Assembly: GCA_025435555.1 (NCBI GenBank)
Contig: JAIWWG010000045.1
Coordinates: 210,990 to 274,989 of the forward strand
Direction of reading: 5' to 3'
DNA: 64,000 bases
From: Chytriomyces cf. hyalinus JEL632
Taxonomy: Eukaryota; Chytridiomycota; Chytridiomycetes; Chytridiales; Chytriomycetaceae
Shown: in pieces, positions 1 to 64,000 of the stretch
How the letters are laid out: every line of letters starts with the position of its first letter
Position numbering within the stretch: position 1 is the stretch's first letter
Program-made: the position numbers and the translations under genes
The notes under the pieces: model-generated
Told to the model about the DNA's origin: nothing
Databases searched by the model: none
What the model saw: only the letters and a program-made list of their open reading frames with translations

Positions 1-1
1 C

Positions 2-1350
2 CGCAAAGACGACTTCGACTTTGACCTCAAGTTTGATTCAGAGGCTCTCGTTCCTTCGGAGGACCAGGAATATCGCATTGTTCAGGTGTTGATTCAGACC
101 GTGTGTGAGACGTTTGGGCCTTGAACAGTCTAGGTCGCCGTTACTTCCCGCCACCGCGCTTGGACTCCTGACAGCAAGTTTAAGATCTCTACCGAATGTA
201 CGGTCTGGGTGGGTGGACAACGATGGACGAACTGAGTTCCGTGGTCAAGCACATTCAAGTCCATCCCGATACCCCTTTGGACATCAAGAACCATCTTCCA
301 AATCCTCTCTTTGATGTCTCGGTATACTCGAAAGGAAGGAAAATGAACTGCTTGGGGAAATCCAAAAGTATCACGGATGACCCTCTTTTGCTCCCTTGGA
401 GCGAGAACTTGGAAGTCGAAGACTTTCTCATTCAGCATGTCCCGGACACTTGTACAAGATTGACGTGGTCGTCGTCTTTGGTGTCGGCGTTCTCTTCTGC
501 GCCTTCATCGTTATCCGCGCCTTCAACCGCTCTGTTGGTAAGAAGAAAATACACACCCGCCTGGCTCACTTGTCTGACCACATCACGACAGATTAAGAAT
601 CCTTCGCAAGTCGATATCATAAGGCTGAAGTTCTGTCACTTCGCCCGCAAACTGGCGACAAACTGGCGACCGAAATCAAGCGTGACTTTGTTGCGATCGC
701 CATGGGATTGAATCGATCTGCGGTGACTTGGTTGTCAGTATCCAGCCGGGTAAATTGTCTCCGCATGCCATCTTCATGGACTCGCAATCGGCGCATTATC
801 GCTACCTCCATGTGAAGACTTGTGGTGAATCATCTGAACTCCGTCTTCACGGCCAAAAAGGAAATCGTATTTCAATTGACTGTTCATCCACAATTTGTCC
901 TTCGAGAATCCCGGAACATCCAAACTCGTACATTGCGCGCGCCCAGCCAGTAACCCAGCAGTACCTTGCGCAGCTCACCAAGTTCAACTTTCAAGGGAAC
1001 ACGTTCATTAATGTGAACGCCCTTTGAAATGACGCGGATAAGCGACTTGATTTGCCTATCGGCGCGGACCGCATTTTCCCTGATAACCCAGAGTTCTCGG
1101 CACTCTGTTTTTGAACGCGCTTCATCGTGGAACAGCAACGCATGTGGGCAAGTTTGCGTACGAGATGGGAAAGGAGCTGTTTGGCGTAAATTCTGCACAA
1201 AAATCTTGCGGCGAGCGGTGGGTGTTTATGGGTCGCTCTGGTCGGTGGGTTCAGCGAAAGCAAAAACGTCCAGGCTCTCTTTCAGGATGATGCTCCGTGC
1301 AAAATCGCTGAAGGTAATGTCGCAGTTTCACGGCAAATTGTGGACTTGAA
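2..1350 (+). pseudogene. Relic of a giant-virus-type (D5-like) primase-helicase
   Basis: No single long reading frame survives, but short segments in all three forward frames read in order like an archaeo-eukaryotic primase of the type found in large DNA viruses. Near 150-205 there is a serine-arginine then KFKIS stretch, like the strand of such primases that follows the metal site. At about 300-345 the segment FDVSVYSKGRKM, then SKS and a proline-leucine run, resembles the VY.K.RKMR block of viral D5-type primases. At about 1140-1260 a stretch with KFAYEMGKELFG followed by ERWVF and GRW resembles the linker before the D5 helicase. Frame changes and stops separate these parts and the helicase is not seen. 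The left edge of the window cuts the 5' end. The assignment rests on motif memory only; a different primase-containing mobile element is the alternative. Confidence 0.35.
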
Positions 1351-1506
1351 TCTCATCAAGCGATTTGGATCCACAGCACCATGTTCTTGGACTGAATCTC
1401 AGAGAACTATTTTATTTCCGGCTGACACTTGCAACCATTTTTGTCTCATTTTTTTAAAAATTCACGGCTGGGTTTATTTGTTTGTTGCTGTCTGGTGAAA
1501 TATACA

Positions 1507-2455
1507 TCACTCATTTCGAGGTGGATGCTTGATGAAACGATTAGGATGAAAATCAAAAACGTCCAAGTTAACGAGCAGTGAAGTAGACGCAGGAATAGGA
1601 CCCGAGAGTTGGTTGTAACCAAGTTTCAACTCGTCCAGGGAAGTCAGAACTCCAATATCTGTTGGTATGGGGCCTGTCAAGTCATTGTGTTCCAAGGAAA
1701 GATAGCTGAGACTTCTGAGCAGTGTGATGGAACTTGGAATCTCGCCATTGAACCGATTATGGCTCAGATCCAAAGTTGCCAAGTGAACGAGACCAGAAAT
1801 AGACGCAGGAATAGGACCCGAGAACCTGTTGTGCCCAAGGCAAATGCCGAAAAGATTGGTACAATTACCGATTTCTGACGGAATTACCCCTTCAAGCAAA
1901 TTGCTTCCCAATTGTAAAAGTTGTAAAATGTTCAATTGGCCGATACGGGGTGACAAGACACTGTTGAGTTGGTTATCTGCAAGGTCAAGGGAGCTCAGGT
2001 TTCGCAATCCATATATCCATTCAGGAATCGAGCCCGAGAAATTGTTCGAATCGCACCGTATCGTTGTCAACAGGGAACAGTGTCTGATACATTCTGGTAT
2101 TGGCCCCTCCAGATAGTTCCGCCCCACACAGAAGTGTTCCAGCTTTGCAAAAGCCAAATTCTCCGGAATCGGACCCGTGAGTTCATTTTGAGTCAGTGAC
2201 AAATCTCTCAAGTTAACGAGATTGCCTAGAGTAGGTGGGATGTTTCCGGTCAGGTAGTTTCTGCTTAAATCCAGCTGTTCCAGTTGTACCATGTCACCAA
2301 GGTTGGCTGGAATAGGGCCGGTAAGGAAGTTATTCGAAACTGCAAACCTGTTCATTTGATTTAGGTTGCCTATTGAGTTGGGTATAGGACCAACATATCG
2401 AAATGAGAGAGAAGACTTGAAGCATGACGTCGAAGGGGAGAGTTTGTAAATTCAT
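1507..2455 (-). pseudogene. F-box/leucine-rich repeat protein, frame broken after the F-box
   Basis: The main open frame (1507 to about 2430) encodes roughly ten consecutive leucine-rich repeats of about 24 residues with the plant-type consensus L..L.L..N.L.GPIP, for example NELTGPIP, NRFSGPIP and NDLTGPIP. Such repeats form a solenoid used for protein binding. Just upstream, starting at an ATG at 2455, a second frame reads MNLQTLPFDVMLQVFSLIS, which looks like the first helix of an F-box (a Skp1-binding module of SCF ubiquitin ligases). The two frames differ by one base and no convincing GT..AG intron joins them. An internal deletion or frameshift that removed the rest of the F-box is my preferred reading. 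If an unseen intron joins them, the gene could be intact. Confidence 0.5.
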
Positions 2456-2555
2456 GGGTATTTTGCGTGAGTGGAGTCCTGTGAAATGAAGGTCAGCACT
2501 CCTCTCAGCCAACCCTAGTCTGCCTGCACCACCACTAAATAAAAATATTCGCACT

Positions 2556-3336
2556 TAATGTTGATATATATCAATGGGAGGTCCATACAATCTTCATCAA
2601 TGTAAATATTAATGGTAAGTCAGCAAGTGGAGTCTTTATGCAACTGGACAAGGCATGGTCGATACCAAATCAGACACTGGCGCTCCTTATCCACCTGGTA
2701 GTCAAACTGCCTTCCCGTCACTTGTTTGCGTGCTGGTCACTTCGAATCCATTTTTGAAGAAGACGCACATTATTAAACCTATTTTGTGTCCGAATTATCA
2801 AATATGCGTGATTGACTGGAGAGCTGCAGATGGGCTCCACCAGCGACGGGCTGATAACTCAAAAGGCCTGAGAGCCACAGCACGAAGACCAGAATCAACG
2901 TGTTGGTTTGAAGATAGTACCGCCGGAGTAAGCATGAGCTGGTCAATGTGGGTGGTGATGCTGGGAATGGTGTTGCTTCTTCATCAATGCCACGGAGCAC
3001 TATCAAATTCCGTTGGACTTTGCTTTAAACAGAGCGCTGCGTGGCCCAAGTCGGATGCCGTAATGAAGTTGTATCGATGTTTGAACCGGTTCTCAACAGA
3101 TCACGAGCAAGATGTGATGTGGGGCAGGTGTGGCAGGCACTTTCGACGGAAATAAATATATTAACTACATGAGGATTGGCTCCATCCGATCATGATGGCG
3201 CTGCTTTGATCATATCAAGCAGAAGAGAACAGAAGTGAGTTTGGATCTTTCTTCCCGCAATGCATCACTTTGTGTGAACAGGATGTGATGCTTCTTTTTA
3301 AAAAAGTCTCGTGAAGCCAAGTCATCAAAAAAAACC
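2556..3336. other. Intergenic stretch without a supported gene
   Basis: A forward frame covers 2655-3155 (166 codons) and contains a hydrophobic run near 2935-3000 that could pass for a signal peptide (WVVMLGMVLLLHQCHG). I recognise no family, and overlapping frames on the other strand are equally open, so I do not call a gene. Confidence 0.3.
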
Positions 3337-3852
3337 ATGTCGTTCGTCAAGTGAGCCATCCAACCAAAACCCAACCCATCGATAGAGACCAACTAACTCC
3401 CTCGCAGCAAGGAGATGGGCAAGTTCCTCATCTACATCATGTTCCCCATTGGATCGCTGTACCTGTTCAACCGGCCAGAACTGCAAGAGAAGCTGTTGAG
3501 GTCTGGCGGGACACCGATTCATGTTGAGATGGGAGTTCCGCCTGATGAGCTTGTCAAGGTGAGAGAGAGAGAGAGAGAGAGATGCGAGCGTACATGCATG
3601 ATGCGGTAGATTCTGACGTTGCTTTCTCTTTTGTTCCCATCTTGGAATACAGGGCATTCCTCGCACACGAGCTGAAGCTCAAGCACAGGTTATCTCTTTC
3701 TCGGACTGATGGTCACCATCAGGGGTCGATCTTTATTCTAATGTTGGGGGCGGTTCTCGTTTTCTTGACAGATCGAGGCAATGAAACGGGCTCATCAGGA
3801 ACGCCTTGCGGCATCGGCATCCTCTTCGCAGGAATCGAAATCAGAGTCATGA
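3337..3852 (+). CDS. PET100-like cytochrome c oxidase assembly factor
   Basis: A small inner-membrane protein related to PET100, which helps assemble mitochondrial cytochrome c oxidase. Four exons fit: 3337-3350, 3408-3558, 3653-3688 and 3772-3852. The first junction creates MSFVNKEMGKF; its intron ends with an ACTAAC branch-like motif and CAG. The mature N-terminus has the family signature: GKFLIYIMFPIGSLYLF (one membrane helix), then NRPELQEK, compared with the FP.G..Y.F..PEFYE block of PET100. The tail is short, alanine- and serine-rich, and likely faces the intermembrane space. The total of about 93 residues lies between the human (about 73) and yeast (about 111) proteins. Translation from the second ATG at 3415 is possible if exon 1 is not used. 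PET117, which shares this fold, is the main alternative. Confidence 0.7.
3561..3582. repeat. (GA)11 microsatellite inside a PET100-like intron
   Basis: Eleven GA units follow directly after the GT donor of the second intron. No function is implied. Confidence 0.9.
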
Positions 3853-4281
3853 GAAAGTCGAATACATCGGTTGTCTCTCGAAACTTTGGTTGTCAAGGCA
3901 AAAACTCGAATAAAATAACGCATTCCGAAACATGACCGATTCATACAAACGGATGGAGGGACGGATAACTGTGTATCTATATGTCTATATCAAGGCTTCA
4001 ATATCAGTGCGAATGAAAGAGGCGGATATGCATGGGGGGTGGGAGGGAGGGAGAGAGATGAAGAGAAATGGATGGGATTCAGCGAATGAATGGAGGGTAC
4101 TGATAGGCATGGAGAGATATTACAGGCAACGGTCAATTAGTGTTGCTATCTCTCTTGTTGGTGTTGTAGTTGATATCGACGATAACTTGGAAAGATTGGA
4201 TTTCCCATTTTTGATCCTGTGTTGCAAATCCTTCACCAAACGCGACCCAAACCAGACTTCGAGACACACACCAACAACAGC

Positions 4282-6705
4282 ATGGGAGGATACACAATGG
4301 GACTCGGTGCAAAGGCACCGGGCCTTCTCAAAAACAGACTCCCCGCCGACGTGATTGAGCCCATGACCAAGTTTGGCGATCCCATCAAAGTGGATTCGTC
4401 TCCTGAGCACAGGGCTCATATGCGGTCTGTTTTATATGGGCCTGAGAGGGAGAATAAGAAATTGCGTTAAGTACTTGTTTCTTTTTTGGTTTGAGATGGA
4501 CTGGGTTGACTGATTCTTTTTTTTTTTTTTTTTCTTTGTTGGAACAGCTTCTGGGTTTGAAGTCGGGGATCACTCTGCCGATTATGCCGATGAAAAGCCG
4601 CCCGCTTGGATCACGAACCATGCTACCGATTACCCGCCAAAATACATTGAAGACCGCGTTGCAATTGATCAGCACACGAAAGAGTGTAAAGCATTCGTAT
4701 TTTTTGGGGTTTATCAACAAATATGCTAACAAAGGTGTTTTCTTGTAACAGATATTCATTACCTCAACGGCACTCATTTTACATTGGAAGGATATGGTTC
4801 TGAAACGCGGTCATTGCCAATTAGTACCACCAAACGCGACTATCCGGAAAAGATTGGGGTGAGTGCGTAACATCATTATTGGCCGTAGTAGAATTACTGA
4901 TGTCATACTGTCGCTCTCTCTGTTGTTTTGGTTTTCCAGCACCCGGAAAGAAAGGAAGGTCCTCGAAGCAAGTACCCGCCTATTTACCGCGACGAAAACG
5001 CCAAAGAACTCGGATCCACAATTTACAACTCAGAATACACATTGGTAAAAAAATCCACCATCCTCCTCTTGCTTCCATTTCTAAAAAACAGTCAATTTCA
5101 GACTGGAGCCCCGAAAACCGACATTGTACACCCAAACGCAACGGCATCGCATTTCACGCTCGGTGACGACGACGATAGAGTCAATACGTGCCGATCCGTG
5201 ACTCGGAGCACGTATAAAGGGTTTGACAAGCAGCCGTATGTCGAGATGAAGAAGGATGAGCAGAAGCGGAGCACTGTCCTAGATTATCCGGATGGAGAGC
5301 CTGGTGAGCGCGTGTCGGTGCAAAAGTCGGGTGAGTGTCATCGGGAGGTGGTGTACCGGTGGTTCGGTTTATTGAACTGGCTTTTGTTTGGGTTAGATTA
5401 TAGGCTGGACAAGAATTTGGATAGGAGTTCTCTCAAGGTTGACAATACTGCGACTGTCAAAGATTTGCGTTCGACGCATTTTACGGTGAGTTATCCACTG
5501 AGCATCGTAAAATAAGAAAGTGTGCAACTCAAACAAAAAACAAAGTTGGGAAATGACGACACATTTTACAAAAAGTCTCAATACCAAACGTCCTTCAAAA
5601 CAACGCCTTCAAATTCCGCGTACCGACACTCAAAAATTGTCAAGGAGCATTACCGAACCTGTGTCACCATCCGCGATGAGGATGACCTTGAAGCTGCAAA
5701 AGTTGCGCAACTTTCCACACAGCATCGTGACTACCAGCAGCCTGATTTGAAAAGTAGCGGGAGTTCAGTTCAAAATTCCCGTGCGGTTGCTAAAGAGCTT
5801 GAGGTGAGTTTTTTATATTTGCAAATGACATAGCAACTTTATTGAAAGACATGCAAAAAAACAGCAAATCCATAAACTGTCAAGCATCCCACTCGCCGGC
5901 GACGCACAACAACGAACCGTGAAAAAATCCATCACCGGCAGCGACTTTAAAGTCCCAAACCTCTCCGCGTACCCATCCCACCCCAAAAGCGGGATCGAAA
6001 ATAAGTACAATGTTCTCAGTGGAAACCAACGCGGCCAAATCGATCCATTTCATGGAACAAGTATCATGAAAACGTCATACATTCATTTCTGTGAGGAAGG
6101 AGGTCGACCGAATGAGGAAGGAGAGTTACCGCCTGCGAGTAAAGCTGTGCGAGAGAATCATGCGGCAACGTTTGAAGCAAGTTTAAAGAGTAGCAAGAAT
6201 CTGAGGGGAACGCATTTTGAGTTGGGGAATGATGTTGGTTCTGCGAAGGAGACAAGTACAAGAGAAGCGTTTGAGAGTCCGGCTTTGGAGGCGTATAGAA
6301 ATCGGGTTTGCGTCAAGGCTGGAAATGAGTGGCGGTTTGGGAGTACATTGGAGAATACAGTGACCAGGTTTGTTGTACAGTGGTAGTATCAATTATCCCT
6401 GACTTGTGACATCCAGATTTCCAAACGACAATGAAACGTACCAAACCGTCAACAACGGAACTTATGTCTCACACGGCGGGTTCAAAGCACCACCTCCGTT
6501 CAGACCCGCACCGCTGAGCTTCTTGAAAGTTGCTGCCATTGACAATGAGATTCGGTTCCAAAGCGAGCCCAGCATGGATGGACCTCTTTTGGCTACTGAA
6601 ACGAAAAGAAAATTTGTTCCACCCGAAGTGATGAAGTATCAAGCGAGGATGGAGGCTGTGGGGCATGAGGAGATCATGAAGACTGGGAGGAGGACGAGGG
6701 CGTGA
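4282..6705 (+). CDS. TEX45/SAXO-like axonemal microtubule-associated protein
   Basis: Nine exons splice in frame: 4282-4465, 4548-4685, 4752-4858, 4940-5044, 5102-5330, 5397-5485, 5546-5803, 5865-6367 and 6417-6705, giving 633 residues. The protein begins MGGYTMGLGAKAPG and carries scattered copies of a motif of the form THF.LG.D followed by Y...F: HFTLEGYG, SHFTLGDDDD, THFTLGNDD with YQTSF, and THFELGND. Similar S/T-H-F-x-L-G-x-D and YQT.F blocks occur in animal TEX45, PPP1R32/SAXO4 and related proteins that bind the doublet microtubules of cilia. I infer a role in the zoospore flagellum. There are no membrane segments or catalytic motifs. An in-frame ATG lies upstream at 4219, but the MGGY start looks more natural. 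Which member of the family it is cannot be settled by eye. Confidence 0.65.
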
Positions 6706-7003
6706 TTCTTTTTGCCTTTATTCATTTATTTGAGAAGAGAAGCTGACTTATCCACCGCAGGGATTTTTTTGGTTGCACGCAGTAGGATTCAAATAAATCA
6801 TTGCCCTTTTCGGGTAACAGTTTCCAAAACGATTTTGCGAAACAGCTTCAGAACATCAAACAGGGAGAAGATTTTATTTGAGCTCGCTCTTAGCGAAATG
6901 CTCAAAGACATCAAAAAACATGGGAGACTCCCCAGACAACAAGTGCAAATGGACTACGACCCATTCAATAAACAGAAAAACAACAGCTCCATCTAACTGT
7001 TTT

Positions 7004-8581
7004 CTAAGCCACATAATTCCCCGGAAATATCCCCGTGGCCCCTCGCAACCTCCCAGTCCACCAATCATTCGGATCCGCCGTACGTTCAATCAATTCAATG
7101 CGATCATCTCTCATGAACGACAAGTCCCCATCCGCCTGAGCTTGATAGTCGTACAGCGCAGTGACAAATGTCGCGGCTGGGTCCTCGGTCTCGGAATACG
7201 CGCGTTCAAACGGGGGATGTTGGATACTGGATCCGTAGCTTCCATGCAGTTGCTTGAAAGAGTTGACGCTTTGATGTTGAGAAGATGTTGCGTATGAAGG
7301 TGGCTCGGCGTGTTGTGGGGATTGGAATTTATGAGGTGATGAAGCATCTGCAGTGTCGGGAAGCCCGGGTGCAACATAATCGGGACTCAGCGGGTTATTA
7401 CTCGGCACTGATTTTCTGTTGCGATACACTAACGACAAATCATCGAGAAGCGCGGCTTGCGCAGCTACTTTTGTTTCAAACCCAACAGCCGCGCTTAAAC
7501 TCACGTCAAACGCGGGTAACTTGATCAAATCGCCATACGCTTGTGATAGGACTTGATGCACTTTGAGTTGGTACCAGAATAAGGTTTGGAAGCATGGGTC
7601 AATGAAGGGGGCTTTTAGTTGTAGGAGGACGGGGAGTTCTGATTTGAGGAGGTTGTTGATGTGGTTGTATTCGCGAGAGGCTTGGTCGAATGCGATTTCG
7701 GCTTTTCCGAGGGATTTTTCGTCAGAGACGCTCCTGTTTATTTCAATTTGGTTGACATGTGGATGAATCAGTTGCTTTTTTTTCTCTCTGTCTCTCAAAA
7801 TATTTCGAGGAATTGCTCACCTTTCCTTTTCTTTGAGTTTCTTGACAGCTTCGCGATGGCGGTCGTAATCCAGCAATTTATGACCGCGTTTGATAATTAC
7901 TTTCTGAAAAGCAAGGGATTCACATTGGCGAAAACCAAAAGAACCAAAAAAATTAAAAACTCAAACCTTGACATTATCCAACAGCAAAACAAGGTCCATA
8001 GACGGAGCCACCAATCTTCGTTCAATCGTTTCCAAATCTGGAAGCAAAAACTGACGCGTTGCTTGTGAAAAGTTTGCAAATTCTTGTGCGGCTTGTAAAG
8101 AGATTGGTTCTGTTTGTTTATACTTGGAGCGAGTTTTGTATTTTGAGAGTTAGAATTGGACGTGTGGTTGTTCGATGTTATGTTGTGTAGATATGGATAG
8201 GTACCGATTTGGCTCCTGAAGAGATTCGAGCTTCCATGGGGCTCTCTCCGTCAGCTGCGACAGGTGATGTTAGATGCGGTGTGATTGGAGAGTAAACCTT
8301 ATTTTTTGCGAGAGTTAGCTCTTTCAGTCGTCAACTGTACGACAGGCACACACCTCCAACAAGGTTGCCGCAAACGACTCCTGATGCGCCAACAGCGACG
8401 ACAACGCGTCTTTAAACTTTTTCGAATCCTCACTCAGTTTTCGTGCTGACGCGTCAAGCAGCTTGAACCGTTCTTCGAGGTCGGTGTATTCCGGGTCTGT
8501 CGTTTCGCTCGAATAACCGCTTTTTGACATGACGAGGTGTGGGAGGCGGGCTACGGCTTTGGAGAATCCGCGGAGCGACAT
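7004..8581 (-). CDS. Rvs167/Hob1-like amphiphysin (BAR + SH3)
   Basis: An endocytic membrane-tubulating protein. Exons 8581-8350, 8254-8205, 8122-7967, 7903-7821 and 7733-7004 join in frame to 416 residues. The N-terminal BAR domain (about 1-250) starts MSLRGFSKAVARLPH, includes the EERFKLLD...LSEDSKKF helix, and has the core KRGHKLLDYDRHREAVKKLK that typifies fungal Rvs167. A proline- and serine-rich linker follows. The C-terminal SH3 domain (about 360-416) shows ALYDYQAQADGDLSF, WWTGRL and GIFPGNYV, all hallmarks of a ligand-binding SH3. By family knowledge it works with an Rvs161-type partner at endocytic actin patches. The length fits yeast Rvs167 (482) and fission yeast Hob1 (466). The exact first donor (8350 or 8354) is the least certain junction. 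Confidence 0.85.
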
Positions 8582-8810
8582 TTTGTTTTGCAGGGGGGAG
8601 GGGGGGGGGATTGGGTTGTTGGTTGGTGGGGTGGTGGTTGGGTGGTTTCGTGGTTTTTTTTTTGTTTTGACAATTGTTTTATTGATGTTCATATCGTCGA
8701 ATATCCAACACGATTAACGCGCCCAATACTGGATTTATTTTTTTTTCACAGGTAACGAATTTGTATTGTATGTATTTGTAAGTCCAGAGAAGAAGAAATA
8801 AAAGCAAAAT

Positions 8811-11453
8811 TTAAACACCGAGAATGTCACAGAATTCTTTCATGCTCTTTACAAGAGCATACGCAGCAGTACCAACCTTGTGCTTCACGACGCGCGAATC
8901 TTCCTCAGCAACCGCTCCAGCTCCGCCATTGTTGACCAACCCACTGCCCATCTCCTCTAACGCCGCCTTTGCAGAGTCAAGCCCAACAATCACGTCCTCC
9001 ACGCGTATCGGTTCACAACCAAACAAATGCGCGCGCTGCAATATCCCAGAATCGCTGCTACTAATCAAATGATCAATCGCCGTGGAAATTGTAAGGATTT
9101 GCGGTACAATCGCTGTCCGCAGTAACGACGCCATATTCGCATTGTTCATTGTCCGGAGTACTCCGAGTAGAGATTGAATCGCTTGGACCGTTCCAGTTGT
9201 TTGCTGGTTGATGCTGTTTCTTGTTTCTTCCACGTATTTTTGGTCAGGGTTGAAAAGTGTTGGTGGTGTGGTGGGCATGGGTGGGTTTTCGACGACGCCG
9301 CGGACGCAGTCTACGACTTGGTTCATCACTCCGCGGACGTGAAAGATTTCTCGTTCGACTTCTGCCACACCGATTTGTCCATTTGAGAGGCCGCCGATTG
9401 CGAATCGTTTTACAACGTCCATCAGACCCACAAGGCTTTCGCTGAGGTTTTGTTTACTCGCATCGAGCATTTGTTGTTTACGGTCGATTGTTGCGGCGTC
9501 TTCAAAGGACAGCGGTAAGCTTGCTGTTTCTGAAACTTGGCGGCATGTGAGTAAAACTTGTTTCAGAGGCAAAAGAATTGCTGGTGGTTCAGCGCGAGGA
9601 ACGGAGCTGGAATGGATTTTTTAAAATCTGTTTTTTAGCAAATGCTCAAAGGGGCATTGACTTTGCTTTTTGAATTACCGAACAATGCGCGTCAAGTTGT
9701 CCAGCAACTCATGGAACGCAGTCACAGGGCCTTTGATTTCATCATACGAGGCATTGTCATCCATGCTCGCACCGAATCGAGAGCTTTCTTGCAACTGTTT
9801 CAGAGTCAGTGATGAGACGGATGAGTGGGTTGTGCTTCGCTCTGCGTGAGTTGGATGGGCGCTTGAAACGCGGTCTTTAGTGTTGCGGCGCGATGAAGAC
9901 GGTGATGTGACTTCGTTTTGGGACTGTGTTATTTTTGTTACAGATCAGCTGTTGGAATGAGTAGAGGAGATGAGGGTGATATGGGCTTACACTGGACAGC
10001 GACTGCATGCGCTCTTTTCTGTTTGTACCTGCTGCGGCGTAAGAATCGGCTTGCTGGGCCAACTGCAGCTGCAACTCTTCGTTCTTTTTCTTTGTTTCAT
10101 CCAGCTCTGTTTTCAGTGCAGAAATCTCTGCTACTTTTGATTCTTGAAGTTGTTTGATTTCCAGTTCGAGGGTTTCGACTTTTTTGGCGTTTTCAGCAAA
10201 AGAATCGGCGCCAGTTTCTTGGACACTTTTTTCCAATTGCTTTGCTGTTTCTTTTGAAGATTGGATTTCTTTCAAGGAGTCTTCTAATTTTGAAGAGAGC
10301 GTCTTGATTTCCTGTTTTATGATATAATTGTTTATGACATTCAAGTATGAGAATAAATAAACTGGTTGGTTGATAAATACCTCCTTAAGCTTTTCAATTT
10401 CTGATGGCATCGTTTCAACGCTCCACATTTGTTCGAGCTCAGTGTAGCTAGATTCCCAGTGCTTGGATTGCTCGACCGCTGTTTGTAGCTTGACTTCTAA
10501 CGAAGCATTTGCCTGTATATTATGAACATGTTTAAGAAGCGGCTGATTTGAATCTGGAAATCCCCACCGATTCCAAGTCCGCCAAACGGCTCGTCACTTC
10601 GCGAATTTGTGATTCATAATCCGCTTTCAATTTTTCAATATCATCCGATGGGACGGATGATTCAGTCTCTGCGGCGGTGGTTTCGGCTGTTTGGAGTGCT
10701 GGATTCGATGTGACTGTGTTTATATTCGCATTGGCCTTCGGTTCTGTGCCTGACAAGTATTGCGACAGAGCCGAGATTTCACTGATTGTTGACATGCGGT
10801 CGACGTCGTCGGAGGTTTGCGAAGAGGTTTCAAACGCATCTGGAGCCTGTGCGAAATGGAATCAAAAAAAATAATAATCGAGATAATAATGAGGAGGAAG
10901 GCATGAACATACATTGGACACTTTGTTTTTGACATTGTATTCGTCCACGATGCGTTTTGGCAGTCTTGATTCGAGTTCGGCGAGAGTGTCCACACACACG
11001 TTCAGAAACAGGGCGGCTGGCAGTTTCGACAACCGGGTTCGCTGGTTCGCTCTGGGGTTAACGAGTATTGAGAAACAAGCGTGTTGGTATTGGTATGTTA
11101 TTAGTGGGGTTACCTGGGGCCTTCCTTTATCGCCGATGAATCTGCATCTGAGAGTGAAATTGTTCAGAACCAGTTTCAAACTGAAGAGCAACATAGAACC
11201 CACCCTCGACAGCAATAGCTGCACCCTCCTCCACAGAAGCATCTCCCGGCACGCTGCTGGCTCTCCGTAGAGCCTCGTCAGCCAAATCGGCAGCAAGACA
11301 CATGAACATTTGAGAGTTCATCGCAGCCATCTTGTGTCTCCCGACGAGCCGCTTGACGCCGGAGGAAGAGGAGGGTCTCTGTGCTTGATCGGAAGCCTCT
11401 GAGGACACCGAGATGTGGCGCCGGATGGCGAAGTAGACGTCGTAACGCTTCAT
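8811..11453 (-). CDS. Spa2/GIT-homology-domain scaffold protein
   Basis: About eight exons, the last being 8811 to about 9600. The N-terminus (MKRYDVYFAIRRHI) leads into two Spa2/GIT-type repeats: one around KMAAMNSQMFMCLAADLADEA and a clearer one, ANQRTRLSKLPAALFLNVCV, followed by DTLAELESRL, matching the R..L..L....F..L..D...E...R pattern of Spa2 and GIT1. A central coiled coil of about 150 residues follows (LEDSLKEIQSSKETAKQLE and KKVETLELEIKQLQ). The C-terminal 250 residues are helical and resemble the focal-adhesion-targeting-like bundle of GIT proteins. In yeast Spa2 anchors the polarisome; in animals GIT scaffolds PIX and kinases at centrosomes and adhesions. No ArfGAP zinc finger is present, so the fungal Spa2 form is favoured. 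Clean donors and acceptors support the model, for example GAG-G|GTGGGT and CCCCAG|GTAACC. Confidence 0.7.
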
Positions 11454-11620
11454 TTTCGCACAACGATTGTTAGGCTTGAGTTTTGTTTTCCCAATTTGGA
11501 ATTTCTTTTTATACATCTCTCTCTGTCTTCCTTGTTTGCATCAACTCCGCCTTTTATTATTTTGAGGTTCTTATCGTAACCGATTCAGCGAGACGTGGGG
11601 TATGAGGTGCTGCTCCGCTC

Positions 11621-13048
11621 TCAGCGATCAGAAATGCCGAAGCTGAACACTGGCACTGTATTGTCAAGAGCTACCAGTCTTGCCTCCAACGGTACCATGA
11701 ATCTTTCCGGCCCAGAGAGGAGAATGCGGCAAGCTTCCTTATTGCTACTAAAGGCGCGGATGCTCTCTGCTGTCACCACTTCGCCATCCAAAAAGTACTT
11801 GATTTCATTACTGAAGCGGGAAGGAGATGTTTGAACAAGGTCTTGCAACACGTTCTCCAAGAAAGCGTCCTCGGCGTTGCGGATGCTGAAGATGAGGTGG
11901 ATACGCGTTTTGTCGGCCGGGTTTTTGAGAATGTAGCGCGCAATGTTGATCATGGGGGTAATCCCGGTTCCAGAGGCCGCCATCAACAGGAGCGAGTGCT
12001 GGTTAGCTTGGTAGTCGAAGGCTTCGAGGCAGTGCGACACTTCAAAAACAGCTGGCTCCTTTGTCTCATCGTTTGTGACGCTTGATTGCAGGATTGAGGA
12101 CATGGCACCGTTGGGGACCAGGCGAATTACTAGCTCGACTAAGCCCGCCTCCATATTCGAGCGGGTTGTAATTGGCGTGTAGTTGCGCGTGGTTGTTTTG
12201 CCGTTCACTTTCGCACGAAGGGAAATATGTTCACCGAGACCTGTGATAATTGCCTTGCCATTTAACTGAAACACAACACGAAGAACACTCTTGTTGAGCA
12301 TTTCGACGCGAGATACTTTTGCAGGTGTGAATGGGTTCCTATCAAAAAAGTTGATCATTGACTTTTCCTGTCCAGTCAGGAACGGAATCCCTGCGGCAGT
12401 GACAAGTGGAGCGCGCGCATTGTCCTCGAAATAAAGAAACAGTTCCACGGCCATGATTCCAACCAAAAATGTGAACCACATTCCGCCTTTGAGTGCTTCT
12501 GCGATGCGTGGTTGGACTTGATCGATTGAAGTGACTGTCCAAGGTGCCGCAAGGATTGATACTACAGGACGCATCCAGATGATGGAGTTGGCGAACCCAA
12601 ATGCGCGAATGTTCATGCGGCGGTGGAGTGTCACGTCGCCGTTGATGATTGCCTTGTAGGAAAGGTAGTTTGCCCAGAGCCAGAGTGGACCAGTCAGGAT
12701 CACAACGAGCCATGCGGACATGCCCGTCTCCGAACCGCCGACGAGGATTGGGATGAGGGAAAGCATGGATAGGATGGATAATGCAAAGTAGATGTATCCA
12801 GAGATTTTGTGGAGGGTTTTGTACTTGCGACGGAGGGTTGAGTTGAATTGGATGAGACCTGATAGGAAAAAGAGAGAGCCTACGGACGCGTGGCTGTAGA
12901 AACCGACTCTTGCTGTGGGTGATGGGTAGTTGGAGACTTTGTCGAATATGGTCCGGTATAGGATGATGTAGAAGAAGATGAAGTAGACGGTGATGGCTAC
13001 AGAGAGCCAGTAGAATGCGCGGGAGAACTGGGCGACAGTGATGGGCAT
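11621..13048 (-). CDS. DUF2306 membrane domain fused to a flavin/NAD(P)H reductase, copy A
   Basis: A single open frame of 475 residues. Residues 1 to about 210 hold six or so membrane helices of the DUF2306 type, with the conserved histidines that could bind haem: YSHASVGSLFFLSG, LHKISGYIYF and LHRRMNIRAFGFA. Residues from about 240 form a ferredoxin/cytochrome b5 reductase-like module: RNYTPITTRS is the FAD-binding R.YT motif, MAASGTGITPMINIARYIL is the NAD(P)-binding glycine motif, and LLSGPERFM sits where the terminal CGPP-like motif belongs. The order suggests electron flow from NAD(P)H through FAD to a membrane haem, so a ferric or quinone reductase role is an inference only. There are no introns, unlike the neighbours. 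It is followed head-to-tail by a close paralogue. The annotated ATG starts MPITVAQFSRAFYW. Confidence 0.75.
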   Translation of the reverse strand: MPITVAQFSRAFYWLSVAITVYFIFFYIILYRTIFDKVSNYPSPTARVGFYSHASVGSLFFLSGLIQFNSTLRRKYKTLHKISGYIYFALSILSMLSLIPILVGGSETGMSAWLVVILTGPLWLWANYLSYKAIINGDVTLHRRMNIRAFGFANSIIWMRPVVSILAAPWTVTSIDQVQPRIAEALKGGMWFTFLVGIMAVELFLYFEDNARAPLVTAAGIPFLTGQEKSMINFFDRNPFTPAKVSRVEMLNKSVLRVVFQLNGKAIITGLGEHISLRAKVNGKTTTRNYTPITTRSNMEAGLVELVIRLVPNGAMSSILQSSVTNDETKEPAVFEVSHCLEAFDYQANQHSLLLMAASGTGITPMINIARYILKNPADKTRIHLIFSIRNAEDAFLENVLQDLVQTSPSRFSNEIKYFLDGEVVTAESIRAFSSNKEACRILLSGPERFMVPLEARLVALDNTVPVFSFGISDR

Positions 13049-13359
13049 TGTGGTAGTGGGTGTTGTTGGATTCTGTGTTGTTGCTTGAAGGATTTGTCAT
13101 GAATCAAGCTCGCTTATATAAACTGGAGGCGGAAATAGCGCTTTTGCCGATCCGTTAACCCTTTTTTTATTCTACAGGCATGAGCAGGGTTTGTGTGTGA
13201 GCCAATAGCAGCCACGTGGGGCAAGAATGCTGTTTGAGAATAACGAGCTGTGTTCTTGATCAGGCAAACTGAACCAAAAAAAAATATACTGCCGAGTACT
13301 CGTGAAGAAGATTCCTTTAAAAACTTCAGTTTATTTTCAGTCGGTAACAATAAGAATTT

Positions 13360-14790
13360 TCAGCGGTCAGAAACACCGAAACTTAACACCTGCACAGCCT
13401 TATCCAACTTAACCAGGCTCGCTTCCAACGGTCGCATGAACGTTTCAGGGCCCGAGAGAAGAATACGCGAGGACGTTTCCTTGCTTGTAAAACCGTGAAT
13501 GGACTCTGCCGTCACAACATCTAAAAAGAGTTTCACTTCATAACTGAAGCGAGAAGGCGAGACGGTTTGTTGAACAAGATCTTTCAAAATGTTTTCCAAG
13601 AACGTGTCCTCGGCATTGCGGACGCTGAAGATAAGGTGGATACGCGTTTTGTCGGCCGGGTTTTTGAGAATGTAACGCGCAATGTTGATCATCGGTGTAA
13701 TCCCGGTTCCGGCGGCTGCCATCAAAATGAATGCATATTTGTTGGCTTGGTAATCGAAGGCTTCGAGGCAGTGCGATATTTGGAATGCAGGAAGTTCCTT
13801 TGTCGTATCGTTTGTGACGCTTGATTGCAGGATTGAGGACATGGCACCGTTGGGGACCAGGCGAATTACCAGCTCGACTAAGCCCGCCTCCATATTCGAG
13901 CGGGTTGTAATTGGCGTGTAGTTGCGCGTGGTTTTCTTTCCGCTGACTTTTGCGCGAAGGGAAATATGTTCGCCGGGACCCGTGATGATTGCCTTACCCT
14001 CCAAATGAAACACAATTCGGAGAACGCTTTTGTTGAGCATTTCAAAGACAACTACTTTTGCCGGTGTGAATGGGTTTCTGTCAAACAAGCTGAGCGCGGC
14101 CTTTTCCTGGGAGGTCAAGAATCGGGAACCCGTTTCGGCGCTGACAAGTGGTGCTCGGGTTTTGTCTTCGTAGTGGAGATACAGCTCGACGGCCATTATT
14201 TCAATCAAGACAGTGAACCACATGACGCTTTTCAATGCCTCGGAGATTCGCGGTTGAACCTCGTCGAAGGAGGTGACTGACCAAGGAGCCGACAGTAGAG
14301 AAACGATAGGCCGCATCCAGATGATTGAGCAAGCGAATCCGAATGCGCGTATGTTCATGCGGCGGTGGAGTGTCACATCGCCGTTGATGATGGCTTTGTA
14401 GGAAAGGTAGTTTGCCCAGAGCCACAGCGGGCCAGTGAGGATTGCGAATAGCCATGCGGAAATTCCCGTCTCTGCGCCGCCGATGAGGAGTGGAATGAGG
14501 GAGAGAATCACGAGGATGGACATGGTGAAGTAAAAGTATCCGCAAATCTTGTGGAGGGTTTTGTACTTGTGGCGTAGGGTTGCGTTGAATTGGATGAGGC
14601 CGGACAAGAAGAAGAGGGAACCCACGGACGCGTGGCTGTAGAAACCAATTCTCGCAGTGGGCGCCGGGTAGTTGGACACCTTGTCTTGGACGATCCGAAA
14701 GAAGACCAGGTAAAGCGCAATGAACAGGGTGATGATAACTACAGTGATCCAGTAGCACGCGTTGGAAAACTTGCGGACTGTGATGGCCAT
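13360..14790 (-). CDS. DUF2306 membrane domain fused to a flavin/NAD(P)H reductase, copy B
   Basis: The intronless 476-residue tandem paralogue of the gene at 11621-13048. The membrane half keeps GFYSHASVGSLFFLSGLIQF, LHKICGYFYF and HRRMNIRAFGFA, and the reductase half keeps TRNYTPITTRS, MAAAGTGITPMINIARYIL and LLSGPETFM. Whole blocks of 20-30 residues are identical between the two copies, including the stretch around GLVELVIRLVPNGAM, so the duplication is recent or under gene conversion. Divergence concentrates near the domain linker and in the last 60 residues. Copy B lies upstream of copy A on the same strand with about 310 bp between, enough for a separate promoter. The first ATG (MAITVRKFSNACYW) matches the start of copy A, which supports both starts. 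Confidence 0.75.
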   Translation of the reverse strand: MAITVRKFSNACYWITVVIITLFIALYLVFFRIVQDKVSNYPAPTARIGFYSHASVGSLFFLSGLIQFNATLRHKYKTLHKICGYFYFTMSILVILSLIPLLIGGAETGISAWLFAILTGPLWLWANYLSYKAIINGDVTLHRRMNIRAFGFACSIIWMRPIVSLLSAPWSVTSFDEVQPRISEALKSVMWFTVLIEIMAVELYLHYEDKTRAPLVSAETGSRFLTSQEKAALSLFDRNPFTPAKVVVFEMLNKSVLRIVFHLEGKAIITGPGEHISLRAKVSGKKTTRNYTPITTRSNMEAGLVELVIRLVPNGAMSSILQSSVTNDTTKELPAFQISHCLEAFDYQANKYAFILMAAAGTGITPMINIARYILKNPADKTRIHLIFSVRNAEDTFLENILKDLVQQTVSPSRFSYEVKLFLDVVTAESIHGFTSKETSSRILLSGPETFMRPLEASLVKLDKAVQVLSFGVSDR

Positions 14791-15178
14791 TTTTGGTTTG
14801 GTTGTAAGTTGTGGAGTATTTGTGTTTGTTTGTGTTGGTAGATGGGAACAGGGTCTTGCGTGGGTTGCTTCTTATAGACACGGTAAATCGTGGAACTGGT
14901 TGGGGGGATAAGCGCGGCGCTGGGTTGGAAAGGAGCGCTGTAGCTGCTTAGGCGCTCCTCCGGCGGAGACAGCGCTTTTCGTTCCGGTCTATTTGGAAAG
15001 CGTGGGAAAGAATTTCCACCGCAAATATTGATTGAGTACCACGCATTCGGTTCAGAGAGGCCGCGGCTGTTGGTGCATAGCGCTGGACTGTGTTGGAGTC
15101 AGTGTGGGTTAAATTTAAATATATTTCACCTCGAAACATTTTTATTTAACAAAACAACATAAGCAAAGTCAGGTGGAC
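14791..15178. promoter_or_regulatory. Divergent intergenic region (shared promoter interval)
   Basis: The 388 bp between the minus-strand DUF2306 copy B and the plus-strand Cep57-like gene must hold both promoters. An AT-rich tract with a TTAAATTTAAATATATTTC run lies about 50-70 bases before the Cep57-like ATG. No specific operator is recognised. Confidence 0.35.
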
Positions 15179-18100
15179 ATGACCTCACCAGGGCTGCTTG
15201 ACCTGAGCTTATCCGACCTGGACCGACTCGAACGCGAACTTGAGGACGATATTCTCGGACTGGACGCACGGAGCGAGTCATCGGTGCATTTTGCTGACGC
15301 GCTCTCGTTCTCGTTTGGATACTCGGACCCGGGCATTGATAAGGAGCAGGGCGCCGAGTATTCTGGCAGATTTGATGTGCCCAATTTGGGGCTTGGGAGT
15401 GAGAATCGGGGTGGGAGGTATATATCGAATCGGGGTAGCCAGAATCCGGACATTGTCTTGAATCAGAACAGATTCGGCGAGTCTTCTTCAGCGGCACTTG
15501 AGAGCGCTACTTCACTTGGTACTCAGGGAGACGAGCATAGCATTCAGATTAGAGTCACGCGTCCCTCTGTTGCTGGGTCTGGGATCCGCGGTCGTGGGGA
15601 CCAGTCTGAAATACCGACGTCTCGGTGGCCGTCGAACGATATCCGACACAGTTCAGAGAAGGCCGATGTAGCTTACTTTGCGTCGAATAACTCGCGCTTG
15701 CCCTCTTCCGCCGACTTTGCCAACGCAGATTCTGTCGCATTCAATGACACCAACTCTCGATTTGACGCTCAACCAACCCCCTCTTCAAATACGAATCTTT
15801 ATTCAAACTCAAACTTAAAAAATACAAACGTGCGGCAGTCTCCATCGCCCCCAAAATCGCATTCTTTTCAACAGCCTGTTTTGAGTTCATCTTCGAATCA
15901 TATCCCTCGTGCGCAAGTATCCAGTCAACGTATAAATACAGGCGCGAGATCTGAATTTCTGCAAACATCAATGAATTCTCCAACCAAATCTGTGGACTTG
16001 CAAAAATCTGCAAAGCATTTGAACGAGTCGACTTCAAATGTTACCGCGGTGCGCTCTGCGGCGAAAGTGAATCTCTTGAAACCGACAACATCTCCTGGGA
16101 ATTTTTATCGCTCTAGGGATACAAATTCATCGGACAGTTCACCGGGAAATTCATCTTCTCTGAACCCTGTGGGTGGAATGCATTTGGCGCCTTCTCACGC
16201 GGGGGATCGGTCTGCAAACATATCCACAACCGTACTCAGCGAAAATCAAAATTCGAGCACGAAACGTGGAGTGTTTAGTGCGAGAGATTTCATGCCGCCG
16301 AAACAAGCATACCCTGAGAAGGAACGATCGACAACGAACCGCGTTGCATCATCAATCACATCGAATTCAACTGCCGTGTTGAAATCTCCGTCGGTTGTGA
16401 GTTCCAAAGGTGTGTCACTGGCCACGTCTCCGGTGAAATCTGCGAGTCCTTTGGGGTTGCATGTTGTGCATGGAAATTCGTCAAATTCGTGGATTGAGAG
16501 TGTGTCGCCTCCTTCGTTTTTGCGGCAGAGTGGAAGTGCGAATGATACGCGGAATCCGTCGAAAATTGGTGCTGCTGATAGAGAGGAACAACAAAGGAAC
16601 TTTTTCAATCAAAATTCGCAATTGGGTTCAACTGTGAAACCTCGACGTGCAAGTGAGGCGCCAAAATCTGCATCTTATCCGGTATGGTCTGGATCCGTCC
16701 AAGCGCAAGTAGATAAGGCAGGGCAAACGTTGAAACATGCGGTTTCAATGGATGGCGGATTTCAGAAAGGGAAGGAGACGGAACAGCATCGACGGAGTTT
16801 TAATGAGAAGGATCCGGCTCAGTTAAACTCTGTGTACGAGCAGAGAGAGTTTGGGAGCCCTGGCGCGGCTGCATCAAGTCAGTTTGGTTCGCCTGTGACG
16901 CCTTCACGGGCAAGGACGGCGAGTGTCTCTGTGTCTCGAAGGGAAATGGGGTCGCGCGCGCTGAATCCTGCTGCAACGACTCCTGGCAGGGGTGCAACTG
17001 ATTTTGCGATGGGTTCCTTTTCGGATAGACCGCCTTTGGAGTCTCCGGTGCAGGGAACGGGTGGAAGCGTGTATTCTTCTCATCAGGAGGTGTCAAAGGA
17101 ATGGAGGCAGGACAAGTTTCAGGTATGGTTGTTCCTGTTGTGATTTGACGATTGCATTCTCACGATATTGAACATGCAGCATAAAACAAATCACGAACTA
17201 TCAACTGATTCCAGTTTGTCGCCCTCAAGCAATTACCTTGCCAATGCGAGAGACGTTTTCCATCAACCCAACGAAAACGGAAAACTCAATCAGGGGGGCA
17301 AGGGTCGCTCATCGTCCAATCATAGTTTAAAAGATTCGAAAACAAATTTGTCAAGAAGCCGCGATAGTTTTCCTGCAGGGAGTAGAGAGAATTTGGGTTA
17401 TGAAACGGGGGTCAAGACAACTGGATCGCTTTTTAATTCGAGCGTGACGCGACTGGAGCAAACCAATCCTGTAGTGTATGAACACGGGAGGTTAAATTCG
17501 ACGCGGCATCTGGACAGCGACATTTCTGAACGATTCGAGAAGCTAATTGCTGAAGAAATTGCTGAAGTTGAACGAAAATTGGTATTTATCATTTATTGTG
17601 TGAAACGCGTGACTTACGCTTGTGTTGTGCAGGAATCGGAAAGAATGAGATATTCCATGGAGCCATCGGATCCATGGACTACAGAAAATCCTGCGCTTTC
17701 ACGTCCACCTTCTCGAGCAATGTCTGCTGCTGGACTCCATCGTGCTGAAGGAACCATATCATCTCGAAATTTATCGCGCTCTCCTTCGAGACCGACTCTG
17801 CCACAACCACCGTCTCGAACGATATCTGCTTCTGGATTGAATCGAAAGGAGGGTGTTGCAAGATCTCAAAATCCATCTCGCTCTCCTTCACGTCCGAGTC
17901 TTTTGTCGAACCCACTGACTTCAGAACAATCCCATTTACCGTCGACGGAACCATTTCAAAGTGAAGGCAGGTTTTTGGAACGAAAGCGAACCGAAGTACC
18001 TCGTTCTCGATCTGCATCACGGTCGCCATCTCGACCCACGCTTTCACCGGATTATGACACGCGATCCGGATCGCCTGTGAAGAATTCCGGATCTCTGGGA

Positions 18101-21049
18101 AATTTTTCAGTGGCATCGGCATCGCGAACCAATTTACCCGCGCGTGCGCAAAATGCAAGTCTGAAAATGAATGCATCTCACTCGTCGTTGATGATTGACG
18201 AGAGAGATCGATTTGCATCCACCGGATCGATTGGGAAACTTTCACAGAATGATTTGCAGAGTCATGAAATGTTTCGAGGACGTGCGAGGCAGCGAAGTCG
18301 GAGTCCAGTGAGTTTTGAGGGTGGTGGAATAGATGAAATGAGTGAGCCAACGAATTTTGCGAATGCGAGTCCAATGTATTCTGAGAGTCAGGCTTCACCG
18401 CAATTGCTGAAAATGCGTGAAATGAGGGATGATAGTGATGGAGAAAGAATCTTTCAGTTGCCTCAAAGACAGAGTCATGGTGTTTTTCCATCGACGGATC
18501 CAATTTCGAAACCTCCTCGGCCATATGGTATTCAAACGAGCGATTTGTTGGCAAAAATGCCGTCGCAACCTGCTGCACCTCCTTCAGCAGTCTCTCATCA
18601 AAGCTCACTGACGTCTTTGGGTGGTAGTGGTCCTGGAGCTACGCCGAATTTAGCTGAGCTTGCGAACCCGCTTGTCAAAGGGTCCCACATGAATTTGACT
18701 GAGCAAGGTCCGTCGATGATTCCGAGTGTTGTGGATAAAGTGGAAGCTGGTGGGAAGAGGCGGTTGTTGGGGCATTTGCCTGAAGATGAGGGCAGTAAAG
18801 GTGGGTACCTGGTTTTGGTCGGTTAATAATATGAATTAACCGGCACTTTTTTATTGATTGCTGTTAGCGGTGACACATGCATTACGCACGCTGCAAGAAA
18901 AAGTTTCAATGCTGGAAGGGGAGAGGGAAAGGGCGAGGAATTTGATTGACACTTTGGAACATGATTTGAATGCCACGCGTCAGATTTTGGTGAATGAGCG
19001 AAGTCGAGGAAATAGTAGTGCGCCTGTTCAGCGGCAGCAGCGATTGGAAGAAACGGATACACATCCATCTCCGTCGTCGGCCCATTCGCGGATCCCGCGC
19101 GAAAGAGTTTATGTGTTTCCACAAGAAGAGGATATGAATGCACGATCAGGTTTGTTGTTAAAATGGTTCCTTTACATTTGAGAAGGGTTTTTAACTTGAT
19201 TTCGTTGTAAAGAACTGGAATCTGAATTGGAAACTGCCAAAAGACGAGCATTTGTTCTCGAACGCCAGTTGGACCGTTTCCGTGACTTGCAGCACTTGAC
19301 AGCATCTGAGCGTGATGATGCGCTTTTGGAAATGCGTCTTTTGAAAGAGCGGATTCGGAATGGAGAGCGCCGTCTTTCAATGATTCACGATGCGAGAGCA
19401 ACGTCTAAATCGCGCCATCGCTCACGATCCAATTCTCGATCCCGGTCTCGCAAGTTTTCGGCAAATGCGAACCATTTTGAGGATACCGGTGAAGAAGCTG
19501 ACATGGAAAATGTGGACATGTTGAATGCTGTTGAGCAGCAGCCACCACGTTCTACCTTGGAGACTTCAACTGTGAACGATAGTTTTTTGGAGAAGGAGGA
19601 TATTCAGGGGGTTTTGAGTGAGATCGAGTTTGTGAGGAGGAGAGGGAAAGATGGGGTTATGAAGATTGTTGCGGCGGCGAGAGATACGCAAGCACAGCCC
19701 GTGTCGAGGATTGGATTGAAGGAATTGGATGGAAGGCGGAGAGGTGATTCTTCTAAGCCTTTGCAACATGGTCGTTCGGCGGTGCAGGTGATTCTCGTTT
19801 GGAAGAGTTGAATGGACGGGGTCAAGATTAACTGGGTTTTTGCATAGGACCCAAAATGGAAAAGAATCGATCCGTATCGCTCCACGGCTCCGACAAATAT
19901 TGCGAGTGTGAACAGACAGACGCATAACAGATCGCTTTCAAGAGGCAGAAGTTCATCGCACGGCGCAGCAGCGGATACAGAGTATGCGCGGGACATGCCT
20001 TTTGTTGTTGGAATGGTTTGTTGTGTTTTTTTTGGAAGATGAGATGTGAATTCATTGTTCCTTTTTTTTCTTTGGACCAGAGCACAAACAAGTCTCACTC
20101 AGTAACGGCGAATTTACAGTCAGTGTACGCATTGTTGAAATCGCATAATCCTGCGCTGTGTTCTGTTTGTACGATGCGGAAGAAGAGGGCGGCGTCAGGT
20201 GCGAGTGTTCGTCTTGTTTGATAACGTGTTTTTCGATCAAATGACCATTGTCTTCCTCAAAAGCTGCTCGCTCGCGTTCTCCAAGTCATTCCCGGCCACA
20301 ACACGAAGACCAGGCAATCCATCATGAAAAAATTGCAGCTGCCGTTGGGACTGGATTTGAAGATTCCGGGAAATTGAAATCGGTGTTGACGAAATTGCAG
20401 CAGGATTTTCATCGATTGAAATTGTGAGTGGTTTTGAGTTTCTGCCTGATGCAATGCTGATTTTGTTTATTTGGGGGGATGGATAGGCATTATCATAGTT
20501 TGGTGCAGTATTATGATTCTGTATCTGAAGATCTTGCTCGATCCAAGAAACCAAAGTCGGAAAAGGCTCGGTTGCATGAAATTGGACGTGAACTCAAAGA
20601 AATTATTCAGCGAATGGAGGCGAAGGTGTGACTTGCACTTTTCGAAAATGCCGTGTAATTTTCTCACTATCCACATTTTGTACCAGAGTGATCAGATTTC
20701 GATTTTGAGGGACATCTTGTCTGGCTACAAGTCAGAAGGTTCGTTCAAGGCCGGTCGAGCTGAAAAGGGTGCGAAACATCCAATAAGCGGAACTCGCTCC
20801 AAAACCCCACTTCCATCGCGAGCGCCACAACTAAACGATCGTCACAGCCCATTCGCTCAGAATTTGGATGAGTATCAGCGTGAGCACGCGATAAATGGAG
20901 TGGAGGAAGGCACTGAGAAGGGAAGATGGGCTTCCAGTCAACCCAGCGTTTCAAATCGGAGCTGTAGCCCAAATCGGAAAGCTGCCAGTCTGACTCTGTT
21001 AAGGAGTAGTTTGAAAGTGCAGCAAGCTTTCGGCGATGCCAGAAAATAG
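15179..21049 (+). CDS. Cep57-family centrosomal protein with a very long disordered N-terminus
   Basis: Ten exons join in frame: 15179-17122, 17180-17581, 17633-18800, 18868-19149, 19213-19787, 19848-20015, 20081-20198, 20264-20423, 20487-20625 and 20687-21049, giving 1772 residues. The first 1170 or so are serine-, asparagine- and proline-rich and probably disordered, with repeated SRSPSRPTL-like segments. Then comes the Cep57 centrosome-localisation coiled coil (HALRTLQEKVSMLEGERERA, then ELESELETAKRRAFVLERQL). The C-terminal microtubule-binding part has HSVTANLQSVYALLKSHNP, a C..C pair, SVLTKLQQDFHRLK and a final coil ending RMEAKSDQISILRDIL, which matches the family's RMEAKGEQIS.L signature. 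Animal Cep57 is about 500 residues, so the N-terminal extension is unusual. It likely acts at the centriole/basal body. The nominal start two codons earlier is GTG; ATG 15179 is used here. Confidence 0.75.
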
Positions 21050-21136
21050 GCATCAAAACGCAAACATTAAAATAAAGCATTTTTCAAGGTATACTGATCA
21101 GCTGTGTTTGTTGAGCATTTTTGAAAAGAACCTTTT

Positions 21137-22317
21137 TTATTGGGGTGGCTGCTGCTTCCATCCACTTCGATTTGGTTTTGGCGTTGGCTTTGCCTCCTTT
21201 TCTTTGAGCGCTTTTTCCGCGTTTGCATCAAGAGCATCTTTCTCTTTGAGTGCATTCTCCTTTTTGACAGCAGCAAGAGCCGCTTTCACGAAGGGAGGCA
21301 CATAGTCTGCTGCGCTCTCAGTCTTGCGAGTTGCAGCCTTGGGCTCTGTTTCCTCCTCCAAGTCTGCACGCCTCAACGTTGCTCGCTTCAAAAACAGTAC
21401 ATCTTTCGCGATTCGATCAATTTTTTCCTCATCCGCCAAGTTGGGGTTCAACAAAGCTGTCCTCGTTTGACGATTTTCTTCGGCACGAAGTTGTGCGAGT
21501 CGAGCATTTTCAATTGCGATTGCGCGTTTTTGTTCTTTACGGCGTTCTTGAGTTTCTTTGAGGGCGGCTTTTCGAGCTGCAGTCGTTTCGGGGTCTTTGT
21601 CGCGTTTGTTTCGGCCGGAGCCTTTTTCCTGTTGAGAAAGAAAAGGTGAGGTTGGTGTTTGGGGTTTTGAATCTGTGGATATGTGGATGGGATGGGATAC
21701 TTACTGCGTGTCCTTGGAGGCTCTGGTGCGGTTGGAAAGAATGGGAGTTAGAGAATATGTTTGTTTTTTTAGTTGCGAATGTATTCACCTCGAGATGCTT
21801 TTTCATTGCGACCGAGTATTTATCTTTCAAGGATTTCGCTCTATCTACGTATGGCTGTCGAAGAGAGTGAGCGAATGTGAATCAGCTGCATCATGTTGTC
21901 ATTGAAAAAAAAACCACCCACCGCTCTCTTAAGCTTCCCGATTTCGCGGTATTCGTCAATATAGTCCAGATTGACCACAGCTTTGAGATCAAATGCACTC
22001 CGCGGTGCAACGCCTCTAGTCATATCGACGTTTACGTATCGCTTGTCTGCAAGCCACAGCATGAACGCAGTCGGTGGCCGTTCCGGGCATGGTAAAGGTT
22101 GTACTGGTGGCAGGGTGTTGGGGTCGGGTCTGATTTTGCGGCTGATGTAGCCTTGGCCTGTTGCTGGTTTGATGCGTTTTGGAATGTCGGTGAGGAAGCG
22201 GGAGTGGACAGTCTGAGGCCATTGGTTGGGTGATGGGAATGATATTGTTGTTGTTGCAGTGGCTTTGTAGGCGAGTTGTGTATGCCTTAGAGCTGGAGTG
22301 AGGAGTCGTCGGAGCAT
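21137..22317 (-). CDS. Mitochondrial-type HMG-box protein with an 18-nt microexon
   Basis: Exons 22317-21922, 21854-21789, 21722-21705 and 21628-21137 give 323 residues in frame. The N-terminus (MLRRLLTPALRH..., arginine-rich, few acids) looks like a mitochondrial presequence. Residues about 80-150 resemble an HMG box: RPPTAFMLWLADKRY for helix 1, and EIGKLKRA joined to PYVDRAKSLKDKYSVAMKKH for helix 3. The C-terminal half is a highly charged coiled region (ERRKEQKRAIAIENARLAQL). A mitochondrial nucleoid or mitoribosome-associated role is an inference. Exon 3 is only 18 nt (SLQGHA), flanked by CCAG and GTAAGT. Alternative splicing of it would keep the frame. The gene is tail-to-tail with the Cep57-like gene, 87 bp away. 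Confidence 0.55.
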
Positions 22318-22329
22318 TTTTTGTTCTTT

Positions 22330-22680
22330 TAAATATTTACTTGCGGGCACATATGCGGTTCAAAGTAAAAACGAATCACATGGTATCTCATTCAATCGAC
22401 GCAAGCCACCATGAATCAGTCCATTCTGAATGTCGGGAACACTGTCTATGATGAGCATCACGACTGACAGGTACGTCAAGGCAGCCCCGAAACCCATGGC
22501 TGTGATTGGGACAGAGTAACCAAAGTAAACCGCGCCTTTTGATGACATTGCTGAGAAGAAGCGTCGAAAAGCACAGTAACGAGATCTCTTGCGGCTTGTG
22601 TAGCTTCGGTGTGTTTGAATTGGAGAGAATGAGGGCCGTGGGTTCGGAATAAATTACCTGACTTGGGTGGTGCACAAAGT
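22330..22680 (-). pseudogene. Truncated inverted copy of the MFS transporter 3' end
   Basis: The minus strand reads ALILSNSNT, then SSKGAVYFGYSVPITA and ALTYLSVVMLIIDSVPD, nearly the same as the C-terminal part of the MFS transporter at 32034-34108 (ALILSNSNT, SSKGAIHIGYSAPITA, ALTYLSVVMLITDSVPD). The similarity also covers 3' flanking DNA: GTGATTCGTTTT...TATGTGCCCG.AAGTAAAT occurs after both. Relative to the transporter, the copy has lost the stretch between GLIHG and the 3' flank and one segment before MGFG, and its frames are broken. It is therefore a DNA-level duplication with later deletions, not a functional gene. Confidence 0.8.
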
Positions 22681-22709
22681 TTTCATTCCCTTCTATTTCT
22701 CTTCTTCAA

Positions 22710-23680
22710 ATGACATCCTCCAACATCTTCAGTCCGTGCCCCGCCGAATGGGATCTGGATGAGCACCAGTTGAGAGGAGCGCTTGCCCGCGCTGACGTTG
22801 ATACTTCTCAGCAACAACCAAAACTGCTTCTGTTTCTCCATGCAAAGGACATCCTTGCTCAATGCAGAAGACCCTGGATCATGAAAGCGCGAGCTGCATA
22901 CTTTGCTGCATGGAACTTCTGATGTATCAGTGGCAGGTCGCAACCGCTTGAAAGCAGTGTGGAAGTTGGCGAGAAATCACCCATCTGCTTTCCAATGGAC
23001 CCAAATTCGTTCTTTGACTCCTTTGTAGAGTCTCATCCCGAATGGGCTGCTGGAAAGGATGTCTTTGCGGCTCATCGGGATCATCAAAAACGCAGTGGAC
23101 AAGACCATGCGCTTGTCGAACGACGGTGGTCTCTGCTACATGCATGCTCCAGTGGTTCTTCAGCACTACCTGGTTGCAATGAACAATGCCGAACCGACAT
23201 CAATGCTCAATGTTGCTGAGTTCCTCAAAAAGAAGATGAACGGAACCAACCCTCATCAACGCATTTGGCATAACGAGGGGTGAGAGTCCGAGGGTTTTCT
23301 TGAACGAATCCTTGCAACGAAACCAGGCCATACTGGAGTTATCTATGCTGGAGTTACCTATGAGCTTGACTTTTGTTGGTGCCGATTTAGTCAGCCTTCT
23401 TAAAACCTACGGACCTGGACTTGTTTCAGGATTTTCTGTCACCCGCGACTTTACTTCTTCCCAATGGCAGCATGTTGGGTATTATGAGGGCTGAAGTCCT
23501 TGGGTGCCACGCAATGGTAGTGATTGGGCAGAAAGGTTGGAGGCACTGTGCGCTACCTGCTTCTGAACTGGTGGACACACAAAGCCTATGTGGAAGTTGA
23601 CTCGGAATACTTGCTATCATCGAATGCCACGGTTCAGTTCATTAAACAGAGCAGCACAAATGGGTGGTTTTCAAACCAGT
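22710..23680 (+). pseudogene. Decayed papain-like cysteine-peptidase-like gene
   Basis: Several short frames in order recall a papain-like fold. At 23059-23283 the frame contains NDGGLCYMHAPVVLQHYLV, with a cysteine in the place of the nucleophile, followed by SMLNVAEFLKKKM. At about 23400-23470 the reading GLVSGFSVTRDF occurs. At about 23500-23650 HAMVVIGQ (possible catalytic histidine) leads to YLLLNWWTHKAYVEV (asparagine then WW, as in the third catalytic position) and EYLLSSNATVQFI. Stops and frame changes separate these blocks. I recall similar C/H/NWW proteins in protists and large viruses but cannot name the family. The part at 22710-22922 is open but not recognised. Confidence 0.35.
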
Positions 23681-23993
23681 TTTGAGGAGTTGTTTGAGTG
23701 CGAGGTTGGATTCGATGCCGGTGAAAATTCCGAACCAGAGCGCGCGTCTTAGTGGCATGCCGCAGGGCTTCGGAATTCAGTTGTACCTGTAATACAGCTG
23801 CATCGATGAATTGCAGTCAAGGTAAAGTATCTCATGGAAACGCAGGTCCAGTTTGCACGTTATGAACGAGTTCTTGCTTTCCCACGCGTCTTTCTGTGCT
23901 TTCAGTTGGCAATTTCGTTGAATCAACTCGAATAAACATTTATCCCGTGTCCGAAACCAAACAATCTTGCATTTATTTATTTATTCACCAAAA

Positions 23994-25421
23994 ATGGACT
24001 CGCAGTTCCACACCCATTTCGAGGAGCAGCGGCTCGCAAGGCAGGACACCGACAGAAACCGCATTCTCAACATATGCACTGCACTTGGCGGTGTCGAAGA
24101 TGGGAAGTACGTGGCCGGCGATGAGGCAATGGGTACTTTTGTCTTATTCAACCCCACGTCCGTCATCGTTTGGCCGACGAATTCGCTGACGCATAAACCT
24201 TGGATTATTAAGAATGCCTGCGCGATTTGAAGCGGCTTCTTCGAATGGATAACGATACGCCGGATCGGCGAGTCTTTGCCGTTATGGGCGAATGGAATGT
24301 GTTGTCAAGGGACCTGGTTCCGCTGTTGATCCATTCTGACGTAAATGACGAAAGGGAGTATAAACGGGCTCTGCTGATAGGTGAGTACATCTTTGGCGTT
24401 GTTTAATTTGGCATCTCATTCTAGAATCTGACAACGGCATCCGCTCTTCAGTTCAACTTCTCGTTCCTCTCACATGGACCACGTCGGACGATGCACATGC
24501 GCTATCGCCAGACCAGATAACGACGCTCTTGACTTACAAGGATGCGTTTCTCGCGGACAAAGTCGTTGACCAGATCATGCTCGTACTGGTTAAATCTCTG
24601 TCGCTTTCGTACAGGTATGCGACCTCATCCGCTCAAACCGCATTCTTTTCAATTCACAGACAGTTTGAATTTTGAAACAGAGACCGTTCGGAAAAAGACA
24701 ACGCGAAGATACGACTAATTATTACACTTTTTCGAAACCTGCTCGCAATCAAAGACCCGCAAGTTTCAGCTGCTGCGTCCGCTGAAAACTATTATCGCGC
24801 TTCATTACAGGCAAGTTTATGACACCTGAAACCACAGCAAAGGAAGATGAATCCGAACTTTATTCAACCCACAAAAATAGGAAAAACTGATTGTTGCCTT
24901 CAACAAAAGCAACGTTTTATCCCTGATTCTCACCTTCGCGGCCTCAATGGACGAAAAAGAGTTTTCTGACTACAACATGCTCGTTCTTGAGATTGTGTTT
25001 TTGCTGTTTAATAACCGCACTGTCAAGTCGCTCCTTCAGTCCACTCAGGTGCCATCAAAAGCTCTGTGATGCTCTGTCGATTCAATACACATTCTGACGG
25101 CCGCTTGTCGCCTTTCTTTTCAGACTGTGCAATCCGAAACGCTGTCGATGCTTGCGAAAAAGGAACTTTCCGAAAAGGCAGCGCGCCCTCTCGCATCACG
25201 ACATTCGCGGTTCGGAGGGACTTTATCCATGAATCTTGGGGTATGTCTTGTGGTTTTTCTGGAGTTAGCTTTCATCTTAACGCGACATGGATGTTCATGT
25301 TTTTGTAGAATGGCAAGATGGTCAACTTTTTTAGCCCAGCAGCGGCCCTGAAATCGGTGGGAAATGCAATGGACTTGGGAAAAACAACGGGACGTGTGTC
25401 GAAAAAGTCACAGCAGGTGCT

Positions 25422-25464
<43 letters not shown>

Positions 25465-28400
25465 GACGGTCGAATCGAAAAACTGACATGCGCGCATTGC
25501 GAATGCTAGGAACCTGTTACGAAAAACGCCATCCGGAACGAAGAAGCGAAAACTGCGCTTAAGGAAACTGCAGATTCATTTTTGGAACATTCCTTCAACT
25601 GTGAGATTGCCTCTGATTTATGATTCTACCGTTACGAAAAAACTAATTTTGTTCCTCCCAACGTAGCTCTGATTTCTTCGGTAAAAGATGACTTTGATAA
25701 AGAGCGGCAGCATGTGACCGAAGGCGATTTTTACCGCTTTTTATGCGTTGTCAAATTCTTTCTGGAGTATCAAGTCGCAGTTTTAAAGGTGGGGAGATTT
25801 TTCTTGGCGGGGGCAGACGAAGCAGCGAAAATGAACTTTTTTCTTTTAAAGGCAACCGATGCATCAGAACGCGAAAAATTTGACTTTGACACTGTTACCG
25901 ATTTCATTAATGCGCGCAGTATGATGTTTGTCACCAAGCGGATGCAAATCTACGTTGAGGAAAAGGTTGGAGTTGAAATTACTGTTTGATATTCTCCATC
26001 GCAGTGCTGATTATATCGTATAGAAATGGAAGGAACTGCAAGCTGCGCTCGAGTGTTTGAAACAAATCGTGAGTGTTTTTTATTCACAGTGATGATTTGT
26101 TGATCTAAAACAACTCTCGACGTGCTCAGCTTGTCACACTTAGCGCAATGGCCGAATCTGAGAATGAAGAATACCGCGACGCGTCGAATAATATCCAAAA
26201 CAATCTGTACTACGAAGCGTATATTATCGAAGCCATTTGTCAATTGTGCAGGCAGTTTACCACGCAATCTTTTGGGTAAGTACGCTATTTTGGAGATGTG
26301 ATTGTATCCTAATCTTGAAATTCAAGGTATCTGCAATCGTTGGTGGAAACTGTCCATATTTTCATGAAGATGCTGGAAAGGTTTTCGAAATCCAAAGAGT
26401 TTATGGTTGTTCGACGGAAGTCTCGGCAGCGTGCTTCCAGCAAAGGAAAGACCCTTGGCAGCAATGAAGGTAAACATCTCAACATCTTGCTTTATGTTGA
26501 TTTCTGATACATTGATGTTCTCCAGCCGCCGTTGTGGATCATTTCGAAGATGTCGAAGATGCGGCGACAGTGAAGAAGAAATGCGTCGAGCACGAATTTC
26601 GATTCGAAAAGATTGAAATGGTAAGTGCACCCATTTTGACTGCTGAAGCTTGATTCTGACCTTGCCCTGATTGTTGTGAGCAGGATTTTGCAAATGACAA
26701 TGTCGTTTCTACATATTATCAGCTGCTGAAGCATTATAAAGACGTCGAACCGCGATATCTTCATTACGCAACTACACTGCTGCATCGAATCTTTGTCAAA
26801 TCAAAAATGGAGCCGTTTTTGTATCGGGTATGAATCAACGGACTTGTTTCGTATGTTTATACAACTCAACTTTATCCACTTTTCGAATCCTTCAGCTATC
26901 GCTGTTTGAACTTTTCAACCAAATTGTTTCCGACGAGCGCAGAATGGAAGGCTCACGCGAATACAAGGAGTTGAAAGAGTTTATCCGCTACGTCATCAAA
27001 AAATTCACGACAAAGGCAAAAGAAAACCCGCTGATATTGATTGAGGTGCCACTAGCTTTTTAATTTGTGCTTGCGCCTGCTTGCTGGATGTTCCTTACAC
27101 TGCTATTTTTGGGTGGAGTAGATATTGTTCCCTAAAAACCGAGGAGACTGTCGAAGAATTATGTACGGAGCTGACGATGACGTCATGGATGTGCGGGCTG
27201 GTGACGACGCTGGCGAATTTGGCGAGAAAAAAGACCGGCAGCTGATTCCGTTGAGTCGCGTTTTGCGAATTGAATCAATTTTTTTCATTAACGCTGACTG
27301 TTTCATCCAGTTCGGACGATGAATTGGAGATTCAGCGAGGTCTGACGTGGTCCGAAAAGCTGGGAGTTGCAGTGTCAATTCTGATGGAGGGAGGGAAACT
27401 CGGAATCATTGAATGGCTCGAAATTGTGAGGGATTTAAACGATCGATTATGATTGTTTCCTCAAGTTTTTTTTCCAACGCGCCAGACGCTGTCGAATCTT
27501 GCAACGAAACGAATGTTTGAAGAGGAGTCACCAGACGCGAATATTGAAGATTATGATTTGGTCGCAGCAGCGACTGTACCCGACATCCGAATTGCGCTTG
27601 AACGAAACAACAAAGTGCACTTGCTGTTGGAACTACTTCATGTCAACAAAGTTATCGCGGGAGGTGAGACACGACTGGCTGATGGGTTGGTTCAAAAGAA
27701 AACTGACACACTGATTGGCGTCGCAGATGCTGACGTCCACTGGCTTGTTTCAAAAGACCGGACGGCAGACAGTATACTAGATGATGTGAAATTCCTGCGA
27801 GATGCGATTGACAATCCTGTTGACTCGGAGGGGAAACCGTTGCATAAGCTGGTTAAAAAGAAGAAAAAGAAGCCGGCAAAGAAATTGAAACCAAGGGAGA
27901 CCAGCGACGACGATGAAAAAAAGGAAGATGAAACAAAGAAGCGGAAAAAACCTGAAAAGAATATCCAGTCGGCGTTGTCGAAGCAGGTTCGTTTGATTTC
28001 CAGAGTATGACACAAATTTAACAAAGTCTTTTCTCGCAGTTTGTTGAGGACTCGGATGACGATGTTGACGATGACGCATTTTTTGAGGCTGAGCGGAAGC
28101 GACGCGAAAAGGCTGCCTCCCTCGCTGGAGGTAGCTCTGACCGTGCATTGACAGATGCCACCAAGAAAAACAGCACCTTGTCAAAAAAGGAAAGCGCAGT
28201 CAAACAGAAACAATCTAAACCTGCATTAATTCACCCGAAATCGGCATCTTCAGACACGGATGAGGCTGACGCTGAAAATATTGAAATGCCACCAAAAAGG
28301 AGGAAAGTCAAGGATTTGGTGAAACGGCCAATTGAAGGCATGAACAGGCGCGTTGAATCAAGGGAGGAGGACACGGTCATGACACTGCAAACTGATGTCA

Positions 28401-28696
28401 ATGTTGGCTCATCCCTTTTGGATAACGAAGTGCACAAAACGCCGATGGTGTCAGTTGCAAGTCAGGACTTAAAAGTCATTCCGCCGCAACAAACGCCTGC
28501 GTCAAAAGGCAAAAACGTTGGCGCTTTCGCAGACTCTGATGACGAGGAGGAAGTTAACATCAGAATGGAGGAAGACAGTGGGAATTCGGGAGGGCTGGCA
28601 GAGGGTGGAGGAGACTCAATGAGGAATCCTGTCGGGGCGGTTGCATCAGCAAGACCCACCAAAAAGAACGTTATTTTTGATTCCGATTCAGACTGA
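23994..28696 (+). CDS. TOF1: Timeless/Tof1/Swi1 replication fork protection protein
   Basis: This gene has well over a dozen short exons (the first two are 23994-24132 and 24213-24380) with canonical GT..AG junctions. The spliced N-terminus reads NRILNICTALGG, YVAGDEAM, then ECLRDLKRLLRMDN, the classic opening of the Timeless domain. Later blocks continue the helical-repeat core, for example WTTSDDAHALSPDQITTLL, then LVLEIVFLLFNNRTV. Around 26600-26800 the FRFEKIEMDFANDNVVSTYY segment and then LHYATTLLHRIFVKSKMEPF match the conserved centre of the family. The last 250 residues are lysine- and acid-rich, as is normal for Tof1. In yeast Tof1 works with Csm3 and Mrc1 to stabilise stalled forks and pause replication. 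The animal circadian paralogue is unlikely in a fungus. One intron carries a 36-base T run. Confidence 0.85.
25424..25459. repeat. Poly(T) run in a Timeless intron
   Basis: About 36 consecutive T bases precede a short intron segment. This may be an expanded polypyrimidine tract or an inverted poly(A) scar; the length is also prone to sequencing error. Confidence 0.85.
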
Positions 28697-29052
28697 AGCT
28701 TGGCTACTGTTGTGAAATATAAATGTATGAAAAAGTGTCTGGCTTTGTGGCCGCGATTTTGTGGGCTCTTTCAGAAAGGATGCACGCGCTGGTGATGAAT
28801 GTGTTCTATTCGGGGTCTTATTATTCTAGGAGCATTTTAAAATATGAACAAGAGATTCAGTTGGGCAGGATATCTTGATGGATGGTCAGGAGTTGGGTGC
28901 GGCTTGAGTCAGATTTTTTATTTTTATTTATTTTGGGTCACATATTGATAGTTCACGGCTGACAAAGTGTTTCACACAAACAGGTCTGTCCTTCCCGCAT
29001 CCGACCGGGACCCATTTGCAAGAACCGAAAACTACCCATCTGAATCCAAAAC
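28697..29052. other. Intergenic stretch
   Basis: This is the 3' region of the Timeless gene and the promoter side of the DMT transporter. It is AT-rich near 28910-28930. No feature is supported. Confidence 0.5.
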
Positions 29053-30206
29053 ATGGCCGTTGACTGGACCATAATCTTCCCGCTTATCGTTGGCGGTCTC
29101 ATTACATTCCAAGGCGCAACAAGTACCGTCCTGGGAAGGATCGGCGGCCCTGCCTTTGCAACATGGTTCGTATTCACCGTATCAATCCTGCCAGCCCTCA
29201 TTCTATTCCTCGTTGAAACGAAAGCCGGCGCAACCGTAAACTTTGCCCAAGGCGCCGCAAATGCACCGTGGTTCTCATACTTTGGCGGATTCATGGGTCC
29301 ATTTGTTGTCTGGTCCGTGCTCACGTGTGTTCCTGAGATTGGAGTGAACCTGTGTTTCTCGATTCAAGTGTCGGCGCAATTGTTCAATGCGTTGTTGTCG
29401 CAGCATTTTGGGATTATTGGGGTCGTGAAGAGGGATACGAGTGTTGGAATGATTGTGGGGTTTACAATGACTGTTGCTGGTGTGGTGGTGATTTTAATTG
29501 CGCGGTTAAGGTCGACTCAACTGGTGCCTGTGAAAGACGCGGAATCATCGACAAGATCGATTAACGCGTCCGAAAGTACGCCCGAGAGTATCGAATTTCT
29601 CGCAACCGACGATTCTGTTGTACCGGATTCATTGGAAAAGGAACACAGGCAAAATGAGGCACCACCAAAGCCAGCAGCTATCTCGCTCCTCAGATACGGC
29701 TTTTGTATCCTGATAAGTGTCCTTTCTGGGATGGGAGAGTCGATGCAAGCTGGAATGAACTCGACGTTGGGGATGCATTACGGCAGCGCCGGATTTGCAA
29801 CGTTGATTGTTGCCTGTGTCTCTTTTGTTCCATGTTCAATTGCGTTTGCGATAGAGTATGTGCGGCGGCCGACCAATTTCAGGAAATTCCGTGCAGGTAT
29901 TCTATTTTTTTAACTCCTCATTCTCAAGAAGCACAACTAAAAGTAATCACAACTCCAGAAACACCTTGGTGGTGCTACCCTTGCGGATTCGTGGGATTTG
30001 CTGTCGCAACCATGTTTTCATACCTACCACAGCGTTTGGACTCTTCAGTACTGATGGGCGCCTTTGTTTGCGCACAGGTCCTGTCGTCTTTAGCTGCAGA
30101 TCATTTTGGGTGGATGGAACTTGCAGTAAGTCGTGTGACAATAATGAAGGCATTTGGAGCAACTCTTTTGATTGGCGGAGTGATTGTCATGTCTGTGCTG
30201 AATTAG
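29053..30206 (+). CDS. YdcZ-type DMT-superfamily membrane transporter
   Basis: Two exons, 29053-29896 and 29959-30206, give 363 residues in frame (junction GCAG|GTATTC and CTCCAG|AAAC). It has about ten hydrophobic helices in two homologous halves of five, separated by an acidic loop around residue 170-200. The first half begins IIFPLIVGGLITFQGATSTVLGRIGGPAFATW and the second FCILISVLSGMGESMQAGMNSTLG, the repeated G...Q...N..L pattern of the YdcZ/DUF606 family. It is a plasma-membrane or organellar transporter of unknown substrate. It is convergent with the PolX-like gene, 93 bp apart. Confidence 0.75.
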
Positions 30207-30299
30207 ATTTATTAAAAGTACCAGCAATGGACCTCATTGCGTTCAAACACACTGATACTCTCCACACCGTTCAATGGACACAAAACCTAATCATGCCAT

Positions 30300-31981
30300 T
30301 CACCAGCGCTCATGCGGAGCAATGTATTCCACATTCAAACACTCAAACAACCCCCTTGACAGGACTTCTGATCACTTTCGACGCGTCTCAAACCATCAAA
30401 ACAAAAAAAAAGCTTACCTTTCAGATGAGGGAAAGAATTGTGCATGCGGGTCTGTCTCAGAAATACCAAGAACAGCGTCCCCAGTAACAGTCAATCCTTT
30501 CAATTCAAGCGCATATTCACAAAGTCTATCATTGAACTTTGCTGGTCCTGTCAAATGAAAAACTGTCACAGGCACCTGGTCAAGATGTGCAAAAGTCGCA
30601 TGAAGCCTTGAGAGAAATAAAGTCACGCGTATGCTGGCGATACAAGATTGATAAAACTGATTCACCCCATCATCTCCCTGTTGATTCGAACAAATCCCAG
30701 TACTGCTGGACATGTTTCATCCACCCTGCAAAAGACTTGGAAAATATCAAAACTAGCAAGACGGTCCACTTGCGCAAACCTTCAAAATGCATGCCAGCTT
30801 CATTAAACACGTTTCGAAAATCTTCCACCATGAAATCCAAACTGGATTCTTTGAAGCCATGTTTTAAGTCCAGTTTAGATTGGCGGCAGTTTCTGCACGC
30901 GCATTTCAAAGTTGTAATGCCATCGTCGGTTGATTGAGTGATTCCAGAGGAGGATGGCCTCACGCTGACACACACATCCAGATACACCATGTGGTCTTCT
31001 CCTCGTCGTCGAGCGCCTACTGGTATACAGAATAACTCAACTTGGGCGAGACTTGAGTTTATGCTGAAGATCGCTCGATCGTATTCTAGGTTTGGCGGAG
31101 TAAACCATTGGTCACATCTGAGAGAGGAATAATTACAACCCACCTTGCCTCGACAACACTTCAGGAAACGTTGCTTCAATTTGCCTCATGCGCAGCTCAT
31201 AGCCAGTGTTATCGGGCCATGCCATGGTCCTTTTCCGATGATGCAATTCCAATCCAAACTGTTGCACAGACGTAAGATTCAATTCCGTTACCAATCGCTT
31301 CACCAGTCCAGCGTCAAATGGAACCCGCAATTCAACAAGCGACTCAAATAAATCAGGCAGGCGTTGAGCATCTCGCGCCAAGATGCGTTGAATCAGATCC
31401 CAATCCCAACCAATAAAACCCGTAGCGACAGTGAGAATGCGAGAAACAAGGGTATCACTTGAAGGATCCGAGTGGGAGCCACAAGAGATGACGAGTTCTT
31501 CAATGTCCAGCCTGACAGCGCTTTGATGGGCAGAAACAGCAGCATCGGTGCTGGCGGAGATGGACAAGTCATGGCCAATGCGCATTCGATGCGCGAGGGC
31601 AACTGCATCTTCCAGTGCCCATTCGAGAGATTGCAGTTTCACTTTGAGGGAATTTGAAGGAGACGGTTTCGATACAAGAAGGGAAACAAACACACGTGCC
31701 GTCGATGCCGCGAGCGCGTTTTCGAGAGCAGAGAGTTCTAGAGCGGGACCGTAGAGATGCGGGATCTTTGATTGAGGCGCGTATTCTTTGCTCATGTCGC
31801 TGCCAGCCCGTGGCTCGTCCATCGGTGCTAATGCAGTTGCGGATGGGTCTTGTTGGTCCTGGACGTGCGCCTTTCGCGCTCGGAATGCATCCAGCGCTGA
31901 CTCAGTCACCGTATTCTTGTAAACTGCACCCACATGGTTCGTCTCGTCAAAGATGTACGAATGTACTACAGAGTTGGACAT
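30300..31981 (-). CDS. DNA polymerase X-family homologue with altered catalytic site
   Basis: Exons 31981-31144, 31040-30780, 30725-30704, 30633-30418 and 30354-30300 join in frame to 463 residues. The family fit is in the C-terminal half and follows the Pol beta/lambda order: LTSVQQFGLELHH (thumb/fingers LT..Q..GL.YY), YELRMRQIEATFPEVL, GARRRGED (GSyRRG), YLDVCVSVRP (GDxDvLi), GWMKHVQ (kfMGvcQ), RVTLFL (RvDlr), VFHLTGPAKFNDRLCEYALELKG (LyfTGS..FN...R..A...G), and LFECLNVEYIAPHERW (iF..LGL.Y..P.eR.W). Of the three catalytic aspartates, the first (Y in YLD) and third (T in RVT) are replaced and only the middle one remains. The N-terminal 250 residues are not recognised; a BRCT domain is not evident. 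The protein is probably not an active polymerase. Confidence 0.7.
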
Positions 31982-32033
31982 GGGAGATCCAAACAACTGA
32001 TTTTAAATATTAAATTTATCTGAATTCTCACAA

Positions 32034-34108
32034 ATGCCATTCGGTTTCTCAGAGCACGACTTTCCGCCAGATTTCCCGTATCGGTCGATTGCGCTGCTGC
32101 TGCTGACTGTGCTTCCAGGTGCGATACCTTCGTTTAACCAAACCACTGACGCTTGTTCTGACTGATCGCCAGAGGTTCTGATCCATTCGATGCTGGGTCC
32201 AACTTACCCTTACATGGTTCGTCATCTGCTTCCAGACGAGGATCGGATCGGTTATTACGCGGGACTTCTTCAGGTGTGCTTACTTTTCTCCGATTGACCT
32301 TTCTAAATGGGTTGTCACCATCAGTCTGCCTATTTCCTCCCGACAATTGTATGCGCACCCGTCATGGGCTTTCTATCAGACAAGTACGGCCGTAAGGTAA
32401 CCCGCAAGTCGGCAACCCGTGTCCCCGTCAATCTTAACACTTTTTTGTTCAAACACAGCCGGTTCTGCTGGCCGGCCTCGCAGGATACGGATGCGGAACA
32501 ATGCTCCTGGGCTTATCACCAAACTACTGGATGTCTGTGGCCTCACTGTTTGTGACGGGTTGTTTTGCTGGGGTAACCTGATCTTGTTGGCCCTTTCAAA
32601 CAACATCCAATTAATTACGTGCCGGTATACTCGATAGAATACAGTAGTTGCCAAGGGAATGATTGGCGAACTCGCAAAGGACGATCGCTCACGCGCACTC
32701 GCGTACTCGGCCTATGGAATCGTCTATGGCATCTGCGGCGTGACTGGTGCCGTTATGGGCGGATACTTGGCTGATCCTCTTCTCTTTGTCGGTAAGATTT
32801 TGTTCCTTACCACTCGCATATCTGTAAACTCTCTCTGATCAGTTTCGACTCTGACCGGTTTCGAAAAATTGAAATACAGGCATCCCCGTCCTTGAAAAGC
32901 TTCCATATCTAGTCGCATGCAGCGTGGGATCATTCACAGCTCTGATATCTGGCCTAGTTGTCCAGTTTTCATTCAGCCACACCTCAAACAAAGGTGCTGA
33001 ATCTTCTTCTCGGCGAGATAAATCAAAGAAAGGCGTCAAGAATTTCGCGTACAACCAAATCTCAACTGCGCTGGATTCAGACAATTCGCTACTTCCGGAT
33101 GACCTTCGAAGTTATAGGCGCAGTTTCGATGAAGCTGGGCATGCGAATCAACGGTTTGAAATGACACAAACAAAGCGCCGCAGTTCCACTGCGGGAAGTG
33201 CATTTCCCAGGGATCGAAACAGCCACGACAATAATGAACAGATTGATTCCGTTTCAGATACAGACTCATTTGACAACTCAACAATCGACCATACTCTCGA
33301 AAACAAAAGCGAATTCTATGTCAAACACATTGCTCCGTACCTCAACCTGATGACAAGCCGAACACTGGTCCCTTTATCCATGTACACTCTGTTTGCGCTT
33401 TCGAATGCCATCTTCTTCACAGCTCTTTCTCTCATTGCCGCTGCTCCCATTGATCGTGGTGGATACAACTTGTCTCAGCGAGTCAGTTTCTGGAGCATGG
33501 CTGGATACGCGTTCATGAAAATTGTCGTCAAAGCGGGATATTTTAAAGCCAACTCTATTTTGGGAACGCGGTGGACGTATCGGCTGGGAGTTGGTGTGAT
33601 GCTTCCAGCCGTGTTATTGATTCCAGCGAGATTTGGTCTTGACTGGCAAGAATATGCGCAGAGTTTGATTTCGTCCAACAACGCAACAACAACTGTGGCT
33701 GACACGGCCGCCCTCATTCTTTCCAATTCAAACACAACCGAAACTACACAAACCGCAAGAGATCTCATTGCTGTGCTTTTTCGACGCTCCTTGTCAGCAA
33801 TATCATCAAAAGGCGCGATTCACATAGGTTACTCTGCCCCAATCACAGCCCTCGTGTTATGCACAACCGTGATGGGTTTCGGGGATGCCTTGACGTACCT
33901 GTCAGTCGTGATGCTCATCACAGACAGTGTTCCCGACACTCAGTATGGACTGATTCATGGACTTGGCGGATGTCTCGCTTCGATTGTCCGCACCATAGGA
34001 CCAACGTTGGGGGGAGTCTTATGGGAAACTGGGGGCGCAAATTGGGTCGTGTTTAGTTGTGTTGCGTTTATTATCGTAACTGAGTTTTCCGTCTCCTTTC
34101 TGAAATAA
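32034..34108 (+). CDS. MFS transporter (ZIFL/YCR023C-like)
   Basis: A gene of about six exons. The protein opens MPFGFSEHDFPPDFPYRS and has about twelve membrane helices. After helix 1 the pattern SMLGPTYPYMVRHL, then IGYYAGLLQSAYFL leads to the MFS motif A, GFLSDKYGRK, joined by splicing to PVLLAGLAGYG. The second half after a long polar loop (about residues 230-310, serine- and charge-rich) includes the YSAPITALVLCTTVMGFGDA segment and GLIHGLGGCLASIVRTIGP. This arrangement is that of plant ZIFL and yeast YCR023C-type facilitators; the substrate is unknown. The 3' end was duplicated into 22330-22680. An AT-rich upstream stretch separates it from the divergent PolX-like gene by only 52 bp. 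Confidence 0.7.
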
Positions 34109-34109
34109 T

Positions 34110-34774
34110 AAAAATACCATCATATGAGTGTAGAAGTGGACCTGACCCCCGTGATTCGTTTTACCTTATGTGCCCGTAAGTAAATGTTTAAATTCGTCAG
34201 AGGTTCAGTGAGTTGACATTCAAACAAACTGTATTTGGTAACGCAAAACAATCATGCGCGCTCTGCTTCAAAAGTTTCTCTTGCATCCAATTCAAATGCG
34301 CGCCATTCTTTAATTCTTCGACCACCTTGGACAAGTTTTTAGTTGTTTTCACTGAGTTCCCAAAGCAGGCAAGACAATCATTCAACTCGCGTACATCGGG
34401 AAGTGAGAACGCCATGACATGGCAGCTTCGTGAAAATGACCCTTAGAACCAGACACCGTGAGTATGTTTTCAGTCCAACGGCACATCCGGCGTCCTGATA
34501 AATGCTTATGATCAGAGAAATGAAAGGGAGAATACGAAGTGATGTGACGTGACAACTGCCAGTTTGAAAGAAGCCCAATAATGGGAGTCCTCGCTGATCC
34601 ACTCAGCATCCAGGTTCAAGCTCCAGATGGAGAGTCGAAACGAGACTCTACATTCAGAGAGCTAGTATGGGAAGGATATTGCACACTTATCTTCAGCGGG
34701 AAATAAATAAATAATTAGAGATTATTATAACGAAAAATGGGTGTGGGCCGCGTAAATAATAACTTTTTTCGGAA
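34110..34774. other. Intergenic stretch with a doubtful small minus-strand ORF
   Basis: The first 90 bp are the 3' flank shared with the duplicated fragment at 22.3 kb. An ATG-started minus frame at 34197-34415 encodes 72 residues (MAFSLPDVRELNDCLACFGN...). I recognise no family and do not call it with confidence. Confidence 0.3.
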
Positions 34775-36861
34775 ATGTCATTCACGAGCGGTCGTTTCGC
34801 TCAACAGGCGCAAGACCTTCTAGCCAATGAAACTGAGCACATGCCTGTTAACACGCGCCTTGCGTATGATAGAAAAGGAGCTGAGTTTCTTGCGTATTGC
34901 AGGACATATTCGCACAGCAAGCCATTCTGATAACTGTCACAGAAGAGAAGCTGTTCGGATTTCTGTACTATCAGGCCCACAGACCACAACGCAAGCGCGG
35001 CAAAAAGAGCGGGGGTTCAGCTGTAGTTTTCGATCGTGAAGAGTTCAACAGTGTGATGCGCACATCTGAGTTTGGCCAACAATCGCACACAACTCAGTCT
35101 GCTGAACAATCCAATGAAAGCAACATCATCAAGAAAGTTGGCTACGAAAATCTGAATCGGTGTTACTGCTCTGTCCTCAAGATCTGGCAGAGCCAAGTTG
35201 ACATGAATACCAACAATCTCTCAAAGGAACAATTGCGTTCCCAACGTGTCAAGATGCTTTTGGGTTCAGTGCAGAAGCGCAAAAAATGGGAAGCCATGGC
35301 TAAGTTTGAGGAGAAGCTGGATGCTGAGTTCACACCATATTTGTTGGTGAATGAAATCCCAAGGATCGAAGAGGAGCTGTTCAGGAGAAATTCTGAGTCT
35401 GATAAACGTTGCTTGGGTGCACTAAGGGATCGATTTTGCTTCCTGATGTCAAATGGAGGCATACTGCAAGGCAAAAGTCTTTTTAAGTGCGAGCTCTCGG
35501 ATCTGTGTGACCTTGTCAAAAAGGATGAAGGAGTGCATGACTGTCATATTCTTGTGATGCGTATTGCAATTGGCAAGACCAATGGTCTGAAGACTCTATA
35601 TGGGCAAGTTTTGCGGCACAAAAATGTCAATCTCTGCCCTATGGTGCGTTGGCGTTGTACCTGTTCTCAAGATTCCATCTAAGTGGTGACTTGACTTCTC
35701 AGAAAATCAACTGTGGTTTGGCATCAAGCTGCTGGTTGACAATCAGGGATCTGATCGAACAATATCAGTTTCTGATCAAATGTATGCAAAATGCATGCGA
35801 AAGGTATGCGCAACTCTGGGTGTCCATTCAAAACACTTTGTTCACTTTGGAAGAAGTGTAGGTGCTGTCCAAGCAGAGATGGAGGAGATGGATGGCCAGA
35901 TGCTGAAGACCCTTGGAAACTGGAATCCAGACACACAAGAAGACCGATACTCATCAAAACTCCCCCTTGAGGCAATGCGCATAATGGCGGGTCATGACCG
36001 AAAAAAGGGGCTTTTATTTATCGCAAGATCTGCCCTCATGCCACCTGATTCTCTGTTGCAGTTTATCTTTCCATTTATCTAAGATGCAATTGCAGCCTTG
36101 CCAGAGACGGCCCCCACTGCAACAGCCTTCCTGAATCTGCTGAAGCGATTGAGGATTGTTCTCCTACAGGATGTGGCAGCACTGATGGCGCAGGGACGCA
36201 CGCATTTTCTGTTCAATCACTCAATATTTCAATGCACGGAGTTTCAGGACTTTGCTGCGGCAGCCAAAAATTATGCTGAACATGCTGAAGAGTCGGTGAA
36301 TGCCAAGCTGGATGAATTACTTCCTGGACTGCAAACCCAAATCAGCAATTCCCATGCAGATCTAAAAGGCATTATACAGGCCCTTAAGGACTCAACTTCA
36401 ACTGGGCAACGTTGCAACTACAAGTCAACTGCAGTCCTTTGCCAATCACTTCCGAACTTTCGAATTTCAGACACCGTCAGCCCTGGAAACAGCAGCGTCC
36501 ACTTCAGATGCTGCAATCACTGCTCCAGCCGCACCTCCTGTCACCTACAGCATTTCCAGCAATCCCAACAGCATGCATACTATCTGGAATCAATGGAATG
36601 GGCTTGGTGCATATGAAGGTGGGACTCATCACCCGGCGGGTTGGGTTCAAGCAGCTCGAAAAAGGGACAAAAAAGGCTTGGCGAGCAAGCTTCTCATCTG
36701 CGGAGAACAAGCAATTTGGTCGCATGAACTATTTAGTGAAATTTATTGATGGGAAGATAGCAGAGGGGATGCCGGAGTTCGAAGCGATTGAAATTGTCGA
36801 AGCTGTCTGGAGAGACAAGAAGAGTTTATTTGCTGTTCACAACCATTTCAAAGGACAATAA
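34775..36861 (+). mobile_element. Decayed Crypton (tyrosine-recombinase DNA transposon)
   Basis: The broken gene reads like a fungal Crypton recombinase with a GCR1-type C-terminus. An ATG at 34775 starts the N-terminal DNA-binding part (NTRLAYDRKGAEFLAYC, then VTEEKLFGFL). After a frameshift near 35640 the core begins GALALYLFSRFHLSGD. The recombinase active-site region follows: HFGRSVGAV (HxxR) and NPDTQEDRYSSKLPLEAM with the likely nucleophile tyrosine, then MAGHD and ALMPPDSLLQFIFPF. A TAA at 36080-36082 interrupts it, and a helical region leads to a GCR1_C-like end (NYLVKFIDGKIAEGMPEFEA). At least three frameshifts (near 34895, 35640 and 35700) plus the stop make it non-autonomous now. 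Termini were not resolved. Confidence 0.75.
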
Positions 36862-37150
36862 AGTGTGATTTTAGTTTATTTACACTCTGTGTTGTGTGCT
36901 GGATGTGCCGGAGGGACCAACAGCAATTGAAAAAAATCACAAGAGTTTATTCGCTGTTCACAAACATTTACTCAACAATTAGGCATGATATTAGTTTCAT
37001 TGTGTACTGCTTTGCATCTTGGGGGCCTCAGAGTTGTGCATCGGACGTTTCGTTGGCTGTTCTGCGTGCTGCTCAGAGTTGGTAAAATAACTTGGTTATT
37101 TATTACTGAAATGGTAAAATAACTCGAGTTATTTATAGCATTTCAGGGAC
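36821..37150. repeat. Short tandem duplications after the Crypton
   Basis: A 35-45 bp segment with AAGAGTTTATT.GCTGTTCACAA and later GATATTAGTTT-like sequence occurs at about 36823-36880 and again at about 36942-36995. A second pair, GGTAAAATAACT(T/C)G.GTTATTTAT, occurs at 37081-37107 and 37112-37138. These may reflect Crypton end structure or replication slippage. Confidence 0.65.
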
Positions 37151-37930
37151 GCGGCCATGGACGCAGCTGACTCTGAGATAAATTTGGTAAAAATAATTTT
37201 AATTTTATCGAAATCTCAACTTCCTCAAAGCACCAAACAACCTGACCCTATATGGGGTTATGGCAGCCATGCTGGCAAACGGAGCTCCAAATCTTGTCAC
37301 CGAGGGTGTATTTGTCTTGCTCGCCTGATGAATGGACCAAGAACATACTGGCCATTGCTTGGCATGCAGGCATGTCAAACTTTGTCAAGGTAATACAATC
37401 CATTATGTGTCCTCATGCTCGTGCTGAATGCAATGTACATGCAGAAGGCAAACAAGAAGAAAGTGATTTCAAGTGTGTTCAGCCAAATCAAAATGCGCTT
37501 CAACATTTTGCATCAAAATCAAGCTGTTTTCAATGGCCATGGCAGTGGAGTGATTGGGAATCCATTTTCTGGTGATCTTCAACTGCTCAACTACTCTTTT
37601 TCTGAAACTCTGTTCTTTTTACTGGAACAAAGTGCAGATCAGACAATGTCTTGCAAAACACTTCAAAGTGTGGACGACTTCCACCAACAGGTATGTTGGC
37701 TCCTGAACTTTGTAGACCACTTATTGTATCATCTCATTGCATTCAGATAGAGATACTGCTGAAGGAATGGTTGGCAATGAGCCATGCATGCAAGCCCAGC
37801 CTAATGTAGATGATTTATCAGCAGACGAGAATGAGGAGAATGAGACAAAGAAACCCTCCATTTGTTTGGTTGAGTTCAAGGTTGGTGTCAATGCAATGCA
37901 TTGTTATTTATTATTGAAACACATTTTATT
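37151..37930. other. Unassigned accessory sequence between Crypton and copia
   Basis: Overlapping short forward frames occur here, including 37415-37750 (containing FNGHGSGVIGNPFSGDLQLL). The coding-like look with GT..AG-like breaks could mean a decayed multi-exon gene or the 5' part of the copia element. I do not recognise a family. Confidence 0.3.
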
Positions 37931-40900
37931 CTATGGGAGTTGTTGTTGTTGATCACCACAAGGAGAACAGCTCTCATTCTACAGAGGATTGTCGGTTCTT
38001 GCAAAATCGGGGAAAGGCTCAGGCACCCAAAGCCAGTCTCAGGAAGAAGACTAGTACCCCTGGTACAAAGCCATCAACCATCCTTGAGAAGGCCAAGACA
38101 CCAATTTCATCTAGTAGAAAGGCTTACCAGTCTTTGGAAGCCAAAGTGGAAGAGCTGACCACTCGTTTAGCCAAGTCTGAATCATCTACACCCATACAGA
38201 TCCTGTCTTCCAAGACCAATGGTGAGAAGATCTTCTACCACATGGATATTGTACCCACAAGTGCTTATTCCAATCCACACAAAATCTATCTAGACTCTGG
38301 TGGCAATTGTCACATTGCGCCTGTCGAGCTGGACATCAGTAATGTTCAACATGTAGCTTCCACAACCATCGTCACTGACGCTACTAACGACCAAACACAC
38401 ATACAGGTGGAAGGCGACTTCAACCACCATGTGGGCGGTAAGAATGTCAAGTTTCGGAAAGTCTTACAGTCCGACTAAGTAACTGAGACTCTAATCTCTA
38501 CTTCTGAATGGCTCAAAGGTACATCTGACCAGATCATCATGACTGCTGAAGGTGCCTACTACCAGGAAGATGGATGTGATGCACTTCATGAAGTGGCCAG
38601 GGTTGTAATGGCATGTACCACATGACACCTCTGGTCCAGCTCTCAGTCCAAAAGGCAGCTTCAGCCAACTGGATTGCTGCCTGCAGTAACAAGGCCACAC
38701 CAGACTGCCCCATCCTGTCGGCTACCAGATGCTACAGCAAATTCAAGATGATCATGCACCCTGATGACTTGGCGCAAGCCATGTCAATGGAAGCAGATGC
38801 TCTCGATGTCTCGTCGGCCAACATCTCTGTTGGTGAAGATGCTGACGCTGAATCCAGCATGGAAGTAGAGGTAATCCACATATTCTCCATCATAACACCA
38901 GATCTGCTACCAACTCAACCCAATTACACTCTCAGGATGACATCTAATGTGGAGTCAGAGGTTCTTTTGGACATACACAGGGTTTTTGGACATTTTCATT
39001 TCAAAATGATTTTCCAAACCTTAAAGAGTTTTGGTGGGAAAAAGAATAAACTGATGTTTGATGCCTTAAAACTCTTATCATCTATCAAAGTCTTTCCTAA
39101 GATCACGGAGATTTGTGAAGATTGCGCACGGGGGAAAATCTCTCAAAGCCCAGTCTATGCAACTTCATCCCCCGCTACGCAAAATCTTGGAAGGATACAT
39201 ACTGACTGTGTGCCTCTGGTCCAGGTTCACAATCATGGTCACACACAGACTCAAAAGTGAATCTGAGAACATCCTCAAGTCTACCATCGACACTTGGGAG
39301 CAAGCACATGCACCACTGAAAGTTGGTGCAGTGAGGCATGATGGTGGAGAACTGAGAGACTCGTTCAAACAGTTCTGCAACACACGCACACCTCAAATAG
39401 CTGATGAAACATCACCACCTTACAACAAGGAGTACAACGGGATGGTAGAGAGACATTACGGTGTACACAAAGGCAATGCTATCACGCTGCTGGCCCAGTC
39501 AAATCTACCACTACGTTTCACAAGCTACACCCTCCAGTACTCAATGCATGTCAAAAACTGCATGAATCACCCAGAGGAAATACACACATCCCCTTACGAG
39601 CTTTGGTATGGAAGAGAACCTGATCTGACAAGGATTCAACCCTTTGGCTGCAAAGTCACAGTTTGAACTCACCCTGACCAAAGAAAATCTTTCTACTCAG
39701 ATAGAGGCTCCACAGGGATCTTTCTCGGTTACAACGGTAATTTCCTCTACTGGGTGTATCAAGACAACCGCGTGAAGTCATGCACCAATTTGGCATTCCA
39801 CTCTACCTCATTCCCTGGTATGACCATCACAAGAGGAAACTCAGACATGTTATCTGAGTCTGAACCAGACATCGAGCATGCTCCGAGATATGAGCTAAGG
39901 CCAAGGGTACCTACTACAGCCCCAGCCCCAGTCACACTCGATATACCTGAGATCAGCCCGGCAGAAGATTACCTGGATATCCCTGATGAGGACATGCTAG
40001 TCAATACACCTTCTAAAGGTATCACAGAAGAGCCATCCGAACTCCTATCTGACGATGAATCAGACTTCTCTGAAGTTCACCCTGAAGACTATCTAATACC
40101 CGACAATGTGGAGTGGGAGTTCTCTGAGTATCTATCAGATGAAGAAACACAAACTCCAGTCTATTTATCAGTGGAGACAAGGAAGGAGTTGGAGAAATGG
40201 GAAATAAAGAACATCATCATTTCCAAAGTGGTAGCCAAGCATAAACCCACAAAGAAAAGAGTCCAGACTCAAATTACGGGACCCATTGAAGAACTTCTTG
40301 ATGAGTATCCAAACCCAATAGATACCCCACCAAAAGGATCTATATCCACAAGGTTGACCTGGACACAAAAACGGTGTTGTGGTTCAAAGCCAGACTAGTG
40401 GTAATGGGTCACCTACAACAAGAAGGAGTTGACTACACAGATACACATTCTCCGGTCATTAAAACTCAGTGTCTCTGAATAATGATTGTGGTGGCCATAT
40501 TCTTGAACTACCTCATAGAACAGACTGACATAGATACTGCATACCTAAACTCAGATCTGGACACGGTCAATTACATGTCCATACCAGAAGGATATTCCAT
40601 GAATGATCAAGATGGTAATCCATATATACTACACCTGATGAAGAGCCTCTATGGCCTTCACCAATCAGGTAGACAATGGAACAAACACATTACCGCATCC
40701 CTGATAGAACAAGGATTCAGCAGGGCTAAAACAGATCCATGCCTCTTTTACAAGAGAGGTCAAAAAGGTTTCATTCTACTCTATGTTGATGACCTGATTA
40801 TTATGGCTCTAACTCAAGGGGAGGTAGAAACCATAAAATCCAACCTACAGAAGAATTTCTCAATCAAAGAACTTGGCAAAGCCAAACACATACTTGGTAT

Positions 40901-41955
40901 GACAATTGAGGGAGTCCCCGGCGGGATCTACCTCGGGCAGTATAACTATGCAGAAGAGATTCTGAGTAGCATGAACATGTCTGACTGTGACTCCAAACTT
41001 ACACCCATGGTGGAAGGTTGGAAGCATGACCCCAACAGCCCAAAAGTAAGCCCAGAGAGGAACAAGACATACCACTCATGCACAATGAAGGTAGCTTACT
41101 TGGCAAACTGTACACAACCAGATATCTCATTCACTGTCAACACTCTTGCGCAATACCAAAATGACTGCAGAGAACATGACTGGAATGCACTGATAAGAGT
41201 ACTCAGATACATCAAAGGTACATGGGATCATGGTCTGTTCTATACAAAAGAAAACGGCACAAGTGTTGCCACATTACACACAAACAACACCTCATACTTG
41301 GATGATCCAAAATGGGGTTCAGCTATACCACAAGCCTACGCTGATGCAAGCTACGCAGAAGATACAGGCAGGAAGTCTAGATCTGGACATGTGTTCATGA
41401 TGGCTAATGCTGCAGTTACATGGTTTAGCAAGAAACAGCCAGTAGTTGCTCTCTCTTCCACAGAGGCAGAATACTGTGCCCTAAGTGAAGCTGTCAAAGA
41501 AGCACTATGGGTACGGCAACTGCTAGATGAAGTTGGTGTCAACCTCAATGACCCCACAACCATTCACCAAGACAACATGTCGACCATAGCTATAGCTCTA
41601 AACCCAATACAGCACCAGCGTGTAAAACACATGGATGTAAAGGTACATTTTCTACGAGACCACTTAGACAAGCAGGACGTGAAGATGGTCTACTGTCCTA
41701 CCGAAGACATGGTAGCTGACATAATGACAAAAAGTCTACCTCCAAGACTACACCGCAAATTCATGCAGTTGCTTGGTCTTAGATCATTGGCAGCCCTCAA
41801 GGGTTTGACCAACCACCCATACACAAATGAATGGAAGTTTTGATAAACTCCAGGCGACACAATATGCATCCTCATGTAATTATCGTTTCTCACTTAACAC
41901 AACCAGAATTTAATATGTATTTGCCACATCATTAAGTTATTGCCTGCGGTATACC
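37931..41955 (+). mobile_element. Ty1/copia retrotransposon, full order but broken frames
   Basis: Domains appear in copia order. A gag zinc-knuckle-like end (HHKENSSHSTEDCR) is near 37950. The protease has YLDSGGNCHI near 38290. The integrase zinc region is near 38980-39130 (H...H, then CEDCARGK), with the catalytic region to 39660 (NKEYNGMVERHYG, SPYELWYGREP). Reverse transcriptase starts near 40370 with GVDYTDTHSPVIKT and has LLYVDDLIIM; RNase H has ALSSTEAEYCAL, IHQDNMSTI and HMDVKVHFLRDHL. The last frame, 40482-41843, is long and intact (453 codons). Upstream there are in-frame stops at 38478, 39260, 39666, 40398 and 40480. No matching pair of LTRs is visible around it; the 3' flank stops at 41955 in the sequence CCCTGCGG, where similarity to the inverted copy at 48.8 kb ends. 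Confidence 0.85.
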
Positions 41956-41965
41956 CTGCGGGTCT

Positions 41966-42055
41966 ACTGCTGTTCATGTACATAAAGTTCACTATCTTTA
42001 TTGTATAGAGTACATAATGAGAACCAGTGGTCCACCTTGACCATGGTCCGCAACA
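41966..42055 (-). repeat. LTR-like repeat, copy 1
   Basis: About 90 bp starting TGTTGCGGACCATGGTC on the minus strand and ending near AACAGCAGTAGAC. It is nearly identical to 48293-48388. In the second copy it sits directly after a purine tract, which suggests an LTR or LTR fragment. Here it is oriented opposite to the neighbouring copia element and supplies the last codons of the nuclease-like gene. Confidence 0.65.
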
Positions 42056-42954
42056 GTGTCCAACATTTGCACCGCCGATTCCAATTCAGCATGGCTGATG
42101 CCGGTCCCGTACACAAAGATGGCAAACGAGGCACCAACAGATCGTATCTCCATGTTCTTTCTCCCGAAAACAAGGGTGGAAAAAGGAGCAAACATGATCC
42201 CGTCAGCCTGGCCTGCAGTCAACAGTACGTCCTGCTCAAACTTTTCGATTTCCGCTCTGGGCACAATGTTGTCGTAGTCTTTGCACTCTACAACAATGCG
42301 CCTCTTGTTCTCGCGTTCGAGCTCCAAGTCGCACCGTCCCTGCTGCAGATTGCTTGGGACGGCCGTCACCATTGCAGTTGGGAACGCGTTTTGTAGAAGT
42401 GCTTGTGTCTTGCGTTCAGTCACCTTTCCTTTTATACTCGAATTGTTGTTCATGCGTGCCAGGTATTCGCGCAAGCTGGAGCCCTGTTTGCCCGTAACTG
42501 TATTCAGTTGCTCCAGCCTGTCATGAACTCGGCCCAGTTCCAATTTTATGTCCTGGCAAACACGATCCACATTTGCCGCATGTGTCACGGCTGGATGCTT
42601 TTCCTGTCGGAGCTGGTCGGCGAACCCGCGAAGATGCTGATCCAGTAGATCCGCCAGTGATGAAGACACCGCTTTCGTAAGGCGCTCAGGATCCGTCATT
42701 TCCACCAGAAGTTCATGAAGGGTGTCCTGAATGACTGCCTGGATACCGGACTCGAGTGCTTGCTCAGTCATGCTGGACTCGGAGACATTGACAAGTCGTG
42801 TGTGCGTGTCAATAAAGGCCAACAGCACAGCGCCAGGTGCAAAGTCGGGATTTGCTTGACAGAAGTCTTCAATCTTGCGCGCGTCCATCAGTTGGACTCT
42901 GAGCCATTCAATCAGCGAGGTAGTCATGTTGTCACATGGACTTGCTGAATCCAT
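41998..42954 (-). CDS. PD-(D/E)XK nuclease-like protein
   Basis: A single open frame of 318 residues starting MDSASPCDNM. The N-terminal two thirds are mostly helical with a likely coiled coil (VCQDIKLELGRVHDRLEQLN). From about residue 180 a restriction-endonuclease-like core is visible: SSIKGKVTERKTQALLQNAF (conserved glutamate), then GRCDLELERENKRRIVVECK, which gives the D...(E)xK catalytic signature, then KDYDNIVPRAEIEKFEQDVL. This G.vtE / D / ExK arrangement resembles nucleases found in large DNA viruses and some mobile elements. The last 19 or so residues (from ADHGQGG) are encoded by the LTR-like repeat, so the original C-terminus was replaced. It is intronless, unlike host genes here, and sits beside a methyltransferase-like gene. 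Its substrate is unknown. Confidence 0.65.
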   Translation of the reverse strand: MDSASPCDNMTTSLIEWLRVQLMDARKIEDFCQANPDFAPGAVLLAFIDTHTRLVNVSESSMTEQALESGIQAVIQDTLHELLVEMTDPERLTKAVSSSLADLLDQHLRGFADQLRQEKHPAVTHAANVDRVCQDIKLELGRVHDRLEQLNTVTGKQGSSLREYLARMNNNSSIKGKVTERKTQALLQNAFPTAMVTAVPSNLQQGRCDLELERENKRRIVVECKDYDNIVPRAEIEKFEQDVLLTAGQADGIMFAPFSTLVFGRKNMEIRSVGASFAIFVYGTGISHAELESAVQMLDTVADHGQGGPLVLIMYSIQ

Positions 42955-43109
42955 GTGCTCACATCATCTTTTGCTGCTTTCTTTTCGTAAAAAGCTCTCC
43001 CAATCTCCATCTTTGACGCCTTTTGCAAAATGTACTAAAATTTATTCTGAGGTCGTGCACGTCGTTGTTTGCAAGGGTGTGGCACTTTCTTTGCAGGACT
43101 TGGTACTTT

Positions 43110-44538
43110 TTATTCGCTTTGCGTCCGCTGAAAACACAGCATCACATGAAGAGCACAAACTTCCTTGCCAAAACTTGGGCATGTTCCAACCACATCACTG
43201 TAATGTTGATATGTTGGAACCCTCTTGATGACATGGCAGTCTATGTAGCGCAGAGCATATACCCCGGCTGAACTGTGGAAGACCGTTTCAATTCCGTACG
43301 ATTCGAAGTACTTCCAGTGTTCAGTAATTCCAAGGAACACAAAAGACCCCCCCTTTTGCAATCAGCTGGCTTGGCTCAAAAAATTGCAAATAAGGTCTGG
43401 TCCCTTTTTTCCTTCCAAGGACGGTTAAAGAGAATATCAAAATTGAAGTGAGAGAATTCACTCCGCAGCCAATCGTAAGAACACAGCTTTTCAGCATCCA
43501 CGTTGGGATGATAATTCTGCTGCTCATCCAGCCAGTCTTGAAAGCACGGCTCAGGGTTGGAATCCTTATTAGTCAAAATGACTTTGGTGGCATCTTCATA
43601 TCGACGTTGTTGCATCAGGCTTTTTTGTTGCATCAGGCTTTTTTCAAGCGTCCCATTCCCACATCCAACAGATAGAAACGGAGTAGCTGTCAAGCGATCA
43701 TAGGCACACTGAGAGAATTGGACTTTTGAAATTACTGTTCGCTCTTCACGGCAGACTTTCAAGAAAGAAAGTAGAACCGTCACTCTTCGCGATGTCCCAA
43801 TCTCAAAGTAGAGATCAGGGAAGAAAGAATCGTCATAAACTTCATAGCGCTTTTTGAGATAAGCATGTGGAATTCCGTGATAAACTTCAAGTTGACGGTT
43901 CAGAATTTCATGCATCAGTTGCATGCCATGATCCGTATCTGCTGCAGGTGATCTTTTCGTAGGAAGGCCTTGTCGCTTCTCCTCTTTGAGATAGTCAGAA
44001 CAAGTGTCCAGAACCAATTTCCTTGCATCACGCCTCACGCCGCATATATATGTTTGCAATTCTGCAGTGAACTGTTCATTGGAGGCGGCTTGCTGATTGA
44101 AACATTTCTGCCACAGGTATGCCAACCGTTCTTCCTCTTAGATGCCGACTTGATCATCGAGTCCACATCCCCGGCGTATGGTACCTGTAGAGCCTTCAGG
44201 ATATTCAACAACTGCCCTCTGTCGGGGGTTGCGGCAATTTTCTCGAACAACTCGTCCAATTCTGATGACATCTTCAAGTTTTCTGCTTTCGCTTCAGGAT
44301 CGAATTCCTCTGCGAATTGCCCATTGCGAACTTGTTCCGTGATAAGAGTCCCTATTTCGTCAAGGCGTTCAATTTCATTCGTCAATGAGTCAGCCTCGTC
44401 CTCAGATAAGATGGTCTCGAGATCGGTTGGGGCTGTTTTGTTGATCGCTGGTTATAATACAGTGTGAATGAGCAAAACATGTGCAACCATACCAAGGTTT
44501 TGTTGGGCCTGTTGTTCGGCGCGCGTGTGCACGGTCAT
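43110..44538 (-). pseudogene. Frameshifted SAM-dependent methyltransferase-like gene
   Basis: Exon 1 (44538-44493, MTVHTRAEQQAQQNL) joins exon 2 at 44447 to give AINKTAPTDLETILSEDE. Then the frame changes: near 44125 (between KRKNG and LAYLWQKC), at a T-run near 43380 and at a C7 tract near 43350. Over these, a class I methyltransferase can be followed: ATPFLSVGCGNGTLEKSL is the SAM-binding motif I, then YDWLRSEFSHFNFDILFNRPW, where NRPW sits at a motif IV-like position, then FVFLGITEHWKYFESYGIETVF. Two of three shifts lie in homopolymers and could be sequencing errors, so an intact gene is possible. Target (DNA, RNA or protein) is unknown. It is on the same strand as the nuclease-like gene, 155 bp upstream of it. 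Confidence 0.55.
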
Positions 44539-44981
44539 ATGTCCACAAACCAACCCAACCAGAACGGTTTTCTTTCTTAAATAGAGCGGATACAATTGAG
44601 GTGCCTCCCGGAAGTTAATCATAATGCTGATCCTCTCAGGACCTGCTGAAAAATGGCAAACGGAGTTGTTTGACCTGATTCCTGCTCAATGCATGTACAA
44701 GGCCATATTGGAATCTGATCTTCCGTATAGGCGGACGGTCAAGAGTTTACGAGACGCTGTCCATCGAGTCTTGAGCAAACCACCCTCGTCACTCACTCCA
44801 ACAACAGGGAGTGATTTCCTTCAAGCCACAAATGACACGTTTGTCAATTTTCAAACCAACCAATCAGAAATCCGCAACCATGAAGTGTCCTTTTTTGGGA
44901 CATTCAAAAGAGTATTTCCATCTAAATCAACGCACAGAACATCCCATCGCAAAGTTTCTTACTCCGCTTCTGTGGGCAGCG

Positions 44982-46606
<1,625 letters not shown>

Positions 46607-46847
46607 CTTGTTGATTGCATTTGTTCGGTTGCTCAGTTGGATGTGCAATATCAGGATTCGAAACACAGGGAGGGGTGACTCTCCACACCGAGGCTCTCAG
46701 CAGCAGCAAATATTCTCAAACAGTGGCGCCAAACCACATCGCAATAATGCGCAAAATGCGAAGTCATGCGCTTAATTCTGTCAACCCTGATCGCATCCGC
46801 AAGCTACAAATATCCACCCTTACAACTAACTGATAAATTAAATTCAG

Positions 46848-47139
46848 AGACGATATGTTGTTCTGCAAAGTCATGGACGTTTGTGGAAGAGACTACCCAA
46901 CTCCCTTAAACCGATTTGAGGTGGTGTACAGTCTCATTCCCCCCCGCAACAACAAGTACATCATCAGGGTCAAAACATATGCCAACAGCGTAACTCCTGT
47001 TCCATCAGTCGCTCCGCCTTACGACCTATCATATTCGTTAGAGGATTCGCTTGGTATATATTTCGAGGGGCACCCAGACTTGCGCCGTATATTGATGGAC
47101 TATGGGTTGGAGGTACCACAACCTTCCATTGACAGTTGA
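46848..47139 (+). pseudogene. Fragment of complex I 30-kDa subunit (NDUFS3/nad9-like)
   Basis: After an intron-like acceptor (CTAAC...AATTCAG) the frame reads RDDMLFCKVMDVCGRDYPT, then NRFEVVYSLIPPRNNKYIIR and VKTYANSVTPVPSV, then GIYFEGHPDLRRILMDYGLE. This matches the conserved centre of the NADH:ubiquinone oxidoreductase 30-kDa subunit. The usual WYEREVWDMFGI block is degraded to a diverged SYSLEDSLGI, and the frame ends shortly after DYGLE, missing GHPLRKDFP. With no start region it is a non-functional gene piece. Retention of the splice acceptor suggests it came from a nuclear gene rather than directly from mitochondrial DNA. Confidence 0.75.
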
Positions 47140-48292
47140 TGTTGAAGGGAAATACAAAATAAGATGATTAAAAAGTATGTCGTTAAAAATCCGTCATTTA
47201 TGCATTCAATATACGCTCGATTCTAAAGTCCTTCACAATCCAGTTCCCCTGTATCACCTTCCCTCTTCGACAGCACATCCGCCAGCCCAATCTCAACCCT
47301 ATTCCGAATGACAATCATTTTTGACCATGATAGTTTCGTAGGCTCCATGGTAGTGGCCCTGGAATTCATGGGAGCAGGTAATGTGTCCCTTCCTTTGCTG
47401 TCGGTGTAGGAGGGTCTAGCATGTGGTACAATGGTTATAAATTCGAGTAGTAGTTCAAGTTGATGTTTATTGCCTATTCTGAGGTGCTACCTTTATACCC
47501 TTTTCACATAAAACAGTTTGTCACGACTTTAAGGGACATATCTCCACTTTTGGGCACAGCCAGCCTTCACATGGGGGTGAAATCATCTCAAATTGGGTGG
47601 CAGGGCCCATGAGTCGTGGAGATTGTTCCCTAGAGTGCCTTTTTGCCTTGGCGCTGCTCTGTTGGTGATTAAATCGAAAACTATCCAACCAATGTACAAA
47701 GTGACTCTGAGTGATGCCCAACACCTGCTAGCGTAACCGCTGCACCTGGCAGCGGTAGCCCTGATGTCTGGCTATCGAATGCTGACTGGTAGTGCTGCCT
47801 ACCATGTCTGCACGTTGCAGCGTTCTTGTTTTACTTTGTGTATTGTATTCAGATCCCTGATCCCCTCTGTTCCAGAGGGTCTGGTGATCCCTACTTCTCA
47901 AATAGCGCCCATCTGGGCTCAAACCTTTGTTTCAACTACATAAGCTATGTACTGTATGTGTTTTCAGCCAAGGTGCTTAGATGTGTGTGCAGTATGACTG
48001 GTTTTCTATAGAGGATAGATCCGACACCCTTGATGGTGTGGTGAAGACCTCAAGTGGTGTGTGTTAACAGAGTTCAACAGCCTGGCGGTGTTGCTAGAGG
48101 CTCGGGTAAGTGCTAGTGGTCAAAACAATGAAAGTCGGTGATGGGTATTGAACCCTGGTTCAATTGTGCCAACCGTTATGTCTTAACCACTGCGCTAAAC
48201 AAGTGATGGAGTTGTTTGGGAATAACTTCAGTAGCCTTGTGCAATCAGCAAGTGTGGGTTCTGCTTTTTGTTGCGCTTGCTGTAGAAGTGAT
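47140..48292. other. Repeat-rich non-coding stretch
   Basis: No gene is supported. The part at about 47430-47720 is loosely similar to 51290-51570: both have an ATGTTTATT.GCCT, a TTTATACCCTTTT and an AAACTATCCAACCAA block in that order. Decayed LTRs of one family could explain this. A tRNA-like segment is listed separately. Confidence 0.4.
48140..48204 (-). repeat. tRNA-like sequence (Pol III A and B boxes)
   Basis: On the minus strand TTTAGCGCAGTGGTTAAGA (A-box-like, 48181-48200) is followed about 30 bases later by GGGTTCAATACCC (B-box and T-arm, 48143-48155). The anticodon arm does not fold canonically by eye, so a decayed tRNA gene or the head of a tRNA-derived SINE is more likely than a working tRNA. 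Confidence 0.5.
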
Positions 48293-48388
48293 GTCTACTG
48301 CTCTTCATGTACATAAAGTTCACTATCTTTATTGTATAGAGTACATAATGAGAACCAGTGGTCCACCTTGACCATGGTCCGCAACACC
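48293..48388 (-). repeat. LTR-like repeat, copy 2
   Basis: Nearly identical to 41966-42055 in the same orientation. On the minus strand the unit begins TGTTGCGGACC right after GCGGGGAGG, which looks like a polypurine tract before a 3' LTR. This fits the minus-strand copia fragment at 48838-49730 as its element. Confidence 0.6.
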
Positions 48389-48837
48389 TCCCCGCAAATA
48401 AATTGTAGTGCTTGCAAATTATACTTCATTATTTGGGTTTTTTAGGATTATGTGTGACAACTTATGCATACATGTTTATTTGAAATAGATGTGCTCGTGA
48501 CATTAAGAGCTGACATAGTTTTTGGTAATTGTGAAATCCCAAGTGGTGCAACCATCTATCACAGGAAATAGTAAAACTTTCAAATTTTTGCTTGATTTAC
48601 AGTAGAAAATGCCTGAGCATTTTGTCGACAGTGTGTTTCAAACTATTGATTGTTTGTATGCATGACCTTTGTGTATGGCTCCCAAGTGTAGTAAAGGATT
48701 ACAATGTTGAGTAAAAATGAACAGTGTGGGACTTGTTTTTTAAAACCCACTAAAACCCCAAAACCCAGTGGGAAAAATAGGGAAATGACTCTCTGATAGT
48801 CACAAACATTTTTGTGTATAGTAGTCCTTTGTTACCG

Positions 48838-49730
48838 CAGGGTATACCGCAGGCAATAACTTAATGATGTGGCAAATGCATATTAAATTTTGGTTGTGTT
48901 AAATGAGAAATGATAATTACATGAGGATGCATATTGTGTTGCCTGGAGTTTATCAAAACTTCCATTCATTTGTGTATGGGTGGTTGGTCAAACCCTTGAG
49001 GGCTGCCAATGATCTAAGACCGAGCAACCGCATGAATTTGCGGTGTAGTCTTGGAGGTAGACTTTTTGTCATTATGTCAGCTACCATGTCTTCGGTAGGA
49101 CAGTAGACCATCTTCACGTCCTGCTTGTCTAAGTGGTCTCGTAGAAAATGTACCTTTACATCCATGTGTTTTACATGCTGGTGTTGTATTGGGTTTAGAG
49201 CTATAGCTATGGTTGACATGTTGTCTTGGTGAATGGTTGTGGGGTCATTGAGCTTGACACCAACTTCATCTAGCAGTTGCCGTACCCATAGTGCTTCTTT
49301 GACAGCTTCACTTAGGGCATAGTATTCTGCCTCTGTGGAAGAGAGAGCAACTACTGGCTGTTTCTTGCTAAACCATGTGACTGCGGCATTAGCCATCATG
49401 AACACATGTCCAGATCTAGACTTCCTGCCTGTATCTTCTGCGTAGCTTGCATCAGCGTAGGCTTGTGGTATAGCTGAACCCCATTTTGGATCATCCAAGT
49501 ATGAGGTGTTGTTTGTGTGTAATGTGGCAACACTTGTGCCGTTTTCTTTTGTATAGAACAGACCATGATCCCATGTACCTTTGATGTATCTGAGTACTCT
49601 TATCAGTGCATTCCAGTCATGTTCTCTGCAGTCATTTTGGTATTGCGCAAGAGTGTTGACAGTGAATGAGATATCTGGTCATGTACAGTTTGCCAGGTAA
49701 GCTACCTTCATTGTGCATGAGTGGTATGTC
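48838..49730 (-). mobile_element. Copia retrotransposon, inverted 3' partial copy
   Basis: The reverse complement closely matches 41071-41955 of the larger copia element, including a 181-codon RNase H end with ALSSTEAEYYAL, IHQDNMSTI and MTKSLPPRLHRKF. The match starts in the middle of the RT-RNase H link and continues past the stop through the 3' untranslated TTATTGCCTGCGGTATACC. Beyond that point about 450 bp of extra sequence leads to the LTR-like repeat at 48293-48388, probably the original 3' end. Only a few substitutions separate the copies, so both insertions are young. Confidence 0.85.
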
Positions 49731-50347
49731 TCAGACAAGCTCCCCAAGACAGACTCGTCAATCAGCTGCTGAATGATCTTTTCGCTTAAAGTATCATTTG
49801 ATCCCCTACATCACGCGCCATTCCCCATGCCTGGAGAGCAGCGTCACTAATGACCATGGTGTCCACAGGAGCCCTCAGATCAGTCTTTCTGAACACCTCG
49901 ACAGGAGTACTTGGTACTTGATTGATGGGTGAGTTCAAAACTGCCCTGGACTTTTTGGCTGTAAATTTTTGGAACGACCGTGTAAAGTACAACGGCACGG
50001 CAAGGTGGGCAATACCATATCCGGCGGATTCAGCAGCATATGTAGCGGTGTCCCGGACCCACTGCGTGGTACTTTTCTTTTGGGCGTCGGCCTGGTCGGT
50101 TTGGATTAGATTTCGACTTCCAATCAAACACTGTAGTTTTTTTGCTCAGCTTCTGGCAGTGACATCTCGGCACTAAACCTTGCATCAATGGATACCCCCG
50201 CACTCCCGAACATGTCAGTTCCAAAAAATGGTGAAGGAACTTGGCCTAAAACATACTTCCGTTTCATTTCAGTCACCCAAGGTGAAAACCATAGAATCGG
50301 TTCGGTGGGATCATCTATTGTGCTGTCATTTGTTCTTTGCGCAATGT
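49731..50347. other. Unassigned minus-strand reading frames next to the gypsy fragment
   Basis: Two minus frames, 49786-50127 (with PVDTMVISDAALQAWGMARD) and 50124-50492 (with FDRLMDLKRVRDINIAQR), are open but in different phases. They probably belong to a retroelement; I cannot assign domains. Confidence 0.3.
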
Positions 50348-51283
50348 TTATATCCCGCACACGTTTGAGATCCATAAGACGGTCAAACTCCAGTTCTGGG
50401 CCACCAAGGACACGACATGCTGTCGCAACGATATTTGGTCTGGTCGAGCCGATCGATGCGGCCTCTGAGAAGGACCCACATGCAAACCCCACAAATGCTC
50501 AGCTTTGACAACCCCCACTTCACCAGTGTGACTCACCAAGACCAGACCCAGCATAGCTTCAATTGCATTTTCCACCTCAACACTGTCATTTGCCCCATTC
50601 GCTTCCACTGATGGTTTGGAGAAAATCCTCGACAACCCATCAGGAACATGGTGAAGCCTCCCTTTCACCAACTTCCAGACCACAGGAAACATTGACACAT
50701 AAAGGATCCATTGCAGCATTGTTGCATCCATGATTGCTGGATTGTTCACCATTCCCTTCAGTGCTGACACATCGGTCTCGAGAACCAACACTGGACAACC
50801 AAATACTTGGATGTAACACCGTTTCAAGTTGCGAACACAGGCGCAAAGCTCCTGTTTTACCTGTGGGTAATTCCATTCCACCTTGTTAAAAAGACCCGAA
50901 TAGAAGGAGATAGCATATTGCTTTCCCTGCTTGTCCATCTGTCCTAAACAAGCCCCTTCCCCAACCAGAAATGCATCAAATGACAGGATAGGAGGCCTAG
51001 CCTCCAAATCTGAGGTATCCAGATTCTGGCAAATTGGCACCAAGCATAATGCTTCCTTGAGCTCCGCAAATGCAGATATCTGCTCAATGGACTACCTGTT
51101 AGATACAAAGAGAAAAGCGGTTCTGCCACCAGTGAGAAACTCTCGATCCACATCCACCACACAGTGACCATGCCCAGAAATGACTGCAATTCTGCAATGT
51201 TGCAACAGTGTTTCCATTTCAGAATAGCATCCACCGTTGAGGGGTTCACTGAACAACCTTGTCGGTACAAATGGTGGTGGCAC
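50348..51283 (-). mobile_element. Ty3/gypsy pol fragment (end of RT and RNase H)
   Basis: The minus strand reads, across one frame change near 51050, the end of a reverse transcriptase (NPSTVDAILKWK and NIAELQSFLGMV) and then an RNase H: ISFYSGLFNKVEWNYPQVKQ, VLVLETDVSALKGMVNN, ATMLQWILYVSMFPVVWKLV and KGRLHHVPDGLSR. This is the typical order of gypsy pol. The catalytic RT motif, gag, protease and integrase are not found, so it is a 5'- and 3'-truncated fragment. Confidence 0.8.
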
Positions 51284-51741
51284 GCTCTGTGAAGGTTTGT
51301 GACTTGAGGACTCGGTGCTACAACAATGATTTTTGGTCTAAGAAGATGTTTATTTGCCTTGCAGAAGCTCTACCATTTATACCCTTTTGGAAGAATGTGA
51401 AAGAATCACTCATGGGGGGTATCTCCCTGGTTTTCTACTTTTTCACAGCAGAAATTATAAAGAACCAAGATGGAAAACCCCCAAACGTCCCCAAGGACTG
51501 TTGGGGCTTTACCAATCCTAAAAGTTACAATTTGAATAAGAAACTATCCAACCAACATCCAAAGTGCATATAACTGTATCCTTGGACCTCTGACAGGGCC
51601 TCTCCCACCTGGATAGGGAGCTGTGGGTCCAAGTGATAGTGTGCTAGTAAGCAGCGCTGCCTGCTGTCCATGTACATTTCAGCGTGTCAGTTTGACTGTG
51701 GTATACTAACCAAGATCTAGGTCCTCAAGTGACGCCTATTG
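51284..51741. other. Possible decayed LTR, no gene
   Basis: This stretch resembles 47430-47720 in block order (see that entry) and lies just upstream, in pol orientation, of the gypsy fragment. No terminal dinucleotides or target duplication could be fixed. Confidence 0.3.
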
Positions 51742-52213
51742 TTTGGTTTTGAACTTGGGCTGATAAGTATTTATTATCTTAAGGGTGAATCACAACACAT
51801 CAAAACAGCTCTCCTTATGTACATTTTTGGCTCCTATAAAATCTTGTTGGGCTTTCTTCAGTTTCACTTTTGAGCCACCCTTTTTTCCATTTCATTTGTC
51901 ATTTCATTTCTACAAATGAGATTTGATGTGAAATCATCCATTTTTCATATGCAGTTTGAAATTGTTGAAAAAGTGAGTCAGTGCTGACAATTCAGTTTTT
52001 CAAGCTGATTAGTCATTCATTACTGGCTCACAGTTAAGGCTTGTCAATTATAATTAATATCCCCACACTGGGTAAGGTTATTGATTAATTGACATATTAG
52101 TCATACAAAAGTAGTAATAAAATACTTTTCCAAGTTGATTTCTATTTCTTCTTCTTCTGCTTATTTCTCTATAAAGATCAGAAGATAACTGCATGAAGTT
52201 GACAGCAGTAGTG
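51742..52213 (-). repeat. Dispersed repeat R1 (SINE-like, head missing)
   Basis: About 470 bp in direct orientation with 52803-53300, beginning TTTGGTTTTGAACTT.GGCTGATAAG on the plus strand and ending near CAGAAGATA.CTGCATG.AGTTG.CAGCAGT. The two differ by scattered substitutions and small indels. R1 stops where R2 continues into a tRNA-like head, as expected for a 5'-truncated retroposon read on the minus strand. Confidence 0.75.
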
Positions 52214-52479
52214 GGCCTCAGTTCTAAAAAGTAAATAATTTGGAAATGCAAGAATTTTTTGGCGAAACACATTTCGAGAAGCCAAGAAGGCAACACCCCT
52301 TATTTGCATCAATCAAATCAATAATAATAAATAAATGCCACAAGAGAGCAAGCAACAAAGGACCATCTCACAAGTGCAGCAGCTTGTGGAGAAAACTGCC
52401 ACGTTGCTGCTTATCTGTCAGAGAAGGACTGGACAGGTGGACGAACAAAGACAAAAGCACTTGCCAGACTCAGAGCTCT

Positions 52480-52802
52480 TCTGACCATGCTCACAGAGAG
52501 TTGCTACTCTATATCAAGAATCCAAGGGCCAAATGCAATGCCAAATGGCCGCAATTTTCTCGAATCATTACCGGATCGCCATTTCAAGGAAGAATTTTGA
52601 CTTTCTAAACACATGTTTCACCTTCTGTATGAACGCATCAAAGATCACAATGTTTTCAAAAGCACTGGAAAAAAGCCACAAACAGCAGCCGATCTTTAAT
52701 TGCTGGTGACTCTCAATCGTCTTGGCTTCAATGGCAATGGTGCAGCTTTTGGAAAACTGAGCCGATTCAATACCACGTCCATTGGAAGTTTAGGCACATT
52801 TT
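52480..52802 (+). pseudogene. PIF/Harbinger transposase N-terminal relic
   Basis: A forward frame with two internal stops reads GRNFLESLPDRHFKEEF, then KHMFHLLYERIKDHNVFKST, GKKPQTAADL, LLVTLNRLGFNGNGAAFGKL and TTSIGSLGTF. This is the helical N-terminal part that precedes the DDE domain in HARBI1-like transposases (F..L...I..H.VF...GKKPQ....QL..TL.RLG..GNG). The sequence ends abruptly where repeat R2 begins, so R2 inserted into it or a deletion joined them. Confidence 0.7.
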
Positions 52803-53356
52803 GTTTGGTTTTGAACTTAGGCTGATAAGTATTTATTATCTTAAGGGTGAATCATAACACATCAAAACAGCTCCCCTTATATACATTTTTGTCTCCCATA
52901 AAATCTAATTAGGCTTTCTTCAATTTCACTTCTCAGCCACCTTTTTTTCCATTTCATTTGTCATAATTGAGATTTTCAGTCAGAAAAGTCATTATGGATG
53001 TGAAATCACTCATTTGTCATTTTCCAGTTTGAAATTGCTGAAAAAATGAGTCATTGCTCACAAATCAGTTTTCAGGCTGATTCATCAATCAGAACTGGGC
53101 TGACAGCAAAGGATTGTCAATTATAATCAATATCCCCACAGTGGGTAAGATTATTGATTAATTGCTTGACTGGCTTGACAGATTAGTCATACAAAAGTAG
53201 TAATAGAATACTTGTCTAAGTTGATTTCTATTTCTTCTTCTTCTGCTTATTTCCCTATAAAGATCAGAAGATAGCTGCATGGAGTTGGCAGCAGTGTGGG
53301 TTGAACCAGTGACCTGTGGGTCTGTGGTCGCGAACCTTAACAGCTATGCCAGAATC
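52803..53356 (-). repeat. Dispersed repeat R2 with a tRNA-like head (SINE-like)
   Basis: A second copy of R1, longer at the right end. On the minus strand it starts with GGCATAGCTGTTAAGG (A-box-like, 53335-53350), and about 35 bases later has ACTGGTTCAACCC (B-box, 53298-53310), then runs into the R body and ends in AAGTTCAAAACCAAA. A tRNA-like Pol III promoter at the 5' end followed by a shared body is the layout of a tRNA-derived SINE. Confidence 0.65.
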
Positions 53357-53639
53357 ATATAAATTCTATACATTTGCTTTTCAACCATGTTTATGCTTGA
53401 TCAGAGCAAGAATAGTTGAAATCATGTAGTAGAATAAGCTATCATCATCTACAAGTCTGCACCCTTTATAGAACACGAGGATTCGTGTATTCATTCCTTG
53501 TTATAGTATCAACTAGATGTTTACCCTACTCAATGTCATAATTCATGCCCATATGTATTGAGGTTGGTGGAATGATGAGGTGCGTGACTCTTCTTTATCT
53601 GCAGTAGAGAATAAGAGATGAATTGGAGAGAATTAACCT

Positions 53640-54540
53640 TTATTGAAGTAAACAGTGCTCCATCACTTGAGACTGATATTCAACAAATAAAGAATCATAC
53701 TCTAGGTTGCCTTGGCACCACTCCTTCAGATGATACCTCACTCCGTGGTAGGGAACATGAACATTGTCCCACTGCGCATAACTTGCATCTGCAACATACA
53801 ATCTCCCTTCTGGAATGACAAATCCATTTTCGTATGCATCTGCAAGCACTTTGCCGTCATGAGCAGAACCCTCCCAGCCTGCATGAATGAACTGAAACTT
53901 CATGTCAAAGCCACAAACACCAAGCATGTTCTGTGTCAGCAATCTGCCTTTACAACATCGGTATGGGTTGCTTTCAGTTTCACCTACAATGGCACTGATG
54001 TGCATCCTGTCAAATGCTCCAATACAGCTGTCGAAGAATGGGGAGAATTTGGGATTGAGTGCAATTTCAGGGGGTTTGGACTATCTGCTTGCAGCAGGCA
54101 CATGAATTTCAGTTGCAGCTTTAGGAGGGCATTCAGTACCCCTTGAAAAGATCAACTGACAGTATCTGCAGAGCGTTGAAATCGCTCTTGCGTCGCACCG
54201 TTGGAGTTATTCCCTCCCACAACATACAGGCAAATGGCGACTTGCTCAAATGGCTGCATGAACCGAGTTGTTGGAAGTGCTCTAGTCGACACTAGCAGGT
54301 GCACCAAGCCACTGAAAAGAAAAGCCTCAATAAAAGAACAACAGCAAAAATGAAAGCTCACTTACTCAAAGGTTTTAGTGTTCATCCGAAGGGCGTTGAG
54401 GATTCTAGTGGGATGTCCGCAGCAGATTTCTTGCAGCCACATGCTTCCTCTCAGGATGGAAGTGTGCCATGGGACTCAGATCTGCCTGCAGAGGTTCTTG
54501 TCGATGAGCGAGATAGTTATGCGAAGAATCATCATTAACA
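53640..54540 (-). pseudogene. PIF/Harbinger (HARBI1-like, DDE_Tnp_4) transposase, broken
   Basis: The 5' part reads TSILRGSMWLQEICCGHPTR after an in-frame TGA. It is spliced at 54366/54311 (GA|GTAAGT ... TTTCAG|T) to LVHLLVSTRALPTTRFM and GATQERFQRSADTVS, where a TGA follows. After a shift at a C5 tract comes the catalytic core: FDRMHISAIVGE (first D), YRCCKGRLLTQNMLGVCGFD, HAGWEGSAHDGKVLADA, LYVADASY (second D) and VPYHGVRYHLKEW. The frame ends before the C-terminal segment with the catalytic glutamate, so the protein could not transpose. A Myb/SANT-like gene lies 650 bp away, divergent, as in complete Harbinger elements. Confidence 0.8.
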
Positions 54541-54812
54541 AGGTTTTCTTGATGGTGCATTCAAGCTCCTGCCTTTGAGTCAAAGGAGGTATGGTCATTT
54601 TGGTGACAGTTTGACTGTTTGGTGCAAGTTGATTAGCTGTCCTGATAACCTGTAAGGGCGCTTCAAACATACCAAATGCCCTGGGTGCAGGTTGACTGTG
54701 ACCAAGCCTGAGTGATTGTGAGGTTTATGATGGGAACAGCAGCAGATGCCTTTTGTAGCAACTGTGCTGTTTGCGGGGACTATGGGTGGCTGGAAACAGC
54801 AGCGCCTGTGTT

Positions 54813-54990
54813 GGTGCTGGGCTGAAGTGTTGGTGCTGGAGGGTGGAGTGCTGGAGGTGCAGTGCTGGAGGTGCAGTGCTGGAGGGTAGAGTGTTGGAGG
54901 TGGTGGCTGAAGTGTTGGTGCTGGAGGGTGCAGTGCTGGAGGGCGCAGTGCTGGAGGGCGCAGTGCTGGAGGGCGCAGTGCTGGAGGTAG
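54813..54990. repeat. 15-bp minisatellite
   Basis: Imperfect units of (AGTGCTGGAGG.. GC) make up this stretch; the unit GGAGGGCGCAGTGCT is repeated almost perfectly in the last 50 bp. Read on the minus strand it encodes proline/leucine/alanine runs within an open frame, but a 15-bp period keeps any frame open and does not prove coding. Confidence 0.85.
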
Positions 54991-55195
54991 TGGTGGGAGA
55001 GTAGCTCTCGGCAGAGGAGGCAGAGCATTGCTGTTAGTGTTGTTGTGGCAGTGTGTTGGCAGCCGTGCAGTTCTTGCACTTTTTTCTCCTCCACTTGAGG
55101 GGAAATACTGTGACTCATATCCCCTCATTGCAATGACGCAATAAGGGGAATGGGTGGCACCATCTTTGCGTTTTTTCTTCCAAGAACAAGACGCA

Positions 55196-55928
55196 ATGGC
55201 ACCACGATCAGTGCCACAGACGTCACCCTGCCAGAACGCTCAGCCGTACCAGATACCGGCCCACCCTCCAATCCACTCGCACGCCCAGCCTCCGGCCCAC
55301 ACACATGCCCAGCCTCAAGGGTACGTTCCAACCCAGACCCCTCCAACACAGACCGCTCCAGCCCAGACCACTCCAGTATGGCAACTGCACTCTTGGGCCA
55401 AGGAGGAAGTCTCCTACATGCTGCATTTGCTGTTGATTGAAGCCGATCATGGCAAACAAGCTGCGGGAACGTTCAAGCCTGAATCATGGCAGGTGGTGCT
55501 TGACAAGCTGAACCGAGAGTTCAACATCCAGTTGGACCTCACCCAAATCAAATCCAAGGTCAATGTCCTCAAGCTCAAGCTCGGCACTGCTTTGAAGATG
55601 CGAGACCTCAGCGGTTGGGGTTGGAATTTCTCCATTCATGCACCAACCAATGAAAAAGACGTTGTGAGGGTGTACATTGCGGTAAGCTTTCTTTATGTGT
55701 GTACGTGCATGCCTTGCTGACCATTTTGTTCAGGCTCTACCTAAAGACAAGCAGGCATTGGCGCACAAGCTGATAACTTCTGGTCTCGCTGACTTTGAAT
55801 GTCTGAACTCATTGTTTACGGAGAGCATGGCCACGGGAAGGCTTGCCAGAAGCTCTGTGAACACTGAAGCCCCAGCCCCTCCTGCTCCAGCCCCTCCTGC
55901 TCCAGCCCCACCTACTTCTCCACCATGA
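55196..55928 (+). CDS. Myb/SANT-like DNA-binding protein of a PIF/Harbinger element
   Basis: Two exons, 55196-55681 and 55734-55928, give 226 residues (junction ATTGCG|GTAAGC and GTTCAG|GCTC). After a proline/histidine-rich N-terminus the domain begins SWAKEEVSYMLHLLLIEAD, continues FKPESWQVVLDKLNREFNI and LTQIKSKVNVLKLKLGTAL, and ends SGWGWNFSIHAPTNEKDVVR plus KDKQALAHK after the splice. This is the Myb_DNA-bind_3 layout: three tryptophan-bearing helices and an SG.GWD motif. A proline-alanine tail (APAPPAPAPP) follows. PIF/Harbinger elements normally encode such a protein, which delivers the transposase to the element ends; the divergent transposase relic at 53.6-54.5 kb fits this. This gene looks intact, while its transposase does not. 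Confidence 0.7.
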
Positions 55929-57367
55929 ATACAACTATACCAGCAAGCCAACACCCAGTTACTGCGGGACCCTCTGACTATTCTCAAGACCTTGTCAACA
56001 ACAACAACATGTTCTCCTTTGCACCACTCCTGCCTTCTCTTGCCTACCCAAAGAGTGGTCCCTCAGGTTTGAGTGCAGTGCTGCAAAACTTAGCCTCAGA
56101 TGCAGCTACTCCGATCATTGGTCACTGGGATTCACCTATTCTGTCATCATACTGTATCAACCCCAAATCCTTTCTTAGCGACGCCTTCTGCTGCCTTCAG
56201 TGAGTTTTCACCTGTTGCTGAATCTTTTTGCCTCTACTGACATTGTTTTATGAACAGCCACTCAACAAAAGAAAGTATCTGCTCTTCTCAGCTCCAGTGA
56301 AAGTGTAGGGGAATGTCCAAAGCACTCCCATACTCTGGTGGCACCTCCATCTGAACTTTCTGTCTTTGCTGAAGGCGTGAAGCCCATTGTTGTTGCCCTG
56401 AATACACCACCAGCACCACCAGCACCACCAGATTTTGGTGAAAGATGTCTTCATCCCAAAGCAATATTTTTGACTGCTGGTTTTGAAATAGATGTAGCTG
56501 TCGATGTCATCAATGGTAGGGTCTGAATCACTGATGTTGAAGCTGTGTGGACTGGCATTTTCATCAACGATTGCACGCCGCATTAAACTGTAGTGTAAGT
56601 TTTTTGGGTCACCACTGTCTCATCACAACATGTCAATTGCATTGACTCACTTGTTACGGAACTTGTTCCAGATATCCTTTCGGGCCGTGTCCACATTTGC
56701 TGTGCGAAGGATCCACTTATCAAGAGTGTTGTTGGGGTTTGTGTGCTGCCGTGGAGTCAGTTTGAGGAGAGGATTGATTCGAATCGAGCGCAGGACTTCA
56801 ACATGGGGGTCAATAGTGTCCTCAACAGTGGATTCGGTGGATTCGATGGGGGTTTCAGTATCAGTGTCCAGTTCCATGTTACTCCTGCTTGCAAGATCAT
56901 TCAGTACTCTGCATACAAATGAAACACATTCTTACATGTTTTATTGATCAGTTTGGGACAGTTTGCTCTTCTTTTGGACGGTGCTGGCTTTCAGCTGTTC
57001 TTTTTTTGGCCGTAATGAAAAAAAAAAAATACCGTTGTTTTTAAATTTAAATGTAATTTATTTTTAGTTCAAAAAATGCAGCCACGTGCACTTTTTGACT
57101 GAAACGACAACACACAATACTCTCATTGAAATAAACACAACATTTTAAGCGCTTATACACACTAAAATCAACCACCTCATCCCTCACTGAATCAAGTTGA
57201 CAATTCCTCACACTATTCAAAGTTGAGTTATTTCGTCACTTGCCGCAGTGGCGAGACTCACAATTCAAAATTTATTAGAGAATCTCCACAGAAAAGTGTG
57301 TGTGGGCCGTGTACTGGGGGGGCGGGGGGGTAAAAAAAAGCTGAGGTTTCAAAAGCGCATATATCTG
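55929..57367. other. Right flank of the Harbinger-like element, no firm gene
   Basis: Short frames at 56338-56526 (forward, with a PPAPPAPP run) and 56647-56877 (reverse, ATG at 56877, containing LDKWILRTANVDTARKDIWN) may be extra exons or decayed accessory genes. 57010-57070 is very AT-rich with an A11 run. A G-rich tract GGGGGGGCGGGGGGG lies at 57317-57331. Terminal inverted repeats of the element were not found by eye. Confidence 0.35.
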
Positions 57368-58425
57368 CTAACATCTTGTTCCTTTATTGAAGACTTTGTT
57401 GCAATTGGCACGAATATCCCGATCGTATTTATAAACAATGATGGGGTTGATGACATCGTAAACTGTGACGCACATGGCCGCTGCGTAGTCAAAAATAGGT
57501 GATGCTCGCATCCCACCTGCGAACTCGTATGTTGACACTGTTGTTGGAATATTCAGATCAAGTGTTTGAAATAAACCTGGTAATACCCACTTATGACATA
57601 CGGAGTCCAACCAATCAAAAACGCGCAGACGATAATGATGCTTTGCTTGAGGAGATTGTCTTGCTGGAGTTCCATCTTGGGTCTTGGTCGAAGTTTCTCG
57701 CCTGCAGTGACTCCAGCCTCAGATGTATCCAGGTCAGTGCCAGCAGCCCCGGCAGTGTCACCAATGATCATTTGGCTGCTTTTCACTTCCAAAACAGACT
57801 GCCGAACGGTAGACATGATGGCAACGTATGCATAGATGACAAAGCTGGTGGGTAAAAACACTGCCGCGAAACACGCCCACGTGAGAATGACTTCCTTCGA
57901 ATTTCGAAGACTCCAATCCGGGGAGCAGTAAACAGTACTCGGTCGAAGAATATAGGACTCGCTTTGCGTTCCAAGGAAAAATGGTATCCCGGCGATTAAT
58001 GATGATAAAACCGCGACTGATGAGGTGTAAATAGTCGCAAAGTATCTCGACAACTGCAAGTTTTGTACGATCACAAGATAGCGGAAAAAAGTGAGCCCGA
58101 AACACAGCAGTAGAGATGAACACTGCGCAAAGACAATGAGTGCGCCGTGCACTTGTATCGGCAAGACGTCATCTGAGACATTGTTTCGGAGCAGGTGCTG
58201 CGCTGAAACAATGACATTGCTCAATATTGATGTCCCGTCAAAGAAACACAGCCACAGTATGATAAATGAACTGGGCGCGAGTTGTTGAGCGTGTTTCAGG
58301 TTGAGAAGAACGATAGTGTAGTTGAACAAAATCGCCACGTTTCCAATGACAAGAAACACTACGGAGAACCAATAGCTGAGCGTATCCAAGGCCATAACGG
58401 AATTTGCGGTCAAGTCCAGGGACAT
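57368..58425 (-). CDS. Rhodopsin-like (class A) G protein-coupled receptor
   Basis: Exons 58425-57591 and 57537-57368 join in frame (ATA-A|GTGGGT ... CAACAG|TG) to 334 residues with seven membrane helices and almost no N-terminal domain. TM1 has VFLVIGNVAILFN (the GN of class A). TM3 ends FFRYLVIVQ, in place of the DRY motif. TM6 reads FLIGWTPYVIM, close to F..CWxP. TM7 reads AAAMCVTVYDVINPIIVYKY, the NPxxY-type end. TM7 lacks a lysine at the retinal position, so it is not an opsin. A serine/acid-rich third cytoplasmic loop of about 50 residues contains possible phosphorylation sites. Class A receptors are known in early-diverging fungi but absent from most Dikarya. Ligand unknown; signalling through a heterotrimeric G protein is an inference. 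Confidence 0.75.
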
Positions 58426-58594
58426 GATTTTCAGCGCACGAACGGGAGTCAATCGAATATATGTTCTTTGTTCTTGGCGATCCTTTAAAAATGGTCGTAA
58501 GTCGCAAGTCAGCCTGAAATATCACCGTGAAGGAGGACTGCCGCTTCAAGATCAAGGGTCACGCATATTTCGCAGCATTTTATCTTTATGCATC

Positions 58595-59608
58595 ATGACC
58601 ATCACCAGCTTAAATCCCGCTCACGAGTTCGAAGCTCTCTCCGCTCAACAAGCTCGCGAATACTTGAAACGCATCGGTCGCAGCTTCCTACGGCTGGACG
58701 AACTTCCCTCATTGGATCTCCTGAACCAACTCGTCTATGCGCATGCAACATCCATCCCATTTGAGAATATCGGCCCTCTCTTCACAAAGACAGAGCTGCC
58801 CCTTGATCCGCCTCAGGTCTTTCAACTTTTAGTGGCCGAAAAGCGCGGCGGAACATGTCTCCAAAACAACCTTCTCTTCTTATGTGCCATCAAAGCACTC
58901 GGTTTCAAGGCATCTAGTGGCGTCGGACGATTCGCAGCATTCGAAAAGAGCATTGACAAGTGGATCTTTAACGCTGTGCTGCACATGATTGTCTTTGTCG
59001 AATTGGGAAATGACACGTATCTCGTGGATTTGGGTGGGACTCGGTTCGTGGAAGCGATTCAAGTGCGGGGGGGGCAACATCGGAGGGACCTGCTGGAGAG
59101 GCTTATCGCATTCAAGCGGCAGATTTGACGGGGCCTGGGAACTTTATGGTCTGGCACAGACGGGCTCCATGGGCGGCTCCAGCCGACGGTGTCGACCGCA
59201 GCTCTGACCCGTTACAGCGGTTCACGCCTCTTTTCTATTTTACCTTAGAACGCGGCAGGTAACCAAAAAATGATTCCCTATTCCCCGCGCTGAATCCCAG
59301 TTAAACCGTTCTGCCTTAGACCTCAAGACTACGAAGTCATGAATTTCTACGTGTCACATTCCCCAAAACATTTTCTGCAACGATTCTTGTTTCTCTCAAT
59401 CGTCTCCAAATCGGGTGCAGCACTACAGCTCGTTGGAAAAGCGTTCCGGCGGCGCGAAACGTCTGAAACAAGCGCCTTGAACTGCTCGGTCGATATCGAG
59501 AGCTTCGAGCAACTGGATTTGATTATTCAAAGCGATTTTGGGATTCAAATGAGCCAAGAAGAGAAGGATGCTGCCTTGAGGCACTACTGGCCAGAAGCTG
59601 CCAAATAA
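58595..59608 (+). CDS. Arylamine N-acetyltransferase, interrupted at a G8 tract
   Basis: This enzyme transfers acetyl from acetyl-CoA to arylamines or related substrates through a cysteine. The N-terminal half contains the full catalytic triad: AEKRGGTCLQNNLLFL (Cys of RGG.C...N), LHMIVFVEL (His) and TYLVDLGGTRF (Asp). Just after it, the DNA has eight G bases (59067-59074). The frame then runs to a stop at 59128, while a different frame continues the protein with AYRIQAADLTGPGNFM and FTPLFYFTLER and is spliced (59258|59320) to PQDYEVMNFYVSHSPKHFLQ, a typical NAT C-terminus ending at 59608. One G too many (or too few by two) is therefore a likely sequencing or assembly error, or a recent inactivating slip. 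With the correction the enzyme would be normal in size for the family. Confidence 0.7.
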
Positions 59609-59764
59609 ACAATTTGTCATTGACAGTTGAACTGTAGTGAAAGCTGTGCGGGACGGCATTCGATTGCTTAAAGAACAACGCCAGGAAAGCGAGAGCTCCA
59701 TAGAAACACGAATATATTCCCCCATATGCAGCAGGGTAAACACTAGTCACTCAACTCCCAAACA

Positions 59765-61084
59765 TCAATTGTAATGAACAGACCTCCACTCATCCTTAAT
59801 ATAATCTCCACTTCCAATAGACCTCCTCTCAGCAGCAGTATGAAACGATTCCACCGGCGAGAGCAAATCAAACCCGGAACTGTCGCCTCCCGATCCACCA
59901 CTTGAATGAACATCACTGTCACCGCTTCCATTCAGTATAATAAACGTCGCAGAAATTTCACCAGGTTCCATCGGCTTGCTTGACTCGGGAATAATCAAAT
60001 GCCCTTCAACGTTCACAGGAGTTCGCTTTGAGCGTGTTTCATTGGATACAGCGCCGGGAATGGGGCCTTCGCTTCCTAGCACGTGTCCATTGCGTGGAGG
60101 TGCTTGAGTGCACTCCCTGGCGTCATCGCTCATTGAAAGATCGGACGGTACAAGAGATTGTGGGCTGACCGTGAAAGCAGCTGTCATAGCATTATTACGC
60201 CTTTGCATTGAATCGACAAACGCGAGAGATGAGTCGATTTCTGCCAAATGCGCTTCGTATTCGGATTCACTCGGCGCTGAATGCTTTGGAGGTGATTCGA
60301 TTTGTTTGGGTGGATTTGGTATGGACGGAATCACGAGAGCTGGTAAAACTTGACCTGGGCGAGCAGCAACTGGTTGTGAAGAAGACGTGGCGACCATGGT
60401 CTCGAACGAAGACCTGATGTCTTCCTGCGTTATGCACTCCTGCTCCATGTGCTCTGAGGATATTGATGGCACTGAGCTTATTCGCTCTGTCCGACTTGGC
60501 TCCATCACATAGGTAGCATTCCCCAATTCTCCGTCATGACCATTTGACACTGCTAATCTTGCCCTACTCTCATTGTTGATGGTAGAGAGCCCCGATTCCA
60601 GACTTGCACTACCTCTCCTCACCTTCTTATGCGACCTTCGATTCACAATGCACAGCGCCGTTATCCCCAAAAGTACGGCAAGACCAATCACGACAAAAGG
60701 TAGAGCAATAACAAAAGGGCTGGTTTCATGTGAGCTTTCCAGTGTGTTTACCGCAGCAGCTGCTGGCGAGATTAGCGGTTGAGGAGGTGGCACAGTCTCC
60801 GTCAAACGCCCCAGCATCCTGTTCTCATTCCCTGAGTTCACCGTCAGAGTGGAGAATACATCAGTCGAGATACTTGCACTGGCGCTGGTCATGGATTGTG
60901 TGGATTCCGAATCCGAGTTGTCCGAAATATCGCCGGGCTCATCGTCGTCAATTTGGTCGGCTTCACCAGTTTCCAGCAAACCGGACGTAACTGGCAGTGC
61001 ATCCTGCGGTGTTGATGCTGATGCGGTAGTTGCTGGGTATGGTGAAGCATCTGACAGCGTAGCTGCCTGAGTCAAAAATGACAT
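59765..61084 (-). CDS. Single-pass membrane protein with long polar tails
   Basis: An open frame of 439 residues without introns. Residues 1 to about 120 are serine-, threonine- and acid-rich (ASASISTDVFSTLTVN). One membrane helix, SPFVIALPFVVIGLAVLLGITAL, lies at about 124-146, followed by NRRSHKKVRRGS (positive-inside, so the tail is cytoplasmic). The remaining 290 residues are polar, with SIPNPPKQIESPPKHSAP and glycine-serine runs. A mucin-like surface sensor similar in layout to fungal Wsc/Mid2 or plant-like receptors is possible, but no ectodomain or kinase is present and no N-terminal signal peptide is clear. I do not recognise a family. Confidence 0.6.
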   Translation of the reverse strand: MSFLTQAATLSDASPYPATTASASTPQDALPVTSGLLETGEADQIDDDEPGDISDNSDSESTQSMTSASASISTDVFSTLTVNSGNENRMLGRLTETVPPPQPLISPAAAAVNTLESSHETSPFVIALPFVVIGLAVLLGITALCIVNRRSHKKVRRGSASLESGLSTINNESRARLAVSNGHDGELGNATYVMEPSRTERISSVPSISSEHMEQECITQEDIRSSFETMVATSSSQPVAARPGQVLPALVIPSIPNPPKQIESPPKHSAPSESEYEAHLAEIDSSLAFVDSMQRRNNAMTAAFTVSPQSLVPSDLSMSDDARECTQAPPRNGHVLGSEGPIPGAVSNETRSKRTPVNVEGHLIIPESSKPMEPGEISATFIILNGSGDSDVHSSGGSGGDSSGFDLLSPVESFHTAAERRSIGSGDYIKDEWRSVHYN

Positions 61085-61289
61085 GAATGAAGAGCGCGGA
61101 GGGTGATTGCTTCAAGACTTTAATTTTTTGTCCCCTTTCATTCATAATTCTGATTTTGCTTACTTTGAAACGCGGCATTAATTACTCCCGCGCAAATTCT
61201 GTGAGTGCGCGATGAGGTCCTTTTGTTTTCTGGTTATCAAGAATATTTCACGCGTGTGGTGGTGTCACAGCATTTTATTAAAATCGTAA

Positions 61290-61866
61290 ATGCAACGAAG
61301 CTTGGAAACGCTTGTCAACCTCGACACGCGATTCCAGCGTCTCAACACAGACGGCCAAGCTGCTTTCCAAACCATCGCAAACTGGGTTCTGTCTCGGCAT
61401 CTGTGCCAAGAGAAGAAGGGGATGCAGTGGGGCAGTCCGCAGCACGGCTTCCATTCAGACGACTCGGATACCACCAATGCCGTTTCTATGGATGATCTTG
61501 CGAATGGCCGGGCAACGATTCTGTCGGTCCTGCGGTTGATGAAGGGCATTGTTGTGGATATGCAGACGGTGGTGCAGTCGCTCATGGCGGGATATTCTCA
61601 TGTCGATTCGTTTGGACATGCAGAAAAGACTACACGTGCGTATATATTTGATCTTCTTCAGGTGCCTGCACTCATTTTTTTTTTGTTTCCTCGCAGACTT
61701 AAAGAACAGAGTCGCAGCATTCCAAAAGGAAATTCAGCTCAAGTCGGAACTGTTTGCGAACATATTTAAAGTGAAGCACACTGCGGATGCCATGTTTTAT
61801 GTGTCATGTTGGCTGCATCTTCCTTTCATATCGGACGTGGAGGACTTTGATTCTTTTGAGTTTTGA
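61290..61866 (+). CDS. CINP-like DNA replication/checkpoint factor
   Basis: Exons 61290-61635 and 61697-61866 join in frame to 171 residues. The N-terminal half has two short helices with a tryptophan (QTIANWVLSRHL), then LMKGIVVDMQTVVQSLMAG. The C-terminal half reads FQKEIQLKSELFANIF and ADAMFYVSCWLHLPFISD, which closely matches the C-terminus of animal CINP (K.LL.....E followed by YLSMWLHQPYV). CINP interacts with CDK2/CDC7 and ATR-ATRIP in animals and with ribosome maturation factors; fungal roles are not established. Size is near human CINP (212). The intron is short with a T-rich acceptor. Assignment rests mainly on the C-terminal WLH.P motif. Confidence 0.55.
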
Positions 61867-62122
61867 GCATGAGGGCGTTGGAGCGGAGTGGATGGGAGTG
61901 CATCGTGTGAGGGAAGTGCGTGGAATGAGTTTCCAGCGATTGCATGTCCCCAGTTGGTGTGTGCTGTAAAAAGTAAACAGAGCATTTGCAATCACGCCTT
62001 TTTTTTTGTTTGTCAAGAAACTGAGAATCCCGTCAAAAAAAGGAAAAATTTCTTGCCGTCAAAACAAACTCCCAAAAACAAACCATACATCAACAACAGA
62101 AAACATCCAAAAAACACACACA

Positions 62123-63256
62123 ATGCAATTGAAAGCCTTCCTTGCCGGTGCCCTGCTTCTCCTCTCCCAAGTCTACGCGGCCCCTCTCACCGCTGTCGTC
62201 TCAGGCGACGCCGACCTCAAGACACTCATGACCCTCGTCGCCGGTCAGCCTGCCATTCTGGGCGCCCTCGGTGGCTTCAAGGGAACTCTCTTCGCTCCCA
62301 CTGACAAGGCATTTGAGGCAGTCGTCGCAGCAGGTTTCGACCCCACAAAGGCCGCCGACGTCGCGCGCGTTTTGCAGTACCATGTTGTTCCCAGTCTCTT
62401 CCCGGCTGCCTCTTTCAAGGCTGGAGACACTGCCTTCCTCACTACGCTCGAGGGCAGTGAGGTGAAGGGTACCCAAGAAGGCACTGTCATTAGCATCGGC
62501 TCTGCTGCTGCCTCCCCAGCCACTGTGGTCAGGTCCCTGCCATTCGACGATGGTGTCGTGCACGTGATTGATGCTGTCCTTATCCCACCAGCCAACATTG
62601 TTGATGTTGCTACGGCTGGTAAACTTACAGCCCTCCTAGCTGCCTTGACCAAGGCTGGACTTGCTTCTACCGTCGCTGGACTCAAGAACGTGACTATCCT
62701 GGCTCCTGTCGATGAAGCGTTTGCCGCCATCAAGAGCGTTGCTGACACTCTCACTGTCGACCAACTCAAGCAAGTTCTCCTACTCCACGTTGTCCCAGGC
62801 ATGGTCCACAGCACTGATATTCTTGCCGCCAAGTCCATCGACGCCTTGCCAACGCTCGCTGGAGGTAAAAACACGCTCAAGATCGCGGTTGACGGAGAAA
62901 ATGTGCTCATCTCGGGAGCCAAAAACGACAATCCACCAGCCAAGGTCGTTGCAGCGGACATCTTTGCCGCCAATATGATTGTGCACGTCATTGACACGGT
63001 CCTCCTCCCAGACTTCGCCAACGCAGTTGCCTCAGCCGCCGCCTCCTCTGCCGCCTCCTCTGCCGCACCCGCCGCCTCAGGAGCCTCTGCCGCCTCTGCT
63101 GCCCCTGCTTCTGGTTCCGCCTCTGGCGGCGCTAAGACCACCGGAGGTGCTGCCGCTACTTCCAGCCCCACCGCTGCTGCTTCTCCAAAGTCTGCCGGCA
63201 TTGTTGCTGAAGTGAGCGCGTTGATTGTGTTTGCGGCCTCGGCCTTGGTGCTTTAA
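62123..63256 (+). CDS. GPI-anchored fasciclin (two FAS1 domains) cell-surface protein
   Basis: An intronless frame of 377 residues. MQLKAFLAGALLLLSQVYAAP is a clear signal peptide. Two FAS1 domains follow: the first with LFAPTDKAFEAVVAAGF and YHVVPSLFPAASF, ending VVHVIDAVLIPP; the second with ILAPVDEAFAAIKSVADTL and LLHVVPGMVHSTDI, ending IVHVIDTVLLPD. A low-complexity alanine/serine/proline stretch of about 60 residues and a hydrophobic end (VSALIVFAASALVL) indicate a GPI anchor. FAS1 proteins mediate adhesion. Codon use is strongly GC-biased at third positions, suggesting high expression. The next 250 bp downstream is non-coding. Confidence 0.85.
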   Translation: MQLKAFLAGALLLLSQVYAAPLTAVVSGDADLKTLMTLVAGQPAILGALGGFKGTLFAPTDKAFEAVVAAGFDPTKAADVARVLQYHVVPSLFPAASFKAGDTAFLTTLEGSEVKGTQEGTVISIGSAAASPATVVRSLPFDDGVVHVIDAVLIPPANIVDVATAGKLTALLAALTKAGLASTVAGLKNVTILAPVDEAFAAIKSVADTLTVDQLKQVLLLHVVPGMVHSTDILAAKSIDALPTLAGGKNTLKIAVDGENVLISGAKNDNPPAKVVAADIFAANMIVHVIDTVLLPDFANAVASAAASSAASSAAPAASGASAASAAPASGSASGGAKTTGGAAATSSPTAAASPKSAGIVAEVSALIVFAASALVL

Positions 63257-63503
63257 TGTAACTGTCTTCCTGTATCATTTTGTTTTTCACGTATTCCGGC
63301 CGTGTTTTTTGTTTTGGTGTGAATTTTCTTCCTCCTATTCCTCCCCTTTTCTTTCTGTGACACACGCAGCTGGTTTTGAGCTTCAAAGCCTCTTTATTAT
63401 ACCGCAAATAAACTGAAATAGCTGTCAAAAGAAAGTAGTGTTTGGTGGAGTTTTTTTTTTCTGTATTCTGTGCGGGCCTGATTCTGACTGGGTAAGGTAG
63501 ACA

Positions 63504-63893
63504 ATGGCGCGAGTCAATTTGCACACAGGCAACACACCAATCAACCATATCACTTCGATACGTTCCAAAACATCTTCCAAAAAACCCAAAAACGCGACTC
63601 CTTTGACGGCTAGGAGTTGCCCTCGCAGGAGAAAGAACACTACCATGAAAGTCATCAACCTCCTCGATAGTACCGGAGACTGCGTCCTGGACTCTGTCAG
63701 CGCCGATTACGAAGATTCATTTTGTTTGGACACATTCGCTGAATTGATTGCGGCGCATGAACATACGGAGCCGAAAGGGACAAAATGCTTCATCCTTGCG
63801 CGCGTGCAGACGTGGGACCATAAGCAGCCGGAGAGGGCCTTCTATTCGTACTACAACGCGTATCATTTGAACAAGATCCTGTTTCAGACTCAG
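63504..63893 (+). CDS. Conserved hypothetical fungal protein (5' part, cut by window end)
   Basis: Exon 1 runs from ATG 63504 (or ATG 63645, MKVINLLDSTGDC) to a GTGACA donor at 63894. It encodes a basic N-terminus, then NLLDSTGDCVLDSVSADYED and ARVQTWDHKQPERAFYSYYN followed by AYHLNKILFQTQ. I associate the SYYN.HHLNKILF block with a short fungal family of unknown role, but from memory only. The rest lies after an intron that reaches the window edge. Confidence 0.5.
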
Positions 63894-64000
63894 GTGACAC
63901 AACAGCGAATGCATTGCTCCCCAACTTAATCCGACACCTCCTCACTCGGCCAAAAACTAACACTCGCACACATAAAAACAAGGTGTATGTACTTAACAAG

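Follow-up and report, generated by a model that had tools for sequence, protein, structure and literature searches.

A candidate non-polymerising family X DNA polymerase paralogue in the chytrid Chytriomyces cf. hyalinus JEL632

Family X DNA polymerases (Pol X) with a dead active site are, as such, already known in prokaryotes. Altered-site enzymes make up 27.5% of one prokaryotic set, and two noncanonical bacterial members that were tested are described there as inactive as polymerases (PMC9226535). The same source tells of an earlier report of short extension by one of these altered bacterial enzymes. A bacterial PolX1 with a dead polymerase site is also on record (PMC12926913).

Among the eukaryotic members, Pol lambda and Pol mu are reported to meet Ku through their BRCT domain (PMC12056208). 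Human Pol lambda that is catalytically inactive still supports the bypass of several lesions in translesion synthesis, acting as a scaffold of Pol zeta, and removal of the N-terminal BRCT part left these translesion roles of Pol lambda intact (PMC7898466). Multicellular fungi are said to carry two Pol X, one a precursor of mu and the other of lambda (PMC12828229). No eukaryotic Pol X that naturally lacks the catalytic triad is named among the matches listed in the searched literature, which consisted of titles, starts of abstracts and passages and included few subscription journals.

The window analysed here is the whole stretch of 64,000 nucleotides, part of contig C183 of the genome. A candidate pseudo-Pol X gene occupies positions 31981-30300 on its minus strand, with the ATG at 31981, the last coding base at 30303 and a TGA stop at 30302-30300. 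A first-pass annotation of the same DNA had given these coordinates and this strand, and its start, stop and short GWMKHVQ exon are also those of the splice models. Five exons and four introns yield a predicted protein of 469-478 aa (478 aa in splice model A, 469 aa in model E), laid out as follows.

Exon 1 (residues 1-279), 31144..31981, minus strand: N-terminal region without a recognised domain, then LTSVQQFGLELHH and the start of the F.E...R.E motif.
Intron 1, 31086..31143, minus strand: 58 nt, GTGGGT...CCTAG; joins SRQ/E of the F.E...R.E motif.
Exon 2, 30780..31085, minus strand: opening half of the palm, VGARRRGEDHMVYLDVCVSV; the GDxD positions are occupied by Tyr314 and Asp316.
Intron 2, 30726..30779, minus strand: 54 nt, GTTTGC...TGCAG; frame kept.
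Exon 3 (short), 30704..30725, minus strand: GWMKHVQ.
Intron 3 in model E, 30607..30703, minus strand: 97 nt, GTACTG...CTCAAG; frame kept.
Intron 3 in model A, 30703-30634, minus strand: 70 nt, ...CGCCAG; exon 4 then runs from 30633; frame kept.
Exon 4, 30418..30606, minus strand: RLH/QLH (third Asp replaced by His) and thumb, FHLTGPAKFNDRL..., to SSER.
Intron 4, 30355..30417, minus strand: 63 nt, GTAAGC...TCAAG.
Exon 5 and stop, 30300..30354, minus strand: GLFECLNVEYIAPHERW*, the Pol X-like end ..IF..LGL.Y..P.ER...

The splice models were selected to stay open. Introns 1, 2 and 4 have GT..AG ends and lengths of 54-63 nt, which by eye are like those of introns in neighbouring genes. Family motifs flank introns 1 and 4 on both sides. 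For intron 2 there is a by-eye resemblance only, in that exon 3 continues HFEG into WMKHV, which looks like F.GVC.L of Pol lambda and beta. Exon 4 is supported by PF14791 and by its alignment with Pol mu and with Pol X profiles, and the acceptor of intron 4 was selected because the family C-terminus then results, the protein ending in YIAPHERW. Intron ends in AAG are less usual than those in CAG; they close two of the four introns in model E and one in model A. The first-pass annotation, which had spliced the gene by eye, is upheld in that four introns do give a Pol X-like order, although intron 3 is ambiguous. Its further claim that splicing restores the family order exactly is too strong, as the fingers and the 8-kDa domain have no profile match and there is a 22-aa insertion ahead of the palm. 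This stretch (residues about 249-270) lies between LTSVQQFGLELHH, the motif in exon 1 directly ahead of the palm, and the palm itself, and it is without a counterpart in the other aligned Pol X. It looks coding rather than like a missed intron, because by eye it has no GT donor.

What places this protein in family X? In a Pfam scan of the spliced protein that covered models A, B and C, all three match DNA_pol_B_thumb (PF14791) at E 4.3e-7 to 4.8e-7, with 30 bits against a cut-off of 25 (model A, E 4.6e-7), and nothing beyond the thumb is matched at E<=10. An unspliced six-frame search of the organism's own 37.8 Mb genome with PF14791 (E<=10) finds three places, namely the window locus (E 0.0055) and an intact Pol X that is present twice (E 6.9e-26). 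The match at the window locus covers 241295-241552 of C183, that is 30306-30563 of the window. The thumb assignment does not rest on splicing alone, since this unspliced search finds the locus too. Profile comparison with hhalign extends the evidence. Model E matches a profile of Pol lambda, beta, TdT and mu plus the organism's own lambda-like enzyme at E 1.1e-5 (probability 82), and model A matches four of these five eukaryotic Pol X at E 6e-5 (probability 65). The match drops to E 0.0011 (probability 21) once 52 prokaryotic Pol X are included.

Other searches gave no such match. With the three exon pieces scanned apart and the last exon left out, Pfam gives no Pol X family match, and the exon pieces have no match in NCBIfam. 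The CobW_C_DAAF9 domain that appeared in the separate pieces (E 0.071) was below the cut-off and vanished once the last exon was joined. A phmmer search of the PDB with the full protein returns no Pol X at E<=10. The matches that it does return, such as fatty acid synthase and trypsin, are chance hits, and similar ones were seen with an early by-eye join that was not a GT-AG splice model and was without the last exon. The earlier claim that the protein follows family X through palm and thumb is therefore borne out in part: Pfam supports the thumb and C-terminus, whereas the palm is recognised by motif order alone and its profile score is not significant.

Within the family, the strongest resemblance depends on the comparison. 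A phmmer search of the PDB with the thumb alone (E<=10) retrieves 16 sequences, 12 of which are Pol mu (E 0.2-1.0) and four unrelated proteins; lambda, beta and TdT are absent at this threshold. Single-sequence profiles score the thumb at 15.3 bits for mu, 11.2 for beta, 5.4 for TdT, 2.6 for the own paralogue and 1.3 for lambda. The affinity to Pol mu is weak, because a profile of lambda, beta and the paralogue scores the thumb at 19.1 bits and one of mu and TdT at 16.3. In trees of 18 rows (five eukaryotic Pol X, 12 of the 52 prokaryotic ones and the window protein) the branch of the window protein is 4.5 changes per column long in the thumb and 6 in a longer alignment, and its place is not resolved. 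The nearest enzyme by tree path is Pol mu in the thumb and Pol lambda in the longer alignment. As for the source of the prokaryotic set, genome contigs searched with the intact paralogue alone gave no match, and the same search run with an alignment found 83 prokaryotic relatives; 80 of them were kept. Of the 80, 63 were examined. A motif filter left 54 long ORFs among these, and selection by profile match and length reduced them to 52.

Pol mu, TdT and the fungal mu-like Pol X (Aspergillus fumigatus PolX1, PMC12828229) are like the window protein in the thumb and C-terminus, and in mu and TdT the YALELKG stretch is one residue longer, as it is here. In contrast to mu and TdT, the window protein has lost two catalytic aspartates, its GW steric gate reads HL and a BRCT domain was not found. 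A degenerate mu-like enzyme fits, weakly, with both the two Pol X of multicellular fungi and the thumb likeness to Pol mu. We would therefore suggest, weakly, that the second Pol X of multicellular fungi, the mu-like one, may be represented here by the window protein in degenerate form. The intact enzyme of the same genome is lambda-like (C90:23777-24881 and C177:3643-4747). It keeps GDAD, RRLD and YFTG, matches four Pfam domains (thumb, palm, fingers and HHH_8) and has the family and the thumb in common with the window protein. The window gene is no recent copy of it, because its thumb scores those 2.6 bits against it. The two intact copies are 99.9% identical over the 3.16 kb compared, with the one on C177 near a contig end, and are either a haplotig or a recent duplication.

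The reading that we favour, with a probability of roughly 0.58, is that the window gene encodes a strongly diverged, intron-containing, non-polymerising eukaryotic family X paralogue, kept for a non-catalytic task beside the intact lambda-like Pol X. One question is whether the gene is alive. Exon 1 has no stops in 279 codons, and this open frame alone suggests constraint. The whole-CDS coding score (model E) is 0.176 bits per codon, and the 17 other long ORFs of the window, on which the score was trained, reach 0.106-0.355. For exon 4 the coding frame outscores the two other forward frames; exon 2 scores 0.110 in frame and is exceeded by one reverse frame (0.158). Exon 1 is found once in the own genome and has no relative among viral contigs.

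What if the gene is decaying instead? In this scenario a former Pol X, perhaps mu-like, has lost its function so recently that stops and frameshifts have not yet gathered. The length of the branch (4.5 changes per column for the thumb and 6 for the longer alignment) and the poor conservation of palm and fingers would fit, and the intact Pol X of the genome could cover repair; one Pol X is reported to suffice for budding and fission yeast (PMC12828229). However, 469-478 codons run without a stop, even if the splice models were selected as open, and each of the five alternative frames of exon 1 holds 7-13 stops. Moreover, the structural motifs G..RRG, TG..FN and YI.P.ER are kept while the catalytic ones are lost. 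Such selective loss counts against decay, because neutral drift would not sort structural from catalytic motifs. We regard decay as unlikely, though not far-fetched, and continue to favour a retained, non-catalytic paralogue.

The palm raises another question. Pfam gives no match to the palm family (PF14792). When the palm stretch is shuffled, 113 of 2000 shuffles reach its profile score; the score of all non-thumb sequence is reached by 81 of 1000, and the palm score with a mu/TdT profile by 1041 of 2000. It could accordingly be argued that the Pol X likeness is limited to a thumb-like C-terminus, the only part that is significant and the only one that Pfam recognises, and that what lies upstream is unrelated or newly evolved and never had the palm aspartates. 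An observation that does not fit is the arrangement of motifs. LTSVQQFGL (236-244) and GARRRG (303-308) both fit Pol X invariants, and LT..Q..GL precedes GARRRG in the family order. GARRRG is followed by Y.D at +11/+13, so that GARRRG..Y.D in exon 2 matches the spacing of the invariants G...RG..D.D, and LH stands at -17 from the Thr of LTG, again the family spacing. Shuffles of a 164-aa stretch contain G..RRG in 0.31% of cases, LT..Q..GL in 0.024% and both in order in 0 of 200,000, the two patterns having been written after the sequence was seen. This motif order suggests that the palm may still fold, and we consider a Pol X likeness confined to the thumb improbable.

The catalytic residues themselves bear on activity. 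Counting from G303, the places of the first two aspartates in the eukaryotic set are +11 and +13, which here are Tyr314 and Asp316. This rule gives D and D in 41 of 56 parsed Pol X, the rest pooling parsing errors with truly altered bacterial enzymes. The motif thus reads VYLD, with the first Asp replaced and the second kept, just as the first-pass annotation had it when it read YLD for GDxD. The third aspartate is found 17 residues before the Thr of the FTG/LTG motif. Asp occupies this position in 50 of 56 parsed Pol X (57 were tried) and His in the window protein (H400 in model A, H391 in model E). Both MAFFT and the hhalign path before realignment pair RLH of model A with R-V/L-D and need no gap to do so, and QLH takes the third-Asp place when model E is compared by hhalign with all five eukaryotic Pol X. 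The phmmer alignment with Pol mu starts three residues past this His and is in the same register. The earlier reading of RVT at this site is probably misplaced, although it has one point in its favour, in that realigned hhalign (model A) prefers RVT for the third position and then inserts 7 residues. RVT was set aside because RLH needs no insertion, and the third position is probably His rather than Thr. Either way, every alignment puts non-acidic residues at the first and third positions, so both aspartates are lost and two of the three metal ligands are gone, as first proposed. Together with the thumb match, this supports a protein that is related to family X and whose catalytic triad is broken.

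Could the protein nevertheless be an active nucleotidyltransferase whose triad is altered (Tyr/Asp/His) or whose acidic residues have moved? One Asp is kept, His could in principle hold a metal, and there is the short extension recounted for one altered bacterial Pol X (PMC9226535). However, in model E no D or E is present 11-26 residues upstream of the thumb Thr, the steric gate before TG (YF, HF or GW) is lost and reads HL (HLTGP), and the two noncanonical bacterial enzymes mentioned above are given as inactive in the same source. With metal ligands and steric gate lost, polymerisation is very unlikely, and an active enzyme has very little in its favour. Least credible of all is that hand-splicing or assembly has produced an artefact and that the true gene restores the triad: intron 3 is ambiguous and the splicing is known from DNA alone, but models A, B and C share the same thumb score, and a regex search of the three minus-strand frames over 31200-30400 finds no GDxD-like motif at the palm, its single match, at 30461, being in the thumb (SETD).

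Transporter-like genes flank the Pol X-like gene on the plus strand at 29044-30206 (DMT_YdcZ, E 3.6e-26) and at 32034-34108 (MFS_1, E 8.3e-7, below the cut-off). The latter gene seems to start at 32034, close upstream of the Pol X-like ATG and on the other strand, about 50 bp away by eye, which suggests a promoter region common to the two. An RVT_2-family reverse transcriptase (E 1e-38), of the Copia type, lies at 40479-41840 on the plus strand. Two minus-strand ORFs, 11624-13096 and 13363-14871, have the same domains (DUF2306, FAD_binding_6, NAD_binding_1 and NAD_binding_6) and are a tandem pair of predicted ferric-reductase-like proteins. Long open frames of 674, 560 and 448 codons at 15119-17140 (plus), 17144-18823 (plus) and 59768-61111 (minus) have no Pfam match at E<=0.001. 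Elsewhere in the genome, Ku gives one exon match and radial-spoke genes give 12 on three contigs, the latter in keeping with a flagellated cell.

What might a retained, non-catalytic Pol X do? Its domain content narrows the choice. Neither the helix-hairpin-helix fingers (PF10391) nor the 8-kDa HhH domain (PF14716) is matched at profile sensitivity, and Pfam finds no N-terminal BRCT domain, no C-terminal PHP nuclease domain (the protein ends at the thumb) and no recognised domain in the first 235 residues. A single-sequence AlphaFold model of exon 1 shows mainly helices, and is not usable because its mean pLDDT is 45.6. The noncanonical prokaryotic Pol X are like the window protein in that one to three catalytic aspartates are replaced and the steric gate and GS motif are not conserved. 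However, the C-terminal PHP nuclease is retained in them and the 8-kDa domain in most prokaryotic Pol X, whereas the window protein shows neither.

In the mechanism that we envisage, a protein with this site would be unable to bind two catalytic metals and so would not polymerise. It may have been retained for a task other than catalysis, most likely that of a protein partner or DNA-binding partner when gaps or lesions are repaired, possibly as a scaffold like the one that inactive human Pol lambda is reported to provide for Pol zeta. Given that precedent, a non-catalytic scaffold or gap-binding role is the leading guess, made by analogy. The first-pass annotation had suggested a scaffold in end joining or gap repair. 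The end-joining part is weakened, as recruitment by Ku in the manner of Pol lambda and mu is not to be expected where a BRCT domain is not detected, but a BRCT-independent scaffold does have its precedent in human Pol lambda. A more specific and distinctly tentative version is that an ancient mu-like Pol X of zoosporic fungi, without triad, steric gate or BRCT domain, persists as a non-catalytic partner of repair polymerases.

If true, this would be an independent eukaryotic counterpart of the bacterial noncanonical Pol X. Those dead-site proteins are believed to persist because of their nuclease domain, and here there would be no nuclease domain to explain retention. Such a nuclease-free eukaryotic case would show that the Pol X fold has a job beyond synthesis, as has been argued from the part that inactive human Pol lambda plays in translesion synthesis, and would add to what is known of repair polymerases in early-diverging fungi.
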